Assembly (NCBI GenBank): GCA_005503085.1
Contig: SCOI01000007.1
Span: forward strand, 124,001 to 188,000
Source: Burkholderiales bacterium C2
Lineage (GTDB): Bacteria; Pseudomonadota; Gammaproteobacteria; Burkholderiales; Burkholderiaceae_C
Length of the DNA: 64,000 nt
Direction: 5' to 3'
A program made the position numbers and the translations under genes. Below, piece after piece: positions 1 to 64,000 of this stretch; position 1 is the first letter of the stretch; the number at the start of each line of letters is the position of its first letter. Below the pieces are notes generated by a model that worked only from the letters and a program-made list of their open reading frames with translations, made no database searches and was not told where the DNA came from.

Positions 1-1944
1 GCCCGCCAGATCGGTCTGGAACACGAAGTCGCGGATCGACTTGTGGAAGACATAGGCCGACAGCGCGCCGTCGCGGCCCAGCGCGCGCTCGATGCCCAGA
101 TCCAGATTGCGCGAGCGCAGCGGCTTCAGCAGAGGGTTGCCGAGTTCGGCCTCGTCGCCGTCTATCACCAGGCCCGGCGAGAGCTGGCCGAAGCTCGGGC
201 GCAGCACCGAGTTCGTCAGGGCGGCGCGCAGCTGCAGCTCCTTGGACAGGCCCTGCTTCAGCAGCAGCGAGGGCAGCCAATGGCGGCTGCGCGTGCGCGC
301 CTGGCTGGCGCGCAGTTCCTCGTCCACCGAGGCCGTGCCATCGGCGCGGAAGGCGAGGCGCTCGTGGCGCAGGCCGCCCAGCAGCTCGGTCGCGCCCTGC
401 TTGTAGCCCAGTTGCAGATAGCCGGCGTTCACGTCCTCATGCATCTCGAAGTCGTTGACGCTGGAATCAATCTCGTCGCGATAGTCGCTGCGGTCCAGGC
501 CCTCCAGCAGCCGGCGTAGCTTGGGGTCCGAGATGCCCTGGCCGAAGCTGCTCCAGGCATAGGGCAGGTCACGGCCGGTCGTCAGCTCGGCCAGCGTGGG
601 ATCGCCCAGATCACCGCCGCCGAACTTGTAGGTCTCCTGGACGCCGCTCTTGTGGCGGCGCGTGGCCTTCAGACCGCCCTTGAGCGTCAGCTCGGCACCG
701 CCGGCCAGATCGAATTCGCGCTGCAGGTCCAGCTTGGCATGGCGCACGCGGTCGCGCGCGCGGCTGTTCTCCAGCTCGATCTCGTCGAGCTCGTAGGCCT
801 TGCTGTCCTGGCGAACTGCGGCCGGGCCTTGCAAGGCCGGGCGCTTGCCGCCGACGAAGCCGACCCCGTCGAACTCGGCCGCGAAACCGGCGCCGGCGAT
901 ACCGTCGGGTGTCTGCTCGCTGGCGCGGCCCAGGCCCGTCTCGGCCCAGAGGCGCCAGGCCTCGTTCAGCTGCAGCTCGGTGCCCAGGCTCAGCGCCAGG
1001 GTCTTGGCGGTTTCGGTGCGCGACTTCAGGCTGCGCACGGCCTCGGCCTCGGCCGCGCCGCTGGTGCCGCTGGCCTGGGCGTCCTCGAACGCGATGCCCA
1101 GCGACTCGCGCTGCTCCCGGTCGCTGAAGCGGCTGGCGAAGCCGCGCAGGTAGAACTGCTGGCCGGCCGCGGGACGGTAGTCCAGATTCAGCGCCGCGCC
1201 GACGCGCTCGCGCGTGATCTCGTAGCGGCGCAGCTCGAATTCCTCCAGCTTGTCGCCGTCCCAGGCGCCGCCGGTCTCGACGTTGTCGCTGGCGAAACGG
1301 CGCTGGTCGGCCGACAGCGCCAGCGCCACGCCCAGGCGCTGGCCGGAGAAGCGGTCGGCGAAGGTCAGCGAGCCGCGGGGCCGGGTCTTGCCGGCGTTGG
1401 CATCATGGTTGGCGCCCAGCTCGACGCTGAACAGCCGGCCGGCCAGGTCGAAGGCCGACAGCGTGTTGACCGAGACACTGCCGCCGATGGAGTTGGCGTC
1501 CTGCTCGGGCGTCAGGGTCTTGCTGACCTCGAGCGAGCGGATCAGCCCGGCCGGCACCACATCCAGGCCCGGCGCGCGGCGGTCGGCCTCGGACGCGGGC
1601 ATGGTGGCGCCGTTGATCGTGACGGCGTTGTAGTCCGGCCCCAGGCCGCGCACCCGGATGAAGCGGCCCTCGCCCTGGTCGCGCTCGACCGAGACGCCGG
1701 GCAGGCGCGCCAGCGCCTCGGCGGCATTGTTGTCGGGCAACTGGCCGATGGCGTCGGCATGGACGATGTTGACGATGCCTTGCGCGGCCTGCTGCTTGGC
1801 CAGCGCGCTGCGCAGATTGGCGGCCTGGCCGGTGACGAGCACGCGGTCCAGGGTTTCGGCCGGCTTGCTGTCCTGGGCCTGGACGGGGCTGAAGGCGCCG
1901 AGCAGGCACAGGGCCAGCAGGCTGAGTCGGGGTGTCGTTTTCAT
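1..1944 (-). CDS. TonB-dependent outer-membrane receptor, 3' end outside the window
   Basis: The reading frame opens at an ATG at 1944 and runs without a stop to base 1, giving 648 codons. Residues 1-23 form a signal peptide (MKTTPRLSLLALCLLGAFS then PVQA). A TonB-box-like stretch (LDRVLVTGQ) follows, then a plug domain with the phrases GQLPDNNAAEALARLPGVSV and RVRGLGPDYNAVTINGA. This plug wording is typical of the TonB-dependent receptor subfamily common in Xanthomonas and Caulobacter, which takes up large or complexed nutrients such as glycans, siderophores or cobalamin. The beta-barrel is cut by the window edge, so the ligand cannot be guessed. No clear ribosome binding site is seen before 1944. 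Confidence 0.9.
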   Translation of the reverse strand, partial: MKTTPRLSLLALCLLGAFSPVQAQDSKPAETLDRVLVTGQAANLRSALAKQQAAQGIVNIVHADAIGQLPDNNAAEALARLPGVSVERDQGEGRFIRVRGLGPDYNAVTINGATMPASEADRRAPGLDVVPAGLIRSLEVSKTLTPEQDANSIGGSVSVNTLSAFDLAGRLFSVELGANHDANAGKTRPRGSLTFADRFSGQRLGVALALSADQRRFASDNVETGGAWDGDKLEEFELRRYEITRERVGAALNLDYRPAAGQQFYLRGFASRFSDREQRESLGIAFEDAQASGTSGAAEAEAVRSLKSRTETAKTLALSLGTELQLNEAWRLWAETGLGRASEQTPDGIAGAGFAAEFDGVGFVGGKRPALQGPAAVRQDSKAYELDEIELENSRARDRVRHAKLDLQREFDLAGGAELTLKGGLKATRRHKSGVQETYKFGGGDLGDPTLAELTTGRDLPYAWSSFGQGISDPKLRRLLEGLDRSDYRDEIDSSVNDFEMHEDVNAGYLQLGYKQGATELLGGLRHERLAFRADGTASVDEELRASQARTRSRHWLPSLLLKQGLSKELQLRAALTNSVLRPSFGQLSPGLVIDGDEAELGNPLLKPLRSRNLDLGIERALGRDGALSAYVFHKSIRDFVFQTDLAG

Positions 1945-2131
1945 GAGGAGGGTGCGGCTGCAAAGGGATGGGGCGCACCTTAGGCAGGCCGCATGGCAGT
2001 CCCGTGACAAGCGCCCGGCCCGCCTGGACGCCGGCTCAAGCAGCGCAGATCGGGGTCGGCGCCGAGCTGAAATGACTCCCCCCGGCCACAGATGACGGTC
2101 TGTCACAAAGCCTCACTAGCATCGCGAGGCT

Positions 2132-3058
2132 ATGTCGATTGCTTCTTCCCTCGCCTCGCTGCTGCCGCGCCGGCTGCGTTCGCTGCCCCAGGCCCCGGTG
2201 CTGGGTCTGCACGCCTTCGGCCACAGCCTGCTGCTGCTGATGGCGGCGCTGCTCTGGCTCTATGCGCAGCAGGGCCAGGCGCGACCCTTGGCGCAATGGG
2301 TCTGGCTGGACATTGTCGGCGAGGGCGGCATGGCGCTGATGGTGGGCGTCTGGCTGGTCTATGTGCGCGCCAGCCGGCCGGCCGGCCCGGTCACCAGCCT
2401 CTTGTGCCTGGGCCTGGCGGGCATGCTGCTGGGCGGCTTTGTCGACACGCTGGACGAGTTCTGGGTGCTGCCCAAATCGCTGTTGTGGGACAACGCGCTG
2501 GAATCGACGCTGACCCCGCTGGGCATGGTCTTGCTGACCTGCGGCCTGCACCAGTGGCGGCGCGAGCAGCTGGTGCTGAACGCCCAGCTGCACCAGCGCG
2601 AGCGCCTGTTCCGCGACCATCGCCGCGTCGACGGCCTGACCCAGCTGGGCGATGCCTGCTATATGGCCCAGCAGCTGCTGCTGGAGCGCGCCGAGGGCCG
2701 CGAGGGCAGCCTGCTGATGCTGGGCTGGCAGGGTTTCGAGGCGGTGGCGCGCCGCCATGGGCTGGCCGAGGCCGACCGGCTCTTGCAGGCCGCCGCGCAA
2801 CTGCTGCTGCTGCACTTGCGCGGCGACGCGCTGCTGTGCCGCTATGCCGGCGACCGCTTCATCGTGCTCTTGCCGGGTCTGGCGCAGAGCCATGGCGATA
2901 GCGAGGGCCAGGTCTTGCGCGAGGCGCTCGCCGGTTTTTCCTACCCCTTGCCCGGCGGCGAGCGGTTGAGGCTGCCGGTGAGCATGGCCCGCGTCGGCAC
3001 TGCGGGCCCGGCCGAGCCGCAAGAGCTGCTGGCCCAACTGGCCGGCCGACTGGCCTGA
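2132..3058 (+). CDS. Membrane protein with degenerate GGDEF domain
   Basis: A 308-residue protein. The N-terminal 150 residues hold four or five hydrophobic segments (for example FGHSLLLLMAALLWLYA and TSLLCLGLAGMLLGGF), followed by a GGDEF-like domain from about 165. The signature loop reads RYAGDRFIVLLP near residue 239, so GGDEF has become AGDRF. The acidic residue needed for metal binding and cyclisation is lost, and diguanylate cyclase activity is therefore unlikely; a sensory or GTP-binding role is possible. The stop TGA overlaps the ATG of the next gene (TGATG at 3056-3060), implying translational coupling to the AraC-type regulator. A GAGG ribosome site precedes the start. Confidence 0.75.
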   Translation: MSIASSLASLLPRRLRSLPQAPVLGLHAFGHSLLLLMAALLWLYAQQGQARPLAQWVWLDIVGEGGMALMVGVWLVYVRASRPAGPVTSLLCLGLAGMLLGGFVDTLDEFWVLPKSLLWDNALESTLTPLGMVLLTCGLHQWRREQLVLNAQLHQRERLFRDHRRVDGLTQLGDACYMAQQLLLERAEGREGSLLMLGWQGFEAVARRHGLAEADRLLQAAAQLLLLHLRGDALLCRYAGDRFIVLLPGLAQSHGDSEGQVLREALAGFSYPLPGGERLRLPVSMARVGTAGPAEPQELLAQLAGRLA

Positions 3059-4128
3059 TGACGATGCTGGCCCAGCAGATTGCCGCGCTGGGGCCACTGG
3101 GCCTGGCGGCCGAGCCCGGCCCGCTCACGCCCTATCAGCTCGACAGCGCCTGCATCGCCTGGGCCGACCAGGGCGCGCTGCTGGCCGAGCTGGCGCGCAG
3201 CCGCGGGCTGGATCTGCCGGCCTGGCTGGCGGCGGCCCGGGTGAAGCAGGGTCAGGTCTTGCTGAGTCCGCGCCAGCTGCTGGCCCTGCTGGCGCCCTTG
3301 CAGGCCTGTGGTGCCGACAGCGCCTTCTTGATCGGCCGGCTGAGCCTGCCGGGCCACTACGGCCTGGCCAGCCAGGCGCTGCAGCAATCGGCCTGCCTGC
3401 TCGATGCGCTGCGCCTGCTGGTGCGCCATGCCGGCCGGCTGAGCCCGCTGCTGACGCCGCGCCTGCTGTGCTGCGGGCCTGAGCTGCTGCTTTACTGGAC
3501 CGAGGCCTGCGGCGCCCCGCCGGCCCAGCGCGCCTTTCTGGTGGACCTGCAGATGAGCGCCGTCAGCTCGATGTGCGAGCAACTGGCCGGCCAGCGCCTG
3601 CCCTGGCGCTACAGCTTCAACCGCACGCGGCCGCGCGACCCGGCCCAGCACGTGGTCTATCTGGGCGGCGCGCTGCGCTTTGACTGCCAGGTCGACGCGA
3701 TGCGCATCGATCTCGCGCTGGCGCAGCAGCCCTGGCCCACGATGAACGGCAGTTCGCTGGCCGGCAGCGCCCTGGCCGCCGGTGCACTGGCCCAGGGCGC
3801 CGACCCGGCCAGCGCGCGGCGCGGCCTGCTGGCGGCGCTGTACGACCACCTGCTGACCGAGCTGACCCGCTCGCCCAGCCTGGACACGGCGGCCGCCGCC
3901 TTCGGCATCAGCCCCGCCACCTTGAAGCGCCATCTGGCCCAGCATGGCACTCATTTCCAGGCCGAGCTCGATCAGGTGCGCAGCCATGTGGCCCTGTATC
4001 TGCTGGGCCTGCAAGGCCAGGCCAGCGAGGCCGTGGCCCAGCAGCTGGGCTTCTACGATGCCGCCAATTTCCGCCGCGCCTTCCGGCGCTGGACCGGCAT
4101 CAATCCGGGTGCGCTTGCGCTGATCTGA
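3058..4128 (+). CDS. AraC-family transcriptional regulator (arabinose-binding-like N-terminus)
   Basis: A 356-residue regulator. The C-terminal 90 residues carry two helix-turn-helix motifs: TAAAAFGISPATLKRHL and the second, AVAQQLGFYDAANFRRAFRRW, followed by TGINP as in AraC proteins. The N-terminal 200 residues resemble the ligand domain of the OruR/ArgR-type branch (the family usually called arabinose-binding domain of AraC regulators, DUF-like). It starts inside the stop of the degenerate-GGDEF gene, so both are made together and probably act in one pathway. A second in-frame ATG lies at 3064. The ligand and targets are unknown. A long stem-loop lies just behind its stop. Confidence 0.85.
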   Translation: MTMLAQQIAALGPLGLAAEPGPLTPYQLDSACIAWADQGALLAELARSRGLDLPAWLAAARVKQGQVLLSPRQLLALLAPLQACGADSAFLIGRLSLPGHYGLASQALQQSACLLDALRLLVRHAGRLSPLLTPRLLCCGPELLLYWTEACGAPPAQRAFLVDLQMSAVSSMCEQLAGQRLPWRYSFNRTRPRDPAQHVVYLGGALRFDCQVDAMRIDLALAQQPWPTMNGSSLAGSALAAGALAQGADPASARRGLLAALYDHLLTELTRSPSLDTAAAAFGISPATLKRHLAQHGTHFQAELDQVRSHVALYLLGLQGQASEAVAQQLGFYDAANFRRAFRRWTGINPGALALI

Positions 4129-4132
4129 GCCG

Positions 4133-4228
4133 CGATCAGGAGGGTGGGGCGCTCTGCGCGGTGAAGTCAAGGAGGAGGCCGAAGGCCGGGGGACATGAAC
4201 GGCGCAGAGTGCCCCGCCCTCCTGATCG
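4133..4228. repeat. 27-bp inverted repeat filling a convergent intergenic gap
   Basis: Arms 4133-4159 and 4202-4228 are complementary over 27 positions. Only two positions deviate (4145 with 4216, 4151 with 4210), and both are G:U pairs in the + strand RNA but A:C mismatches in the - strand RNA. The 42-nt loop contains a small hairpin, GGCC-GAA-GGCC, at 4177-4187. The element occupies nearly the whole space between the AraC gene stop (4128) and the permease stop (4229). There is no T-run, so it is not a standard intrinsic terminator; an mRNA 3' stabiliser, a Rho-related end or a remnant of a small palindromic mobile element are all possible. No target-site duplication is visible. Confidence 0.85.
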
Positions 4229-5398
4229 TCAAGCTTCTCGCAAGCAGTCGACGATCTTCAGCCTGGCGGCCCGCCAGGCCGGGATGAAGCCGCCGACGAA
4301 GCCCATCAGCAGCGCAAACAGCAGGGTCTGCCAGACGATAGTGGTGGTCATCTTGAACTGGAAGGCCAGCTCGGCGAAGGTCTGGAAATTGGTGGTCGAC
4401 ACATCGACGGCCTGCATCAGCGCCGCCGCGCCCAGGCCTATCACACCGCCCACCAGGGCCAGCAGCATCGCTTCGCCGAGAAAGGCGACCAGCACCGCGC
4501 CGCGCCGGAAGCCCAGCGCGCGCAAGGTGCCGATCTCGCCGGTGCGCTGGGCCACGGCGGCGAACATCGTGATCATCGCGCCGACGATGGCGCCGATCGA
4601 GAAGATGATGGACAGCGCCGTGCCGAGGATGGAGATGAAGGTGGCCAGCGCCTCGCTCTGCTCGGCATAGAACTGGATCTCGCGCTTGGCCTCCAGCTGC
4701 AGCCGTGGGTCGGCTTCGATAGCGCTCTTCAGCGCGTCGAACTGCGCGCTGTCCTGCAGCCGCAGCACCAGGGTCGAGAAGCCCTCGCGCCGGAAGGCCT
4801 GCAGCATCTGTTCGGCGTCGCCCCAGATCTCCGAGTCGAAGCCGCTGCGGCCGGCATCGAACACGCCGACCACCCGCCAGTCGCGGCCGGCAAAGCGCAG
4901 CGTCTCGCCCAGGCCGGCGCCCTGGAAGCCGCCGGCCACCGCGCGGCCGGTGATGATCTCCGAGCTGCCCGGCCGGAACATGCGGCCCTCGACCAGCTGC
5001 ACCTTGGGCCGCAGCTGCAGGGCCAGCGCCGAGGTGCCGCGCACCGTGACATTGCTGGGCTTGCCGCTGCCGCGCTTGGGCAGATTGTTCAGCACCACCG
5101 GCTCCTTGCTCAGCAGCAGGCCGCCGCCGGCCGCGCTGGCAATGCCCGGCAGGCTCTCGACGATGGCGGCCTGGCCGCGGGCGATGCCGCTATTGATCTC
5201 GGCGCCGGCGCCCTTGCGCAGCACGATCACATTGTCGGCCTGGCCGGTGGCCACCAGGGTGCTGCGTATGCCCTCGCTCATCATCAGCACGGTGGCGAAC
5301 ACATAGATGACCAGCGCCATGCCCCCGGCGGTCAGCAGGGTCGTGACGCGGCGCACCCAGAGGTTGCGTGCGATGTAGGACAAGGGAATGGCTTTCAT
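4229..5398 (-). CDS. ABC transporter permease, MacB/FtsX type (second permease)
   Basis: 389 residues with the classic FtsX/MacB layout: one N-terminal membrane helix (about residues 18-40, TLLTAGGMALVIYVFATVL), a large periplasmic domain, and three C-terminal helices from about residue 255 onward (ALSIIFSIGAIVGAMITMFAA, then two more). The phrase TGEIGTLRALGFRRGAVL between helices is the typical coupling segment. It is the last gene of a four-gene unit (adaptor, ATPase, permease, permease) and its start overlaps the previous stop by 4 bases (5395-5398). It probably forms a heterodimer with the other permease to move a substrate across or out of the inner membrane. Confidence 0.88.
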   Translation of the reverse strand: MKAIPLSYIARNLWVRRVTTLLTAGGMALVIYVFATVLMMSEGIRSTLVATGQADNVIVLRKGAGAEINSGIARGQAAIVESLPGIASAAGGGLLLSKEPVVLNNLPKRGSGKPSNVTVRGTSALALQLRPKVQLVEGRMFRPGSSEIITGRAVAGGFQGAGLGETLRFAGRDWRVVGVFDAGRSGFDSEIWGDAEQMLQAFRREGFSTLVLRLQDSAQFDALKSAIEADPRLQLEAKREIQFYAEQSEALATFISILGTALSIIFSIGAIVGAMITMFAAVAQRTGEIGTLRALGFRRGAVLVAFLGEAMLLALVGGVIGLGAAALMQAVDVSTTNFQTFAELAFQFKMTTTIVWQTLLFALLMGFVGGFIPAWRAARLKIVDCLREA

Positions 5399-6555
5399 GC
5401 CACGTGCCTGAGCCCATTGACGATATCGATCCGGCTCATCTTCCAGGCCGGCCAGGCGGCCGCAACGCAGCCGATCACCAGCGCGGCCAGCAGCTGCAGC
5501 GCCATCGTCAGCGCCGAGACCCGGAAGATCGGGAACAGCGTGCCGGCGGCGCTGGCGAAGGCGGCCGCCAGCGGCAGGGTCACAGCCAGGCCCAGCAGGC
5601 CGCCCAGCAGCGCCAGCAGCAGGCTCTCGCCGAACAGCAGCCGGGCGACAAAGGCCGGCGCAAAGCCCAGCGCCTTCAGGGTTGCGTACTCGGCCAGGCG
5701 CTCGCGGGCCGTCATCGTCATCGTGTTGGCCATCACCGCCATGATGATGACGACGATGATCAGGCTGACCGCCTGTACCGCCACAAGGATGGCCTCGCTC
5801 ATCGAGACAAAGCTGAGCTGGAAGGCCGATTCCGTCTCGGTCAGGGTCTCGGCCAGCGAGTTGCGGAACTGCTCGTCGATGCGCTGCGAGATCAGCGCGG
5901 CGTTCTGCGGCTCGCTGATGCCAACGATGTAGACGCCCACCGCGTCGGCGCGATTGCCCAGCTGCTTGCGCAGGCTTTCGTTGATCAGGCCCCAGTGGAA
6001 CAGCATCTGGCTCTCATCGGTCTTGGCATCGGCGCCGTCCCAGATGCCGCGCAGGGTGAAGGTCCAGGAGCCGGGATAGATGGTGCCGCGCAGCGGGATC
6101 TGGTCGCCGAGCTTCCAGCCGAATTTGTCGGCCAGCTTGCGGCCCACCACCGCGCCCTGGCGGTCGCGGATGAAGGCCAGGCGCTCTTCGTCGCTGAGCC
6201 GGTACTCGGGATACAGGGCCAGATAGCTGGCCGGCTCGACCGCGAACTGCGGGAAGAAATTGCGCTCGGTGATGTAGATGCCGCCGAACCAGTTGGCCCA
6301 GGACACGCTGGCCACGCCGTCCACGCTCTTGAGCCGCTGCGCATAGCTCAGCGGCAGCGGGAAGGTCAGCGAGATCGCGCTGCGCGAGACCAGCCGCGTG
6401 CTGCTGCTGGCCTCGACGCCGGCATACCAGGCATCGACGATGGTGCGCAGCAGGCCGAAGGCCGAGATCGCCACCACCAGGCCCACCAGGGTCAGCGCGC
6501 TGCGCAGCTTGTGGCGCAAGAACACGTTCCGCAGCAGCAGCTTCAGGATGAACAT
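5395..6555 (-). CDS. ABC transporter permease, MacB/FtsX type (first permease)
   Basis: 386 residues with the same topology as its downstream neighbour: an N-terminal helix ([20 protein letters not shown]), a long extracytoplasmic domain, and C-terminal helices beginning near residue 265 ([21 protein letters not shown]). The coupling segment reads [22 protein letters not shown]. It starts 10 bases after the ATPase stop and overlaps the next permease by 4 bases. Two different permeases suggest a heterodimeric exporter, unlike the classical MacB, which has permease and ATPase fused. The substrate is unknown. Confidence 0.88.
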
Positions 6556-6565
6556 GGCCGCTCGT

Positions 6566-7267
6566 TCAGGCCGTGGCCGCCTCGTCCGGCACCAGCACGC
6601 CCTTTTCCAGATGGATCAGGCGGCGCGCCCGTGCGGCGGCCTTGGGGTCGTGGGTCACCATCACGATGGTCTTGCCGAGCTCGCGGTTGAGCTGCTCCAG
6701 CAGGTCCAGCACCTCGGCGCCGGTCATGCGGTCCAGATCGCCGGTGGGCTCGTCGGCGACGATCAGGCTGGGGTCGCTGACCAGGGCCCGCGCGATCGCG
6801 ACGCGCTGCTGCTGGCCGCCCGACAGCTCGTTGGGGTAGTGGTCCATGCGGTCCTGCAGCCTGACCATCGCCAGCGCCGCCTCGGCATGGGCGCGGCGCT
6901 GGCGGGCCGACAGCCCCGTCAGCAGCAGCGGCAGCTCGACGTTCTCCAGCGCCGTCAGCACCGGCATCAGGTTGTAGAACTGGAAGATGAAGCCCACATG
7001 GGCGGCCCGCCAGTCGGCCAGCTGGCCCTCGCTGAGCGTCGCGATGTCGACGCCGCCGATCACGATGCGCCCGCTCGTGGGTTGGTCGATGCCGGCGATC
7101 AGGTTCAGCAAGGTGCTCTTGCCCGAGCCGCTGGGGCCCATCAGCGCGACAAAGTCGCCGGCGCGCACCTGCAGCGCGATGTCCAGCAGCACCGGGATCT
7201 GCTGGGCACCGCGCCGGTAGGCCTTGGACAGGCCCTCGATGCTGATCAGCACTTGCGCGTCGCTCAT
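6566..7267 (-). CDS. ABC transporter ATP-binding protein (LolD/MacB-like)
   Basis: 233 residues with all ABC motifs: Walker [13 protein letters not shown] near residue 43, the Q-loop phrase [21 protein letters not shown], signature [15 protein letters not shown], Walker [13 protein letters not shown] and switch histidine in VTHDP. The FYNLMP/ENVELP wording is typical of ATPases that partner FtsX/MacB permeases. It overlaps the adaptor gene by 4 bases (7264-7267) and is followed by two permeases, so it powers this exporter from the cytoplasmic side. Confidence 0.93.
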
Positions 7268-8541
7268 GGCTTGGCGGCGAGCGTGACGACGCCGCCGCTC
7301 TCCAGCTTGGCCGGCGGCTCCAGCACCAGGCGATCGCCGGACTTCAGGCCGCTGCCGCTCACTTCGACCAGGTCCCCCAGCGGGCGTCCGCGCCGAACCT
7401 CGACGGCCTCGACGACCTCCTTGTCGCCCTCGCGCTTGACCCTGAAGAGCCAGGTCTTGCCATCACGCTCGCTCAGCGTCTTCGGCTTGACCGCCAGCAC
7501 CGGCTGCAGCTCGGCGGGGGTGGGCTTTTGCGACAGGAACACCACCTTGGCGCTCATCTCGGGCAGGATGCGCGCGTCCAGCTGCTCGAAGCGCACCTTG
7601 CTCATCACGGTGGCCTTGGCCCGGTCGACCGTCGGCACGATGCCGGCCACCTGGCCCGCGAAGCGCTGGCCGGGCAGGGCGTCCAGTGTGATCTCGACCG
7701 GCTGGCCGGCGCTGACCTTGGCCAGGCTGGCTTCGGACACATCGGCCTCCACCTCCAAGGTGCTCAGATCGGCCATGGTCACGACCGCGCCCTGCGAGCC
7801 GGCGGCATTGGAGAAGGGCGTGATGATGTCGCCGACATTGGCGTTCTTGACCAGCACCACGCCGTCGAAGGGCGCGCGGATCTCGGTGAAATCGCGGTTG
7901 ACCTGCTGCAGATTCAGCTGGGCCTGGGCCTGCTGCACACCGGCCTGGGCCGAGCCCGCACCCGCCTGGGCCGAGGCCAGGCCGGCGCGGGCGGCGTCGA
8001 GCCGGCGCTTGAGGGCCTCCAGCGCCTGGGTCGAGACAAAGCCCTGGGCCTGCAGATCCTGGCTGCGTCGGTACTCGGCCTCGGCATTGGCCTGCTCGAC
8101 CCGGGCCTGCTGCACCGCGCTCTCGGCCTGGCGTGCGCCGGCCTCGGCCAGGCGCACGCCGGCGGCCGCCGCCGCGATCGAGGCCTGCACATCGCTGGCA
8201 TCGATGCGCGCGATCAGCTCGCCTTTCTTGAGCACGCTGCCCTCGCGCACCGTCAGCTCAAGCAGTCGGCCGCTGGCCTTGGAGGCGACGGCGGCGCGGC
8301 GCTGCGCGACCACATAGCCCGAGGCCGTCAACTGCGCATACTGCTGCGAGGGCGTGGTCTGCTGCACCGAGGCCAGCTGCACCTCGGGAGGCCGGGGTGC
8401 CAGCACGGCGGCGGCGACCGCCAGCGCGATCAGGCCGGCCACGATCCAGCGCCAGGGCAGGCGGCGCCGGCGGCCGGTCGCAGTGAGGCTTGGGCGCTCG
8501 ATCCTGAGGCTGGCGAGCGGGGCGTTCGAGTGTTCGGCCAT
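7264..8541 (-). CDS. Periplasmic adaptor subunit of an ABC exporter (HlyD/MacA family)
   Basis: 425 residues from the ATG at 8541 (MAEHSNAPL). In order: a short cytoplasmic tail, one membrane helix (WIVAGLIALAVAAAVLAP), a biotinyl-lipoyl half (ASGRLLELTVREGSVLKKGELIARID), a long Ala/Gln-rich coiled coil of about residues 130-215, the second lipoyl half (EIRAPFDGVVLVKNANVGDII), a beta-barrel (LEVEADVSEASLAKV) and a membrane-proximal domain. It would bridge the inner-membrane permeases to an outer-membrane channel; none is encoded nearby. The frame stays open to 8634 with in-frame ATGs at 8577 and 8634, but the extra residues look non-conserved. It is divergent from the CAP-domain gene. Confidence 0.88.
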   Translation of the reverse strand: MAEHSNAPLASLRIERPSLTATGRRRRLPWRWIVAGLIALAVAAAVLAPRPPEVQLASVQQTTPSQQYAQLTASGYVVAQRRAAVASKASGRLLELTVREGSVLKKGELIARIDASDVQASIAAAAAGVRLAEAGARQAESAVQQARVEQANAEAEYRRSQDLQAQGFVSTQALEALKRRLDAARAGLASAQAGAGSAQAGVQQAQAQLNLQQVNRDFTEIRAPFDGVVLVKNANVGDIITPFSNAAGSQGAVVTMADLSTLEVEADVSEASLAKVSAGQPVEITLDALPGQRFAGQVAGIVPTVDRAKATVMSKVRFEQLDARILPEMSAKVVFLSQKPTPAELQPVLAVKPKTLSERDGKTWLFRVKREGDKEVVEAVEVRRGRPLGDLVEVSGSGLKSGDRLVLEPPAKLESGGVVTLAAKP

Positions 8542-8646
8542 GGACTTTGTCGTCGATGTGAGGGAAGCCTGCGGCATTGTGCGCAGATTTCCGCGCCCGG
8601 CCACGTCGGCGGGGCCAATAATCTCGCTCCGCATGAAGAGGTCTTA

Positions 8647-9156
8647 ATGCCGAGCTTGAGGATGTTGGCGCTGTTGCTGCCGGCGCTGCTGTTGATGGGC
8701 TCCGCCCGGGGTCAGGACTTGCCCTGCCCGGACGATCTGGACGCGGCCTCGGTGCTGGCCCGGCTGAACGCGCTGCGTGAGCAGCCACGCGCCTGCGGCG
8801 CGGCGCCGATGCCGGCCGCGCCGGCGCTGCGCTGGCAGGCCCTGCTGGCCGCCTCGGCCGACGAGCATGCCCGCGAACTGGCGCAGCGCGACACCCTCAG
8901 TCACCAGGGCCTGAAGACCCGCAGCCTGCGCGAGCGTCTGCACCGCGCCGGCTACCGCATGCGGCTGAGCGGCGAAAACCTGGCCGCCGGGCCGGCCAGC
9001 CTGGAAGAGGCGCTGGCGCTGTGGCTGGCCAGCCCCGGGCATTGCGAGAACCTGATGCTGGCCGAGTTCCGCGATGCCGGCCTGGCCTGCGCCGCCGCAC
9101 CGGGGCGGCATGAGCGCTTCTGGGTCTTGCATCTGGGGCGTGGGGCCGCGGAGTGA
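8647..9156 (+). CDS. Secreted CAP-domain (SCP/PR-1-like) protein
   Basis: 169 residues. An AAGAGG ribosome site precedes the ATG at 8647. Residues 1-22 are a signal peptide (LALLLPALLLMGSARG). The rest is a CAP domain: LNALREQPRACG, SADEHARELAQRDTLSHQG (the histidine region), YRMRLSGENLAAGPASLEEALALWLASPGHCENLM (the CAP tetrad Glu and the second His) and FWVLHLGRG at the end. Bacterial CAP proteins are secreted and mostly of unknown function; some bind lipids or act in the envelope. It shares a roughly 100-base divergent promoter region with the exporter operon, so joint control is possible. Confidence 0.85.
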   Translation: MPSLRMLALLLPALLLMGSARGQDLPCPDDLDAASVLARLNALREQPRACGAAPMPAAPALRWQALLAASADEHARELAQRDTLSHQGLKTRSLRERLHRAGYRMRLSGENLAAGPASLEEALALWLASPGHCENLMLAEFRDAGLACAAAPGRHERFWVLHLGRGAAE

Positions 9157-9245
9157 GCGAGCGAACGAGCGGACCGGCATGACTTCGAGCCGGCCACCGC
9201 CTGATCGGCTAAATTGACGACAGGCCCATGCGGGAGTGATTGCCT

Positions 9246-9698
9246 ATGGAACTGCAAACCGACCAGCCATCGACCGAATGCCGGGAGAAGGCGCTGAAAA
9301 TGCTGGACCAGATCAGCCGCAAGAGTGCGGTGTCTCTGGCCAGTCTCGGCGAGGAAGAGCGTTGGCTGATGCTGTCGCTGGCGGCGCTGAGTCTGAGCAC
9401 GGGCCAGGAGTACAGCGAGAAAGAGGTGAACGAGGCGCTGCTGGCCTGGCTGCAGGCCGGTGAGGGCATGCTGCGTATCGACCATGTGGAACTGCGCCGC
9501 GTGCTGATCGATTTCGGCCTGTGGCGGCGTCGCGATGGTGGCCGTGCCTATTCCCTGAACTGCCCGCAGACCGACGACCGGTTCGCAACGATCATCGCAG
9601 CGTTCGGCGAGGATGATGGCAAGGCGCTGATCAGCCAGCGCCGGACCAGCGCCTTGCAGGCGCGCGCAGCGCGCAGGGCGGCACGGCTGGCGCTGTAG
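9246..9698 (+). CDS. DUF2087-domain protein
   Basis: 150 residues. Two ATGs lie close together (9240 and 9246); the GGGAG at about 9232-9236 is correctly spaced only for 9246. The centre (EEERWLMLSLAALSLSTGQEYSEKEVNEALLAWL) and the segment DHVELRRVLIDFGLWRRRDGGRAYSLN match the DUF2087 family, small winged-helix-like domains often attached to transcriptional regulators or acetyltransferases. The C-terminus is rich in Arg and Ala. It stands alone between the CAP and GFA genes. Function is unknown; a DNA-binding role is inference only. Confidence 0.75.
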   Translation: MELQTDQPSTECREKALKMLDQISRKSAVSLASLGEEERWLMLSLAALSLSTGQEYSEKEVNEALLAWLQAGEGMLRIDHVELRRVLIDFGLWRRRDGGRAYSLNCPQTDDRFATIIAAFGEDDGKALISQRRTSALQARAARRAARLAL

Positions 9699-9843
9699 CC
9701 GGGTAAGCCATCGGCGCGAAGCAAGCTGTCTTGGCTAGACTGGGGGCGCAACAAGCCGCAGACTTCGGCGAAACAAGGACCAAGCCGTAGTCGATGGGCT
9801 CTCCAGCCGGACACCGGCATCAGACATGCAAGGCGAGGCTCCA

Positions 9844-10233
9844 ATGATCCAGGGTTCCTGTCTTTGCGGCGCCATTCGCTGGCAGTTCGAGGGCCAGCCG
9901 GAGGGCGCGACGGCGTGCAACTGCACGGCCTGCCGCCGCTACGGCACGCTCTGGGCCTATGACTATGAAGGCGAGGGCATTCAGGTGTCCGGGCCGTCCA
10001 AGGCCTATGTGCGGGGCAGGGCGCTGGAATTCCACTTCTGCCCGCACTGCGGCTGTGTCGCCTTCTGGCGCGGGCTGCGCAAGGATGAGCAGGGCCGCAC
10101 CCGCATCGCGGTGAATCTACGTCTGGCCGAGCCCGAGGCGGTGGCGGCTATCCCTATCGACCACTTCGACGGGCTCGACAGCTTTGACGACCTGCCGCGC
10201 GACGGCCGCTGCGTGGCGGATTACTGGTTCTAG
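9844..10233 (+). CDS. GFA / CENP-V domain protein (Zn-binding, glutathione-dependent formaldehyde-activating-like)
   Basis: 129 residues. The zinc-binding cysteines are all present: GSCLCGAIRW at the N-terminus, CNCTACRRYGTLWAYDY and FHFCPHCGCVAFWRG. This is the fold of glutathione-dependent formaldehyde-activating enzyme, but most members, especially short ones like this, are uncharacterised and may bind glutathione conjugates. The in-frame ATG at 9826 is an alternative start; 9844 is preferred because a GCGAGG sequence precedes it and the family begins at this point (MIQGSCLCG). Confidence 0.85.
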   Translation: MIQGSCLCGAIRWQFEGQPEGATACNCTACRRYGTLWAYDYEGEGIQVSGPSKAYVRGRALEFHFCPHCGCVAFWRGLRKDEQGRTRIAVNLRLAEPEAVAAIPIDHFDGLDSFDDLPRDGRCVADYWF

Positions 10234-10242
10234 GCGCGCGCC

Positions 10243-10902
10243 TCAGATCCAGCCCAGATCGATCGCCCTGAGCACCGCCTGCGTGCGGTCGCGCACGCCC
10301 ATCTTCGAGAACACCGCCGAGCAGTGGTTCTTGATCACGCCCTCGCTATTGCCCAGCAGCGCGGCGATTTCGGTGTTGCTGCGGCCGCTGGCGACCAGGC
10401 GCAGCACCTGCAGCTCCTTGGGCGAAAGCGGGTCGGGCTCGGGCGTGGCCTCGAAGCCGCGCTCCAGCTTGGCCGCGACCCGGCCCATGCGCTCGGTCAG
10501 GCCCGGGCGCAGCGCGGTGCCGCCGGCCGCGACATCGCGCAGCGCCTGCACCAGGGTCTCGGGGCTGATGGCTTTCAGCAGAAAGCCGCGCGCGCCGGCG
10601 CGCACCGCCTCGTCGAAGGCGGCCGCGTCGTCGAAGGTGGTCAGCAGCAGCACCGGGATGTTCAGCGCCCGCGCCGCCAGTGCGCGTATCAGGCCCAGGC
10701 CGTCCAGTCGCGGCATGCGCATGTCCGACAGCACCACATCGGGCAGCAGGGCCTGGGGCTGCGAGAGCAGCTCCAGCGCCTCGGCGCCATCGGCGGCCTC
10801 GCCGACGAGCTGAATTTCGGGGCTCAGCGCCAGCAGGCCTTTCAGGCCTTCGCGCACCAGCTGCTGGTCCTCGACCAGCAGCACCTTGATCGGGTTGTTC
10901 AT
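10243..10902 (-). CDS. Response regulator, NarL/LuxR family
   Basis: 219 residues from the second ATG of a TGATGATG run. Receiver domain 1-120: acidic pair E11-D12, phosphorylation site D60 (VVLSDMRMP), Thr in LLLTTFDD and Lys in GFLLKAISPE. The C-terminal LuxR-type helix-turn-helix reads LSPKELQVLRLVASGRSNTEIA and VIKNHCSAVFSKMGVRDRTQA. GAGAGG sits 7 bases before the 10902 start; the ATG at 10905 overlapping the kinase stop is the alternative. It is paired with the upstream histidine kinase. The stimulus is unknown. Confidence 0.92.
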   Translation of the reverse strand: MNNPIKVLLVEDQQLVREGLKGLLALSPEIQLVGEAADGAEALELLSQPQALLPDVVLSDMRMPRLDGLGLIRALAARALNIPVLLLTTFDDAAAFDEAVRAGARGFLLKAISPETLVQALRDVAAGGTALRPGLTERMGRVAAKLERGFEATPEPDPLSPKELQVLRLVASGRSNTEIAALLGNSEGVIKNHCSAVFSKMGVRDRTQAVLRAIDLGWI

Positions 10903-10904
10903 CA

Positions 10905-12230
10905 TCAGGCCTCTCTCGGGCAATGCAGTTCAATCATGAAGCCGGGGCTTTGGCGCCGCACCGCCATCCGTCCGCCCAGCTCCTTCATCCGCTCGGCCAT
11001 GCCTGTCAGGCCGTTGCCGGCCACCAGGCGCGCCGTGCCGCCGCCATCGTCATCGACCGTCACCGTCACGGACTCGCTGTCGGCGCTCAGCACCACCCGT
11101 ACCCGGCTGGCGCGGGCATGGCGCACGCTGTTGGTGACGGCCTCCTGCACGCAGCGCAGCAGCGCATGGGCCAGGCGCGGGCTCAGGTCGCGCGCGGCCT
11201 CGGCAATATCGAGCTCGATCCGGGTGCTGGCAATCCCCTGGGCCAGGGTCAGCAAGGCCTCGCTGAGGTCGATGCGCTGCGAGGCGCGCTCGGCCGTGAC
11301 GGCCTCGCGCACATCGGCCAGCAGCCGCTCGGCGCTGCCGCGCGCCTTCTCGACGGCCTGCGCCGCGCCTTCGGCATCGGCGCGCTGCAAGAGTGCGCCG
11401 CCCAGCTGCAGCTGCAGATTCAGCGCGGTCAGGTGGTGGCCCACGACATCGTGCAGCTCGCGGGCCATCAGCGCCCGTTCGGCATAGCGCAGCTGCTCGG
11501 CCAGCAGCCGCTCGGCGCTGAGCTTCTCGGCCAGCATGGCCTGCAGCCAGCGGCGTTTCTCGGCCTCGGCGGCGGCCATGCGGCCCAGGCCGAAGGCCAT
11601 GCCATGCAGGGCCACCATGGCCATCAGCTGGCTCAGACCGTCCAGCCACAGCGATTGGTTGGAGCGCAGCTGTTCGAGCTGCTGGCTCTCGCTGGGCAGC
11701 AGCAGATAGAGCGCCAGATTGACGACCACCTGGGCCAGCGCGAAGCCGAAGGCCGGCCGCAGCCGCAGCATCACGGCGGCCAGCGCGGTGACCAGAAAGG
11801 GCAGGCCCGGCGTGACGGCCAGCGCCAGCAGGTTCAGCACGAGGATGGCGGCCAGCGCCCGCGGCGGCGTGCGGTCGGCGCTGGCCTGACGCGCCAGCCA
11901 CCAGAAGCCGGCGGCAAACAGCAGCACCAGCGCGAAGCTGGCCAGCATCAGGCCGGTGTCGCTGGTCTGGCCGCCGCGCAGCAGGTGCAGCGAGGCCAGC
12001 GCGCCGTCATAGGGGTCGGTCTGCGGCCGCCCGCGCAGCGCCGCGACGATAGACCACAGCTCCAGCACGCAGACCGCCAGCGCCGCGACGCGCAGCACGA
12101 AGCCGGGCTGGGCAATGCGGGCGAGCAGGCGGTCCAGGGCGTTGTTCAAGAGGAAATCGGCAAAGCCGCGAGGCTGCCACAGCCTGCGGGTTTGCAGGCA
12201 GTGACTAAGGTCATGCCATCGCCTCGGCAA
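10905..12230 (-). CDS. Sensor histidine kinase, NarX/DesK type
   Basis: Up to 441 residues. About six or seven membrane helices occupy residues 45-200 ([37 protein letters not shown] and others). The phospho-acceptor segment reads [21 protein letters not shown], typical of HisKA_3 kinases, and the ATP-binding domain includes [21 protein letters not shown] and [16 protein letters not shown]. The frame has no ATG near its 5' end; the candidate starts are TTG at 12230, inside the end of mnmA, or TTG at 12149, neither with a clear ribosome site. Its stop overlaps the response-regulator start, so the two form one operon, possibly co-transcribed with mnmA. Confidence 0.85.
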
Positions 12231-13320
12231 TCACGCCGCCGCCGAGGCAGACTTCTCCGTCATACAGCACTGCGCTCTGGCCCGGCGTCACCGCCCACTG
12301 CGGCTGGGCGAAGTCCAGCCGGATGCCGCCGGGCTGCGGCGTCAGCGCGCAGGCCGCATCGGCCTGGCGGTAGCGGGTCTTGGCGCCGTAGCCACCAAAG
12401 TTGGGCATGGTGCCGGCGGTCCAGCTCAGATCATCGGCCAGCAGCGAGCGGCTTTGCAGCAGCGGGTGCTGATGGCCCTGCACGACCACCAGGGTGTTGC
12501 TGTCCAGGTCCTTGCGGGCAACGAACCAGGGTTCGTGCTCGCCACCGCCGCGCGGCGCGCCCTTCTCCTTCACGCCGCCTATGCCCAGGCCCTGGCGCTG
12601 GCCCAGAGTGTAGAAGGACAGGCCGACATGCTCGCCGAGCTTGCGGCCACGCTCGTCCTTGATAGGCCCCGGCTGCTGCGACAGATAGCGGTTCAGGAAC
12701 TCGCGGAAGGGGCGCTCGCCGATGAAGCAGATGCCGGTCGAGTCCTTCTTCTTCGCGTTCGGCAGGCCGATGGCCTCGGCGATGCGGCGCACCTCGGTCT
12801 TGGCCAGCTCGCCGACCGGGAACAGGGTCTTGGCCAGCTGGGCCTGGTTCAGCCGGTGCAGGAAGTAGCTCTGGTCTTTCAGCGGGTCCAGACCCTTGAG
12901 CAACTGGAAGGCGCCACCGACCTCCCTGACGCGCGCGTAGTGGCCGGTGGCGATCTTGTCGGCGCCCAGACGCATCGCATGGTCCAGAAAGGCCTTGAAC
13001 TTGATCTCGGCATTGCACAGCACATCGGGGTTGGGTGTGCGGCCGGCCTGGTACTCGCGCAGGAACTCGGCGAACACCCGGTCCTTGTAGTCGGCCGCGA
13101 AATTGACATGCTCGATCTCGATGCCGATCACATCGGCCACCGCCGCCGCGTCGACGAAGTCGATGTTCGACGAGCAGAACTCGCTGTCGTCATCGTCTTC
13201 CCAGTTCTTCATGAAGATGCCCACCACCTCATGGCCGGCTTGTTTCAGCAGGTGGGCGGTGACGGCGGAATCGACGCCGCCGGACAGGCCGACGACGATG
13301 CGGTGCTTTCTCTGACTCAT
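12211..13320 (-). CDS. mnmA: tRNA-specific 2-thiouridylase MnmA
   Basis: 369 residues, close to the E. coli length. It transfers sulfur to U34 of tRNA-Lys, -Glu and -Gln. Visible motifs: PP-loop [10 protein letters not shown] (residues 11-20), GIFMKNW, catalytic C102 in [13 protein letters not shown], the tRNA-contact phrase [22 protein letters not shown], and the second catalytic cysteine C198 in [12 protein letters not shown]. The start at 13320 ([10 protein letters not shown]) fits the family; an upstream in-frame ATG at 13338 does not. In many proteobacteria mnmA follows a NUDIX gene (nudJ) directly; here two opposite-strand genes separate them. Confidence 0.97.
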
Positions 13321-13469
13321 GGCCCGATTGTCCCGCAAGGGCTCGCCAGCCGCGCCGCGCAGGGTCTTCAGGCGCTACTCATCGGGCCTTCATGCGCGAG
13401 CGCGGCCGGCCCGCTAAATTTCGCCCGCTGTGCAGCAGGCCGCCGTGACGGCCCAGGGGAGAGAACATC

Positions 13470-13736
13470 ATGAATACAAGCAGCGCCTTGCGCGCGATCC
13501 TGGCCGAGGCCATGGGCATCGACACCAGCGGATTCGAGGCGAACACGCTTTTGCTGGGGGCCGTGCCCGAGCTGGACTCGATGTCGGTGATGGAGGTGGT
13601 GATGGCACTGGAACAGCGTTTCGATATCGATCTGGCCGATGAGGAGCTCGACGCCTCGGTGTTTGCCAGCTTCGGCAGCCTGGAGCGGCATCTGCGGCGC
13701 CGGCTGGCGATGGGCCGCACGGCAGTGCCGGCCTGA
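13470..13736 (+). CDS. Acyl carrier protein (stand-alone)
   Basis: 88 residues with a GGGGAGAG ribosome site. The 4'-phosphopantetheine attachment site is S37 in PELDSMSVMEVVMALE, followed by RFDIDLADEEL, a standard ACP helix II-III region. It is not the housekeeping AcpP (the sequence and the context differ: no fab genes). One base separates its stop (13736) from the ATG of the acyltransferase (13738), so the ACP likely delivers an acyl chain to, or accepts it from, that enzyme. Confidence 0.87.
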   Translation: MNTSSALRAILAEAMGIDTSGFEANTLLLGAVPELDSMSVMEVVMALEQRFDIDLADEELDASVFASFGSLERHLRRRLAMGRTAVPA

Positions 13737-13737
13737 G

Positions 13738-14583
13738 ATGGGCGCCGGCCTGATCAATCGCGCCATCGTGCTGCTGATGGGGCTGCTGGGCCGGCTGTCG
13801 GCGCGCCAGCGTCAGCGCTTTGCCGGCATCGTGGCGCCGTTGATACTGCGCTTTGCCAGGCGCACCGATGCCAGGCTGGCGGCCAATCTGGCGCTCGCGC
13901 TGCCCCAGCTCGACGCGGCGCAGCGCCGCACCCTGGCGCTGCGCTCTTATCGCAATATCTGCCTGGGCGTGCTTGACACCTTCTGGCTCGACAAGCTGCA
14001 GCTGGACATCGAGTTCAACGACAGCACCTCGCGCCGCATCATCGAGGGCGGCGGCGGGGCCAGCATCGTGACCCTGCATATGGGCTGTTACGAGGTGGTG
14101 GCGCTGGCGGTGCAGCGGCTGACGGGGCGCTCCAGCACCATGTCCAATATCCCGCCGCATCTGCAGTGCGTGAGCCGGCTCTACCAGGCGGCCGGCATAG
14201 CCTGCGTCCACAAGAGCAAGCCCGGTGGCTTCTTCGATCTGATACGTGCCGCCAAGCGCGGCGGCTATGTCACCCTGCATGGCGATCACTACGGCCGCGA
14301 TATGCCGGTCAGCTTCTTCGGCCGGGCCACCCAGGCGCCGGGCGGCGCGGTGATGCTGGCCGCGCTGGCCAGCAAGCCGCTGTTGCTGGGCTATGCGGTG
14401 CTCAGCGAGGCCGGCCGCTACCGCGTGGTCTTCGAGACCCTGGTCGAGCACCCGCTGCCGCGCCAACCGGCCGAGCTGGCATGGGCGATGGGGCGGGTCT
14501 ACCGGCGTTTCGAGCAGGTGATACGCCAGCACCCCGAGCACTGGTACTGGTCCTACAAGCGCTGGCGCACGCCCGCTACTTGA
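13738..14583 (+). CDS. LpxL/HtrB-like lipid acyltransferase
   Basis: 281 residues. It contains the lysophospholipid-acyltransferase signature H-x4-E (H114 to E119 in VTLHMGCYEV), a hydrophobic N-terminus, and later GGYVTLHGDHYGRDMPVSFFG and APGGAVMLAALASKPLL, which match the bacterial lipid A acyltransferase family (LpxL/LpxM). The C-terminus, RQHPEHWYWSYKRW, is also typical. Directly coupled to a dedicated ACP, it may acylate a special membrane lipid or glycolipid rather than lipid A itself; that is inference. It converges with the NUDIX gene, overlapping it by 8 bases. Confidence 0.8.
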   Translation: MGAGLINRAIVLLMGLLGRLSARQRQRFAGIVAPLILRFARRTDARLAANLALALPQLDAAQRRTLALRSYRNICLGVLDTFWLDKLQLDIEFNDSTSRRIIEGGGGASIVTLHMGCYEVVALAVQRLTGRSSTMSNIPPHLQCVSRLYQAAGIACVHKSKPGGFFDLIRAAKRGGYVTLHGDHYGRDMPVSFFGRATQAPGGAVMLAALASKPLLLGYAVLSEAGRYRVVFETLVEHPLPRQPAELAWAMGRVYRRFEQVIRQHPEHWYWSYKRWRTPAT

Positions 14584-15082
14584 TCTCCGGCCTGAACAGG
14601 CTGTCGTCGGCCTGTATCAGGTCCAGCGGCAGGCGCCGCCCGGCCCGGTGGTCCTGCAGGCACTGCCAGACCAGCGGGCTGCGCAAGCGGCCGGCCGCGC
14701 GCGCGGCCGCGATCTCGTCCGGGCTCAGCCACAGCCAGCGCACGATGCCCTCGTCCAGCGCCAGCCCGGGCACCGGTCCCTCGCCTTCGATGCCGCCGCA
14801 GTAGGCGATGCGCAGATAGGTCACATCCTCGGCCGTGTTGGGACGCTGGAAGCGCGACATATACAGGCCCAGCAAGGCCTCGGGCCGGAAGTGGTGGGCC
14901 GTTTCCTCCAGCGCCTCGCGCAGCACGCCCTGCAGCGGCGTCTCGCCCTGCTCCAGATGGCCGGCCGGGTTGTTGAGCTTGAGCCCCTCGGGCGTGTGCT
15001 CCTCGACCAGCAGATACAGGCCCGCGCGCTCGATGATGGCGGCGACGGTGACCGAGGGTTTGAAGCGCTGCGCGACTGGCAT
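14576..15082 (-). CDS. NUDIX hydrolase (NudJ-like phosphatase)
   Basis: 168 residues from ATG 15082 (MPVAQRFKPSVTVAAII). The NUDIX box is complete: G41, E47, R55-E56, E59-E60 in the order G-x5-E-x7-RE-x2-EE. The N-terminal phrase and the C-terminal DEGIVRWLWLSPDEI resemble NudJ, a thiamin-pyrophosphate/nucleoside-triphosphate pyrophosphohydrolase encoded next to mnmA in many proteobacteria. Here it has the same strand and order as that ancestral pair, but 1.2 kb of opposite-strand genes lies between. Its last 8 bases overlap the end of the acyltransferase gene. Confidence 0.85.
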   Translation of the reverse strand: MPVAQRFKPSVTVAAIIERAGLYLLVEEHTPEGLKLNNPAGHLEQGETPLQGVLREALEETAHHFRPEALLGLYMSRFQRPNTAEDVTYLRIAYCGGIEGEGPVPGLALDEGIVRWLWLSPDEIAAARAAGRLRSPLVWQCLQDHRAGRRLPLDLIQADDSLFRPEIK

Positions 15083-15229
15083 CGCGCCATTGTGCCGTCT
15101 GGCCGCTAGGTAAAACCCTGTCGCAGCGGCAACACGGATCGCCAAAAACCCCATGTAAGCTCGGCGCAAGCTAGTCCGTCGGCGACAGGCCCCGTTCGGG
15201 GCCGCAGCCGGCAACAGGAGGAACTCCCG

Positions 15230-16360
15230 ATGCTGATAGGTGTTCCGCGCGAAAGCGCGGCCGGAGAAACCCGTGTGGCCCTGACCCCGGAGACGGCCAA
15301 GAAGTTGAAGGCGCAGGGTCATGTCTTGCGCGTCGAGGCGGGGGCGGGTCTTGCCGCCAGCGTCACCGACGAGGCCTATGCCGCCGCCGGCGCCGAGATT
15401 GTCGATCGCGCTACCGCCTTCGCCGCCGAGCTGCTGCTGAAGGTGCGCAGCCCCAGCGCTGAGGAGCTCGGCCTGATCAAGCCGGGCACGGTGCTGGTGG
15501 GCATGCTGAACCCCTTTGACCGCGCCGGACTGGAGTCGCTGGCCGCGGCCGGGCTGACCAGCTTCGCGCTGGAGGCGGCGCCGCGCACGACCCGTGCGCA
15601 GAGCATGGATGTGCTGAGCTCGCAGGCCAATATCGCCGGCTACAAGGCGGTGATGATCGCGGCCGACCGCTACCAGCGCTTCTTCCCGATGCTGATGACG
15701 GCGGCCGGCACGGTCAAGGCGGCGCGGGTCGTGGTGCTGGGCGTTGGCGTCGCGGGCCTGCAGGCGATCGCGACGGCCAAGCGCCTGGGCGCGGTGATCG
15801 AGGCCTCGGATGTGCGGCCGGCGGTCAAGGAGCAGGTCGAGAGCTTGGGCGCCAAGTTCATCGATGTGGCCTACGAGACCGATGAGGAGAAGGAAGCGGC
15901 GGTCGGTGTCGGCGGCTACGCCAAACCGATGCCGCCGAGCTGGCTGGAGCGCCAGCGCGTCGAGGTGGCCAAGCGCGTGGCCCAGGCCGATGTGGTGATC
16001 ACCACCGCGCTGATCCCCGGCCGCGCCGCGCCGGTGCTGGTCAGCGAGGCGATGGTCAAGAGCATGAAGCCGGGTTCGGTGATCGTCGATATCGCGGCCG
16101 GCAAGGGCCCCGACGGGGTCGGCGGCAACTGCCCGCTGACCGAGGCGGACCGCACCGTGATCAAGCATGGCGTGACCCTGGTCGGCGAGACCAACTTGGC
16201 CGCCCTGGTGGCGGCCGATGCCTCGGCCCTGTATGCGCGCAATGTGCTGGACTTCCTCAAGCTCGTGTTCACGAAGGAGGGGGCGTTCCAGCTGGCTATG
16301 GACGACGACATCGTGGCGGCCTGCCTGGTGAGTCGCGACGGTCAAGTCACACGGAGCTGA
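15230..16360 (+). CDS. pntAA: NAD(P) transhydrogenase subunit alpha, part 1 (PntAA)
   Basis: 376 residues with a strong AGGAGG site before the ATG. It is the NAD(H)-binding domain I of proton-translocating transhydrogenase, which moves hydride from NADH to NADP+ using the proton gradient. It starts with the alanine-dehydrogenase/transhydrogenase phrase LIGVPRESAAGETRVALTPETAKKL, and has the Rossmann loop VVLGVGVAGLQAIATAKRLGA and the segment MSSQANIAGYKAV-like DVLSSQANIAGYK. The split into PntAA, PntAB and PntB is usual in alpha- and betaproteobacteria. The next gene begins 5 bases after the stop. Confidence 0.96.
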   Translation: MLIGVPRESAAGETRVALTPETAKKLKAQGHVLRVEAGAGLAASVTDEAYAAAGAEIVDRATAFAAELLLKVRSPSAEELGLIKPGTVLVGMLNPFDRAGLESLAAAGLTSFALEAAPRTTRAQSMDVLSSQANIAGYKAVMIAADRYQRFFPMLMTAAGTVKAARVVVLGVGVAGLQAIATAKRLGAVIEASDVRPAVKEQVESLGAKFIDVAYETDEEKEAAVGVGGYAKPMPPSWLERQRVEVAKRVAQADVVITTALIPGRAAPVLVSEAMVKSMKPGSVIVDIAAGKGPDGVGGNCPLTEADRTVIKHGVTLVGETNLAALVAADASALYARNVLDFLKLVFTKEGAFQLAMDDDIVAACLVSRDGQVTRS

Positions 16361-16365
16361 ACCCC

Positions 16366-16686
16366 ATGGATTTCGTCAACCCCACCATCACCAATCTGAT
16401 CATCTTCGTGCTGGCCATCTATGTCGGCTACCACGTGGTCTGGACCGTCACCCCGGCCCTGCACACGCCGCTGATGGCCGTCACCAACGCGATCTCGGCC
16501 ATTGTCATCGTCGGCGCGATGCTGGCCGCCGCGCTGACCGAGACCAACGCCGGCAAGATCATGGGCACGCTGGCCGTCGCGCTGGCGGCGGTGAACGTGT
16601 TCGGCGGCTTTCTGGTGACGCGCCGGATGCTGGAGATGTTCAAGAAGAAAGACAAGCCCGCGGCCAAGAAGGAGGGCCAGCGATGA
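16366..16686 (+). CDS. pntAB: NAD(P) transhydrogenase subunit alpha, part 2 (PntAB)
   Basis: 106 residues with three membrane helices: IIFVLAIYVGYHVVWTV, ISAIVIVGAMLAAAL and IMGTLAVALAAVNVFGGFLV, ending in a Lys-rich tail. It corresponds to the C-terminal membrane part of E. coli PntA and carries the conserved TPALHTPLMAVTNAIS phrase. It overlaps pntB by 4 bases (16683-16686). Confidence 0.95.
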   Translation: MDFVNPTITNLIIFVLAIYVGYHVVWTVTPALHTPLMAVTNAISAIVIVGAMLAAALTETNAGKIMGTLAVALAAVNVFGGFLVTRRMLEMFKKKDKPAAKKEGQR

Positions 16687-18107
16687 GCCTCGATGTCGTC
16701 ACCCTGCTTTATCTGGTCGCCAGTGTCTGCTTCATCCAGGCGCTCAAGGGCCTGTCGCACCCGACCACCTCGATCCGCGGCAATCTCTTCGGCATGGTGG
16801 GCATGACCATCGCCGTGCTGACCACGGCGGCGCTGATCGTCAAGCTGGCCGATGGTCGCGCCCTGGGCATGAGCTATGTGCTGGCCGGCCTGGTGATCGG
16901 CGGCGGCATCGGTGCCTATATGGCCAACAAGGTCGAGATGACCAAGATGCCCGAGCTGGTGGCTTTCATGCACAGCATGATCGGGCTGGCGGCGGTCTTC
17001 ATCGCGGCCACCGCCGTGGTCGAGCCCTGGGCCTTCGGCATCACCGCCAAGGGCGGCGCGATTCCCGGCGGCAACCGCATCGAGCTGGCCTTGGGCGCCT
17101 TCATCGGCGCGATCACCTTCAGCGGCTCGGTGATCGCCTTCGGCAAGCTGTCGGGCAAGTACAAGTTCAGACTGTTCCAGGGCGCGCCGGTCAGCTTTGC
17201 CGGCCAGCACAAGCTCAATCTGGCCCTGGGCCTGGCGGCGGCTTTCTTCTGCTTCGGCTACTGGCACTCCGAGAGCTGGATGGACTTCGGCATCATCATC
17301 GCGCTGGGCCTGGTGCTGGGCGTGCTCTTGATCATCCCGATCGGCGGCGCCGACATGCCGGTGGTGGTGTCGATGCTGAACAGCTACTCGGGCTGGGCGG
17401 CCGCCGGCATCGGCTTCTCGCTGAACAACAGCATGCTGATCATTGCCGGCTCGCTGGTGGGCTCCTCGGGTGCGATCCTGAGCTACATCATGTGCAAGGC
17501 GATGAACCGCTCCTTCTTCAACGTGATCCTGGGCGGCTTCGGTGGCGACGCCACCACGGCGGCGGCCGGCGGCGGCGCGCAGCGCAGCGTCAAGAGCGGC
17601 AGCGCCGACGATGCCGCCTTCATCATGGGCAATGCCGAGAGCGTCATCATCGTGCCGGGTTATGGCCTGGCGGTGGCGCGCGCCCAGCACGCGGTCAAGG
17701 AGCTGGCCGCCAAGCTCACCGAGAAGGGTGTGACGGTCAAATACGCGATCCATCCGGTGGCCGGCCGCATGCCCGGCCATATGAACGTCTTGCTGGCCGA
17801 GGCCGAGGTGCCCTACGACCAGGTGTTCGAGATGGAGGACATCAATGCCGAGTTCGGCCAGGCCGATGTGGCCATCATCCTGGGCGCCAACGATGTCGTG
17901 AACCCCGCCGCCCACACCAAGGGCAGCGCCATCTACGGCATGCCCATCCTGGAGGCCTACAAGGCCAAGACCATCATCGTCAACAAGCGCTCGATGGCGG
18001 CCGGCTATGCGGGCCTGGACAACGAGCTCTTCTACATGGACAAGACCATGATGGTGTTCGGCGATGCGAAGAAGGTCGTCGAGGACATGCTCAAGGCGGT
18101 CGAGTAG
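16683..18107 (+). CDS. pntB: NAD(P) transhydrogenase subunit beta (PntB)
   Basis: 474 residues. About nine membrane helices fill residues 1-270, with the conserved LKGLSHPTTSIRGNLFGMVGM loop and MPVVVSMLNSYSGWAAAGIGF. The C-terminal NADP(H)-binding domain III has VIIVPGYGLAVARAQHAVKEL, IHPVAGRMPGHMNVLLAEA, VFEMEDINAEF, ILGANDVVNPAA and VNKRSMAAGYAGLDNELFY. With PntAA and PntAB it makes a complete proton-translocating transhydrogenase that supplies NADPH. No gene overlaps its end. Confidence 0.97.
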   Translation: MSLDVVTLLYLVASVCFIQALKGLSHPTTSIRGNLFGMVGMTIAVLTTAALIVKLADGRALGMSYVLAGLVIGGGIGAYMANKVEMTKMPELVAFMHSMIGLAAVFIAATAVVEPWAFGITAKGGAIPGGNRIELALGAFIGAITFSGSVIAFGKLSGKYKFRLFQGAPVSFAGQHKLNLALGLAAAFFCFGYWHSESWMDFGIIIALGLVLGVLLIIPIGGADMPVVVSMLNSYSGWAAAGIGFSLNNSMLIIAGSLVGSSGAILSYIMCKAMNRSFFNVILGGFGGDATTAAAGGGAQRSVKSGSADDAAFIMGNAESVIIVPGYGLAVARAQHAVKELAAKLTEKGVTVKYAIHPVAGRMPGHMNVLLAEAEVPYDQVFEMEDINAEFGQADVAIILGANDVVNPAAHTKGSAIYGMPILEAYKAKTIIVNKRSMAAGYAGLDNELFYMDKTMMVFGDAKKVVEDMLKAVE

Positions 18108-18241
18108 ACAAGCAGCGGGCGCGAGCCCCACAACAGTGCCCGACGACACCAGATCGGGCACCCCGCGCACCGCTATCGAATCCCCTGATGCTGGCGCCAG
18201 CCGGCATCGGAGAGAATCGCGGGCGCGACATGGAGACATTG

Positions 18242-19915
18242 ATGGAGAAGATTTGGCTCAAGAACTACCCGGCCGGCGTGCCGGCGGACATCAATGCGGA
18301 CCTGTATCCGTCCTTGGTGGACCTGATGGAGGGGGCGTTCAAGAAGTACCCGCAACAGCCGGCCTACAAAATGCTGGGCCGCGCCATCAGCTTTGGCGAG
18401 ATCGATGAAGCCTCGCGCGCGCTGGCTGCCTACTTCCAGAGCCTGGGCCTGGAGAAGGGTGATCGCGTCGCGCTGATGATGCCCAATGTGATGCAGTACC
18501 CGGTGGCCGTGGCCGCCGTGCTGCGCGCCGGCCTGGTGGTGGTCAACGTCAACCCGCTGTACACGCCGCGCGAGTTGGAACATCAGCTCAAGGACGCGGG
18601 CGCCAAGGCCATCGTGATCCTGGAGAACTTTGCCGCCACCTTGCAGCAGTGCCTCAATGGGGTGCCGACCAAGCACATCGTGCTGGCCTCGATGGGCGAA
18701 ATGCTGGGCTTCCCCAAGGGCCTGATCGTCAACTACGTCGTGCGCAAGGTGAAGAAGCTGGTGCCGCCCTATGAGCTGCCCGGCGCGGTGCGCTTCAACG
18801 ACGCGGTGGCCAAGGGGCGCGGCCTGAGCTACAAGGCGCCCAAGGTGGCCGGTGGCGATATCGCGGTGCTGCAGTACACCGGCGGCACGACCGGCGTGTC
18901 CAAGGGCGCGGTGCTGCTGCACCGCAATCTGGTGGCCAATACCTTGCAGGCCGAGGCCTGGTATCAGCCGGCGCTCAAGAAGGTGCCGCAGGGCGAGCAG
19001 CTGATGAGCGTCTGCGCGCTGCCGCTGTATCACATCTTCGGCTTCACGACCAACATGATGCTGTCCATGCATGTGGGCGGCTGCAACATCCTGATCCCGA
19101 ATCCGCGCGATCTGCCGGCCGTGTTCAAGGAGCTGTCCAAGCACCGCTTCCACAGCCTGCCGGCGGTCAACACCCTGTTCCTGGCGATGGCCAACCATGC
19201 CGAGTTCAACACGGTGGACTGGAGCGGTCTGGTGATCTCGGTCGGCGGCGGCATGGCGGTGCAGCAGGCCACGGCCAAGCTGTGGCTGGAGAAGACCGGC
19301 TGCCCCATCGTCGAGGGCTATGGCCTGTCCGAGACCTCGCCGGTGGCCAGCTGCAACCCGACCGACAGCAGCACCTACACCGGCTCCATCGGCCTGCCCC
19401 TGCCCAGCACCGAGCTGTGCCTGCTCGATGACGAGGGCAAGGAGGTCGCCGCGGGCGCCAGCGGCGAGATCGCGATCCGCGGCCCGCAGGTGATGGCCGG
19501 CTACTGGCAGCGCCCGGACGAGACCGCCAAGGTGATGACGGCCGATGGCTTCTTCCGCACCGGCGATATCGGCACGGTGGACGAGCGCGGCTTCTTCCGC
19601 ATCGTTGATCGCAAGAAGGACATGATTCTGGTCAGCGGCTTCAACGTCTATCCGAACGAGATCGAGGACGTGATCACGCAGATGGACGGGGTGCTGGAGG
19701 CCGCGGCGGTCGGCGTGCCCGATGCGAAAGCCGGCGAGGCGGTCAAGGTGGTCATCGTCAAGAAGAATCCGGCGCTCAGCGAGGCCGATGTGCGCGCCTA
19801 CTGCGAGGCCAATCTGACCGGCTACAAGCGGCCCAAGGTGGTGGAGTTCCGCACCGAGCTGCCCAAGACACCGGTCGGCAAGATACTCCGGCGTGAATTA
19901 CGCGACAAGAAGTGA
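18242..19915 (+). CDS. fadD: Long-chain-fatty-acid--CoA ligase
   Basis: 557 residues, the size of E. coli FadD. It activates free fatty acids to acyl-CoA via an acyl-adenylate. Motifs: the ATP P-loop YTGGTTGVSKGAV (about residue 215), GYGLSETSPVAS, the adenylation hinge DRKKDMILVSGFNVYPNEIE and the C-terminal lysine in TPVGKILRRELR. A GGAG six bases before 18242 decides this start; 18230 is an in-frame alternative. It lies 134 bases behind pntB on the same strand, perhaps with its own promoter. Confidence 0.94.
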   Translation: MEKIWLKNYPAGVPADINADLYPSLVDLMEGAFKKYPQQPAYKMLGRAISFGEIDEASRALAAYFQSLGLEKGDRVALMMPNVMQYPVAVAAVLRAGLVVVNVNPLYTPRELEHQLKDAGAKAIVILENFAATLQQCLNGVPTKHIVLASMGEMLGFPKGLIVNYVVRKVKKLVPPYELPGAVRFNDAVAKGRGLSYKAPKVAGGDIAVLQYTGGTTGVSKGAVLLHRNLVANTLQAEAWYQPALKKVPQGEQLMSVCALPLYHIFGFTTNMMLSMHVGGCNILIPNPRDLPAVFKELSKHRFHSLPAVNTLFLAMANHAEFNTVDWSGLVISVGGGMAVQQATAKLWLEKTGCPIVEGYGLSETSPVASCNPTDSSTYTGSIGLPLPSTELCLLDDEGKEVAAGASGEIAIRGPQVMAGYWQRPDETAKVMTADGFFRTGDIGTVDERGFFRIVDRKKDMILVSGFNVYPNEIEDVITQMDGVLEAAAVGVPDAKAGEAVKVVIVKKNPALSEADVRAYCEANLTGYKRPKVVEFRTELPKTPVGKILRRELRDKK

Positions 19916-19926
19916 GTCCGCGCGCA

Positions 19927-19949
19927 GGCCGCCCCTGGCCCGGGCGGCC
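19927..19949 (+). terminator. GC-rich stem-loop behind the acyl-CoA ligase gene (possible terminator)
   Basis: GGCCGCCC (19927-19934) pairs with GGGCGGCC (19942-19949) around a 7-nt loop, and a second shorter hairpin (GCCGCG / CGCGGC) follows. There is no T-run, so termination would be weak or Rho-dependent. It begins 12 bases after the ligase stop. Confidence 0.35.
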
Positions 19950-19985
19950 GTCGCCGCGCTAAGGTCGCGGCGGAGGTAGACACCG

Positions 19986-20474
19986 ATGTTGGACCAGAGC
20001 TATATCAAGACCGAGGCGGGCCGTGCCGAGATCAAGGCGCGCGCGCTGCCGCTGTCGCGCAGCACCCGCAATCTATTGCTGGTGCTCGATGGCAGCCGCA
20101 GCGCTAGGCAATGGCTAGGCATGGTCCAGGGCGTCGGCGAGGCCGACATCGCCTACCTGATCGAGCAGGGGCTGATCGCCCCGGGCGCGGCCGCTGCTGC
20201 CAAGCCGGTCGCAGCGCCACAGGCCGCGCCGGCACCGCAGACGCAGGCTTCGGAGGTTCAGCTCGACTATCAGCAGCTCTACGCCTATCTCAGCAGCCAG
20301 GCCACCAAGCAACTGGGCCTGATGAAGGGCTATGTGTTTGCGCTCGAGGTCGAGCAGTGCCATGACCTGGCCGAGCTGCAGAAGCTGGCGCAAAGCCTGG
20401 TCGAGCGGGTGCAGCAGAGCAAGGGCGAGGCCGCCGCGGCCGAGCTTCGCCAGACGCTGGGCCTGCCGGCCTGA
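19986..20474 (+). CDS. Conserved-looking protein of unknown function
   Basis: 162 residues, GGAGG before the ATG. I do not recognise it with certainty. Residues 1-60 form a compact domain that looks like a small winged-helix or sensor module (TRNLLLVLDGSRSARQWLGMV and IAYLIEQGLIAPG). An Ala/Pro/Gln linker of about 25 residues (AAAAAKPVAAPQAAPAPQTQ) leads to an alpha-helical C-terminal half (LDYQQLYAYLSSQATKQLGL, HDLAELQKLAQSLVERVQQS). No signal peptide or membrane helix. It lies between the acyl-CoA ligase and rsmE, on their strand, with 57 bases to rsmE. The two-domain plan with a flexible linker suggests a regulatory or adaptor role, which is inference. Confidence 0.7.
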   Translation: MLDQSYIKTEAGRAEIKARALPLSRSTRNLLLVLDGSRSARQWLGMVQGVGEADIAYLIEQGLIAPGAAAAAKPVAAPQAAPAPQTQASEVQLDYQQLYAYLSSQATKQLGLMKGYVFALEVEQCHDLAELQKLAQSLVERVQQSKGEAAAAELRQTLGLPA

Positions 20475-20531
20475 TGAAGGCCTGAGGAAGGCGTTGACTG
20501 CTGGCACACTGGCGGCCCAGGAGTTGTTGCC

Positions 20532-21254
20532 ATGCCCCCGCGTTTCTTTGTCGATCAAGCGCTCGCCAGCCCCGGTGAGCTGAGTCTTCCCCCGGCCTGC
20601 GCCCGCCATGTGCAGGTCTTGCGCCTGCAGCCCGGTGCGCCGATCACGCTGTTCGATGGCAGCGGTGATGAATGGCAGGCCGAGGTGCTGGCGATGGGCC
20701 GCAGCGAGGTGCGGGTGCAGCTGCTGAGCCGCCAGCCGGCGCAGCGCGAGCTGGCGCAAGACGTGACCCTGGCCGTCGTGATGCCGGCCAATGACCGCAT
20801 GGACGGCATGGTCGAGAAGGCCACCGAGCTGGGCGCGGCGGGCATACAGCCGCTGATGAGCGAGCGCTCGGTGCTGCGCCTGAATGCCGAGCGGGCCGAG
20901 AAAAAGGTCGTGCACTGGAGCGGCGTGGCGATCGCCGCTTGCGAGCAGAGTGGTCGCAGCCGGCCGCCGCGCATCGCGCCGGTGCGCACGCTGGCGGCCT
21001 GGCTGCAAGACCTGAGTCCGCATGACTCGCGGCAGGAACGCCGCTGGCTGCTGAGCCCCGGCTCGGCGCAGCCGCTGGCCGCCCAGGCCGCCGCGCCGCG
21101 CACCCTGGTGCTGAGCGGGCCGGAAGGTGGCCTCAGCGCGGCCGAGGAAGACGCGGCGCGCGCGCACGGTTTCGTCGCGATGAATCTGGGCCCGCGCATC
21201 CTGCGGGCCGACACCGCGCCGCTGGCGGTGCTGGCCTGGCTGGCGCTGTCCTGA
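20532..21254 (+). CDS. rsmE: 16S rRNA (uracil(1498)-N(3))-methyltransferase RsmE
   Basis: 240 residues, the usual length. It methylates N3 of U1498 in the decoding centre of 16S rRNA. It has the N-terminal PUA-like part (CARHVQVLRLQPGAPITLFDGSG), the middle phrase DRMDGMVEKATELGAAGIQPLMSERSV, and the C-terminal SPOUT knot LVLSGPEGGLSAAEEDAARAHGF with NLGPRILRADTAPLAVLAWL. Its stop lies 16 bases before the large regulator gene. Confidence 0.96.
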   Translation: MPPRFFVDQALASPGELSLPPACARHVQVLRLQPGAPITLFDGSGDEWQAEVLAMGRSEVRVQLLSRQPAQRELAQDVTLAVVMPANDRMDGMVEKATELGAAGIQPLMSERSVLRLNAERAEKKVVHWSGVAIAACEQSGRSRPPRIAPVRTLAAWLQDLSPHDSRQERRWLLSPGSAQPLAAQAAAPRTLVLSGPEGGLSAAEEDAARAHGFVAMNLGPRILRADTAPLAVLAWLALS

Positions 21255-21270
21255 GGCGCAGGCGCCGGGC

Positions 21271-23901
21271 ATGGAGCAGCTCGCCCGGCCCTGGAGTCTG
21301 CGTCTGCTGGGCGCCATCAGCGCCCGCGCCGGCGAGCAGGAACCCGCGCTGCACCACTTCGGCAGCCGCAGCGCCGCCGCGCTGCTGGCCCGCCTGGCCC
21401 TGCAGCCCCAGCGCAGCCATGCGCGCGAGGAACTGATCGAGCTGCTGTGGCCGGGCGTGGACCTGGCCACCGGCCGCAACCGCCTGCGCCAGACCGTCTT
21501 CATGCTGCGCCAGGCCCTGGCGACAGGTGCTGACGTGCTGGAGTCCGACCGCCTCAGCCTGCGCCTGCGAGCCGGCGTGCTGTCTTGCGATGTGCGGCAG
21601 TTCGAGGCGCTGCTGGGCGCGGGGCGGATCGCCGAGGCCTGCGCGGCCTATGGTGGCGAGTTCATGCCCGGCTTCTACGAGGACTGGATCGACGAGGAGC
21701 GGCTGCGCCTGGCGGCCCTGTTCGAGGCCGCCCGGCAGCAGCTGGCCCTGCAGCGGCCCGCACAGCGCCCGGCCACGCGGGCGCTGCCGGTCTATCTGAC
21801 CCGTTTCTTCGAGCGCGCCGGCGAGCGTCTGCAGCAGGCCGTGCACAGGCGGCGCCTGATCACGCTGCTGGGCCCGGGCGGCAGCGGCAAGACCCGGCTC
21901 GCGGTGGAGACGGCACACGCACTGCAGGCAGCCGAGGCCTTTGACCTGCTGGCCTTCGTACCGCTGCTGGACTGCCGCAGCGAGGAGCAATTGGTCCACG
22001 CGCTGGCCGCCGCGCTGCAGCTGGCCGTGGGCAGCGATCCGCTGGCGGCCCTGCTGCTGGGACTGGCCGACCGCCGGGCGCTGCTGGTGCTGGACAACTT
22101 CGAGCAGCTCTGCGGCGTCGGCGAGGCCCTGGTGGCGCGGCTGCTGGCCGAGCTGCCGGGCCTGCATCTGCTGGTCAGCTCGCGGCGGGTGCTGGGCCTG
22201 GACGGCGAGTGCGAGTGGCAGCTCGCGCCCATGGCCCTGCCGGCGCGCGCGATGTCGTCTGCCGAGGCTCTGGCCAGCCCGGCGCTGGCCTTGTTCGTCG
22301 ACCGGGCCCGTGCGGTGCGGCCTGATTTCGCGCCGGGGACTGAGGAGCAGGCCGATCTGGTGGCGCTGCTGCAGCTGCTGGACGGCATGCCGCTGGCCAT
22401 CGAGCTGGCGGCCGCGCGGCTGCGCAGCCTGTCGGTGGCCGGCCTGCTGGCCGAGATGCAGCAAGCGGCGAGCGGCAGCGCGCTGGCCCTGCTGCAGCGC
22501 CAGGGACCGCGCAGCGGCGTGGACCCGCGCCATGCCTCGATGCAGGCGGTGATCGCCTGGAGCTGGCAGCTGCTGAGCCCGGCCGAGCAGGGCCTGCTGG
22601 CCGGGCTGACCGTGTTCCAGGGCAGCTTCACGGCGGCGGCGGCCCGCCAGGTCTGCGCCGCCACGCGACCGGGCCTGGACGAGCTGGTGGCGCACTCGCT
22701 GCTGCGGGTCGCCCATGCCGGCGGTGAGCCGCGCTTCATCATTGGCGAGCCGGTGCGCGAGTACGCCGCATGCCAGCTTGACGAGCAGCTCATGGCCGCC
22801 GGCCGGGCCCGCCATCGCCACTGGATGCTGGCCTGGGCAAGGGGTCTGCCGGCCGCGGTCGAGCTGGGCGAGCTGCGCGCCGAGCTGCCCAATCTGCAGG
22901 CCGCTTTCGCCAGCGCGCTGGCCGATGGGGCGCCGGCTGATGCGATAGCGCTGGCCCTGCCGCTGGCGCGCCTGTTCGAGGATGTGGCCCCGCCCGCCGA
23001 TACCCTGGCCCTGCTGGAACGCGCGGTGCAGGCCTGTGCCGACACTATGCTGCGCAGCCAGGGCCACAGTCTGCTGGCGCCGCTGCTGTTCAACGCCGGC
23101 GAGCAGGAGCGGGCCCGCCAGCATGCCCAGGCCGGCCTCGATGGCGCGCCGCCCGGCAGTGCCTGGCGCGGCCGGGCCCTGCATGCCTGGGCCCGGGTGC
23201 GCTGGCGCAGCAGCCGGCGCGAGCAGGGCCTGAGCCCGGTGATCGAGGAGGCCCTGCAGCTGGCGCATGCCGGGGCTGACCTCGATCTGCAAGCCAGCCT
23301 GCTGGCGCTGCAGGCCTTCATCGCCAATGTCGGCCGCGATGCCGCGCGCGGCGAGGCCTTGCATGGCCAGGCCCTGGCGCTGTGGGAGCGGCTCGGCAAC
23401 CCCTACCAGATCAATAGCGGGCGCTACAACCTGGCCGTGTCGGAACACAATGCCGGCCGCCATGCACAGGCGCTGCTGCGGCTGGGTGGCCTGATCGAGG
23501 CCGCACGCGCGCTGCAGGACTGGCGCCGTCTCGGCCAGTCGCTGAATGTGCAGGGCGAGACCCTGGCCGCGTTGCGGCGCTGGCCCGAGGCGGCGTCCAG
23601 CTACCGGGCCTGCATCGTGCTGGCCTGGGACTGCCTGTCGCCGCATGAGCTGGCCTATGGCCTGTGGAATCTGCCGCGCGCGCTCGCCCACCTGCGCGAT
23701 GCCGAGCGCGCCGTGCTGCTGGCCGCCTTCATTGCCCGCTACTGGAGCAGGCATTTCGGCGCCCTGGGCCGCAGCGACCATCACGACCTGCGCCGGCTGC
23801 GACGCCTGGCCGCTTGCCAGCTCGAGCCCGCTCGCCTGGCGGCGTTGTGGGCCGAGGGCGAGCGGCTGAGCCTGGCGGCTGCGGTGCAGCTGGCGCGGTG
23901 A
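21271..23901 (+). CDS. AfsR/SARP-like regulator: OmpR-type winged helix, BTAD, NB-ARC ATPase, TPR repeats
   Basis: 876 residues. Order of domains: winged helix at 1-95 (RLALQPQRSHAREELIELLWPG, RNRLRQTVFMLRQAL, ESDRLSLRLRAGV), a BTAD-like helical domain at about 100-165 (CAAYGGEFMPGFYEDWIDEERLRL), an NB-ARC/STAND ATPase with Walker A GPGGSGKTRLA near 202, Walker B LLVLDNFEQL, the sensor phrase LLVSSRRVLGL and DGMPLAIELAAARLRSLS, then a helical C-terminal half with TPR-like repeats. STAND regulators act as ligand- and ATP-controlled switches. Such proteins are best known from actinomycete antibiotic regulation but also occur in Burkholderiales. No obvious target cluster is adjacent. Confidence 0.85.
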   Translation: MEQLARPWSLRLLGAISARAGEQEPALHHFGSRSAAALLARLALQPQRSHAREELIELLWPGVDLATGRNRLRQTVFMLRQALATGADVLESDRLSLRLRAGVLSCDVRQFEALLGAGRIAEACAAYGGEFMPGFYEDWIDEERLRLAALFEAARQQLALQRPAQRPATRALPVYLTRFFERAGERLQQAVHRRRLITLLGPGGSGKTRLAVETAHALQAAEAFDLLAFVPLLDCRSEEQLVHALAAALQLAVGSDPLAALLLGLADRRALLVLDNFEQLCGVGEALVARLLAELPGLHLLVSSRRVLGLDGECEWQLAPMALPARAMSSAEALASPALALFVDRARAVRPDFAPGTEEQADLVALLQLLDGMPLAIELAAARLRSLSVAGLLAEMQQAASGSALALLQRQGPRSGVDPRHASMQAVIAWSWQLLSPAEQGLLAGLTVFQGSFTAAAARQVCAATRPGLDELVAHSLLRVAHAGGEPRFIIGEPVREYAACQLDEQLMAAGRARHRHWMLAWARGLPAAVELGELRAELPNLQAAFASALADGAPADAIALALPLARLFEDVAPPADTLALLERAVQACADTMLRSQGHSLLAPLLFNAGEQERARQHAQAGLDGAPPGSAWRGRALHAWARVRWRSSRREQGLSPVIEEALQLAHAGADLDLQASLLALQAFIANVGRDAARGEALHGQALALWERLGNPYQINSGRYNLAVSEHNAGRHAQALLRLGGLIEAARALQDWRRLGQSLNVQGETLAALRRWPEAASSYRACIVLAWDCLSPHELAYGLWNLPRALAHLRDAERAVLLAAFIARYWSRHFGALGRSDHHDLRRLRRLAACQLEPARLAALWAEGERLSLAAAVQLAR

Positions 23902-23916
23902 GAGGGCTCGCAGGCT

Positions 23917-23937
23917 TGTCATGCGCTGTCATACAAT
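23917..23937 (+). promoter_or_regulatory. Candidate promoter/operator of the toxin-antitoxin pair
   Basis: Two direct TGTCAT hexamers (23917-23922 and 23927-23932) are spaced exactly 10 bases, one helical turn, and the second touches a TACAAT -10-like box (23932-23937). No good -35 box is visible. This layout fits cooperative binding by a ribbon-helix-helix antitoxin such as the one encoded 30 bases downstream, which would repress its own transcription. Confidence 0.5.
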
Positions 23938-23967
23938 CGGGCCTCAGCTTCACGAACAGGAGTCGCG

Positions 23968-24252
23968 ATGCGCGTCAACGCAAGATTCGAGGGCGTCGCC
24001 GAACAGCAGGTCGAGTATCTGGCGGCCAGCTCGGGCCGGACGGTCAGCGAGGTGCTGCGTGAGAGCGTGGACTTCTACTACCGCCATGTTCGCGGTGAAG
24101 GCAGCCAGCTCAAGCATCTGTCCGGCTTGATCGGTCAGGGAGACAGCGGCCGCAGCGATGTCTCCGCCAAGGTCAAGCAGTATCTGGCTGAAGGCCTGGA
24201 TGCCAAGTACCCCACTCAGAGCAAGGTCGGGCGCACCAAAGACGGTCGATGA
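23968..24252 (+). CDS. Antitoxin of a VapBC-like pair (ribbon-helix-helix type)
   Basis: 94 residues with AGGAG before the ATG. The N-terminal 45 residues read as a ribbon-helix-helix domain: a basic beta strand (MRVNARFEGV), helix A (AEQQVEYLAASSG) and helix B (TVSEVLRESVDFYYRHV). The C-terminal half is polar and probably binds the toxin. The stop overlaps the toxin ATG (ATGA at 24249-24252), the usual coupling in toxin-antitoxin operons. The two TGTCAT repeats upstream are its likely operator. Confidence 0.8.
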   Translation: MRVNARFEGVAEQQVEYLAASSGRTVSEVLRESVDFYYRHVRGEGSQLKHLSGLIGQGDSGRSDVSAKVKQYLAEGLDAKYPTQSKVGRTKDGR

Positions 24253-24671
24253 TTGCCGTCGATACCGGTTTCATCTATGCACTGCTCGACAAGAGCGATG
24301 CCTGGCATGCGCGCGCCGTCGCGGCCCTGCCCACCGCGCAGGAAGGCTGGGTCACGACCTGGCCGGTGCTGACGGAGGCGACCCATCTGATCGGCCGGCG
24401 CTTAGGCCCGCGTTTCGCGCAGGCTTTGATGAGCGAGGTGGCCGATGGCGGCTTGCTGGTCTGGGATATTGCCCCGGCACGGGTCGCCACCATCCCTGCA
24501 CTGATGCGGCGCTATGCCAGCCTGCCGATGGATCTGGCTGATGCCTCCTTGGTCCTGCTGGCGGAGCATCTGGATCACGGCCGCATCCTCACCACCGACG
24601 AGCGCGACTTCGGCAGCTATCGCTGGAAGAGCCGCAAGCCCTTTCACAACCTGCTGGCGCAGCAAGCCTAG
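24249..24671 (+). CDS. PIN-domain ribonuclease toxin (VapC-like)
   Basis: 140 residues with the PIN-domain acidic residues in place: D5 (MIAVDTGFIYALLDKSD), E43 (VLTEATHLIG), D95 and D98 (PMDLADASLVLLAE) and D117/D120 (ILTTDERDFGSYR). VapC toxins cut RNA, often initiator tRNA or the sarcin-ricin loop; the target here cannot be read. Four-base overlap with the antitoxin gene. The pair sits at the start of an accessory-looking stretch between the AfsR-like regulator and the RlmL-type gene. Confidence 0.87.
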   Translation: MIAVDTGFIYALLDKSDAWHARAVAALPTAQEGWVTTWPVLTEATHLIGRRLGPRFAQALMSEVADGGLLVWDIAPARVATIPALMRRYASLPMDLADASLVLLAEHLDHGRILTTDERDFGSYRWKSRKPFHNLLAQQA

Positions 24672-24680
24672 GACGACGCG

Positions 24681-25550
24681 CTAGCGGCGGCCCGCGCGGC
24701 GCCGTGCGCCCACCCAGGCCAGGCTGGCCAGGCCGGCCAGCAGCATCAGGCCGGCGCCGGGCTCGGGCACCGGCGCGGCGCTGGCAATGAAGTGGCCGTC
24801 GCTGGCGGCGCCGTTGGCGGCGGTGAAGCCGTAGTAGAGCAGGGCGTCTTCGGGGTTCTGGCCTTCGGCCAGCAGGCTGCTGAGGTCGACGGCCGAGGAC
24901 ACCGTGTAGACGGTGTAGCTGAAGGGATCGTCGGGCATCGTGTAATAGAGAAAGCTGCCGCTCAGCGTGCCGGTGGCGTCACCCATGCCCGAGGGGGTGA
25001 AGCTCAGGGTCACCAGGCTCTGCGCCCAGCTGTTGCGGATGTTGTCGCCCAGGCCGGTCTCGGTGACGGCCAGGGGCTGGGTCGAGCCGTTCTGCAACAG
25101 TTGCAGGCTGGGTGAGGCGGGTTCGTCGTCGAAGTTGAAGGTGTCGATCGCCAGCGCCACGCTGTGTTCGATGCCCTCGTAGCCCAGCGCGCTGCCGGAG
25201 CCGCCGCTGCCCGGCTCGCGCGCCAGCGTGAAGCTCAGCCCGTCGCCGCGCAGCGCATCACCGACGATGTAGAAGTAGAAATCGAAGCTGAAAGCCTCGT
25301 TGAGGTTCAGGGCGATGGGCGCGGGCGCAAAGGCGGCGCCGACGCTGTCGTTGCTGCCGGGCTGGGTCAGCGCCAGCACGCTGTAGGTAAAGCCGTTGCC
25401 CGGCGTGCTGTTGGTGGCGCTGGCACTGCCGTAGACGCTCCAACTGCTGAAGTCGGTGTAGTTGAAGGCCATTGACACCCCCTGCTGGGCCTGGGCCGGC
25501 AAGGTAGAGGCAAGGGCCAGCAGGGCGGCGGCGTAGAGTTTGCGGATCAT
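24681..25550 (-). CDS. PEP-CTERM surface/exported protein with L-type lectin-like domain
   Basis: 289 residues. Signal peptide 1-21 (KLYAAALLALASTLPAQA). The body looks like a bacterial legume-lectin-type beta sandwich: FSFDFYFYIVGDALRGDGLSF then TLARE, and ALGYEGIEHSVALAIDTFNF. The C-terminus has the complete sorting signal: AAPVPEPGAGLMLLAGLASL followed by a short hydrophobic stretch and the basic tail ARRRAGRR. The PEP-CTERM signal is cut by exosortase A (EpsH), not encoded here; such proteins are usually linked to exopolysaccharide or floc formation. The gene converges with vapC, 9 bases apart, and has a 303-base upstream region. Confidence 0.88.
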   Translation of the reverse strand: MIRKLYAAALLALASTLPAQAQQGVSMAFNYTDFSSWSVYGSASATNSTPGNGFTYSVLALTQPGSNDSVGAAFAPAPIALNLNEAFSFDFYFYIVGDALRGDGLSFTLAREPGSGGSGSALGYEGIEHSVALAIDTFNFDDEPASPSLQLLQNGSTQPLAVTETGLGDNIRNSWAQSLVTLSFTPSGMGDATGTLSGSFLYYTMPDDPFSYTVYTVSSAVDLSSLLAEGQNPEDALLYYGFTAANGAASDGHFIASAAPVPEPGAGLMLLAGLASLAWVGARRRAGRR

Positions 25551-25712
25551 GGCAAGAGTCCCCCGAAAGACATGCACGAGATGGGCCGCCGGCCGGCGAT
25601 AGGTCGCCGGCGCGGCACCGTTGTGCATCGCCCAGCGTCGTCGCTCGGGCGGCCCTCGGCGAGGCACGGTGCCATTGGGCCGGGGCAGCGTTAGCCGCGC
25701 GTTAGCTTTGAG

Positions 25713-25729
25713 TTGGTGCGACCCTTGCA
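25713..25729 (+). promoter_or_regulatory. Candidate sigma-54 (RpoN) promoter
   Basis: TTGGTGCGACCCTTGCA matches the sigma-54 consensus YTGGCACGrNNNTTGCW at every fixed position except the CA of CACG. The invariant GG (25715-25716) and GC (25727-25728) are exactly 10 bases apart. Expected transcription start is near 25740, leaving a leader of about 115 bases before the MFS gene at 25854. PEP-CTERM genes in related bacteria are known to depend on sigma-54 with the PrsR activator, which makes the location notable. Confidence 0.5.
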
Positions 25730-25743
25730 CGCGCCGGGCCCGT

Positions 25744-25783
25744 GTCGCTGAAACAGGCGTCGCGTTGCTGAAACAATGCGGCG
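25744..25783 (+). repeat. Tandem imperfect 20-base repeats sharing GCTGAAACA
   Basis: GTCGCTGAAACAGGCGTCGC (25744-25763) and GTTGCTGAAACAATGCGGCG (25764-25783) agree in 11 of the first 12 positions. The shared GCTGAAACA cores are 20 bases (two helical turns) apart, as for a protein binding on one face of DNA. They lie just downstream of the predicted sigma-54 start. A role as operator is inference. Confidence 0.5.
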
Positions 25784-25853
25784 CTAGGCCGCTTGAGCTT
25801 GCCCCCATGGCAAGCCTTAGGCTTGCGGCTTCCTCCTGCCTCCGCTGCGTTCC

Positions 25854-27038
25854 ATGAATCCGCAACTGCTGCTGCTGACCCTGTGCCAGGGCCTGTTCTT
25901 GACCAATAACGTCGCCTTCATCGCCATCAATGGCCTGGTGGGACTGGCGCTGGCGCCGCAGGCCTGGATGGCCACGCTGCCGGTGTGCGGCTATGTGGCC
26001 GGCGGCGCGCTGTTTGCGCCGCTGGTGGGGCGGCATCAGCGCGCGCTGGGGCGGCGTCGCGCCTTCCAGCTGGGCCTGCTGGTGGCCTTGCTGAGCTGCG
26101 CGCTGGCGGCCTGGGCGGTCAGCGAGCGGCAGTTTTGGTGGGTGGTCGCGGCCACGGTGCTGGCTGGCTATTACAACGCCAATGCCGCGCTCTACCGTTT
26201 TGCCGCCACGGAGCTGGTGGAGCCGGCGCACAAGGAGAAGGCGATCTCCTGGGTGCTGGCCGGGGGCATTCTTGGCGCGGTGGCCGGCCCCAAGCTGGCC
26301 GGGGTCGGCAAGCAGCTGCTGGTCCAACCCTTTGCGGGCGCTTATTTGTTGCTGATCGGGGTGGCGCTGGCCGGGCTGGTCCTGGTGTCGCTGATCCGCT
26401 TTCCGCCGCCGCCAGCGGCCGTGGCCGGTGCGCCGGCCGGCCGCTCGGTGCGCGAGCTGGCGCGCCAGCCGGTCTTCGTGGTCGCCATCATGGCCTCCGC
26501 GCTGGGCTATGGCGTGATGAACCTCTTGATGGCGGCCACGCCGATCGCAATGGCGCAGTGCGGCTACGAGTTCGACAAGGCCGCACTGGTGCTGGAATGG
26601 CATGTGCTGGGCATGTTCGTGCCCAGCTTCTTCACCGGGCATCTGATCAAGCGCTTCGGTGCGCTGCCGGTGATGGCAGTGGGCGTGTTGCTGAACCTGG
26701 CCTGTGTGGGCATTGCACTGGCCGGCATCGAGCTGATGAACTTCGTCGCCGCGCTGCTCCTGCTGGGCGTCGGCTGGAACTTTCTGTTCGTCGGCGGCAC
26801 CACCTTGTTCACCGCCACCTACCGGCCCGAGGAACGCAACACGGCGCAGGCGACGATGGATTTCTGGATCTATCTGACGATGACCCTGACCTCCTTCTCC
26901 TCCGGTGCCCTGGTCACGACCGGCGGCTGGAGCTGGATGAATCTGGGCTCGCTCCTGCCGCTGGCGGCTACCGGCGCGGCCCTGCTGTGGCTGGCGGCGA
27001 GCCGGCGCGACCGAAACAACGGAACCCAGGGTGCCTGA
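25854..27038 (+). CDS. Major facilitator superfamily (MFS) transporter
   Basis: 394 residues, almost entirely hydrophobic with about 11-12 membrane helices (VAFIAINGLVGLALA, VVAATVLAGYYNANAALYRF, GAYLLLIGVALAGLVLVSLI, FVAALLLLGVGWNFLFVGG and others). Loop 2-3 holds GRHQRALGRRRAFQLGLL, a variant of the MFS motif A. After helix 6 a cytoplasmic linker (PPPPAAVAGAPAGRSVRELARQ) separates the two halves. Substrate unknown. It faces away from the PEP-CTERM gene and lies behind the candidate sigma-54 promoter; it ends 28 bases before the end of the two-gene ATPase cassette. Confidence 0.88.
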   Translation: MNPQLLLLTLCQGLFLTNNVAFIAINGLVGLALAPQAWMATLPVCGYVAGGALFAPLVGRHQRALGRRRAFQLGLLVALLSCALAAWAVSERQFWWVVAATVLAGYYNANAALYRFAATELVEPAHKEKAISWVLAGGILGAVAGPKLAGVGKQLLVQPFAGAYLLLIGVALAGLVLVSLIRFPPPPAAVAGAPAGRSVRELARQPVFVVAIMASALGYGVMNLLMAATPIAMAQCGYEFDKAALVLEWHVLGMFVPSFFTGHLIKRFGALPVMAVGVLLNLACVGIALAGIELMNFVAALLLLGVGWNFLFVGGTTLFTATYRPEERNTAQATMDFWIYLTMTLTSFSSGALVTTGGWSWMNLGSLLPLAATGAALLWLAASRRDRNNGTQGA

Positions 27039-27066
27039 TGAAAATGGACTTGCCCCTGCCGGCGAC

Positions 27067-27555
27067 CTAACGAAAAAGGAATGGCTTGACGCTGGCTGTC
27101 AGGCGATCCAGTTCGGACTGGTTGTGAACCAGCAAGTCGTGCTCCCACAAACCGGGCGTGCCATCGACACAGGTGTTGGCCAAGCCCGTACCGATCCTTT
27201 CGAGAGACAGACCACAGGCCTTTCTCAGGGGCTCGGGCTCGCTGCGCGCGCCCAGCAGGTACACCCGATCTGCAACATCAGGTGGAAATTCGGTCTTGAA
27301 CCGCCTGGTGCGTTCCTCAACGGCGTCGTCAAAATCGATCAACAGCACGAGATGACGTAGCGGGTACTTGCGTAGGCCCGCTTCATGGACACTCTTGAAA
27401 TCACTGAGTACCTTGGGCCAGCCACCAGCTTCCGGGCGCACGTCGATGCAGGTTGAGTTCAGTCCAGGAACAAGTGCAAAACCGTTGGCGAGCTGGCGGT
27501 TGGCGCCGTCTTCGGGTATCACCAAGACATGCGCCTTGTGCTTGTTCACGCCCAT
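27067..27555 (-). CDS. Small protein with Toprim-like E...DxD pattern, partner of the adjacent ATPase
   Basis: 162 residues; I do not recognise the family. A hydrophobic strand ending in an acidic residue (HVLVIPEDGANRQLANGF, E15) and a second strand ending in DxD (HLVLLIDFDDAVEE, D74 and D76) follow the order of Toprim nuclease/primase domains. Further conserved-looking stretches are LGARSEPEPLRKACG and WEHDLLVHNQSELDRL. No signal peptide or membrane helix. Its ATG overlaps the end of the ATPase gene by 10 bases, so they are one operon. ATPase plus Toprim partners occur in OLD, Gabija and PARIS defence systems; membership in such a group is inference. Base composition is lower in GC than the neighbours. 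Confidence 0.65.
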   Translation of the reverse strand: MGVNKHKAHVLVIPEDGANRQLANGFALVPGLNSTCIDVRPEAGGWPKVLSDFKSVHEAGLRKYPLRHLVLLIDFDDAVEERTRRFKTEFPPDVADRVYLLGARSEPEPLRKACGLSLERIGTGLANTCVDGTPGLWEHDLLVHNQSELDRLTASVKPFLFR

Positions 27556-28664
27556 GGATCAAGTTCCCCATCTATTAGCAACTGAATCAAGTCGGGTGTC
27601 GGTGCTAAATCCTGCAGTTGGCGAATCACGGTAGGTTCAAGATGACTGCGTCGGCCGAGCACCCAGGTGTTGTCATCCGAGAAGCGACGTATGGCTTCAG
27701 CGTTGTGCGAGGTCATTAGGATCTGCCCACCCTGGTAGAAGCCGCGCCGCAGCGCCATGACAAACTGGCTCACTTCGCTGATCGACAGATAGTTGTCGGG
27801 CTCATCCCAGAAGGTCAGCAAGGGGCCATCGCACTCATTGGCGGCCAGGACCACAGCGCACAGAAAGAAGCACTTCTCGCCATCCGACAGGGCTGAGAAC
27901 GGGAGTTCGTGTTGGTCCTGCCCACTCTTGAATCTCACCCACAGCGTCTTGGCTTCCTTGCCTACACGCTCGAAGCGAAAGTCGGCCAGATCGGGCATGA
28001 CTTGCTTCAGATGGGTGCTGAGCGTTGCATAGGCCGAGGGGTAGCGGTCCAGCAGACCCGAAAGCCAATCGGCCCAGTTAGACGCATCTTCGTCGGGTTC
28101 GCGAGTCCCGTATTCAGCATCGCCGGACATGAGTTTGGGAATAGGCGCAAGCAGCACCATGCCGGCCAGCCAGTCCCTGAATGCCCCGAGGGCGTCGGCC
28201 GCTGCAGGGTCCTGGATCACGGGCAGTGCAACCATATGCCAGTCGATATTGAACTGGGCCTCGGGGCGCTCCGTGGAAGCTCGCCGCACGGTAACAAGCG
28301 CATGTTCCCTAGAAAAAAGCACACTGCCATTCAGTACCAGACGCTCTTCCAGCACTCGCAGTTCACGAAAGCGCTCGGGCAACTCCAGGGCCAGCGTATA
28401 GCTGAAAACCCCAGCAGCCAAGGCCACCTCCAGCTCGAAGCGCATAGGGGCCGCAACTCGTCCCAGCGCAAAGTCTGTGGGCTCGACCAAACTTCCTACC
28501 CGATTGGTCCCTCGCCCGATCGCTTGCAGTATTGCGAGCACTGAACGTACTGTTGATTTACCGCTGCCATTCTTGCCAATAAACAGGGTGGAAGAGCTGC
28601 TGCCCGACTCGAACTTGAAGTTCTCCAGACAACGGAAATTGTGGGTGTAGAGACGTTGAAGCAT
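27546..28664 (-). CDS. AAA family ATPase of the SMC/ABC (AAA15/AAA21-like) type
   Basis: 372 residues from ATG 28664 (MLQRLYTHNFRCLENFKFES). Motifs: Walker A LFIGKNGSGKSTVRSVLAIL (residues about 31-40), ABC-type signature FSALSDGEKCFFLCAVVLAA, Walker B LLTFWDEPDNYLSISEV and the switch histidine ILMTSHNAEAIRRF. The middle lacks a long coiled coil, so it is of the short type found in OLD-like and RloA/AriA-like ATPases, not RecF or SMC. It overlaps the downstream small gene by 10 bases and starts 47 bases after the RlmL-type gene. GC drops visibly (29 of 60 bases at 27541-27600), suggesting acquisition. Confidence 0.85.
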   Translation of the reverse strand: MLQRLYTHNFRCLENFKFESGSSSSTLFIGKNGSGKSTVRSVLAILQAIGRGTNRVGSLVEPTDFALGRVAAPMRFELEVALAAGVFSYTLALELPERFRELRVLEERLVLNGSVLFSREHALVTVRRASTERPEAQFNIDWHMVALPVIQDPAAADALGAFRDWLAGMVLLAPIPKLMSGDAEYGTREPDEDASNWADWLSGLLDRYPSAYATLSTHLKQVMPDLADFRFERVGKEAKTLWVRFKSGQDQHELPFSALSDGEKCFFLCAVVLAANECDGPLLTFWDEPDNYLSISEVSQFVMALRRGFYQGGQILMTSHNAEAIRRFSDDNTWVLGRRSHLEPTVIRQLQDLAPTPDLIQLLIDGELDPWA

Positions 28665-28711
28665 GGTGTTCGGAGTGTGGCTTAGAAAGCAGCCCCGTTG
28701 ATGCACCCGAC

Positions 28712-29980
28712 TCAGCCGGCAGCCGGTTTTTCCTTGCGCGCCGAGCCGGCCACCAGCTCGAACTTGAACATGCGGCATTCGATCGGGCCGTTCCACATCG
28801 GGATCTTGCGCGACTCCTTCAGCCGCATCTTGCTGGGCAGCTTCATATCGGGGCACAGCAGCCAGGCGGTCCAGCCGGCCGGGTTCTGCGTGTAGGCGCG
28901 CTTCCAGTGCGCGGCCAGGCGCGGGAAGAAATCATCGCCGCCGTCGCGGGCCTCGGAGCCGCCGGCATCGCGGCTCATCGATTGCACACCGGCCTTGCCG
29001 CGCACCTCGATGCGCTCGCCATAGGGCGGGTTCAGCATCACGGTGCCGGGCATGCCCTCGGGCAGCTCGGGCGCTGGGCGCTCCAGCGCGTCGCCGCCAT
29101 TGAACTGGATGTACTGGGCGACGCCGGCGCGCTCGGCATTGCGGCGCGCGAAGTCGACCATGCGGAAGGCCACATCGCTGCAGAAGATCGGCACGGCCGG
29201 CGCGTGCTCGCGGTCCTTGGCGGCCTGCTTGATGGCCTGGAAGCGGCCGCGCAGCGGCACAAAAGGCAGTTGACGCTCGAAGGCGAAGCGGCGCTGCATG
29301 CCGGCGGCCATGCCGCAGGCGATCTGCGCGGCCTCGACCGCGATGGTGCCCGAGCCGCAGCAGGGATCCAGCAGCGCACCGCCGGTCTCGGGCGTGCCCT
29401 TCCAGCCGGCGGCCGCCAGCATCGCGGCGGCCAGGGTCTCCTTCAGCGGCGCATCGCCCTTGTCCTCGCGCCAGCCGCGCTTGAACAGCGGCTCGCCCGA
29501 GCTGTCCACATAGATGGTCGCGTACTCCGGGCCCACATGCATGATGATGGGCAGGTCGGGGTGGCGGGTGTCGACGCTGGGGCGCTCGCCGGTGGCCTCG
29601 CGCATCACATCGCAGATCGCGTCCTTGATGCGCAAAGTGGTGAAGTTCAGGCTTTGCAGCGGCGAGCGCTGCGCGACGATGTCGACCCGTATCGTGTGGG
29701 CCGGCGTGATCCACTGGGTCCAGTCGATCTTGCGTGCCAGCGTGTAGAGGTCGTCCTCATGGCGGTAGGGGCCGTCGATCAGCTCGATCAATACGCGCTG
29801 CGCCAGGCGGCTCTCCAGATTGAGCTTCATCACCCCCTCGGCATTGCTCTTGACCGCGACACCGCCGCGCAAGGCCTCGGTATGGGTCTTGGGCAGGATG
29901 GCGCGCACCTCCTGTTCCAGCCAGGGCTCGACGCCGCTGGCGCAGGACAGGAAGAGATGCAGGGTTTCGTTCTGGGACAT
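28712..29980 (-). CDS. THUMP-domain class I SAM-dependent RNA methyltransferase (RlmL N-terminal-like)
   Basis: 422 residues. THUMP domain at 1-165 (LHLFLSCASGVEPWLEQEV, KLNLESRLAQRVLIELID), then a methyltransferase with LFKRGWREDKGDAPLKETLAA, the SAM motif LLDPCCGSGTIAVEAA and catalytic NPPYGER. This matches the YcbY/RlmL family that makes m2G2445 in 23S rRNA; the RlmK half found fused in E. coli is absent, which is common outside gammaproteobacteria. It is sometimes annotated as N6-adenine-specific DNA methylase, which is misleading. It is followed by the ATPase cassette on the same strand. Confidence 0.92.
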   Translation of the reverse strand: MSQNETLHLFLSCASGVEPWLEQEVRAILPKTHTEALRGGVAVKSNAEGVMKLNLESRLAQRVLIELIDGPYRHEDDLYTLARKIDWTQWITPAHTIRVDIVAQRSPLQSLNFTTLRIKDAICDVMREATGERPSVDTRHPDLPIIMHVGPEYATIYVDSSGEPLFKRGWREDKGDAPLKETLAAAMLAAAGWKGTPETGGALLDPCCGSGTIAVEAAQIACGMAAGMQRRFAFERQLPFVPLRGRFQAIKQAAKDREHAPAVPIFCSDVAFRMVDFARRNAERAGVAQYIQFNGGDALERPAPELPEGMPGTVMLNPPYGERIEVRGKAGVQSMSRDAGGSEARDGGDDFFPRLAAHWKRAYTQNPAGWTAWLLCPDMKLPSKMRLKESRKIPMWNGPIECRMFKFELVAGSARKEKPAAG

Positions 29981-30025
29981 GGTTCTGGAGGCGGGGAAGC
30001 AGGGCCGTATTGTCCCCTTTCTGGT

Positions 30026-32749
30026 TCAGGCGGCCTCGCTGACCGCATTCCAGCTGCCGGCCAGTGCCTCGAACGCGGCCACCGGCAGCGGCCGGCTGAA
30101 CAGATAGCCCTGGAAGGCATGGCAGCCCAGCCCGGCCAGCAGCGCGCGCTGGGCCTCGGTCTCGACGCCCTCGGCGATCACCTGCAGGCCCAGGCTGTCG
30201 CCCAGCTGGATCACGGTGCGGGCGATCGCGCGGGCGTTCGGCTCGCTGATCAGGTCGCGCACAAAGCTCTGGTCTATCTTCAGCTGGTTCAGCGGCAGGC
30301 GTTTCAGATAGGCCAGCGAAGAATAGCCGGTACCGAAATCGTCCAGCGAGACCGCCAGGCCGAGCCGGCGCAGCTCGTTCATCAGCGCGATCACGGCCTC
30401 GACATCGTTGACCAGGGCGCTCTCGGTGAGCTCGATCTTGAGCCGCTCGGTCGGTGCGCCGCTGCGCGCCAGCAACTGCTGCATCAGGCCCAGAAAGCCT
30501 TTCTGGCGGAACTGGTGGGCGCTGACATTGACGGCCAGGCTGAGCCCGGCCAGCGCCGGCTGCGTGGCCCAGGCGGCGAGCCGGGCGCAGGCCTGCTGCA
30601 TCACCCACTCGCCCAGCGGGCCGATCAGGCCGGTCTGCTCGGCCAGCGGGATGAAGACGGCCGGCGAGACATGGCCGCGAGCCGGATGGCGCCAGCGCAA
30701 CAGGGTTTCGGCGCCCAGCAGAGCGCCGTCGCGGCCGACCTGGGCCTGGTAGTGCAGCTCCAGCTGTCCGAGCGGCAAGGCCTCGCGCAGATCGGCCTCC
30801 AGCGCGGCGCGCTCGGCCAGCGCCGCCTGGGTCAGCGGGTCGAAGAAGCACAGCTGGTTGCGCCCGGCCGCCTTGGCCTGGTACATCGCATGGTCGGCAT
30901 GCTTGAGCAGGTCTTCGCTGCTGGTGTCGCCGGCGCCCCAGATCACGATGCCGATGCTGGGCGTGCTGTGGTGCAGATGTTCGTCGAGCTGGTAGGGCTG
31001 GCCCAGCACGCGCAGCAGCTTCTCGGCGGCCGCCTCGGCATGCAGGGCGGCGATACCGGCGTCCGCACCGAGGTCTTGCAGCAGCACGACGAACTCGTCG
31101 CCGCCCCAGCGCGCCACCGAGTCCTGCGCGCGCAGCGCGGCCTGCAGGCGCTGGGCCATGCTTTTGAGCAGGCGGTCGCCCATGCCGTGGCCCAGGGTGT
31201 CGTTGAGCGATTTGAAGTTGTCGATGTCGATGAACAGCACCGCGCCATGCCGGCCGCTGCGCTGGCTGGCGGCCAGGCTTTGCGCCAGCCGGTCCAGCAG
31301 CAGGCGGCGATTCGGCAGGGTGGTCAGCGGGTCGTAGAAGGCCAGCCGTTCGATCGCAGCCTCGGCGCGCTTGCGATCGGAGATGTCGCGGGCCAGGCCG
31401 ATGAACAGGGTCTGGCCACGACGCTCGATGCGCGAGACGGCCAGGCTCATCGGAAACACCTCGCCGCTCTTGCGGCGGCCATCGACATCGCGGCCCTGGC
31501 CGATCACGCGCGCCGGACCGCCGGCCAGATAGCGGCTCAGATAGTCGGCGTGTCGGCCGCTGTCGGGCTCGGGCATCAGCAGGCTGATATTGCGGCCTAT
31601 GGCCTCCGCCGCTGGATAGCCGAAGATGCGCTCCGCCGCCGGGTTGAAGGAGGCGATCTGCCCGGCGCTGTCTATCGTGATCACCGCGTCCACCATATGG
31701 TCGAGGATGGCCTGGGTGTGCTGGGCCTGCTCCTGCAGCTTGAAGGCGGCCTGCTGTGCCGTCGCGAAGATCAGGCGCTGGCGGCGCTGCCACAGCAGCA
31801 GGGCCGCCGCCATGCCCAGCGACAGCAGGCCGCCGATCAGCAGCACCGCATGGAGCTGGCGCCGCCAGGGCGCCTCGATGCCTTGCAGCGCCCGCCCGAC
31901 CGCCACCAGCAGGCCGGCATCGGTGCGCAAGCCGGCCGGGCTGACATGGCGGGCGGCGGCCAGGCGCTCGTCCTGGCTGATCTGGGCATGCATGCGGTGC
32001 AGGCTGGCGTTCTGGCCGCTGGCCAGATGGCGGGCCAGGATGGAGTCCGGCATGGCCAGCAGATTGCGGCCGATCCAGCGCTCATCGGGCGGCGTCATGC
32101 TGAACAGCAGGCCGCCGGTATGGGCCAGCGCACTCCAGGTGTCGGGCGAGGGCTGGGCGGTCTCCAGCACCAGGCGGAAGTAGTCCGGGTCCAGGCTGGC
32201 GGTGACCACGCCCTCGAAACGGTCTTGGGCATCGAACAAGGCCCGCGCCAGGGTCAGCGTGTGCACGCCCATGACGCTGCGAAACGGCGGCGAGACATAG
32301 AGCAGCCCGGGGTCGGGCCGCTGTTGCGGCACGCTGAAGTAGTCGCGCGAGCGCACATCCAGGCCCAGCAGCTGCGGTACCGAGCTGGCTCGCACCCGGC
32401 CCTGGGCATCGACCAGCATCAGCACGCGCACGCCGGGCATGGCCTGGGCCAGGGTCTGCAGCAGCGCGGCGCTGTCCTGCGGCAGCCGCTCGGCGCGCCA
32501 GCCCCGGCGCTGCACGGCCACGGTGTCCAGCGCCGCCTTGATCGCCAGCATCTGCTGCGAGACGATGCCGTCCAGCGTCTGCACCAGCACTTGCAGCTTC
32601 TCGCTCTCATGTCGGTGCAGAGCGCTGCGCTCGGTCTGCAGCCAAAAAGCCGCACCGGCCCAGGCCAGGCTGGCGGCGGCGAGCAGGGCCAGCCATTGGC
32701 GGGCGATGTGGATTGGCGGGCGGAGCGGGGCGAGATCGGTCGAGAGCAT
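30026..32749 (-). CDS. Sensory diguanylate cyclase/phosphodiesterase (Cache-PAS-GGDEF-EAL)
   Basis: 907 residues. Membrane helices at about 18-36 and 292-312 enclose a periplasmic dCache-like sensor (MPGVRVLMLVDAQGRVRAS, LDVRSRDYFSVPQQ, FEGVVTASLDPDYF). Then PAS (ILDHMVDAVITIDSAGQIAS then FNPAAERIFGYPAAEAIG), GGDEF with intact signature RWGGDEFVV, and EAL with GAETLLRW (ETL in place of EAL, the Glu kept), NVSAHQF, ELTESAL, DDFGTGYSSL, KIDQSFV and AEGVET. Both catalytic domains look competent, so it may make and break c-di-GMP. It is a single gene 45 bases from the RlmL-type gene. Confidence 0.92.
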   Translation of the reverse strand: MLSTDLAPLRPPIHIARQWLALLAAASLAWAGAAFWLQTERSALHRHESEKLQVLVQTLDGIVSQQMLAIKAALDTVAVQRRGWRAERLPQDSAALLQTLAQAMPGVRVLMLVDAQGRVRASSVPQLLGLDVRSRDYFSVPQQRPDPGLLYVSPPFRSVMGVHTLTLARALFDAQDRFEGVVTASLDPDYFRLVLETAQPSPDTWSALAHTGGLLFSMTPPDERWIGRNLLAMPDSILARHLASGQNASLHRMHAQISQDERLAAARHVSPAGLRTDAGLLVAVGRALQGIEAPWRRQLHAVLLIGGLLSLGMAAALLLWQRRQRLIFATAQQAAFKLQEQAQHTQAILDHMVDAVITIDSAGQIASFNPAAERIFGYPAAEAIGRNISLLMPEPDSGRHADYLSRYLAGGPARVIGQGRDVDGRRKSGEVFPMSLAVSRIERRGQTLFIGLARDISDRKRAEAAIERLAFYDPLTTLPNRRLLLDRLAQSLAASQRSGRHGAVLFIDIDNFKSLNDTLGHGMGDRLLKSMAQRLQAALRAQDSVARWGGDEFVVLLQDLGADAGIAALHAEAAAEKLLRVLGQPYQLDEHLHHSTPSIGIVIWGAGDTSSEDLLKHADHAMYQAKAAGRNQLCFFDPLTQAALAERAALEADLREALPLGQLELHYQAQVGRDGALLGAETLLRWRHPARGHVSPAVFIPLAEQTGLIGPLGEWVMQQACARLAAWATQPALAGLSLAVNVSAHQFRQKGFLGLMQQLLARSGAPTERLKIELTESALVNDVEAVIALMNELRRLGLAVSLDDFGTGYSSLAYLKRLPLNQLKIDQSFVRDLISEPNARAIARTVIQLGDSLGLQVIAEGVETEAQRALLAGLGCHAFQGYLFSRPLPVAAFEALAGSWNAVSEAA

Positions 32750-32819
32750 GGGCGCGGGTTGGCACAGTAGCCAGGAACCGCGTCAATGCTCTTGATTCAA
32801 GTCAATAGACGCCTTCCCG

Positions 32820-33263
32820 TCAGCGCAGGCGTTGAACACGCGGCGCCTGATTGCGTCCTTCGATCTCCATATAGAAAGCGCCCATGAAGCCGCGGCGTAT
32901 CGTCACTTTTGGGTTCTCTATGCTGTGGACGCCGCTGCTGTCGTCGCTGATCTGCCAGAGCTGGCCATTGGCCAGGCGCAAGGTTTGTTGTGGCCGCCAA
33001 CCCTCGAAGCGGCCTGGGATGTGGCTCTGGATAGTGTCGATCTGGCCCGGCGGGCGTTGCAGGCCGAACTGCTCTGTTGACGCAGCGGGCGCCGGTTTGA
33101 CCGTGGCAGTCGGGGTGATGTCCGTCAGCGGCAAGGCGTCGTAGCAGGCCAGCCGGGCCTGAGTTTCGTTCAGGCTGCGGCATTGACGAACCGCCGCATC
33201 ATCGATCGCCAATGCTGAGTTGCACAGCAGGATCAAGAGCGCGCTTGTAGTCTGAGCTTTCAT
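32820..33263 (-). CDS. Periplasmic protein of unknown function
   Basis: 147 residues from ATG 33263; AAGGA lies 5 bases before it and disfavours the ATG at 33269. Signal peptide 1-19 (KAQTTSALLILLCNSALA). The mature start RQCRSLNETQARLACYDAL carries a Cys-x12-Cys pattern with ARLACYD, seen in a number of small periplasmic proteins, including VasI-like ones of type VI secretion; the similarity is short. The rest is beta-rich (QTLRLANGQLWQISDDSSG, PKVTIRRGFMGAFYMEI). It follows rpoN by 22 bases on the same strand, where hpf usually sits. Confidence 0.7.
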   Translation of the reverse strand: MKAQTTSALLILLCNSALAIDDAAVRQCRSLNETQARLACYDALPLTDITPTATVKPAPAASTEQFGLQRPPGQIDTIQSHIPGRFEGWRPQQTLRLANGQLWQISDDSSGVHSIENPKVTIRRGFMGAFYMEIEGRNQAPRVQRLR

Positions 33264-33285
33264 GGCCATCCTTATTGCGGAGCTT

Positions 33286-34791
33286 TCACATCGCCTTGCG
33301 CAGATTCGCCGGCGCGATCTTCAGCGCTTCGCGGTACTTGGCGACGGTGCGGCGGGCGACCTGGATGCCTTGCTCTTCGAGCATGTTCGACAGCGCGCTG
33401 TCGGACAGCGGCTTGGCCGCGTCCTCGGCCGCGACGAACTGCTTGATCAGCGCGCGCACCGCCGTGCTGGAGGCATTGCCGCCGGCCTCGGTGTTCAGGC
33501 CAGAGCCAAAGAAGTACTTGAGCTCGAAGGTGCCGAAGCGGGTCGCCATGTATTTGGCATTCGTCACCCGGGAGATGGTCGACTCGTGCAGGCCCAGCTC
33601 GTCGGCTATTTCTCGGAGCACCAGCGGCTTCATCGCCAGCTCGCCATGGGTGAAGAAACCCTTCTGCCGCTCGACGATGGCTTGCGAGACGCGCAGGATG
33701 GTGTCGAAGCGCTGCTGGATGTTCTTGATGAACCAGCGCGCTTCCTGCAGCTGGGCGCCCAGCGGCGAGTTGCTGACGCCGCCGCGGGTGGCGCGCAGTG
33801 CCTGGGCATAGAGCTCGTTGATGCGCAGCTTGGGTGCGACCTCGGGGTTCAGCATCACGCGGAACTCGCGGCCGACCTTGTGCACGATCACATCCGGGAT
33901 CACCGCCTGGGCCTGGCCGCGCGCGAACTGGCGGCCCGGCTTGGGCTCGAGACTGGTGATCAGGGCCTGGGCCTCGCGCAGCAAGGCCTCGTCGGCGCCG
34001 GTCAGCGCCATCAGCTTCTTCAGATCGCGCTTGGCCAGCAGCTCCAGATGCTGCTTGCACACCAGGATGGCCACCACCTGGGCCTCGCTGCGCGGCCGTG
34101 CGCGCAGCTGCAGGATCAGGCATTCGGGCAGGTCGCGGGCACCGACGCCCAGCGGCTCCAGGCTTTGCAGCCATTTGAGCGCGCAGCGCAGCCGGTCCAG
34201 CAACTCGTCACGCGCCTCTGGATCCGCCTCGCCGGCCAGCGATTCGACCAGCTCTTCGAGGCTGTCCTCCAGATAGCCGTCCTCGTTGAGCGACTCGATC
34301 AGCACATAGAGCGCGGCGCGGTCCTCGGGGCTCAGCATCATGCCCGCGAGCTGCTGGTTCAGATGCTCCTGCAGGCTCAGGCCCGGTGAGTCCTGCTCGG
34401 GGCGCTCGCCGTCTTCGTCGCCGCTGCCGGAGCCGCTATTGCTGGGCAGCTCGCGGATGCCATCGAAGTCGTCGCGCTCGGTGCCGTTCTCCCAGTCCTC
34501 GCGCTCGGTGGCGCCGAAGTCCTCGGCCTGGATCTCGGGCGTGGTCTCGGGCTCGCCGGCGCCGCTGTCGGCGCCGATCTCGTCCTGGGCCTTGCGGATC
34601 TCCGGCAGCTCGGCGGGGGCCGGCGCGTCGGGAAATTCCTCTTCGGTTTCGAGCAGCGGGTTCTGGGCCAGCATCTGCTCGACTTCCTGGTTCAGCTCCA
34701 GCGTCGACAGCTGCAGCAGACGGATCGATTGCTGCAGCTGGGGTGTGAGCGCCAGATGCTGGCTGAGGCGGACCTGTAAGCTCTGTTTCAT
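33286..34791 (-). CDS. rpoN: RNA polymerase sigma-54 factor RpoN
   Basis: 501 residues from ATG 34791. Region I is Gln/Leu rich and activator-responsive (SLQVRLSQHLALTPQLQQSI and RLLQLSTLELNQEVEQMLAQ). Region II (about 55-150) is very acidic. The core-binding domain includes LNEDGYLEDSLEELV; the HTH part has ESTISRVTNAKYMATRFGTF and ELKYFF, and the RpoN box ARRTVAKYRE sits near 478-487, reading the -24 element. It directs transcription from -24/-12 promoters with enhancer-binding activators, such as the candidate at 25713 in this window. It starts 4 bases after the lptB stop and is co-transcribed with lptA-lptB. Confidence 0.97.
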   Translation of the reverse strand: MKQSLQVRLSQHLALTPQLQQSIRLLQLSTLELNQEVEQMLAQNPLLETEEEFPDAPAPAELPEIRKAQDEIGADSGAGEPETTPEIQAEDFGATEREDWENGTERDDFDGIRELPSNSGSGSGDEDGERPEQDSPGLSLQEHLNQQLAGMMLSPEDRAALYVLIESLNEDGYLEDSLEELVESLAGEADPEARDELLDRLRCALKWLQSLEPLGVGARDLPECLILQLRARPRSEAQVVAILVCKQHLELLAKRDLKKLMALTGADEALLREAQALITSLEPKPGRQFARGQAQAVIPDVIVHKVGREFRVMLNPEVAPKLRINELYAQALRATRGGVSNSPLGAQLQEARWFIKNIQQRFDTILRVSQAIVERQKGFFTHGELAMKPLVLREIADELGLHESTISRVTNAKYMATRFGTFELKYFFGSGLNTEAGGNASSTAVRALIKQFVAAEDAAKPLSDSALSNMLEEQGIQVARRTVAKYREALKIAPANLRKAM

Positions 34792-34795
34792 GGGC

Positions 34796-35569
34796 CTACA
34801 TACGGAAATGTTCGCCCAGATAGACCTTGCGCACGTCGGCGTTGTCAACAATCTCGTGCGGCGTGCCCTCGGCCAGCACCGTGCCCTCGCTGATGATGTA
34901 GGCGCGGTCGCAAATGCCCAGGGTCTCGCGCACATTGTGGTCGGTGATCAGCACACCGATGCCGCGGCTCTTCAGAAAGCGGATGATGCGCTGGATCTCC
35001 AGCACCGCGATCGGGTCGACGCCGGCGAAGGGTTCGTCCAGCAGGATGAAGCGCGGCTGGGTGGCCAGCGCGCGGGCGATCTCGACACGGCGACGCTCGC
35101 CGCCCGAGAGCGCCGGCGCCGGGCTGTCGCGCAGCTTCTCGATGCTCAGCTCGTCCAGCAGCTTTTCCAGCGCCTCGTTGATGCGGGCGCTCGACCAGGC
35201 GCGGCCGTTTTCGTCCTGCTGCAACTCCAGCACCGCGCGTATGTTCTCCTCGACCGTCAGCTTGCGGAAGATCGAGGCTTCCTGCGGCAGATAGGACAGG
35301 CCCAGGCGCGAGCGCTGGTGGATGGGCAGGCGCTGCACGGCCCGGCCGTCAATGCGGATCTCGCCGGCATCGGCGCGCACCAGGCCGACGATCATGTAGA
35401 AGCTGGTGGTCTTGCCGGCGCCGTTGGGGCCTAGCAGGCCGACCACCTCGCCGCTGTGCACATCGAGATGGACGTTCTTGACCACCTTGCGCACGCCATA
35501 GCTTTTCTGCAGGCCCTCGGCCTCCAGGCGGCTGAGGGCGGCGCTGGGTTCCGGGGTGGCGGCCGTCAT
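34796..35569 (-). CDS. lptB: LPS export ABC transporter ATP-binding protein LptB
   Basis: 257 residues. Walker [22 protein letters not shown]-loop [20 protein letters not shown], signature [15 protein letters not shown], Walker [17 protein letters not shown] and the switch [10 protein letters not shown], all in the LptB-specific wording. It powers extraction of lipopolysaccharide from the inner membrane with LptFG. The start overlaps the lptA stop by 4 bases (35566-35569). Confidence 0.96.
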
Positions 35570-36195
35570 GAAGGCTTGCGCGGCTGTTGCAAGCCTGGGC
35601 TGGTCTGCAGCGGCAGGGCCGGCTCGGGAGCGGCCGGCTCGGAGGCCGCCGCCGCGCGCGGCATCAGCACCATGCGGCCGCGGCCGGCCGGGTGGGGCGA
35701 GGCCTGGCCGCCCTCGATGCTGAAGACCTCGGAACGGTTGTCGTAATGGATCACCGCGCCGACCACCTCGTCGGCCACGGTGGCGCCGCGCATGCGCCGC
35801 ACCACCGCATTGCCGACGAAGCGCACGGTGTCGGAGCGGCTGTCGTACTCGACCTGGTCGGCCGAGCCCTCGACTGCCTCGCCCGGCACATCGCGGGCCT
35901 GGCGGAAGGTCACCGGCTTGCCGGCCTCGCCGCTGGCATAGGCCTGCTGGTAGCCGTCGCTGGTCTCGCGCACATCCATGCGGGCCGCGCGCATCACCAT
36001 GCTGCCCTTGCTGAGCACGACATTGCCGCTGAACTCGGTGCGCTGCTTGACGAAGTCGACCCCGCCGCGGTCGTAGTCGATATTGATCGGCTTGTTGCGG
36101 TCGGCCTTCTCGGCCTGCGCGGAGCCCGCCCAGCCGCCGGCGGCCAGCGCCAGGGCAAGCAGCATCGATCGGAGGGGGGCGGGTCTGTTGTTCAT
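35566..36195 (-). CDS. lptA: LPS transport periplasmic protein LptA
   Basis: 209 residues from ATG 36195. Signal peptide 1-28 ([19 protein letters not shown]), then an OstA/LptA beta-jellyroll: [58 protein letters not shown] and NAVVRRM. A Pro/Ala-rich tail follows. LptA forms the periplasmic bridge for LPS. An in-frame ATG at 36219 ([11 protein letters not shown]) is possible but would spoil the signal peptide. lptC and kdsC, which usually precede lptA, are not here; dsbA lies upstream instead. Confidence 0.9.
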
Positions 36196-36248
36196 GGCGG
36201 CACAGTTCTTGCAGACCATTCTAGCCCCGGATTGGGGCCCGGGCGGGG

Positions 36249-36917
36249 TCAGGCCTTGCCGCTGCGCAGACGCTGGATCAGGAAGTCCACCGTGGCCAGC
36301 GCGCGCTGGCCCGATTCGATCTCGCTGACACGCTGGCCGGCCGAGGCCAGCGACGGCGAGGTCCAGAAGCGGCCGCCGACGCCCAGGGCCGGCACGCCGT
36401 CGATGCGATAGGCCTCGCTGAGCTTCTCGGCCTGGGTGCATTTGGTCTGCACGCCGAAGGAGTTGTAGGCCTGGGTGAACTTGTCCGCCTCGATGCCCAG
36501 TGGCGTCAGGAACTCGGTCATGGCCTTGACGCTGTCCAGGGCCTTGCCCTCGCGGTGCATCGCGGCAAAGACGCGGGCGCGCACATCTTTTTCCTTGCCC
36601 AGCGCTTCGAGTGCATAGAACAGGCGCTGGTGCAGCTTCACATTGGCACGGAAAGCCACATGCACATGGCGGAAGCTGACGTCGGCGGGCAGTTGCTTGA
36701 CCCAGTCGGCCACCACCGGCTCGAAGGCATTGCAGTGCGGGCAGCCGTACCAGAAGAATTCCACCACCTCGATCTTGCCCGGCGTGCCCGCCAGCGGCTG
36801 CGCCAGGCGCTGGTAATGCTTGCCCTCTTGCGGGCCGCCCTGGGCCAGACTCAGGCCCGGCACAGCCAGGGCCAGACCGGACAAGCCCAGCTGGGCCGAA
36901 AAATCACGACGCTTCAT
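36249..36917 (-). CDS. dsbA: Thiol:disulfide interchange protein DsbA
   Basis: 222 residues. The thioredoxin-fold active site is C59-P60-H61-C62 in EFFWYGCPHCNAFEP, and the cis-Pro loop is GVPALGVGGRF. It introduces disulfides into periplasmic proteins. The N-terminus MKRRDFSAQLGLSGLALAVP has a twin-arginine-like RRDF motif before the hydrophobic core and a cut after SLAQ, so export by Tat, or an unusual Sec signal, is possible. It sits between lptA and the SPOR gene on the same strand. Confidence 0.92.
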   Translation of the reverse strand: MKRRDFSAQLGLSGLALAVPGLSLAQGGPQEGKHYQRLAQPLAGTPGKIEVVEFFWYGCPHCNAFEPVVADWVKQLPADVSFRHVHVAFRANVKLHQRLFYALEALGKEKDVRARVFAAMHREGKALDSVKAMTEFLTPLGIEADKFTQAYNSFGVQTKCTQAEKLSEAYRIDGVPALGVGGRFWTSPSLASAGQRVSEIESGQRALATVDFLIQRLRSGKA

Positions 36918-36979
36918 CCTGAAATCCTTTGCGAGGCAGCAGTAACAGACAACGCCTGCATCCTAAGCGAGTTGACCGC

Positions 36980-37639
36980 TCAGCGCTGGACGCGCACCAG
37001 ATTCGCCTCGATGCCGGCGGCCTCGACCTTGCGCTGCAGGCCCTCGGCCTCGTCGCGGCCGTCAATCGGCCCGATGCGCACGCGGAACACCACGCGGCCC
37101 GATTGCTCGCGCTCGTAGACCTTGGCGCTGAAGCCCTGCATCGCCAGCTTGGCGCGCTGCTGCTCGGCATCGTCGGAGCGGGTGTAGGCCCCGGCCTGGA
37201 CGAAGTAAAGATAGCTATCGGCTGCGGCGGCACTGGCCGCCTTGGCGGGCACCGTGGCGGGCGTGGCAGCGGGCGCGGTCGCGACGGGCTTGGCGCTGGC
37301 GGCCGGTGCGGCGGTAGGGACCGGGGCTGGGGTGACGGGCGCGGGCGCTGGCGTCGTGACGGCCGGCGCCGGCACGGGGGCGGGGCTCAGCACGCCGCTG
37401 GCCGCCTTGGCGCCGGGACGGGGGCTCAGCGCGGCATTGGGGTCCCAGTTGCGGTTGCGTTCGGCCTCCTGCGCGTCATGGTCTGCTGTGCGTTGCGGCA
37501 CCTTGTTGATGAAGGGAATCGGCACCTTGGTGATGTAGAGCGCGACACCGAGCGCGATGCCCAGGCCCAGCAAGAGCCCGACGATCAATCCCAGTACAAA
37601 TCCACCCCGCTGCTGACGCTGCGCTTGAGCTCGGCTCAT
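36980..37639 (-). CDS. SPOR-domain cell-division-associated protein (FtsN-like)
   Basis: 219 residues. A short cytoplasmic tail ([13 protein letters not shown]), one membrane helix ([20 protein letters not shown]), a long Pro/Ala/Val-rich periplasmic linker (about 75-140) and a C-terminal SPOR domain from about 140 ([55 protein letters not shown]). SPOR domains bind denuded glycan at the division septum. Its start overlaps the argS stop by 4 bases, a link common in Burkholderiales. Confidence 0.9.
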
Positions 37640-39342
37640 GAATTCTCCAGAGTTTCACGTGACATCACTTCCGGCGCGCTGACGCCCAGCACGGCCAGCG
37701 CATTGCGCAGCACCTGGCGGGTGGCGGCCAGCAGTGCGGCGCGGGCGCGGGTCAGCTCGGGCGCCTGGTCCAGCACGCGCTCGGCCGCATAGTAGCTGTG
37801 GAAGGCGCCGGCCAGATCGCGCAGATAGAAGGCCACATCATGCGGCGCCAGGCCCTCGGCCGCGCCGCTGAGCATGCGCGGATAGTCGGCCAGCTTGAGC
37901 ATCAGCGCGGCCTCGGTCGGGGCTGTCAGCAGGCTCAGATCGGCGCCGCCGAACTGGCTCTCGTCGCCGCCGGCGGCCACCCAGTTGCGGATGATGGAGC
38001 AGATGCGGGCGTGGGCGTACTGCACATAGAACACCGGGTTCTCGTCGTTCTGCTTCAGCGCCAGATCGATGTCGAAGGTGAACTCGGTGTCGGCCTTGCG
38101 GCTGGTCAGGAAGAAGCGCACCGCGTCGCGGCTGGTCCAGTCGATCAGGTCGCGCATGGTCACATAGGAGCCCGCGCGCTTGGAGAGCTTGACCTCCTCG
38201 CCGCCGCGCATCACCAGCACCATCTTGTGCAGCACATAGTCGGGGAAGCCCTGCGGAATGCCGACATCGGCCGCCTGCAGGCCGCCGCGCACCCGGGCGA
38301 TCGTGCCGTGGTGGTCGGTGCCCTGCACATTGATGCACTTGGTGTAGCCGCGCTGGAATTTGTTGATGTGGTAGGCCACATCGGGCAGGAAGTAGGTGTA
38401 CGTGCCGTCGGACTTGCGCATCACGCGGTCCTTGTCGTCACCGTAGTCGGTGCTGCGCAGCCACAGCGCGCCGCCTTCTTCGAAGGTCTTGCCGGAGGCC
38501 AGCAGCTTGGCCACGGTGGCTTCGACCGCGCCGGTTTGATAGAGACTGGATTCGAGGAAGTAGTTGTCGAACTTCAGGCCGAAGGCCTGCAGGTCCAGGT
38601 CCTGCTCGTGGCGCAGATAGGCGACGGCGAACTGGCGGATGCTGTCCAGGTCTTCGATGTCGCCGGAGGCGGTGAATTCGCGGTCATCGGCCTTGACGGT
38701 CTTCCTGGCCAGGAAGTCGTCGGCGATGTCCTGGATGTATTCGCCGTTGTAGGCCGACTCGGGCCAGCCGGCATTGCCGGGTTTCAGGCCCTTGAGGCGG
38801 CACTGGGTGGAGTGGGCCAGGGTCGCGATCTGCACGCCGGCGTCGTTGTAATAGAACTCGCGGGTGACATCCCAGCCCTGGGTCGCGAACAGGCTGCAGA
38901 TCGAATCGCCCAGCGCGGCCTGGCGCGCATGGCCCAGGTGCAGCGGGCCGGTCGGGTTGGCCGAGACGAACTCGACCATCACATGCTGGCCATTGGCCGG
39001 CTGCGCGCCGAAGCCGGCGCCGGCCCCCAGCACCTCGGCGACGACGGCCTGCTTGGCGGCGGCCTTCAGCCGGATATTGATGAAGCCGGGCCCGGCAATC
39101 TCGAGCGCGTCCACCCATTGCTGGAAGGCCGCTCGGCGCTGCAGCGCCTCGATCAGGGCTTGCGCCAGCTCACGCGGATTCTTCTTCAGCGGTCGCGCCA
39201 GCTGCATCGCGGCGGTGCAAGCCAGGTCGCCATGGCTGGCCTGCTTGGGGGACTCGAAAGCGGCGGCCAGTTCGGCGCCGGGGCTCAGTTCTTGGATGGC
39301 CTCGCCGAGGGCGGCGAGCAAATCCTGCTTGGCTTGAATCAT
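37636..39342 (-). CDS. argS: Arginine--tRNA ligase
   Basis: 568 residues from ATG 39342 ([16 protein letters not shown]). It charges tRNA-Arg. The arginyl N-terminal domain includes [20 protein letters not shown] and [13 protein letters not shown]; the HIGH motif is HLGH in [20 protein letters not shown] near 137; the KMSKS-like loop is [16 protein letters not shown]; and the C-terminal DALR domain has [16 protein letters not shown]. An in-frame upstream start at 39411 would add non-conserved residues and run into the divergent kinase gene. Followed by a SPOR gene, overlapping by 4 bases. Confidence 0.97.
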
Positions 39343-39367
39343 GGGCGCAATTCTACGGGGCGCGCAT

Positions 39368-40747
39368 ATGATGCCCGCCATGGTCACGGACTCCGGCCCC
39401 GCCTCTTCCATTCCCGCCGCCCATGCCGACTTGCCGACCTATATCGGCAAGTACCGTGTGCTGCGCCGCCTCGGCGAGGGGGCCACCAGCGATGTCTTCC
39501 TGGGCCTGGACGAGTTCAAAGCCAAGGAGGTCGCGATCAAGAGGGTGCGCGCTTGGGCGCTGACCAGCCGCGGCGGCCCCGACACGCAGGCCAACCGCTT
39601 CTATGCGGCCGAGGCCGCGCTGGCCGGCCGGCTGCAGCACCCCAATGTCGTGCAGATCCTGGATGCGGTGCCCGAGCAGGACGCGCCCTATCTGGTGATG
39701 GAATATGTGCCGGGCCTGACCCTGAAGAGCTTTTGCCGCAGCGACCGGCTGCTGCCGCTGGACCAGATCGTCGAGCTCGGTTTCAAGTGCGCGATGGCGC
39801 TGGACTATGTGTTCCGCCAGGGCGTGATCCACCGCGATGTCAAGCCGGCCAATCTGCTGGCGGTGCTGGACGCGCAGGGCCAGGTCACCGATGTCAAGGT
39901 CAGCGATTTCGGCAGCGCGCTGAACCTGCGCTCCGACGCAACCCAGGTCCACCGGGTCGGCTCGCTGGCCTATATGCCGCCCGAGCAGATTGAGGGCGGC
40001 GATGTCGATTGCCGCGCCGACATCTACGCGCTCGGTGCCGTGCTCTACCACCTGGTGGCGGGGCGGGCGCCCTTCGATGCGCCCAGCCAGATGGCCTTGA
40101 TGCACCAGATCTACCACCAGGCGCCGCCTTCGCTGGTGGGGCTGCGCGGCGGCGTCACCGCCGAGCTGGATGCGGTGATCCTGCGCGCGCTGGCCAAGCA
40201 GCCGGCCGATCGCTACCCGGACTGGGACAGCTTCGGCCGTGCGCTCTCGGAGCTGGTGGCGCGCCAGCTGGTGCCGCTGGCGCGGCTCTACGAGGTCAAG
40301 GACTCCGAGCGTTTCAATCTTTTACGCGAGCTGGAGTTCTTTGCCGACTTCGGCGATGTCGAGCTGTGGGAGGTGGTGCACCGGGCGCGCTGGCGGCGCT
40401 ATCCGCTCGAGCATGCGCTCTACAAGCGCGGCCAGGAGGGCAATACCTTCCACATCATTGCGCAGGGCGAGGTCGAGGTGTTCCGTGACGGCGCCAAGGT
40501 GGCCACCTTGGGCTCCGGCACCTCGGTCGGCGAGATGGCTTATCTGGCGCCCAACCCCGATCTGCGCCGCCACAGCACCGACATCAAGGTCAGCGAGATC
40601 TGCACGACGATCTCGTTCACGCCCGAGTCGCTGGGCCTCTTGAGCCCCGAATGCCAGCATCGCTTCGACCGCGCCTTCATCCAGGTGCTGGTGCGCCGTC
40701 TGCATGCGGCTCATGAGGCCATTGCGCATCCGCGCCGCATTCTGTGA
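39368..40747 (+). CDS. Serine/threonine protein kinase fused to a cyclic-nucleotide-binding domain
   Basis: 459 residues from ATG 39368; ATG 39371 and 39380 are in frame and equally possible. Kinase domain at about 28-290: Gly-rich loop [14 protein letters not shown], lysine VAIKRV, catalytic [10 protein letters not shown] (about 153), DFG in VSDFGSALN (about 179), activation-loop end YMPPEQ, and [14 protein letters not shown]. The C-terminal 110 residues form a cNMP-binding fold: [36 protein letters not shown] and [11 protein letters not shown]. No membrane helix is seen, so it is cytoplasmic. The fusion suggests a kinase controlled by cAMP, cGMP or c-di-GMP-like ligands. It diverges from argS with 25 bases between starts. 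Confidence 0.9.
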
Positions 40748-40849
40748 CGGCCCGGTAAACCGGTGTTGAGTCGCTGGCGTTGCTGTGTTGGAATCCGCCA
40801 GGGTCCCCGCCGGATCCGCAACCCATACCCCACAGGGAAGGAACAGCTC

Positions 40850-41149
40850 ATGAAGCCCATCACCATCATGCTCGGCCTGGCGCTCGCCGCCTTCGGTGCC
40901 CACGCCGAAGAGAAGGCGGTCACGCCGCAGCAGCAGAAGATGAAGACCTGCAATGCCGATGCCAAGGGCAAGACCGGCGACGAGCGCAAGGCCTTCATGA
41001 AGGAATGCCTGTCGGCCAAGCCGGCCGCTGCGGCTGCCAACGGCACGCCTCAGCAGGAAAAGATGAAGGCCTGCAATGCCGACGCCAAGGGCAAGAGCGG
41101 CGATGAGCGCAAGGCCTTCATGAAGGAATGCCTGAGCGCCAAGAGCTGA
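40850..41149 (+). CDS. PsiF-family secreted protein, two repeats
   Basis: 99 residues with AAGGA before the ATG. Signal peptide 1-19 (MLGLALAAFGAHA). The mature part consists of two nearly identical PsiF units of about 33 residues: TPQQQKMKTCNADAKGKTGD and again TPQQEKMKACNADAKGKSGD, each ended by ERKAFMKECLSAK. Each unit has two cysteines, likely a disulfide. E. coli psiF is phosphate-starvation inducible but of unknown function. The stop lies inside a palindrome shared with the converging LysR gene. Confidence 0.9.
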   Translation: MKPITIMLGLALAAFGAHAEEKAVTPQQQKMKTCNADAKGKTGDERKAFMKECLSAKPAAAAANGTPQQEKMKACNADAKGKSGDERKAFMKECLSAKS

Positions 41150-41153
41150 GCGC

Positions 41154-42077
41154 TCAGCGCTCCCGACCGGCGGCCCGGGCCCAGTAGCCTGGGTCGCCGT
41201 AATTGAGCTTCAGAAAGTCTATCCACAGCCGCACGCGCAGCGGCAGATGCTTGCGCTGCGGCACCACCGCGAAGATGCCATTGGGCGGCGCGGCGAAGTC
41301 TTCCAGCACCGCCTGCAGCCGCCCGGCCTTGATGTCGGCCTCGACCTCCCAGATGCTGCGCCAGGCCAGGCCCAGGCCGGCCAGGCACCAGTCGTGCAGC
41401 ACCTGGCCATCGCTGCAATCGAGCCGGCCGCTGGGCCGCCAGTGCAGCAACTCGCCGTCCACCATGAAGGCCCAGCCGCGCGTCTGGCTGGCGTCCGAGC
41501 TCAGGCCCAGGCATTGCTGGCGCGCCAGCTCGGACGGGTGCTGCGGCACGCCGGCGCGCTTCAGATAGCCGGGCGTGGCCACGCACAGGCGCCGGTTGTC
41601 GGCCAGGCGCATGCTGACCAGGCTGGAGTCGACCAGATCGCCGACCCGCACCGCGCAGTCGAAACCCTCGCCGGCGATGTCCACCACCCGGTCGCTGAGG
41701 TTCAGCGAGATGCTCAGCTCCTGATGGCTGGCCAGGAACTCGGGCACCAGCGGCGCCACATGGCGGCGCCCGAAGCCAGCCGGCGCGGTGATGCGCAGAT
41801 GGCCGCTGGCCTTGAGCCCGCCAGCGCTGACGCTGGCCTCGGCATCGGCGAACTCGACCAGCAGGCGCTGGCAGTCCTCCAGAAAGGCGCTGCCCTCATG
41901 CGTCAAGGTGATGCGCCGCGTCGTGCGCACAAGGAGCTTGACCCCCAGCCGCTCTTCAAGCGCATCGATGCGCCGCCCCATCACCGCCGGCGCCACGCCC
42001 TCGGTCTGGGCCGCGGCCGTCAGGCTGCCCTTGGTGGCCACCAGGGCGAAGGATTCGATCTGCTTGAGGCGGTCCAT
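41154..42077 (-). CDS. LysR-family transcriptional regulator
   Basis: 307 residues. The helix-turn-helix at 1-60 reads LKQIESFALVATKGSLTAAA and PAVMGRRIDALEERLGVKLL, followed by RTTRRITLTHEGSAFLEDCQ. The C-terminal substrate-binding domain begins with SGHLRITAPAGFGRRHVAPL and includes VRVGDLVDSSLVSMRLADNR. The wording is of the CrgA/AaeR-like LysR branch, often controlling aromatic or stress genes. The gene is divergent from the TonB receptor at 42511 and the 433-base region between them has palindromes near its own start, so it may control itself and that receptor. Confidence 0.9.
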   Translation of the reverse strand: MDRLKQIESFALVATKGSLTAAAQTEGVAPAVMGRRIDALEERLGVKLLVRTTRRITLTHEGSAFLEDCQRLLVEFADAEASVSAGGLKASGHLRITAPAGFGRRHVAPLVPEFLASHQELSISLNLSDRVVDIAGEGFDCAVRVGDLVDSSLVSMRLADNRRLCVATPGYLKRAGVPQHPSELARQQCLGLSSDASQTRGWAFMVDGELLHWRPSGRLDCSDGQVLHDWCLAGLGLAWRSIWEVEADIKAGRLQAVLEDFAAPPNGIFAVVPQRKHLPLRVRLWIDFLKLNYGDPGYWARAAGRER

Positions 42078-42510
42078 GGCGGCAGGGTAAGTATTTTCAA
42101 TGCCTTAATCAACAAATTTTCCCAACAATTAAGAACTTTTTTAATCGCAATTGCGATGGCGAAGCATGGAAATTCCAGCGCGCTTGAACAGTGCGATTCG
42201 TCATGGGGCTGCTGAGGGTGTGGGTTGACGGACTGGCGATCTTGTGCGCCTGTCGCGCATCGACAACAAATGGACGCAATCGGCCTGCCTCGAAAGCTAG
42301 GGGTTTTCTCCTGAATTTGCCCCTTATTCCCAGGGAAGAACGCTGCATCGAGACTCTATTGGGGCGAACCCGGGTCCTTGGGTGTGAGCAGAACGTGAAG
42401 ACTCCAGCTCTCGCGAACGCAGAACGCACAAGCGTTTCAGTCCTACCCCCAAACCGGGCCGACCTTCCTAGAAGGACGGCGCCACAGGCAAGCTTTCATA
42501 AGGAGCGCCC
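42078..42510. other. 433-base regulatory region between the LysR gene and a TonB receptor gene
   Basis: No convincing gene. The part next to the LysR start is AT-rich for this genome (25 G/C in 60 bases at 42121-42180) and holds two palindromes annotated separately. A TTGACG hexamer at 42225-42230 may be a -35 box for the receptor, but no matching -10 box is clear. AAGGAG precedes the receptor ATG. The length suggests a long leader or several protein sites. Confidence 0.55.
42128..42157. promoter_or_regulatory. Operator-like palindromes upstream of the LysR gene and TonB receptor
   Basis: ATTAA (42128-42132) and TTAAT (42141-42145) form an inverted repeat with 8 bases between, and directly behind lies a perfect 14-base palindrome ATCGCAATTGCGAT (42144-42157). 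LysR proteins often bind such dyads near their own promoters. The core GCAATTGC recurs upstream of glcB at 45543-45550. Confidence 0.5.
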
Positions 42511-45408
42511 ATGTTCAAACGCAGTCCCCTCAGCACCGCCGCACTTCTGTGCCTAGGCGCAGCCATGTATGCGCCTGTCTTGGCGCAAGAGACCCTGGAA
42601 CGGGTTGAGATCACCGGCACACGTATCAAGACCATCAGTGCGGTCTCGAGCAGTCCCGTGACCTCGATCGGCGTGGCCGAGATCAATTCGAGCCAGCCGG
42701 TGGCGGTTGAAGAGGTCATCAAGGGTTTGCCGGCCGCTGTGCCCGCCATTGGCGCTGCGACTAACAATGGCAGCGGCGGTGGTGCAACCATCGATTTGCG
42801 TGGTCTGGGCAGCTACCGCTCGCTGGTGCTGATCGACGGTCGCCGCATGGTGCCGTTCGACCTGAATGCCAATGTCGACACCAACTCCATCCCGGTGGCC
42901 CTGCTGCGGCGCATCGACCTGGTGACCGGCGGCGCCTCTGCCGTTTACGGCGCCGACGCCGTATCCGGCGTGGCCAACTTCGTGCTGAATCGCCAGTTCA
43001 AGGGTGTCGAACTCAGCACGAGCTATGGCAAGTCCGACCGAGGTGATGCCGGCCGGCGCCGCACCGATCTGACCATGGGCGGTGCCTTCGGCGACGGCCG
43101 TGGCAGCATGGTACTGAGCCTCGGAACGACCAAGACCGATGAATTGCGCCAGGGCGAGCGTGCCATCGGTTCGACTTCGCGCTCCTCGGGTACCGGTTTG
43201 CCGCAGGGTTCGCCGACCGGCGTGCCTTCGGCGATCCAGATCGGCTCGATTGTCGGACTGCCAGCCGGCACGCCCAGCCTGGCCGATGTGCAGATCAACC
43301 CGGCCACCGGGCGGTTGGACGCACCGTTCAACACCTATAACTTCAACCCGCTGAATTTCTACGTCACGCCGCTGGACCGCATGCAGGCTACGGCACTCGG
43401 CAACTTCGTCATCAATGATCATGCCGAGGTCTATGCGGACCTGTTCTACTCACGTTCGGACGTGCTCTCGCACTTGGCGCCCAGCGGCAGCTTCCTGAAC
43501 ACCTACCAGGTGCCCATCGGCAACCCCTTCATCCCTGAAACCGCACGTCAGCAGATCTGCCAGGTGCGCGGCATCGACGCTGCCAACTGCGTGGTGGGCA
43601 ACACCACGATGGTGCCGATGGCCATCGGCCGCCGTTTCACCGAGCTCGGTCCCCGCATCAATGACTTCAATAACAAGTCCATGCAGGGCACGGTCGGCCT
43701 GAAGGGTGCGATCAACGACAACTGGAGTTACGACGCCTATATCTCCAAGGGCGAATCGACCCAGGTCCAGACCCGTGGCAACTGGGGGTCGTTGTCCAAG
43801 GTCCGTCAGGCCCTGGATGCGGTCAGCACCACGGCCTGCCGCAACACCGCCAACGGCTGCGTGCCGCTGAATGTGTTCGGCGCTGAGGGCTCGATCACGC
43901 CGGAAATGCTGCGCTTTATCAACCTCAGTGCGATTTTGCAGAGCAAGGTCGAGCAGCAGGTGATGGCCGCCAACGTGTCGGGCGATCTGGGTCGCTTCAA
44001 GAGCCCCTGGTCTACCGATCCGATCGGCGTTGCCGCCGGTATCGAGAGCCGCGAGGTCACGGCCTCGAACTTCTCCGACAGCGCCTCGCAGATCCAGGGC
44101 GAAGTGCTGGGCACTGGCGCACCGACGCCGGACCGCTCCGGCAAGCTCAAGCTCGACGAGCTGTATGTCGAAGCCAGCATCCCATTGCTGAAGAACAAGC
44201 CGCTGGCCCACAAGCTGGGGCTTGAGTTGGGCTATCGCCACACTGAGTTCAAGACCACCAATAGCGTTGACTATGGCAGTTGGAAGGTCGGTGGCGACTG
44301 GGAGCCGGTGCAGGGCTTCCGCATCCGCGCGATGCAGCAACGCGCCACTCGCGCTCCCAATATCAACGAACTCTATGCGCCGTTGGTGTCGGGCCTGTCG
44401 AATCTGGCGACAGATCCCTGCCAGGGTGCCAACATCAACCAAGGCCAAGCCAACACGGCCGGTACTTTGTCTAACCTCTGCCGACTGACTGGCGTACCGC
44501 TGGCATCGGTTGGCAATCTGCCTGCCCCTGCTGCCGGCCAGATCAACAACCGCACGGGTGGTAATCCCAACCTTGGCCCTGAAGAAGCTGATACCACGAC
44601 GCTGGGCTTTGTCTTCCAGCCCTCGATGGTTCAGAACCTGACCTTGTCACTGGACTACTACAAGATCAACCTGAAGAAGGCGGTCTCCAGCCCCAGCGTC
44701 ACCGACATCCTGACCGACTGCTATGACCCGGCTCGCAACAGCGGTCTGACGATGAACGCAGCCTGCCAGTTGGTGCTGCGTGGCCCGTTGGGCACGTTCA
44801 ACGGCGCGGACTCTCCCGGCGTCGTGACGCCCCAGTCGAATCTGGGCAAGCTGTGGACCGCAGGTGTTGATATCGGCGTCAGCTATCTGGTGGACTTGCG
44901 CAAGCTCGGCGCCGATGCGAAATGGGGCAAGGTCGATATTGGCCTGAATGCCAATATCGCCGAGAAGCATGCCATTCAGCCGACGCCTGCAGCGGTGAAG
45001 CGCGACTGCCTGGGCTACTACTCGATCGCCTGCGGCAACTTGAACGGTACGGCCTCGGGCTTCATGCCCAAGACCAAGTTCACCCAGCGCGCCACCTGGA
45101 TGTTCGGCGACTGGACGCTGGGCTACAACTGGCGTCATATCGGCAAGATGACCGAGGAGCCTGGCGGCACGAACTTCCTGCCGGCCTATTCCAAGATCAA
45201 GGCCTACAACTATGTGGACCTGTCGGCAGCCTGGAATGTGCACAAGAACCTGCGCCTGAATCTGAGCGTCAACAACGCTTTCGATGAGAAGGCGCCAGAG
45301 GTGGGCAACACCATTGGCACGACCACGGCCAATAGCGGCAACACCTTCCCGCAGGTCTATGACGTCGTGGGTCGCTACATCACCGTCGGCGCGACTCTGA
45401 AGTTCTGA
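42511..45408 (+). CDS. TonB-dependent outer-membrane receptor
   Basis: 965 residues with AAGGAG before the ATG. Signal peptide 1-25 (MFKRSPLSTAALLCLGAAMY then APVLA). TonB-box-like ERVEITGTRI, then a plug domain with DLRGLGSYRSLVLIDGRRMV and RIDLVTGGASAVYGADAVSG, a 22-strand-type beta-barrel, and a terminal aromatic strand ending GRYITVGATLKF. This is the long subfamily frequent in sphingomonads, xanthomonads and Burkholderiales. Ligand unknown; neighbours (LysR upstream, glcB downstream) hint at an organic carbon source, which is inference. A strong terminator follows. Confidence 0.93.
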   Translation: MFKRSPLSTAALLCLGAAMYAPVLAQETLERVEITGTRIKTISAVSSSPVTSIGVAEINSSQPVAVEEVIKGLPAAVPAIGAATNNGSGGGATIDLRGLGSYRSLVLIDGRRMVPFDLNANVDTNSIPVALLRRIDLVTGGASAVYGADAVSGVANFVLNRQFKGVELSTSYGKSDRGDAGRRRTDLTMGGAFGDGRGSMVLSLGTTKTDELRQGERAIGSTSRSSGTGLPQGSPTGVPSAIQIGSIVGLPAGTPSLADVQINPATGRLDAPFNTYNFNPLNFYVTPLDRMQATALGNFVINDHAEVYADLFYSRSDVLSHLAPSGSFLNTYQVPIGNPFIPETARQQICQVRGIDAANCVVGNTTMVPMAIGRRFTELGPRINDFNNKSMQGTVGLKGAINDNWSYDAYISKGESTQVQTRGNWGSLSKVRQALDAVSTTACRNTANGCVPLNVFGAEGSITPEMLRFINLSAILQSKVEQQVMAANVSGDLGRFKSPWSTDPIGVAAGIESREVTASNFSDSASQIQGEVLGTGAPTPDRSGKLKLDELYVEASIPLLKNKPLAHKLGLELGYRHTEFKTTNSVDYGSWKVGGDWEPVQGFRIRAMQQRATRAPNINELYAPLVSGLSNLATDPCQGANINQGQANTAGTLSNLCRLTGVPLASVGNLPAPAAGQINNRTGGNPNLGPEEADTTTLGFVFQPSMVQNLTLSLDYYKINLKKAVSSPSVTDILTDCYDPARNSGLTMNAACQLVLRGPLGTFNGADSPGVVTPQSNLGKLWTAGVDIGVSYLVDLRKLGADAKWGKVDIGLNANIAEKHAIQPTPAAVKRDCLGYYSIACGNLNGTASGFMPKTKFTQRATWMFGDWTLGYNWRHIGKMTEEPGGTNFLPAYSKIKAYNYVDLSAAWNVHKNLRLNLSVNNAFDEKAPEVGNTIGTTTANSGNTFPQVYDVVGRYITVGATLKF

Positions 45409-45427
45409 GTCGGCACTGTCCTAATGC

Positions 45428-45454
45428 AAAGCGGGCCTTCGGGCCCGCTTTTTT
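45428..45454 (+). terminator. Intrinsic terminator of the TonB receptor gene
   Basis: AAAGCGGGCC (45428-45437), a TTCG tetraloop, then GGCCCGCTTTTTT (45442-45454). A 10-bp GC-rich stem followed by six T is a textbook rho-independent terminator, 19 bases after the receptor stop. Confidence 0.92.
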
Positions 45455-45535
45455 GCTTGTGTGGCGGACGCAAAGATCTTGTGTTTGAGCGACATCGAAT
45501 CCCGGCAAAGCAGGCCCTACAGTTGATCTCAGCAT

Positions 45536-45557
45536 GGTGGCTGCAATTGCTGCCGCC
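45536..45557. promoter_or_regulatory. Imperfect palindrome upstream of glcB
   Basis: The 22 bases starting GGTGGCTGCAATTGC at 45536 are an inverted repeat with 18 of 22 matching positions, centred on GCAATTGC. The same 8-base core is the centre of the palindrome at 42144-42157. A common regulator for the receptor and malate synthase genes is possible. It lies 36 bases before the glcB start. Confidence 0.4.
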
Positions 45558-45592
45558 AACCGTCTTTGCATCAACCCTTGCCGAGCCCAGTC

Positions 45593-47770
45593 ATGAGCAA
45601 CTCCTACACTCCAGTTCACCGCCTTCAGATCGCGACCGCGCTGCATCGCTTCATCGAGCAGCAGGTACTGCCCGACACCGGCATCGCGAGCCGCGACTTC
45701 TGGGGCGGCTTCGATGCCATCGCCCATGAGCTGGCACCCAAGAACGCCGCGCTGCTGGCCGAGCGCGACCGTTTGCAGTCCGAGCTCGATGGCTGGCACC
45801 GCGCCCATCCGGGGCCGATTACCGACATGCCGGCCTACCGCGCGTTTCTGGAACGCATCGGCTATCTGGTGCCGGCGCCCGGTGCGGTCAGCGCCAGCAC
45901 CGCGAATGTCGATGCCGAACTGGCTCTGCAGGCCGGCCCGCAGCTGGTGGTGCCTATCCTGAACGCCCGTTACGCGCTGAACGCGGCCAATGCGCGCTGG
46001 GGCTCGCTGTATGACGCGCTCTACGGTACCGATGCGATCTCGGAGGCCGATGGTGCTGAGCGCGCCGGCGCCTACAACCCGGTGCGCGGCGCCAAGGTGA
46101 TCGCCTTTGCCCGCCAGGTGCTGGACCAGGCGGCGCCGCTGGCCGGCGCCTCGCACAAGGACGCGGCCGGCTACCGGGTCGAGGGCGGCCGCCTGGTGGT
46201 GGCCTTGATCGATGGCTCGACCACGGGTCTGGCGGACGCGGCCCAGTTCGTCGGCTATCAGGGCGATGCGGCTGCGCCCTCGTCGGTGCTCTTGGTTCAC
46301 AACGGCCTGCATCTGGACATCCAGATCGACCGGACCACGCCGATCGGTGCCAGCGATGCGGCTGGCATCAGCGATCTGGTGCTGGAGGCGGCCTTGTCCA
46401 CCATTCTGGATCTGGAGGACTCGATCGCGGCGGTCGACGCCGAGGACAAGCTGCTGGCCTACAGCAACTGGCTGGGCATCCAGCAGGGCAGCTTGACCGA
46501 GGAACTCAGCAAAGGCGGCAAGACCTTCACGCGCCGCCTCAATCCGGATCGCCGCTACACCGGCCCGAATGGCGGCGAGGTCGTGCTGCATGGCCGCTCC
46601 TTGATGTTCGTCCGCAATGTCGGCCATCTGATGACGAATCCGGCCATCCTGCTGGACGGCGGCGCCGAGATTCCCGAAGGCATCATGGACGCGGTCATCA
46701 CGGTGACCATTGCGCTGCATGATCTGAAGCGGCGCGGCAATTCGCGCGCCGGCTCGATCTATATCGTCAAGCCCAAGATGCACGGCCCGGCCGAAGTGGC
46801 GTTCGCGGCCGAGCTGTTCGGCCGCGTCGAACAGTTGCTGGGCCTGCCCGACAGCACGGTCAAGCTGGGCATCATGGACGAAGAGCGCCGTACCAGCGTC
46901 AATCTGAAGGCCTGCATCGCGGCGGCATCGAGCCGCGTTGCCTTCATCAACACCGGCTTCCTCGACCGCACCGGGGACGAGATGCACACCGCGATGTTGG
47001 CGGGGCCGATGCTGCGCAAGGGCGATATGAAGAGCAGCGCCTGGATCCAGGCCTACGAGCGCAGCAATGTGCTGACCGGCCTGTCCTGCGGCCTGCGCGG
47101 CCGGGCCCAGATCGGCAAGGGCATGTGGGCCATGCCGGACCTGATGGCGGCGATGCTGGAACAGAAGATCGCCCACCCCAAGGCCGGCGCCAACACCGCC
47201 TGGGTGCCGTCGCCAACCGCGGCGACCCTGCATGCGCTGCACTACCACCAGGTCAGCGTCGCGTCCGTGCAACTGGAGCTGGAGCAGATCGATGCCGACG
47301 CCGAACGCGATGAGATCCTGAACAAGCTGCTGAGCATCCCCGTCGTGGCCGAGGCCAGCTGGAGCGCCGCCGAGCGGCAGCAGGAACTGGACAACAACGT
47401 CCAGGGCATCCTGGGCTATGTGGTGCGCTGGATCGACCAGGGCGTCGGCTGCTCCAAGGTGCCCGACATCCACAATATCGGCCTGATGGAGGACCGCGCC
47501 ACGCTGCGCATCTCCAGCCAGCACATCGCCAACTGGCTGCACCACGGCGTGGTCAGCGAGGCGCAGGTGCGCGAGACCTTCGCGCGCATGGCGGCTGTGG
47601 TGGATGGCCAGAACGCCGGCGACGCCGCCTATAAGAGCTTGGTTGCCCACCCGCAGGGCGCGGCCTTCCAGGCAGCGCTGGATCTGGTGTTCAAGGGCAA
47701 GGAGCAGCCGAGCGGGTATACCGAACCGTTGCTGCATGCGTGGCGCTTGAAGGTCAAAGCCGCAGTTTGA
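45593..47770 (+). CDS. glcB: Malate synthase G
   Basis: 725 residues, as E. coli GlcB (723). It condenses glyoxylate with acetyl-CoA to malate, allowing growth on glycolate, glyoxylate or C2 compounds. Matching stretches: [100 protein letters not shown] and [20 protein letters not shown]. The ATG at 45593 ([20 protein letters not shown]) fits the family; the frame opens earlier at 45566. No isocitrate lyase or glycolate oxidase is in the window. Flanked by two TonB receptors. Confidence 0.96.
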
Positions 47771-47790
47771 TGTCGCCCGAATGGGCATAA

Positions 47791-47816
47791 AAAACGGCGC
47801 CCGAGGGCGCCGTTTT
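47791..47816. terminator. Bidirectional intrinsic terminator between glcB and the TonB receptor
   Basis: AAAACGGCGCC (47791-47801), loop CGAG, GGCGCCGTTTT (47806-47816): an 11-bp symmetric stem giving a T-run on both strands. It lies 20 bases after glcB and 21 bases after the receptor stop, so it serves both converging genes. Confidence 0.93.
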
Positions 47817-47837
47817 CATTGCTAGGACCGCGAGGTC

Positions 47838-50717
47838 TTAGAACTTGGCGTTCATGCCCACGAAGAAGGAGCGGCCGAACACATCGTAGTAGCCCGGGAT
47901 GGTGTCCAGGGCCTGGGTACCGGCACGGCCAGAACCGAAGAGCGGAGGCTTCTTGTCGAACAGATTGGTCACACCTGCATACAGCTCCGTGCCCTTGTTC
48001 AACGAATACCCAACCCGGACATTGTGGTAAGTGTGGGCAGGGATCTTCGGGAAGCCCGCAGCCGTCGACGTGGCGTCCATGTCGGCTTTGCCAATGTGAC
48101 GGATGTTCCAGTTCGCCTTGTACGGCCCCATCTTCCAACCGATGTTGCCATTGGCGGTGAACTTGATGAAGCCCTGGTCGGTGGTCGAGCCGCCGGCTTG
48201 GCCCAGCAGGTCGAGCGTCGGACCACCGGCGTAGCTCAGCAAGCTGGCTTCGTCATAGATGGTGGCAATGGCCGACAGATCGAAATCGCCGAAGCTACCC
48301 GTCTTGAAACCATAGCGCACATCGATGTCCACGCCCTTGATGTCCATGGTTGCGACGTTCTTCAACTGCTCATCGACGGCACGCAGCACATAGTTGGCAC
48401 CCGGGACCAGCGGATGAGTGCCGCGACGGACCACATCGCAGTAAGCGCGGGTGGTGGTGTCGTAGCAGAGGTCGACTGCATCCTGGCGGCCGATGGCCTT
48501 GATCATGTCGTTAACACGGATCTCAAAGCGATCAACGGCAATCGACAGGCCCTTGACTATGCTGGGCTGGAACACGAAACCGTAGGTCCAGGTCGTGCCC
48601 TTCTCGGGATTCAGGTTGGCATTGCCGCCCGAGAATCCTTCGACGCTCTGACGGGCAGACTGCGGCGGATCATAGGCAGCGGGGATTCCATCGGCGAGGC
48701 AGTTCCTACGACGCAGACCGCCGTCCGTGGCCGCGTTCTCATCGATACGGTCGACGGCGCAAGGATCATTGACCACACCGAAGTTCTGGCCGATGCCAGA
48801 CAATTCGCCGGGCACCGGCGTACGCACAGCGCGCGCCTTCATGGCGCGGAAGCGCAGGCCACTCACCGGTTCCCAGTCGCCGCCCAGCTTCCACGTGTCA
48901 TAGGTCTTGCCGCGGCTGCTGGAGTGGCGGGCCGCGCCTTCCAGGTTCAGCGAGTTGATGAAGGGCTTGTCGGCAAGCACAGGCACGAGGATTTCGGCGA
49001 AGACTTCCTTGGTCTTGATCTTCACAAAATCGGTGTCGCCGATTTGGTTGCCAGTCACCGAGCCCAGATTGATCTGGGTGTCGTGATCCAGATAGCCCGA
49101 CAGGCTACGGTACTGACCGCCAACGGCAACGCGCACATCGCCAGCCGGCAGCTTAAACACCGAACCCGACAACGAAGCGATCGTGTCGTTCATCGAGTTC
49201 TGACCGGTGGAACGCGTGTCCACCATCAGATAGTCCTTCATGGCCTGGGTGTAGGGCGCGAAAGGATTGATAGGTACGCAACCGGTGCCGCGTGCCATTA
49301 CATCGGCGCACTGGTACTGACCAGAGCCTGGGGCGGTTTCCTCCACGCGCAAACCGTGATAAAGCTGAGCCAGACCGACCGAACCTTCTGTACCCAGGTT
49401 CACACGGGTACGACCAAAGGTACTTGACACCTCCCAGCGCCAGTCATTGCCGAAGCCCGCCAGCGTATCCAGTTCGCCCTTGATGCCAAGCACGGTGCGA
49501 TACATCGTACGCTCGCTCGTAGCACCTCGATTGCCGCCCATAGTCTCGTCGGAGAAGCGTTGCCACCAGGTCATCTCAGTCTGGTTTGCGGCAATCATCG
49601 CGTTGCGATATGCCGTCGGCATGAATGGATTCCCTACGGGGATCGAGGCTTCGACGCCACCAATCGTGTTCTGGTCGGACTGGAATGGGTGGCCTTCGAA
49701 GTTGGACTCGACCGAGGTATTTGCGAAGTTGAACTCACCGAAGGCGGTGATGTTCTTGTTCAGCTTGTACTCGATGTCGCCGGCGACCAGCGTGCGCTTG
49801 GTCGGGATCGCCAGATCGCGTTGACCATTCCGGTTGTACCCGTCGGTTGCTGTTACGAAGGGGATCAGGTTACCGTTTGCATCAGTGACACTATTGCCTC
49901 GGCGGGTAAATGTGCCGTTGCCGATGAAGAAGCGGCCATTGGCACCGACGCCGGAGCGGGCGCGCTCGCCGAAGATCGGATTGCCGGGGGTGAACCAGGA
50001 GAAGTCGTCCTTGCAGAACTCACGATCAGCGCAACTGACTTGACCTTGCTTGTCGAATTGGAGGGTCAATGAGGCGCGACCGGCATCGCCAAACTTGCCG
50101 CCCATCAGCAGCGATGCGCTTGGGTTCTTGTTGTCGCCCTTGCGAGATTCGCTGTAGCTGACGTTCAACTCGACGCCTTCGAAATTCTTCTTCGTGATGA
50201 TGTTGATCACGCCGCCCATCGCATCGGCGCCGTAAATGGCCGAGGCGCCGCCGGTGATGACTTCAATGCGCTCGATATTGGCGGTCGGGATGGAGTTGAA
50301 GTCAACCGCCGTGTCGGTCGAGGTGCCGCCAGGCACGCGGCGACCGTTGATCAGCACCAGACTGCGGTTGGTGCCCAGATTGCGCAGATTGGCATTGTTC
50401 AGACCAGAGGTTTCGACACCCGAGAAGGTCGACTGGGTACGCGAAGAGCCGAAGGCAGGCGTGAACTGGGGCAACTGGGTCGCCATGTCGGCGAAGTTTT
50501 CCATGCCCAGATTGCTCATGGTTTCCGCGCTGATGGCCAGCACCGGCGTGGAACTGGTCAGGTTGGGACGCACGATGCGCGAACCGGTCACGACGACGGT
50601 TTCCACCTTCTCGACCGTGGTGCCGGTGCTCTGCGCCATTGCTGGCACCAACAAGGTCGGCAGCAGGCCGCCGGCCAGCAAGGCAGCAGCGGTACTCACT
50701 CGGGTTTTCTTAAACAT
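47838..50717 (-). CDS. TonB-dependent outer-membrane receptor
   Basis: 959 residues with GGAG before ATG 50717. Signal peptide 1-28 (TAAALLAGGLLPTLLVPAMA). TonB-box-like VETVVVTGSRI; plug with NLRNLGTNRSLVLINGRRVP and RIEVITGGASAIYGADAMGG; the barrel ends in GRSFFVGMNAKF, the terminal Phe signature for BAM. It belongs to the same long subfamily as the receptor at 42511 but differs strongly in sequence, so they are not a recent duplication. Ligand unknown. Its 266-base upstream region holds an inverted repeat. GC content is a little lower than in the surrounding genes. Confidence 0.93.
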   Translation of the reverse strand: MFKKTRVSTAAALLAGGLLPTLLVPAMAQSTGTTVEKVETVVVTGSRIVRPNLTSSTPVLAISAETMSNLGMENFADMATQLPQFTPAFGSSRTQSTFSGVETSGLNNANLRNLGTNRSLVLINGRRVPGGTSTDTAVDFNSIPTANIERIEVITGGASAIYGADAMGGVINIITKKNFEGVELNVSYSESRKGDNKNPSASLLMGGKFGDAGRASLTLQFDKQGQVSCADREFCKDDFSWFTPGNPIFGERARSGVGANGRFFIGNGTFTRRGNSVTDANGNLIPFVTATDGYNRNGQRDLAIPTKRTLVAGDIEYKLNKNITAFGEFNFANTSVESNFEGHPFQSDQNTIGGVEASIPVGNPFMPTAYRNAMIAANQTEMTWWQRFSDETMGGNRGATSERTMYRTVLGIKGELDTLAGFGNDWRWEVSSTFGRTRVNLGTEGSVGLAQLYHGLRVEETAPGSGQYQCADVMARGTGCVPINPFAPYTQAMKDYLMVDTRSTGQNSMNDTIASLSGSVFKLPAGDVRVAVGGQYRSLSGYLDHDTQINLGSVTGNQIGDTDFVKIKTKEVFAEILVPVLADKPFINSLNLEGAARHSSSRGKTYDTWKLGGDWEPVSGLRFRAMKARAVRTPVPGELSGIGQNFGVVNDPCAVDRIDENAATDGGLRRRNCLADGIPAAYDPPQSARQSVEGFSGGNANLNPEKGTTWTYGFVFQPSIVKGLSIAVDRFEIRVNDMIKAIGRQDAVDLCYDTTTRAYCDVVRRGTHPLVPGANYVLRAVDEQLKNVATMDIKGVDIDVRYGFKTGSFGDFDLSAIATIYDEASLLSYAGGPTLDLLGQAGGSTTDQGFIKFTANGNIGWKMGPYKANWNIRHIGKADMDATSTAAGFPKIPAHTYHNVRVGYSLNKGTELYAGVTNLFDKKPPLFGSGRAGTQALDTIPGYYDVFGRSFFVGMNAKF

Positions 50718-50834
50718 GTGTGCTCCAAAAAAAGGCTTTTGACCGATCTGTCACCGCTTGTCTGCGGCTCGCGAGGGTCAGGTGACCGGGCGCGAATTAG
50801 CGTTGCGGATTCTATGGAGCGACACCAAATAGAC

Positions 50835-50856
50835 ACATGCGGAAACACGCGCATGT
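50835..50856. promoter_or_regulatory. Inverted repeat upstream of the TonB receptor gene
   Basis: ACATGCG (50835-50841) and CGCATGT (50850-50856) are perfect 7-base arms around an 8-base spacer. The element lies about 120-140 bases before the receptor start in the 266-base region shared with the divergent flavoprotein gene. An operator role is a guess. Confidence 0.4.
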
Positions 50857-50983
50857 CGCTGCAGGGCAACGGGGTTTTGTGCGCATAGCATGCGAACTTG
50901 CGTCGAATGGCAAGCAACCTAGGGTAAGCCTGGGGGTTCCGGCCTCCTAGAATCCAGTCCCGACCCTGATCGAATCGCCCGCC

Positions 50984-52231
50984 ATGACCGTCTCCGCAGC
51001 AACAGTCGCAGCCTCAACCAACAGTCTGCCGACCCATTGCGACGTGCTGATCATCGGCGCCGGCCCAGCCGGCTCGGCTGCCGCACGCCGTCTGGCCCAA
51101 CAGGGCCTGGATGTGCTGCTGGTCGACCAGCACAAGCCCGGCCGCGACAAGATCTGCGGTGATGGCCTGATCCCGGATGCCCATGCCGCGCTGTCGCGGC
51201 TCGGCGTGCTGGACGCGGTGATGGCCAAGGCGCAGCGCATCGCGCATGTGGGCTGCATAGGCCCGCGCGGCGGCCGCATCGATGTGCCGGGCAATCTGGC
51301 GGTGCTGCCGCGGCGCGAGCTGGATTTGCTGCTGCTGGAGGCGGCGCAGGCGGCCGGCGCGCGCGTGCTGACGCCCTGGCGTTTCGATGCGCCGCTGGAG
51401 GATGCGCAGGGCCGTGTCGTCGGCGCCCGGCTGCGGCAGGACGAGCAAGTGATCGAGATCCGAGCCCGCTGGCTGCTGCTGGCCACCGGCGCGACGCCGA
51501 TGGCCCTGAGCGCCGCCGGCATGTGCGAGCGCCACACGCCCAGCGGCGTGGCCTTGCGCGGCTATGTGCGTGCGCCCTCGATGGTGGGCCGCATCAAGGC
51601 CATGGACGTGGTCTGGAGCCGGGCGCTGCGGCCGGGCTATGGCTGGATCTTTCCGGCCCCCGATGACTGCTTCAATATCGGTGTCGGTGTGACCGGCAGC
51701 CACAGCTCCGCCGCCGGCAAGGGGGCCAAGAAGGCGCTGAATCTGCGCGCGATCTTCGACGCCTTCACCACGCATTACGAGCCTGCCGCGCAGCTGATGC
51801 GCGAGGGCGAACTGGTCGGTGAGTTGAAGGGCGCGCCGCTGCGCTTCAGCCTGGAAGGCGCGCGCTGGAGCCGCCCCGGCCTGATGGTGACCGGTGAGGC
51901 GGCGGGCTCGACCTACTCCTTCACCGGCGAGGGCATCGGCAAGGCGCTGGAGACCGGCATGCTGGCGGCCGAGGCGGTGCTGGCCCATCGCGAGGACGAT
52001 GCTGCGGCGCGTGCTCTCTACGAGCAGGGCCTGCGCGGACTCAAGCCCAAGTTCGATCTCTATGCCCGCGCCGACCGCATCAACGGCACACCCTGGCTGG
52101 TCGACCTGCTGATCTGGCGCGCGCAGAAGAGCCCGCGCATCCTGCGGCGCATGAGCGGCGTGCTCAACGAGACCAGCAACCCCGGCAGCCTGATCACCGT
52201 CAAGGGGCTGACCCGCTTGTTCCTGGAGTAG
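50984..52231 (+). CDS. Geranylgeranyl-reductase-family FAD-dependent oxidoreductase
   Basis: 415 residues. The dinucleotide-binding motif is CDVLIIGAGPAGSAAARRLA near 18-38, followed by VDQHKPGRDKICGDGLIPDA, the GR-family CGD phrase. Later ALRPGYGWIFPAPDDCFNIG and GLMVTGEAAGSTYSFTGEGI match the second FAD motif. The family reduces isoprenoid double bonds or acts on quinones and similar lipids; substrate unknown here. The next gene begins 5 bases after the stop, so they are probably co-transcribed. Confidence 0.87.
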   Translation: MTVSAATVAASTNSLPTHCDVLIIGAGPAGSAAARRLAQQGLDVLLVDQHKPGRDKICGDGLIPDAHAALSRLGVLDAVMAKAQRIAHVGCIGPRGGRIDVPGNLAVLPRRELDLLLLEAAQAAGARVLTPWRFDAPLEDAQGRVVGARLRQDEQVIEIRARWLLLATGATPMALSAAGMCERHTPSGVALRGYVRAPSMVGRIKAMDVVWSRALRPGYGWIFPAPDDCFNIGVGVTGSHSSAAGKGAKKALNLRAIFDAFTTHYEPAAQLMREGELVGELKGAPLRFSLEGARWSRPGLMVTGEAAGSTYSFTGEGIGKALETGMLAAEAVLAHREDDAAARALYEQGLRGLKPKFDLYARADRINGTPWLVDLLIWRAQKSPRILRRMSGVLNETSNPGSLITVKGLTRLFLE

Positions 52232-52236
52232 TCCTG

Positions 52237-52995
52237 ATGTGTCAGTTGCTGGGCATGAATGCCAACACGCCGACCGATGTGATGTTCAGCTTCACCGGCC
52301 TGGCCACCCGCGCCGACGAGCACAAGGACGGCTTCGGCATCGCCTTCTTCGAGGGCCGCGGCCTACGCCACTTCGTCGACCACCACAGCGCCCGTGCCTC
52401 GCCGCTGGCCGAGCTGGTCAAGCACTACCCGATCAAGAGCGACAACGTCATCGCCCATATCCGCAAGGCCACCCAGGGCCAGGTGGCGCTGGAGAACACC
52501 CACCCCTTCCAGCGTGAGCTGTGGGGGCGCTACTGGGTGTTCGCGCACAACGGCAATCTGGTCGACTTCAACCCGCGCCTGCATGCCGCCTTCAAGCCGG
52601 TCGGCCAGACCGACAGCGAGCGCGCCTTCTGCTGGCTGATGCAGGAGCTGGCCAAGGCGCATTGCGATGTGCCCAGCATCGCCGAGCTCAGCGCCACCTT
52701 GGCCGAGCTGATGCCGCAGCTGGCCCGCCACGGCACCTTCAACATGCTCTTGTCCAACGGCCAGGCGCTTTGGGCCCACGGCTCCACCCACCTGCACTAT
52801 CTGCTGCGAGCCCATCCCTTCGGCCCGGTTCAGCTGAGCGACGAGGACCTCAGCGTCGATTTCGCCCGTCACACCACCGCCCAGGACCGCGTCGCGGTGA
52901 TCGCCACCGAGCCGCTGACCCGCGATGAACCCTGGGTCGCGTTCGCGCCCGGCGAGCTGAAAGTCTTTGTCGATGGCGCCCCGCTGGCGCGCTGA
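52237..52995 (+). CDS. Class II glutamine amidotransferase (YafJ family)
   Basis: 252 residues. After removal of Met1 the nucleophile is C2 (MCQLLGMNANTPTDVMFSFT). Other class II features: HKDGFGIAFF, VIAHIRKATQGQVALENTHP and WVFAHNGNLVDF. It releases ammonia from glutamine or hydrolyses a related amide; the true substrate of YafJ proteins is not established, though relatives include the ergothioneine-pathway enzyme EgtC. No acceptor domain is attached. It directly follows the flavoprotein gene. Confidence 0.9.
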   Translation: MCQLLGMNANTPTDVMFSFTGLATRADEHKDGFGIAFFEGRGLRHFVDHHSARASPLAELVKHYPIKSDNVIAHIRKATQGQVALENTHPFQRELWGRYWVFAHNGNLVDFNPRLHAAFKPVGQTDSERAFCWLMQELAKAHCDVPSIAELSATLAELMPQLARHGTFNMLLSNGQALWAHGSTHLHYLLRAHPFGPVQLSDEDLSVDFARHTTAQDRVAVIATEPLTRDEPWVAFAPGELKVFVDGAPLAR

Positions 52996-53073
52996 AGCCA
53001 CCGCCCAACCGCCGAATCCGCCATTCGCCGCAGCACCGGCGCTCGGCGTCCGTCGCCTGCCTAGACTTCCCCC

Positions 53074-54147
53074 ATGAGCGAATCCCCCGCCACCCGCAAG
53101 CCCGCCGCGCTGGACTGGACCCAGTGGCTCTGCCCCGGCCCGCGCCGGGTCTTCGCCGCCGAGGAAATGGCGCGCGGTGGTACCCAGGCCTGGCCGAGCG
53201 GCATCGACCGCTATGTCTACGGCAACACGCTGGTGATGCTGCTGATCTTTGGCGCCGAGCTGCCCGAGGGCTGGGGCCTGCCGGTGCTGCTGCTGAGCCT
53301 GGGCGCTGCGGCGGCCGCGCTGGGCGTCGCCCGCTGGCTGTGGCGGCAGCCGAGCCGGCTGCGCCTGAACCTGGCCAGCTGGTTGCTCACCCTGGTGTTC
53401 GTGCTGGGCCTGCTGCTCTACCAGGGCCGGGGTCACCCGACGCCGGTCCTGCCGCTGCTGGTGGTGACCGGCGCGCTGGTGACGGCGCTGAGCGCCTGGT
53501 GGTTTCTGACCCTGTACCGGGTGCAGCAGATCGAGGCCCGCCTGGCCGAGCTGGACGAGCAGGCTCGCAGCCTGAATCTGGCACGCCGCCTGGCCACGGC
53601 CCAGATCCAGCCGCACTTCCTGTTCAACACCCTGGCCTCGCTGCAGCATTGGGTCGACACGCAGGACAGCCGCGCCGGCCCCACCTTGCGCTCTTTCACC
53701 CGTTACCTGCGTGCCACCCTGCCGATGTTCGAACGCGATGCGCTGAGCCTGGCCGACGAGCTGGCCATCGTACGCAGCTATCTGGAAGTGATGCAGGCCC
53801 GGCTCGGCGAGCGGCTGCACTGGGAGCTGCGGGCCGAGCCAGGGCTCGATGCGCTGCTGCTGCCGCCCGGCGCTCTGCTGACCCTGGTCGAGAACGCGAT
53901 CGCCCATGGCATCGAGCCCAGCCTGCGCGGCGGCCGCATCGAGCTGCAGGTGCGCGCCGAACACGGCCAGGTGCTGATCGAGGTCAGCGACGATGGTGCC
54001 GGCCTTGTGGCCGCGCCCTGCGATGGCGTCGGCCTCGCCAACACCCGCGCCCGCCTGGCCCAGCTGCATGGCGAGCAGGCCAGGCTTGAAGTCCTGCCGC
54101 AGCAGCCCGGTTGTCTGTCCCGCATCACACTTGCCCGAAATCCATGA
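53074..54147 (+). CDS. Sensor histidine kinase, LytS/AlgZ type
   Basis: 357 residues. Three or four membrane helices at about 50-150 (TLVMLLIFGAELPEGWG, VLLLSLGAAAAALGVARWLW, ASWLLTLVFVLGLLLYQG, ALVTALSAWWFLTLY) precede a His_kinase domain whose phospho-acceptor is in ATAQIQPHFLFNTLASLQHW. The ATP-binding part has TLVENAIAHGIEPSLRGGRI, VSDDGAGL and GVGLANTRARL. It overlaps the response regulator gene by 4 bases (ATGA). The pair resembles AlgZ-AlgR and LytS-LytR systems. Confidence 0.92.
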   Translation: MSESPATRKPAALDWTQWLCPGPRRVFAAEEMARGGTQAWPSGIDRYVYGNTLVMLLIFGAELPEGWGLPVLLLSLGAAAAALGVARWLWRQPSRLRLNLASWLLTLVFVLGLLLYQGRGHPTPVLPLLVVTGALVTALSAWWFLTLYRVQQIEARLAELDEQARSLNLARRLATAQIQPHFLFNTLASLQHWVDTQDSRAGPTLRSFTRYLRATLPMFERDALSLADELAIVRSYLEVMQARLGERLHWELRAEPGLDALLLPPGALLTLVENAIAHGIEPSLRGGRIELQVRAEHGQVLIEVSDDGAGLVAAPCDGVGLANTRARLAQLHGEQARLEVLPQQPGCLSRITLARNP

Positions 54148-54899
54148 GCGAGATCAAAGCCCTGATTGCCGATGATGAAGAAGGCCCACGCGAACAGCTG
54201 CGCGCCGCGCTGGTGCGCCTGTGGCCCGAGCTGGAGATTGCGGCAGCCAGCATCCACGGGGTGGATGCCTGGGACGACTTCCTGGCCCATGAGCCGCAGG
54301 TCTGCTTCCTCGACATCCGCATGCCCGGCCTGAACGGCCTGGAAGTGGCCCGCCGCATGGCGGCCACCGACCGGCCTCCGCAGGTGGTGTTCGTCACTGC
54401 CTATGGCGACCATGCACTGTCGGCCTTCGATGCCGGCGCGGTGGACTATGTGATGAAGCCGGTGGATGACGAACGCCTGCGCCAGGCCATCGGTCGCGTC
54501 AAGACCCGGTTGCAGCGCATGCAGCCGGGCCCGGACCTGCAGACCTTGCTGAAGCAACTGCTGCCGGCGCCGCAGCGGCCGCGCCTGATCCAGGCTTCGC
54601 TGGGCCGCGAGGTGAAGATGATCGCTCCCGAGGAGGTGATCTATTTCGAGAGCGACAACCGCTACACCCGGGTCGTGCACCAGGGCGGCGAGGCACTGAT
54701 TCGCACGCCGCTGAAGGAGCTGCTGGCCACGCTGGATGAGCAGCAGTTCTGGCAGGTGCATCGCTCGGTGCTGGTCAACAGCCGCCAGATCGCCAGCGCC
54801 GTGCGCATCGACGAAAACACCATGGTGCTGACCCTGAAGGGCCGCGAGGAGAAGTTGCCGGTGTCGCGCCAGTTCCAGGGCCTGTTCAAGGGCCAGTGA
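54144..54899 (+). CDS. Response regulator with LytTR DNA-binding domain
   Basis: 251 residues. Receiver domain with D10-D11, phosphorylation site D57 (VCFLDIRMPGLNGLEVARRM), Thr in VVFVTAYGDHA and Lys in VDYVMKPVDDERL. The C-terminal 100 residues are a LytTR domain: EEVIYFESDNRYTRVVHQGG, LIRTPLKELLATLDEQQFWQ and VHRSVLVNSRQIASAVRI. LytTR regulators bind direct repeats, often upstream of envelope genes. Co-translated with the kinase. The M14 peptidase gene follows, but with its own likely promoter. Confidence 0.94.
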   Translation: MSEIKALIADDEEGPREQLRAALVRLWPELEIAAASIHGVDAWDDFLAHEPQVCFLDIRMPGLNGLEVARRMAATDRPPQVVFVTAYGDHALSAFDAGAVDYVMKPVDDERLRQAIGRVKTRLQRMQPGPDLQTLLKQLLPAPQRPRLIQASLGREVKMIAPEEVIYFESDNRYTRVVHQGGEALIRTPLKELLATLDEQQFWQVHRSVLVNSRQIASAVRIDENTMVLTLKGREEKLPVSRQFQGLFKGQ

Positions 54900-54986
54900 C
54901 GCGCTGCGCACCCAAGCGGGTCAACCCGGCTGCGACCGCGACGGGCTTTGGGCACAATGGCTCGCACTGCCAACACCGCGCCCGCC

Positions 54987-56690
54987 ATGTCAGCCCTGCC
55001 CAGCCCGAGATTCGATGAGTTCTACCGCTACGAGGGGCTGACCCAGCTCCTGTTCTCCTATGCCGAGGCGCGGCCCAATCTGGTCTCGGTGCGCAGCATC
55101 GGCAAGAGCTACGAGGGCCGCGACATCTGGGCGCTGGTGCTGACCAATACCGCCACCGGCGCCGATATCGACAAGCCGGCCTTCTGGCTGGACGGCAATA
55201 TCCACGCCGCCGAGCTGACCGCCTCGACCACCTGCCTGTACTACCTCAACGACCTGCTGCTCAAGTACGGCACTGATGCTCAGGTGACCCAGTTGCTGGA
55301 TACGCGCGTCATCTATATGGTGCCGCGCCTGAACCCAGACGGCGCCGAGCTGGCCCTGGCCGATCGGCCGCGCCACATCCGCTCCTCGACCCGCCGCTAC
55401 CCCTACGACGAGGAGCCGGTCGACGGCCTGACCATCGAGGACGTGGACGGCGACGGCCGCATCCTGACGATGCGCGTGCCCGACCCGCATGGCGGCTACA
55501 AAAAGCATGAGCAGGACCCGCGCCTGATGGTGGCGCGCGAGCCCGGCGAGTTTGGCGGCGAGTATTACCGGCTGATCCCCGAGGGCTTCGTCAAGAACCA
55601 TGACGGCCTGACGGTGACGGTCAACCGCGACCGCGAGGGGCTGGACCTGAACCGCAACTTCCCCAGCGAATGGCGGCAGGAATACAAGCAGGTCGGCGCC
55701 GGCCCCTACCCGACCAGCGAGCCCGAGGTGCGGGCCATGGTGGACTTCATCACCAGCCACCCCAATATCGGCGCGGCCATCAGCTATCACACCCACAGCG
55801 GCGTGATCCTGCGCCCGATGGGCGGCCACAGCGACGAGGACATGATTCCCGAGGACCTGTGGGCCTACAAGCGCTTCTCGGAGCTGGGCGTCAAGCACAG
55901 CGGATACCCGGCCATCAGCATCTGGCACGACTTCAAATACCACCCCAAGGAAGTCATCTCCGGCACCCAGGACTGGGTCTACGAGCATCTGGGCGCCCTG
56001 TTCTGGGTGGTCGAGATCTGGTCGCCCAACAAGGAGGCCGGCATTGAGGGCTACAAATGGATCGACTGGTACCGCGACCACCCGGTCGAGGACGATCTGA
56101 AGCTCTTGAAGTGGAGCGACGAGCAGTGCGAGGGCCGAGCCCATGTGGACTGGCGGCCCTTCCAGCACCCGCAGCTCGGCGCGGTCGAGATCGGCGGCTG
56201 GGACAAGATGAATTACTGGCGCAACCCGCCGCCGCATCTGCGAGAGCGCGAGGCCGCCCGCTTCCCGGGCTGGATGAACCAGATCGCGCTGTCCCTGCCC
56301 AAGCTGGAGCTCTTGCGCACCGAGGTGCGCGCGCTCGGCCCCGACACCTGGCGCGTGCGCCTGGCGGTGGCCAATGGCGGCTATCTGCCGGCCTACATCA
56401 CCAAGCGGGCGCTGGAGCGCAAGGTCGTACGCGGCGTGATGTTCGAAATCCATCTGCCGCTCGGCAACCCCGAGATCAGCCTGCTCGGCGGCAAGGAGCG
56501 CATCGAAGGTCCGCAGCTGGAAGGCCATGCGCCCAAGCAGAGCCAGCAGGCCTTCCTGCCCAGCCGCGAGGTCACGGCCGACCGGGCCGTTGGCGAATGG
56601 GTAGTGCGCGCGCCCAAGGGTACGCGGCTGGCGCTGACGGCCAGTGCCGAGCGGGCGGGGACCGTGCGGACCGAGGTCGTGCTCGACTGA
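54987..56690 (+). CDS. M14-family zinc carboxypeptidase
   Basis: 567 residues from ATG 54987 (MSALPSPRFDEFYRYEGLTQ). Zinc ligands: H-x2-E in DGNIHAAELTAS and the third His in AISYHTHSGVILRP; general base Glu in FWVVEIWSP; substrate-binding DLNRNFPSEW. The C-terminal 130 residues form a beta-rich domain. No signal peptide. An ATG at 54957 is in frame, but the surrounding TTGGGCACAATGG looks like a -10 region, so the later start is preferred. Its role (peptide recycling or murein) is not clear. It converges with the PBP gene, 2 bases apart. Confidence 0.87.
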   Translation: MSALPSPRFDEFYRYEGLTQLLFSYAEARPNLVSVRSIGKSYEGRDIWALVLTNTATGADIDKPAFWLDGNIHAAELTASTTCLYYLNDLLLKYGTDAQVTQLLDTRVIYMVPRLNPDGAELALADRPRHIRSSTRRYPYDEEPVDGLTIEDVDGDGRILTMRVPDPHGGYKKHEQDPRLMVAREPGEFGGEYYRLIPEGFVKNHDGLTVTVNRDREGLDLNRNFPSEWRQEYKQVGAGPYPTSEPEVRAMVDFITSHPNIGAAISYHTHSGVILRPMGGHSDEDMIPEDLWAYKRFSELGVKHSGYPAISIWHDFKYHPKEVISGTQDWVYEHLGALFWVVEIWSPNKEAGIEGYKWIDWYRDHPVEDDLKLLKWSDEQCEGRAHVDWRPFQHPQLGAVEIGGWDKMNYWRNPPPHLREREAARFPGWMNQIALSLPKLELLRTEVRALGPDTWRVRLAVANGGYLPAYITKRALERKVVRGVMFEIHLPLGNPEISLLGGKERIEGPQLEGHAPKQSQQAFLPSREVTADRAVGEWVVRAPKGTRLALTASAERAGTVRTEVVLD

Positions 56691-56692
56691 AC

Positions 56693-59653
56693 TCAGTCCA
56701 CGCTGCAGCGCTCTTTTTGCAAGCTCGCCAGCAGCGAAGGCCCCAGCGACTTCAGCAGCTGCACCGACAGCGCGCTGGTGAAGTAGTAGCGCGCCGCATC
56801 GGGTTCGTGCACATAGCTGGTGACGGTGCCGAAATAGCGCTCGCCCAGCGTGAAGACCAGGGTGCCGGAGCGCTCGACGACGCGCTCCGAGATCAGGCGT
56901 CCGTTCTTGTCGACCCGGGTCTGGCGATGGTCGCCGGTGCCGGTCTTGCCGCCCACCGGCAAGACCTGACCCTGGGCGTCGAGAAAGACGCCGCGCAGCC
57001 GCCTTGCGGTGCCGTCCTCGACCACCGCGACCAGGGCGCGCCAGGCGGCCTCGGCGACCGCCGGCGCCAGCACCTGCTGCACGGCCGCACCGCGCGCTTC
57101 CAGCCGGGTGTCGAAGGGCGTGCCGGCCGCGAAATGCAGGGCCTCGATCGGCTGCTGGGGCCGGCGCGCGCCCTGGTTGACGATGATGCCCATCAGCTCG
57201 GCCAGCGCCGCCGGGCGGTCGCCGGAGGCGCCGATCGCGCTGGCATAGGAGGGCGTCAGCCGGTCGAAGGGATAGCCCAGCCGGCGCCAGGATTGCAGCA
57301 GGCCGTCGAAGGCCTCGCGCTCCAGCATCTGGCGCAGGCGCTGGTCCTGGGCGGCGCGCTGACGGGTCTTGAACAGCCAGGCATAGGCCTGCTGGCGCGC
57401 CTCGGCGCTGGCTGCCAGCAGCTCCTCGGGGTCGGCGTCCGGGGTCTGCTGCAGCTGCCCCACCAGCCACAGCTCCAGCGGGTGGCGGCCGGCCAGATAG
57501 GCACGGTCGGCCAGCGACAGCGCCTGGTAGCGGCGGTGCATGGCGGCATCGACCTTCGCCTGGGGTATCTGCTCGGCCAGCCAGGCGCGCAGCCGCGCTT
57601 CGTCGGCCGCCGGCTCCAGCAGATAGAGCAGGGCGGCGCGGGCAGGCAGCGTCGGCCGCGTGTCGGCCAGCAGCCGCTCGCGCGCCTGCGCGGCCGACAG
57701 GCCCTGATACTTGCGCAGAAAGCCGGCCAGATAGTGGCCGCCCTCGGCCGCGGCGAAGCGCTGCAGCAGGGCCAGGCGGCGCGGATGCCCGGGCTCGGCC
57801 AGCAGCGCGGCGCTAGCGTCGCCGCCGTGGATGCGGTACTGGATGATGTCGCGCATCAGCCGGATGAAGACCAGATTGACCGAGTGCTTGAAGGCCTCGC
57901 CGACCGAGAACTGCTGGTGCTGGTGTTCGGGCGCGAAATTCTCGAAGCGGTGCAGGCCGCCGCCGGTGAAGAAGGCTTCGCCCGGATGGGCCGAGTAGCG
58001 GCGCTGCAGCGCGGCGTCCAGCATCGCCGGCAGCTCGCGCGGCTGCTGGGTTTGCAGCAGATAGTCGCGGGCCCACAGCGACAGCGCATCGCGGCCGGCC
58101 GGCGCCAGCGCGCGCAGCTCATCGGGCCTCAGGCCGGCCCAGCGCTGGTGCAGCTCGGCGATGACTTCCAGATAGGAGATCAGCGTGCGCAGCTTGGCGG
58201 TCGAGCCCAGGTCCAGCTTGGCGCCCAGATTGACATCGAAGGGCTGGGCCAGGCTGTCGGCCTGCACGCGCAGCCGGTTGCTGTGCGCGCCGCGCTCGTA
58301 AATCGTCAGACTGAACACCAGCGGGCGCAGGTCGGCGTCGGCCTCCAGCAGATGGGGGCCGTAGAGCCCGGCGGCGCGCGCCGCTTCGGGCTTTTGCAGC
58401 CCCGCCAGCGTGCGCGTGGCCAGGGCCTGGGCGCGGCCGTCCAGGCTGGTCTGCACCGCCAGATCGAGCCGGTCCAGCTCGTAGCTGCGCGGCATGTCCA
58501 GCAGCGCGGCCAGCTTGACCCGCAGCGCGCCGCTGGCCTTGCGCTGCACGAAATCGGGCCGCTGCGGCTGCGGCCCCGGCTCGGCCCGTGTCAGCGCCAG
58601 CGGCAGCGCCGCATCGCGCAAGCCCAGCGGGATCGCGCCGGCCTCGGCCAGCAGGCGCAGATAGCTGTCGGTCAGGCGCCGCAGCGCCTGACCGTCGCCG
58701 CGCAGGAACTGGCTCGGGCGGCGCTGCGCGATCAGCAGCGACAGCGCCTGCTTGTAGGCCAGGGCCTGGGCCGGGCTCGCGTCGGTCTGCTGCAGCAAGA
58801 GGCGGTTGACGCTGTCGGCGTCACGCCCATACCAGGCCCAGAGCCCGTCGCCGAGGCCGTGCACCTCGCCGATGCCGGGGCGCGCGGCCAGCGGCACGGT
58901 GTTCAGATAGTCGCGCAGGATCTCGCGCCGGCGCCCCAGGGTCTGCTCGCCGTCCAGATAGGCGCGCTGCGAGGCCGAGGCCATCTGGCGCAGCTTCTCG
59001 CCGACCGAGCCGGTGCGGCCCTGCGGCGAATGGCGGTATTTCTCGATCTGGGTCGCCAGGGTCGAGCCGCCGGACGCCGGCCGGCTGGCATCGATGCGTT
59101 GCTGCAACTGTTGCAGCGCGGCCTTGCCGAAGCGCTCGGGGTCCAGCGCCGGGTTGCGGCGCGGCGCGTCCTCGTCGAGCAGATGGCGGTCCTCTATGAA
59201 CAGCAGGGTCTGCACCAGCAGCGGCGGGATGTCCTCGAAGCGCGCGTACTGGCGCTGCGGCTGGCGCAGCGCCAGCAAGGCCTCGCCACGGCAGTCGCGC
59301 AGCAGCAGGCCGGCCTGGCTCTTTTCGCGGTAGGGGATGAACAAGCCCTGTCCGGCCATGGCCAGCAGCTGCGGCGACTGGCGGGCCTGGCTGGCGACGA
59401 CGAAACCCTGCTGCTGCAGGCGCTCGATGTGCTGCGGCAGCGCGCTATAGCCCATGCGTTCGTCGTAGGGGCCATCGCCCGGGAAGCTGATGCTGGGGCT
59501 GGGGCCGGCCTCGACGCGGTAGCTGGCCTCGCGCGCCGCCGAGGACCACAGCGTGGCCTGCAGCCGCGAGCTGCGCAGCTCGGTAAAGCCCGCCAACGCC
59601 GCCGTGGCCGCCAGTCCACCACCCAGCCAGATCAGTCCGACCGCCCTTGCCAT
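56693..59653 (-). CDS. Divergent class A penicillin-binding protein (transglycosylase-transpeptidase)
   Basis: 986 residues. One N-terminal membrane helix (GLIWLGGGLAATAALAGF). The GT51 domain starts near 145: LLVQTLLFIEDRHLLDED keeps the ED pair, and GGSTLATQIEKYRHSPQ (about 195) keeps the GGST motif, but the usual ED-x2-F-x2-H-x-G and R-K-x2-E motifs are altered. The transpeptidase domain has S-x2-K in LGSTAKLRTL (about 484), S-x-N in KHSVNLVF (about 591) and KTG in GGKTGTGDH (about 900), so it should bind beta-lactams. A long insert lies between S-x-N and KTG. It is longer than PBP1a or 1b. Convergent with the M14 peptidase. Confidence 0.87.
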   Translation of the reverse strand: MARAVGLIWLGGGLAATAALAGFTELRSSRLQATLWSSAAREASYRVEAGPSPSISFPGDGPYDERMGYSALPQHIERLQQQGFVVASQARQSPQLLAMAGQGLFIPYREKSQAGLLLRDCRGEALLALRQPQRQYARFEDIPPLLVQTLLFIEDRHLLDEDAPRRNPALDPERFGKAALQQLQQRIDASRPASGGSTLATQIEKYRHSPQGRTGSVGEKLRQMASASQRAYLDGEQTLGRRREILRDYLNTVPLAARPGIGEVHGLGDGLWAWYGRDADSVNRLLLQQTDASPAQALAYKQALSLLIAQRRPSQFLRGDGQALRRLTDSYLRLLAEAGAIPLGLRDAALPLALTRAEPGPQPQRPDFVQRKASGALRVKLAALLDMPRSYELDRLDLAVQTSLDGRAQALATRTLAGLQKPEAARAAGLYGPHLLEADADLRPLVFSLTIYERGAHSNRLRVQADSLAQPFDVNLGAKLDLGSTAKLRTLISYLEVIAELHQRWAGLRPDELRALAPAGRDALSLWARDYLLQTQQPRELPAMLDAALQRRYSAHPGEAFFTGGGLHRFENFAPEHQHQQFSVGEAFKHSVNLVFIRLMRDIIQYRIHGGDASAALLAEPGHPRRLALLQRFAAAEGGHYLAGFLRKYQGLSAAQARERLLADTRPTLPARAALLYLLEPAADEARLRAWLAEQIPQAKVDAAMHRRYQALSLADRAYLAGRHPLELWLVGQLQQTPDADPEELLAASAEARQQAYAWLFKTRQRAAQDQRLRQMLEREAFDGLLQSWRRLGYPFDRLTPSYASAIGASGDRPAALAELMGIIVNQGARRPQQPIEALHFAAGTPFDTRLEARGAAVQQVLAPAVAEAAWRALVAVVEDGTARRLRGVFLDAQGQVLPVGGKTGTGDHRQTRVDKNGRLISERVVERSGTLVFTLGERYFGTVTSYVHEPDAARYYFTSALSVQLLKSLGPSLLASLQKERCSVD

Positions 59654-59786
59654 GACCGCCTCGCATCACGCTTGACCGGTCTTCAGTCTGTGCTTTCGCG
59701 CCGCCCGGAGCAAGCGACGATCCCGCATATGAGCGGCCGATGAGCGGCCCGGATCGCCCGCTTATCGGCGCATCGCGGCGCCGCCC

Positions 59787-60503
59787 TCAGCTGGGCTTGC
59801 GATCCTGCTCGGCGGCCGCCAGCACGGCCTCGCGCCACATCCGGGCCGGCACAAAGGTGCGCAGCTGCTCCATCGCCTTGGCGATCAGCTCGGGGTGCAG
59901 CTCGTGGCCGATGCCGGGCTTGACGTCGGCGGTGACATCGGCGCCCAGCTGCACCAGGATCTGGGCCGCCTGCACGATGTCGCGGTAGGGCATGCGCTCG
60001 TCGGCCATGCCGTGCAACAGGTGCAGGCTGACCTCCTCGGGGGCGTGCTCGGGCAGGCTGGCATAGCGGCCGCCAAAGGCCAGCACGCGGCCGGCCAGCC
60101 GGGGCTCGGCCTGCACCGCCTCCAGCGCCATGATGGCGCCCTGCGAGAAGCCGCCCAGGGCGACGCGCTCCCAGGGCAGCTCGAAGTGATCCGCCCAGTG
60201 CCGCACCAGCGCGATGAAGCCGGGCAGCGCGGCCGCGACCCGTTCGATGCGGCTGCTGTCGTCGATCCGCTGCAGCGAAAACCATTGGTAACCTGCGGCC
60301 GTAGTCGCTGCCCCGTCGAAGGCCTCGGGCGCATCGATACTCAGCACCGCGGCCTGCGGGTACTGGGCGCGCAGGGCCTGGGCCAGCGGCGTCATCTGCG
60401 AGCCATCGCTGCCCAGGCCGTGGAACAGCAGGAACAACAGCTGCGGCGCCTGGCCATCGGGCAGCAGCATCAGGGTGGGCGTGGGGAGGTCGGGCTTGCT
60501 CAT
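59787..60503 (-). CDS. Carboxylesterase of the YpfH/phospholipase family (alpha/beta hydrolase)
   Basis: 238 residues from ATG 60503. Nucleophile serine in [14 protein letters not shown]; the oxyanion phrase [20 protein letters not shown]; the acid in [20 protein letters not shown]; the histidine in [15 protein letters not shown]. These match the YpfH-type esterases (abhydrolase_2), cytosolic enzymes with activity on short acyl esters and unknown physiological role. Divergent from the molybdoenzyme genes, with 57 bases between the starts. Confidence 0.9.
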
Positions 60504-60560
60504 GGCCCTATTGTGAATCGCGGAACGCCGTGCGGCGTCGCAAGCGGAAAGAGGGCGGGG

Positions 60561-61037
60561 ATGGAACTGAAGGTCAACGGGCAGGTTCATGCGCTTCCCG
60601 CGCATGCGGACGATGCCGCGATGCCGCTGCTGTGGGTGCTGCGCGACGGGCTGAACCTGACCGGCACCAAGTTCGGCTGTGGCGTCGCGGCCTGCGGCGC
60701 CTGCACCGTGCATATCGATGGCCAGGCCGCGCGTGCCTGCGTGACGCCGCTGGCCAGCGTGCAGGGCAAGGCCGTCACCACCATCGAGGGCCTGGCAGCC
60801 GGCGCGCTGCAGCAGGCCTGGATAGCCCACCAGGTGCCGCAGTGCGGCTACTGCCAGAGCGGCATGCTGATGGCCGCCGCCGCGCTGCTGGCCGGCAAGC
60901 GCAGGCCCAGCGACGCCGACATCGACGCGGCGATGACCAATCTGTGCCGCTGCGGCACTTATCCGCGCGTGCGCGCGGCGATCAAGGATGCGGCCGCCCA
61001 GATGAGCGCGCCCAAGCCGGCGGGCCAGCGCGCATGA
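60561..61037 (+). CDS. [2Fe-2S] subunit of an isoquinoline 1-oxidoreductase-like molybdoenzyme
   Basis: 158 residues. Eight cysteines hold two [2Fe-2S] clusters: the plant-ferredoxin type in [20 protein letters not shown] plus RACVTPL, and the second in [19 protein letters not shown] plus [12 protein letters not shown]. This is the small subunit (IorA type) of xanthine-oxidase-family enzymes that hydroxylate N-heterocycles or oxidise aldehydes. The stop overlaps the ATG of the large subunit by 4 bases. A GGGCGGGG run precedes the start. Confidence 0.93.
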
Positions 61038-63307
61038 AGCGCCGCACGCTGCTGCTGTCCGGTCTTGGCGCGGCCGGCGCCCTGCTGGTGGGCTTTGCCG
61101 CGCTGCCGCCGCGCAGCCGGCTGGGCCATGCGAAGACGCAGGCCGTGGTCGACGGCGAGATCGGCTTGAACGGCTGGATCAAGATCGCCACCGACGGCAG
61201 CGTGCTGCTGGCGATGAACCGCAGCGAGATGGGCCAGGGCGTGCATACCGCGCTGGCCCAGCTGGTGGCCGAGGAACTGGCCGTGCCGCTGGCGCGGCTG
61301 CGGCTGATCGCGGCCGGCCACGAGTCGCTGTACGGCAATGTCGCGATGTTCGTCGGCCAGCTGCCGCTCCCGCCGCGCAGCCTGGAGCCGGGCCAGGAAA
61401 GCCCAGCCGCAAGACTGGGAGCCTGGACCGTGGCCAAGCTGGCGCGTGAGCTGGGTATCAACGCCACCGGTGGCAGCTCCAGCATCGCGGATGCCTGGGA
61501 GCCGCTGCGCTGGGCCGCCGCCACCGCCCGCCAGCAGCTGCTGGGCGCGGCCTCGCTGCGCTGGAAGCTGCCGCTGACCGAGCTGCGCATCACCGCCGGC
61601 GTGATCAGCCATGTGGCCTCGGGCGATAGCGCCCATTACGGCGAGTTCGCCCAGGCGGCGGCCGCCACGCCGCCCGGCGAGGTGGGGCTGAAGCCGGCGA
61701 AGCAATGGACCCTGATCGGGCAGTCCGCGCCGCGCCTGGACCTGGCCGCCAAGATCGATGGCTCGGCGCGCTTTGGCATCGATGCGCGGCCGCCCGGCCT
61801 GCTGTATGCGGCGATCCGCCACGCGCCGGCGCTGGGCGGCGCGCCTGGCGCGCTGCCGGTCGATGCGGCGCTGCGCCAGCCCGGGGTCGAGAGAGTCGTA
61901 TCGCTGGGGCCTTATGCCGGCGGGCAGGCGGCGGTGGCCGTCGTCGCGCGCAACAGCTGGCATGCGCTGCGTGCCGCGGCGGCGTTGGAGATCGAGTGGC
62001 AGGGCCGACCGGCCGGGGCGCTGGACAGCGCGCGCATCGCCGCCGCGCTGGCCGAGGCGGCGCGCCGCGCCGCCGCCGATGGGCTGGCCTTCGCCAGCGA
62101 GGGCGATGCCGACCGCGCACTGGCCGGCCCGGGCCGCAAGATCGAGGCACTGTACGAAGCCCCCTATCTGGCCCATGCGGCGATGGAGCCGATGAACTGC
62201 ACGGCCCGGGTGCGCGAGGGCCGGGTCGAGCTCTGGGTGCCGACCCAGGTGCCGGGTCTGGCCCGCGAGTTGGCCGCGCGCGTGGCCGGTGTCGCGCCCG
62301 AGGCGGTCACCGTGCATGTCAGCTACCTGGGCGGCGGCTTTGGCCGGCGCCTGGAGATCGACTTCGTCGGCCAGGCCGTGCGGGTGGCGCTGGAGACCGG
62401 CGGTCGGCCGGTGCAACTGCTGTGGTCGCGCGAGGAGGACATGAGGCACGACTTCTACCGCCCGGCCGGCGCGGCTTTTTGCGAAGCGCTGCTGGGCGAG
62501 GACGGCAAGCCGCTGGGCTTGCGCATCGGCAGCGCCGGCGATGCGATCTCGCCGCGCTGGATGGAGCGGGTGCTGCCGGCGCTGGCCGGGCCGGTGGATC
62601 TGCCGGACAAGACCGCGGCCGAGGGCCTGTTCGACCAGCCCTATGCCGTGCCGCATCAGCGCATTGCCCATCTGGCCACGCACAGCGGCGTGCCGGTCGG
62701 CTTTTGGCGCTCGGTCGGTCATTCGCACCATGCCTTCTTCATCGAAAGCTTTGTCGACGAGCTGGCCCACGCGGCCGGAGTCGATCCGCTGGCCTACCGC
62801 CTGAGCCTGCTGGACGGCCTGCCGCGCCACGCGGCGGTGCTGCGACTTGCGGCCGAGAAGGCCGGCTGGGGTCAGGCCTTGGCCAGGGGCCAGGCACGCG
62901 GCCTGGCCCTGCACGAGAGCTTCGGCAGCATCGTCGCCCAGGTCGTGGAACTGACGCAGGATGCAGGCGGGCGGCCCCAGGTGCTGCGCGTGGTCTGCGC
63001 GCTGGATTGCGGCACCGTGGTCAACCCGGCCATCGTCGAGCGCCAGATGGAGGGGGCCGTCATCTTCGGGCTGACGGCGGCGCTGTTCGGCCGCATCGAC
63101 ATCCGCGATGGTGTCGTGCAGCAGCGCAATTTCCCCGACTACCCGCTGCTGAGCCTGGCGCAGACGCCGCGCATCGAGACCCATCTGATCGCCAGCCACC
63201 ATGCGCCCACCGGCGTTGGCGAGCCCGGCACCCCGCCGGTGGCGCCGGCCGTGGCCAATGCCTGGTTCGCGCTCACCGGCGAGCGGCGTCGGCGCCTGCC
63301 GCTGTGA
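61034..63307 (+). CDS. Molybdopterin-binding subunit, isoquinoline 1-oxidoreductase (IorB)-like
   Basis: 757 residues. The N-terminus [20 protein letters not shown] is a Tat signal, so the folded enzyme is exported with its small subunit. Molybdenum-cofactor motifs: [55 protein letters not shown], and the catalytic Glu in [20 protein letters not shown]. This is the IorB branch (two CoxL-like halves, no FAD subunit); electrons would pass to a c-type cytochrome or quinone, which is not encoded here. The substrate is unknown: N-heterocycles or aldehydes are known for relatives. Confidence 0.93.
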
Positions 63308-63419
63308 GCGGCGCGCGGGATTACTGCCGGAATGTGCCTGTTTGAGAGGGTTTTTCTGCCCCGGGGCGGTCCCGGCGTGCCCCAAAATCGGGCGGAGACT
63401 GCTTCGACACGCCATCGCC

Positions 63420-64000
63420 ATGCCCAGCCAGGATCTCGTTCCTCTCGACGCGCCAGCGGCCGCCGACCCTCATCAGCGGCTGATCCAGGCGCTGCGCGAG
63501 CGCGACGTCATCCTCGACAATGCCGGCGTCGGCATCGTGTTCGTGAAGCAGCGCGTCATCATGCGCTGTAACCAGCGCTATGCCGATATCTTCGGCTATG
63601 CCGACGCCGCCGAACTGCTGGGCGGCAGCAGCGTGGACCTCTATCCCGATGTGCAGGCCTTCAAGCGGCTCGGGGCAGAGGCCTATCCCGTCATGGCGAC
63701 CGGCCAGCGCTACAAGACCGAGCAGCGGATGAAGCGAGTCTCGGGCGGGCTGTTCTGGGCCAGCCTGACCGGATGTCTGATCGATCCGGCCGATCCGGCC
63801 GCGGGCTCGATCTGGATCGTCGACGACATCGACGAGCAAAAGCGCGCTGAGGCCGAGCTGCACAGCATCACCGCCGAGCAGCAGCTGATCCTCGACCATT
63901 CGATGGTGGGCATCGTGTTCCTGCGCGGGCGCCGGGTCACGCGCTGCAACCGTGCCTTCGAGACCTTGTTCGGCTATGGCCCCGGCGAGCTGGACGGCAG
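63420..64000 (+). CDS. PAS-domain sensor protein, 3' end outside the window
   Basis: The ATG at 63420 opens a frame that runs to the window end (193 codons). It holds a first PAS domain with PAC motif (VILDNAGVGIVFVKQRVIMR, CNQRYADIFGYADAAELLGG, WIVDDIDEQKRAEAEL) and the start of a second (LILDHSMVGIVFLRGRRVTR, CNRAFETLFGYGPGEL). The output domain lies outside; GGDEF, EAL or a histidine kinase are all usual after such tandem PAS domains. No signal peptide or membrane helix, so the sensor is cytoplasmic. Confidence 0.85.
   Translation, partial: MPSQDLVPLDAPAAADPHQRLIQALRERDVILDNAGVGIVFVKQRVIMRCNQRYADIFGYADAAELLGGSSVDLYPDVQAFKRLGAEAYPVMATGQRYKTEQRMKRVSGGLFWASLTGCLIDPADPAAGSIWIVDDIDEQKRAEAELHSITAEQQLILDHSMVGIVFLRGRRVTRCNRAFETLFGYGPGELDG

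Follow-up and report, generated by a model that had tools for sequence, protein, structure and literature searches.

A stand-alone ACP and an LpxL-family acyltransferase inserted between nudix and mnmA genes as a putative accessory lipid acylation module

Our findings point to a stand-alone acyl carrier protein (ACP) and an LpxL/LpxM/PatA-family acyltransferase that, on balance, most likely constitute a dedicated module transferring acyl groups from the ACP to a lipid, as an accessory lipid modification. The pair was inserted, most simply once, and is extra to the LpxL-family tandem of the same genome. There is direct support for the genes themselves, their tight spacing, the intact catalytic dyad, the fold predicted for the enzyme, the insertion event and the likeness of this ACP to those of exosortase-A clusters, while joint expression, loading, pairing of ACP and enzyme, the donor group and the acceptor lipid are what we infer. 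In the window (the whole 64,000-nucleotide stretch of DNA analysed here), the ACP and the LpxL-like gene were originally predicted to lie on the plus strand between nudix and mnmA genes of the minus strand, and the open reading frames, strands and coordinates were all confirmed. The features of the locus are as follows:

10243-10923, minus strand: LuxR-type response regulator, a neighbour outside the insertion
10905-12230, minus strand: sensor histidine kinase (HisKA_3), a neighbour outside the insertion
12211-13320, minus strand: mnmA, left flank of the insertion (MnmA equivalog NF001138, 458.8 bits against a cut-off of 284)
13362-13382, plus strand: conserved element GGGTCTTCANNNGCTACTCAT, 5' of the ACP gene, a candidate promoter or regulator site
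13470-13736, plus strand: stand-alone ACP of 88 aa (PF00550, 32.8 bits against a cut-off of 20.8), phosphopantetheine serine in PELDSM
13738-14583, plus strand: LpxL/LpxM/PatA-family acyltransferase of 281 aa (PF03279, 58.6 bits against a cut-off of 22.3)
14576-15082, minus strand: Nudix hydrolase gene, right flank of the insertion; its PF00293 match bears out the original NUDIX assignment
18230-19915: fatty-acid--CoA ligase, about 3.6 kb from the pair, past the pnt genes

The surroundings of the pair thus comprise mnmA, nudix, transhydrogenase subunits, the fatty-acid--CoA ligase and two-component genes. None of the NCBIfam Nudix models reached its cut-off with the Nudix protein (best, 26.5 bits against 200). 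A histidine kinase homologue adjoins mnmA at 16 of 30 loci, in carriers and non-carriers of the pair alike.

The pair occupies the nudix-mnmA spot in all five sampled genomes of two related genera and is absent at each of the 26 other mnmA loci examined, ten of which have an empty site of 35-66 bp. In a three-gene tree, built from the genes flanking the insertion, the carriers form one group with support of 100/99; the deeper forks of this tree are weak and one carrier, G180, fills 45% of the columns. A tree of MnmA only does not group the carriers, giving 2 changes on the best tree, and a single group is not rejected (p-AU 0.13). The empty sites, together with the grouping of carriers on the flanking-gene tree, support the originally proposed insertion, which would most simply be a single event in an ancestor of the two genera. 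Two objections to the original prediction, namely that the four-gene order is universal in Burkholderiales and that the acyltransferase is the sole LpxL homologue of the genome, therefore fail: the 26 loci above are without the pair, and contig 33 carries a tandem of two further LpxL-family (PF03279) genes, adjoining metK, so that the acyltransferase of the pair is an additional copy.

One part of the prediction had to be abandoned. The acyltransferase and nudix 3' ends overlap by 8 bases (14576-14583), which had been taken as a sign of clean insertion. Across the five carriers the same overlap measures 8, 11, 87, 114 and 114 bases and, because its length varies in this way, it reflects stop-codon positions and not an insertion mark; with a span of 8 to 114 bases, we reject it as a scar. 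Base composition gives no sign of a recent foreign origin, the GC content (ACP 65.2%, acyltransferase 68.6%) and third-position GC (0.84 and 0.89, respectively) being near the window values (68.0%, and a mean of 0.85 over 42 script-picked open reading frames). Plasmid carriage was likewise discarded, with one match, at 24% identity, among 72,556 records. As for wider spread, a search at 1e-40 returned 1 of 399 genomes of the order and 1 of 398 of the phylum, both being the window's own genome; here, as in the search for carriers and homologues, up to six candidates were scored per genome, so misses are possible. A contig scan with near-exact peptide words recovered two relatives and missed G257 and G076.

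The two genes are side by side in all five carriers. A single base separates the ACP stop from the acyltransferase ATG in the window genome and in G001, whereas in G257 and in G180 the start of the acyltransferase overlaps the ACP stop. The start in G076 is uncertain, an in-frame ATG overlapping the end of the ACP gene. The element GGGTCTTCANNNGCTACTCAT is identical in four of the five carriers, in each of which it has a single exact copy per genome, and shows 4 mismatches in G180; no copy at up to 3 mismatches was found at the 26 non-carrier mnmA loci. A regulon sharing the element was considered and rejected: at up to 3 mismatches the five genomes hold 21 sites, against 17 for the reversed pattern, therefore no regulon is visible and only the exact copies at the pair locus stand out. 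A search of the locus for a sigma-70 consensus or promoter and for a terminator found none.

The acyltransferase, whose length of 281 aa is counted from the first ATG after the ACP gene, shares with the lipid A late acyltransferases LpxL and LpxM (PF03279) both the H-x4-E dyad and the predicted fold. In alignments the dyad is H114-x4-E119, and HMGCYE, a form of the His-x4-Asp/Glu pattern of PF03279, is kept in 6/6 homologues. The dyad glutamate aligns with the position mutated to alanine in the Acinetobacter baumannii LpxM entry 5knk, described as 'catalytic residue substitution (E127A)'. The AlphaFold model, made of the same 281-aa form, has a pLDDT of 86.8, and its top Foldseek match is LpxM 5kn7, followed by PatA, with a VIA-align Z of 20-21; the predicted fold is thus like that of LpxM and PatA. 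Unlike LpxL and LpxM, the enzyme is ACP-linked, is additional to the LpxL-family tandem and stays under all curated NCBIfam LpxL/LpxM cut-offs (best, NF006487 with 61.8 bits against 281; TIGR02207, 31.0 against 297.8).

These likenesses bear on a possible, though doubtful, reading in which the enzyme is a late acyltransferase of lipid A that draws on a specialised ACP, as in rhizobial AcpXL/LpxXL, where a very-long-chain fatty acid is placed on lipid A: the ACP would serve to assemble an unusual long or modified chain, which lipid A would then receive as an additional or alternative secondary chain. The top match to LpxM agrees with it, and so does the shared logic of a special ACP encoded together with an LpxL-family enzyme. 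According to PMC11901934, however, the Agrobacterium cluster carries fabZXL, fabF2XL, fabF1XL and adhlA2XL between the ACP and acyltransferase genes; compared by gene content, all four are missing beside the pair, which consists of two genes only, without chain-building genes. The distance of the enzyme from every NCBIfam lipid A cut-off also argues against this reading, as does its identity of 20-24% with the genome's own two LpxL-family proteins (one used minus its first residues).

The ACP tells a different part of the story. Its PELDSM-type serine motif is kept in all five carriers, and a profile search of 150 genomes (up to 35 candidates scored per genome, so misses are possible) gave ACPs of exosortase-A (PEP-CTERM) clusters as its nearest relatives, with AcpP more distant. 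The nearest ACPs outside the pair stand beside exosortase-A ligase and/or hydrolase genes at 30 of the 31 sites examined, out of 38 listed. The pair ACP scores 61.2 bits over 82 positions against an exosortase-A ACP, as compared with 35.8 over 56 against the genome's AcpP, and shares with the former an LLGA-x-PELDSM-x-V stretch. In the ACP tree, 28 sequences treated as exosortase-A ACPs (one of which, L097, has no visible ligase or hydrolase homologue) form one group at 99/97, with the pair ACPs beside it and not inside. A branch of 95/86 separates both from three other ACPs of the window genome; the branches are long, and the tree does not resolve the pair ACPs as one group. In contrast to its relatives, the pair ACP does not adjoin a TIGR03098 ligase or TIGR03101 hydrolase (NCBIfam); the window genome has its own exosortase-A ACP on contig 11, beside both. 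This affinity, read from sequence comparison, escaped the original prediction and is new here. Co-occurrence was discarded as evidence: the TIGR03098 ligase is present in 5/5 carriers but also in G149 and 3/3 near non-carriers, so it is uninformative.

The affinity allows a speculative and rather improbable extension, in which the pair would serve the exosortase-A/PEP-CTERM system as an accessory arm. Either the genome's TIGR03098 ligase would load the ACP of the pair, or this ACP would be given the group presumably attached to the exosortase-A ACP; the LpxL-family enzyme would then pass the group to a membrane lipid.

The same affinity also fits an unlikely reading in which the two genes arrived together without being donor and enzyme, the transferase using AcpP or acyl-CoA and the ACP being a second copy for the exosortase-A pathway. 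In line with it, an acyltransferase homologue in G149, 43-45% identical, has no adjacent ACP, so that a dedicated one may not be required, and a PatA structure holds, by its title, S-hexadecyl coenzyme A. The ACP and the enzyme also differ in rate of change, although the one-base gap or stop/start overlap preserved across two genera argues against independent roles.

Between the two nearest genomes, identity is 81% for the ACP and 93% for the acyltransferase. For the same genomes dN/dS is 0.46 and 0.11, respectively, with 0.29-0.94 across the other nine pairs for the ACP and 0.41-0.66 in wider pairs for the acyltransferase. The low value of 0.11 for the acyltransferase speaks for the paired-module reading; the faster evolution of the ACP, and the higher values that the acyltransferase too reaches in wider pairs, we count against it.

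It is quite unlikely that the carrier holds an amino acid instead of a fatty acid for the enzyme to place on lipid A or another lipid, as AlmF and AlmG would suggest, AlmG being a relative of LpxL. The Vibrio AlmE-AlmF-AlmG system likewise joins a carrier protein to a lipid-acting transferase, AlmG adding glycine to lipid A with its own carrier AlmF (PMC4790380), but, compared by description, the pair has no adjoining AlmE-like gene, its direct neighbours being mnmA and nudix, and the ligase 3.6 kb off is a fatty-acid--CoA ligase.

The pair may be compared with AcpXL/LpxXL and AlmF/AlmG. We favour a dedicated acyl-ACP-to-lipid module, in which the two genes would be a translationally coupled unit for accessory lipid acylation. 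Once activated by phosphopantetheinylation of the PELDSM serine, the ACP would take up an acyl group. The LpxL-family enzyme would then dock on the loaded ACP and, via its His-x4-Glu dyad, move the acyl group to a membrane-lipid hydroxyl at the cytoplasmic face. The module would have entered the nudix-mnmA gap, most simply once, in the ancestor of the two genera. The dedicated ACP of the original prediction is plausible, given that the genes adjoin in every carrier and that the ACP is nearer to a class other than the AcpP of the genome, with the pairing itself still inferred; the special acyl chain, or lipid other than lipid A, that was also suggested there may apply. The genes directly adjoining the pair include no loading enzyme, and the nearest ligase is the fatty-acid--CoA ligase. 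Literature searches of partial coverage, on titles and abstract openings, returned no description of such an ACP-acyltransferase pair, nor a match for aryl polyene clusters, which were also considered.

If the two proteins are indeed a dedicated donor-transferase couple, they would make up a minimal lipid acylation module of two genes, pointing to a so far undescribed modification of lipids in Paucibacter-like bacteria. We know of no explanation for the presence of an ACP, a ligase and hydrolases in exosortase-A clusters, and the literature searches above offered none. The affinity of the pair ACP offers a concrete handle on this question and, should the accessory-arm reading be true, the product of the exosortase-A ACP and ligase would be reachable through a two-gene knockout.

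Between mnmA and a Nudix gene, on the opposite strand, lies a pair consisting of a stand-alone acyl carrier protein (ACP) gene and an LpxL-family acyltransferase gene:

13470-14583, + strand: the pair as a whole, an ACP of 88 residues and an acyltransferase of 281 residues, with a single base between them
15082-14576, - strand: Nudix gene, flanking the pair
13320-12211, - strand: mnmA, flanking the pair
18230-19915: fatty-acid--CoA ligase (NF005463, 933.8 bits vs 869), beyond three transhydrogenase (pnt) genes

The coordinates of the pair and its two flanking genes, the strands and the 8-base overlap between the acyltransferase and Nudix genes agree with the original prediction, which had taken the overlap as the sign of a clean insertion. 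That reading of the overlap does not stand, since among the five genomes with the pair at this site (carriers) it spans 8 bases in the window, 11 in G001, 87 in G257 and 114 in both G076 and G180. All five share the order mnmA, ACP, acyltransferase, nudix and three pnt genes, the last named by NCBIfam. The ligase nearest to the pair is the fatty-acid--CoA ligase, an ordinary enzyme that occupies the same place in four of the five carriers and was not found in the G180 stretch examined. Adjoining mnmA are a HisKA_3 kinase and a LuxR-type regulator (a two-component pair, 10243-12230); a kinase homologue stands beside mnmA in 16 of 30 mnmA loci, and tblastn found neither gene in 19.8 kb around mnmA of G180.

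A search for the acyltransferase in 399 same-family genomes, evenly drawn and with at most six candidates scored per genome, gave some match at 1e-3 in 330. Six genomes were set apart at 1.4e-71 or better: the window genome, G001 (93% identical to the window's enzyme), G257 (61%), G076 (58%), G180 (57%) and G149 (45%). The next-best match (5.4e-13, 26% identical) is as distant as ordinary LpxL relatives are. The carriers fall in two genera, where the gene is present in 2/2 and 3/3 sampled genomes; the G149 homologue, found in one of six genomes of its genus, sits elsewhere with no ACP beside it.

Of 200 family genomes, 178 yielded an mnmA gene, and the best 30 of these were taken with flanks of at most 1.5 kb either side. 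Four of these are carriers, and the G001 locus shows no ACP within its flanks because a later insert lies between; there, two further genes separate ACP and mnmA (L046:10824-13566), one for a PEP-CTERM motif protein and one GHL10 glycosyl-hydrolase-like. In none of the 26 non-carrier loci did the flanks show an ACP or acyltransferase of the pair's kind, nor did any of these genomes come near the six top acyltransferase matches. The nudix gene directly adjoins mnmA in 10 of the 26 (35-66 bp between match ends), is 432-1277 bp away in nine, with other open reading frames in the gap, and was not seen within the flanks in seven. Pfam searches of eight filled intervals (L058, L061, L068, L071, L072, L075, L076, L079) gave a 2OG-Fe(II) oxygenase in two, a FAS1-like dehydratase, DUF4440/SnoaL and a ketopantoate reductase in one each, and no match in three; the ninth, L069, was inspected only by eye. 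When MnmA, histidine kinase and Nudix are combined in one tree, a branch (100/99) separates the five carriers from 13 others; MnmA alone does not unite them. This is most simply explained by a single insertion in an ancestor shared by the two genera, with different genes occupying the nudix-mnmA slot in other lineages. The pair's base composition does not point to recent acquisition from a foreign source.

Two carriers have a single base between the ACP stop and the acyltransferase start, and in two others stop and start overlap; the G076 start is uncertain, with an in-frame ATG overlapping the ACP end. Upstream of the ACP, the element GGGTCTTCANNNGCTACTCAT is exact in four carriers, each with a single exact copy per genome, and has four mismatches in G180. 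It is equally near the oppositely directed mnmA in four carriers; in G001, where the later insert separates it from mnmA, it has remained with the ACP. We infer that GGGTCTTCANNNGCTACTCAT may be a promoter or regulator site of the pair; a search for a sigma-70 consensus found none.

The acyltransferase exceeds the Pfam lipid A acyltransferase cut-off (58.6 vs 22.3 bits) and falls below every NCBIfam cut-off (best 61.8 vs 281 bits). All six homologues keep H-x4-E, whose glutamate aligns with the residue that is mutated to alanine in 5knk, an LpxM entry titled E127A. Foldseek on an AlphaFold model (pLDDT 86.8, six sequences) matched LpxM 5kn7 (E 7.7e-13) and mycobacterial PatA. In a second structural comparison the model gave Z 20.7 and rmsd 5.1 over 254 residues with LpxM, and Z 20.9 and rmsd 3.2 over 230 residues with PatA, so that on this predicted fold the two tie. 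Two more PF03279 genes of the window genome form a tandem beside metK on contig 33 and are 20-24% identical to the pair's enzyme. The latter is therefore not the sole LpxL homologue; had it been the sole one, that would have counted against the original prediction by its own terms. For the pair's enzyme, dN/dS comes to 0.11 when the window is compared with G001, and to 0.41-0.66 for more distant carriers and G149; the ACP evolves faster (0.46 between the two nearest genomes, 0.29-0.94 in other pairs).

Searched over 150 family genomes, a profile built from all five pair ACPs matched at 1e-9 or better 41 places in 37 genomes, namely three sampled pair ACPs and 38 others. AcpP, the ordinary ACP, is expected in each genome; the window genome's AcpP is absent from the matches, and 113 genomes gave no match at this threshold. 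Thirty-one of the 38 were examined (27 loci, the window genome's own, and three adjoining a TIGR03098 ligase, in G001, G076 and G008), and in 30 an exosortase-A (PEP-CTERM) ligase and/or hydrolase homologue lies beside the ACP; neither was seen at locus L097. The window genome's own, on contig 11 at 177908, adjoins a ligase (778.8 bits vs the TIGR03098 cut-off of 592.35) and a hydrolase (293.5 vs 202.75 for TIGR03101). The pair ACP is 39% identical to this ACP over 82 positions (61.2 bits) and 41% identical to AcpP over 56 (35.8 bits). In the ACP tree, the 28 rows of the exosortase-A kind cluster together (99/97), and the pair ACPs branch next to this cluster, not inside it. Tree, pairwise and profile results thus make the pair ACP a relative of the exosortase-A ACPs from outside their group. 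This affinity is no proof of a functional tie, because the exosortase-A ligase is likewise present in near genomes that lack the pair.

The window genome has further ACPs. One (L051:6380-6619) matches phage ACP family phrog_5934 on the 12.7-kb contig 30, which also bears phage-type single-strand annealing protein and exonuclease genes; another lies in a contig 11 cluster (L049:4836-12715) with, by eye, AMP ligase, ketosynthase-like, FkbH-like and SDR genes, whose product is perhaps an acylated sugar or similar.

The pair is a new form of the known arrangements of a dedicated carrier with an LpxL-type transferase. AcpXL/LpxXL clusters likewise join a special ACP to an LpxL-family enzyme, but include chain-building genes (PMC11901934), which are absent at the pair. 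The Vibrio Alm system also has a carrier and a transferase, together with AlmE (PMC4790380); no AlmE-type gene lies directly beside the pair. In the mechanism that we consider most likely, the activated ACP would bear an acyl group, which the membrane-bound LpxL-family enzyme would take from it and transfer to the hydroxyl of a lipid on the inner face; we infer the donor group, the acceptor and the pairing of the ACP with the acyltransferase. Since the genome has LpxL-family genes at another place and the module was seen in no more than a small group, it probably makes an accessory lipid or adds an accessory chain to lipid A.
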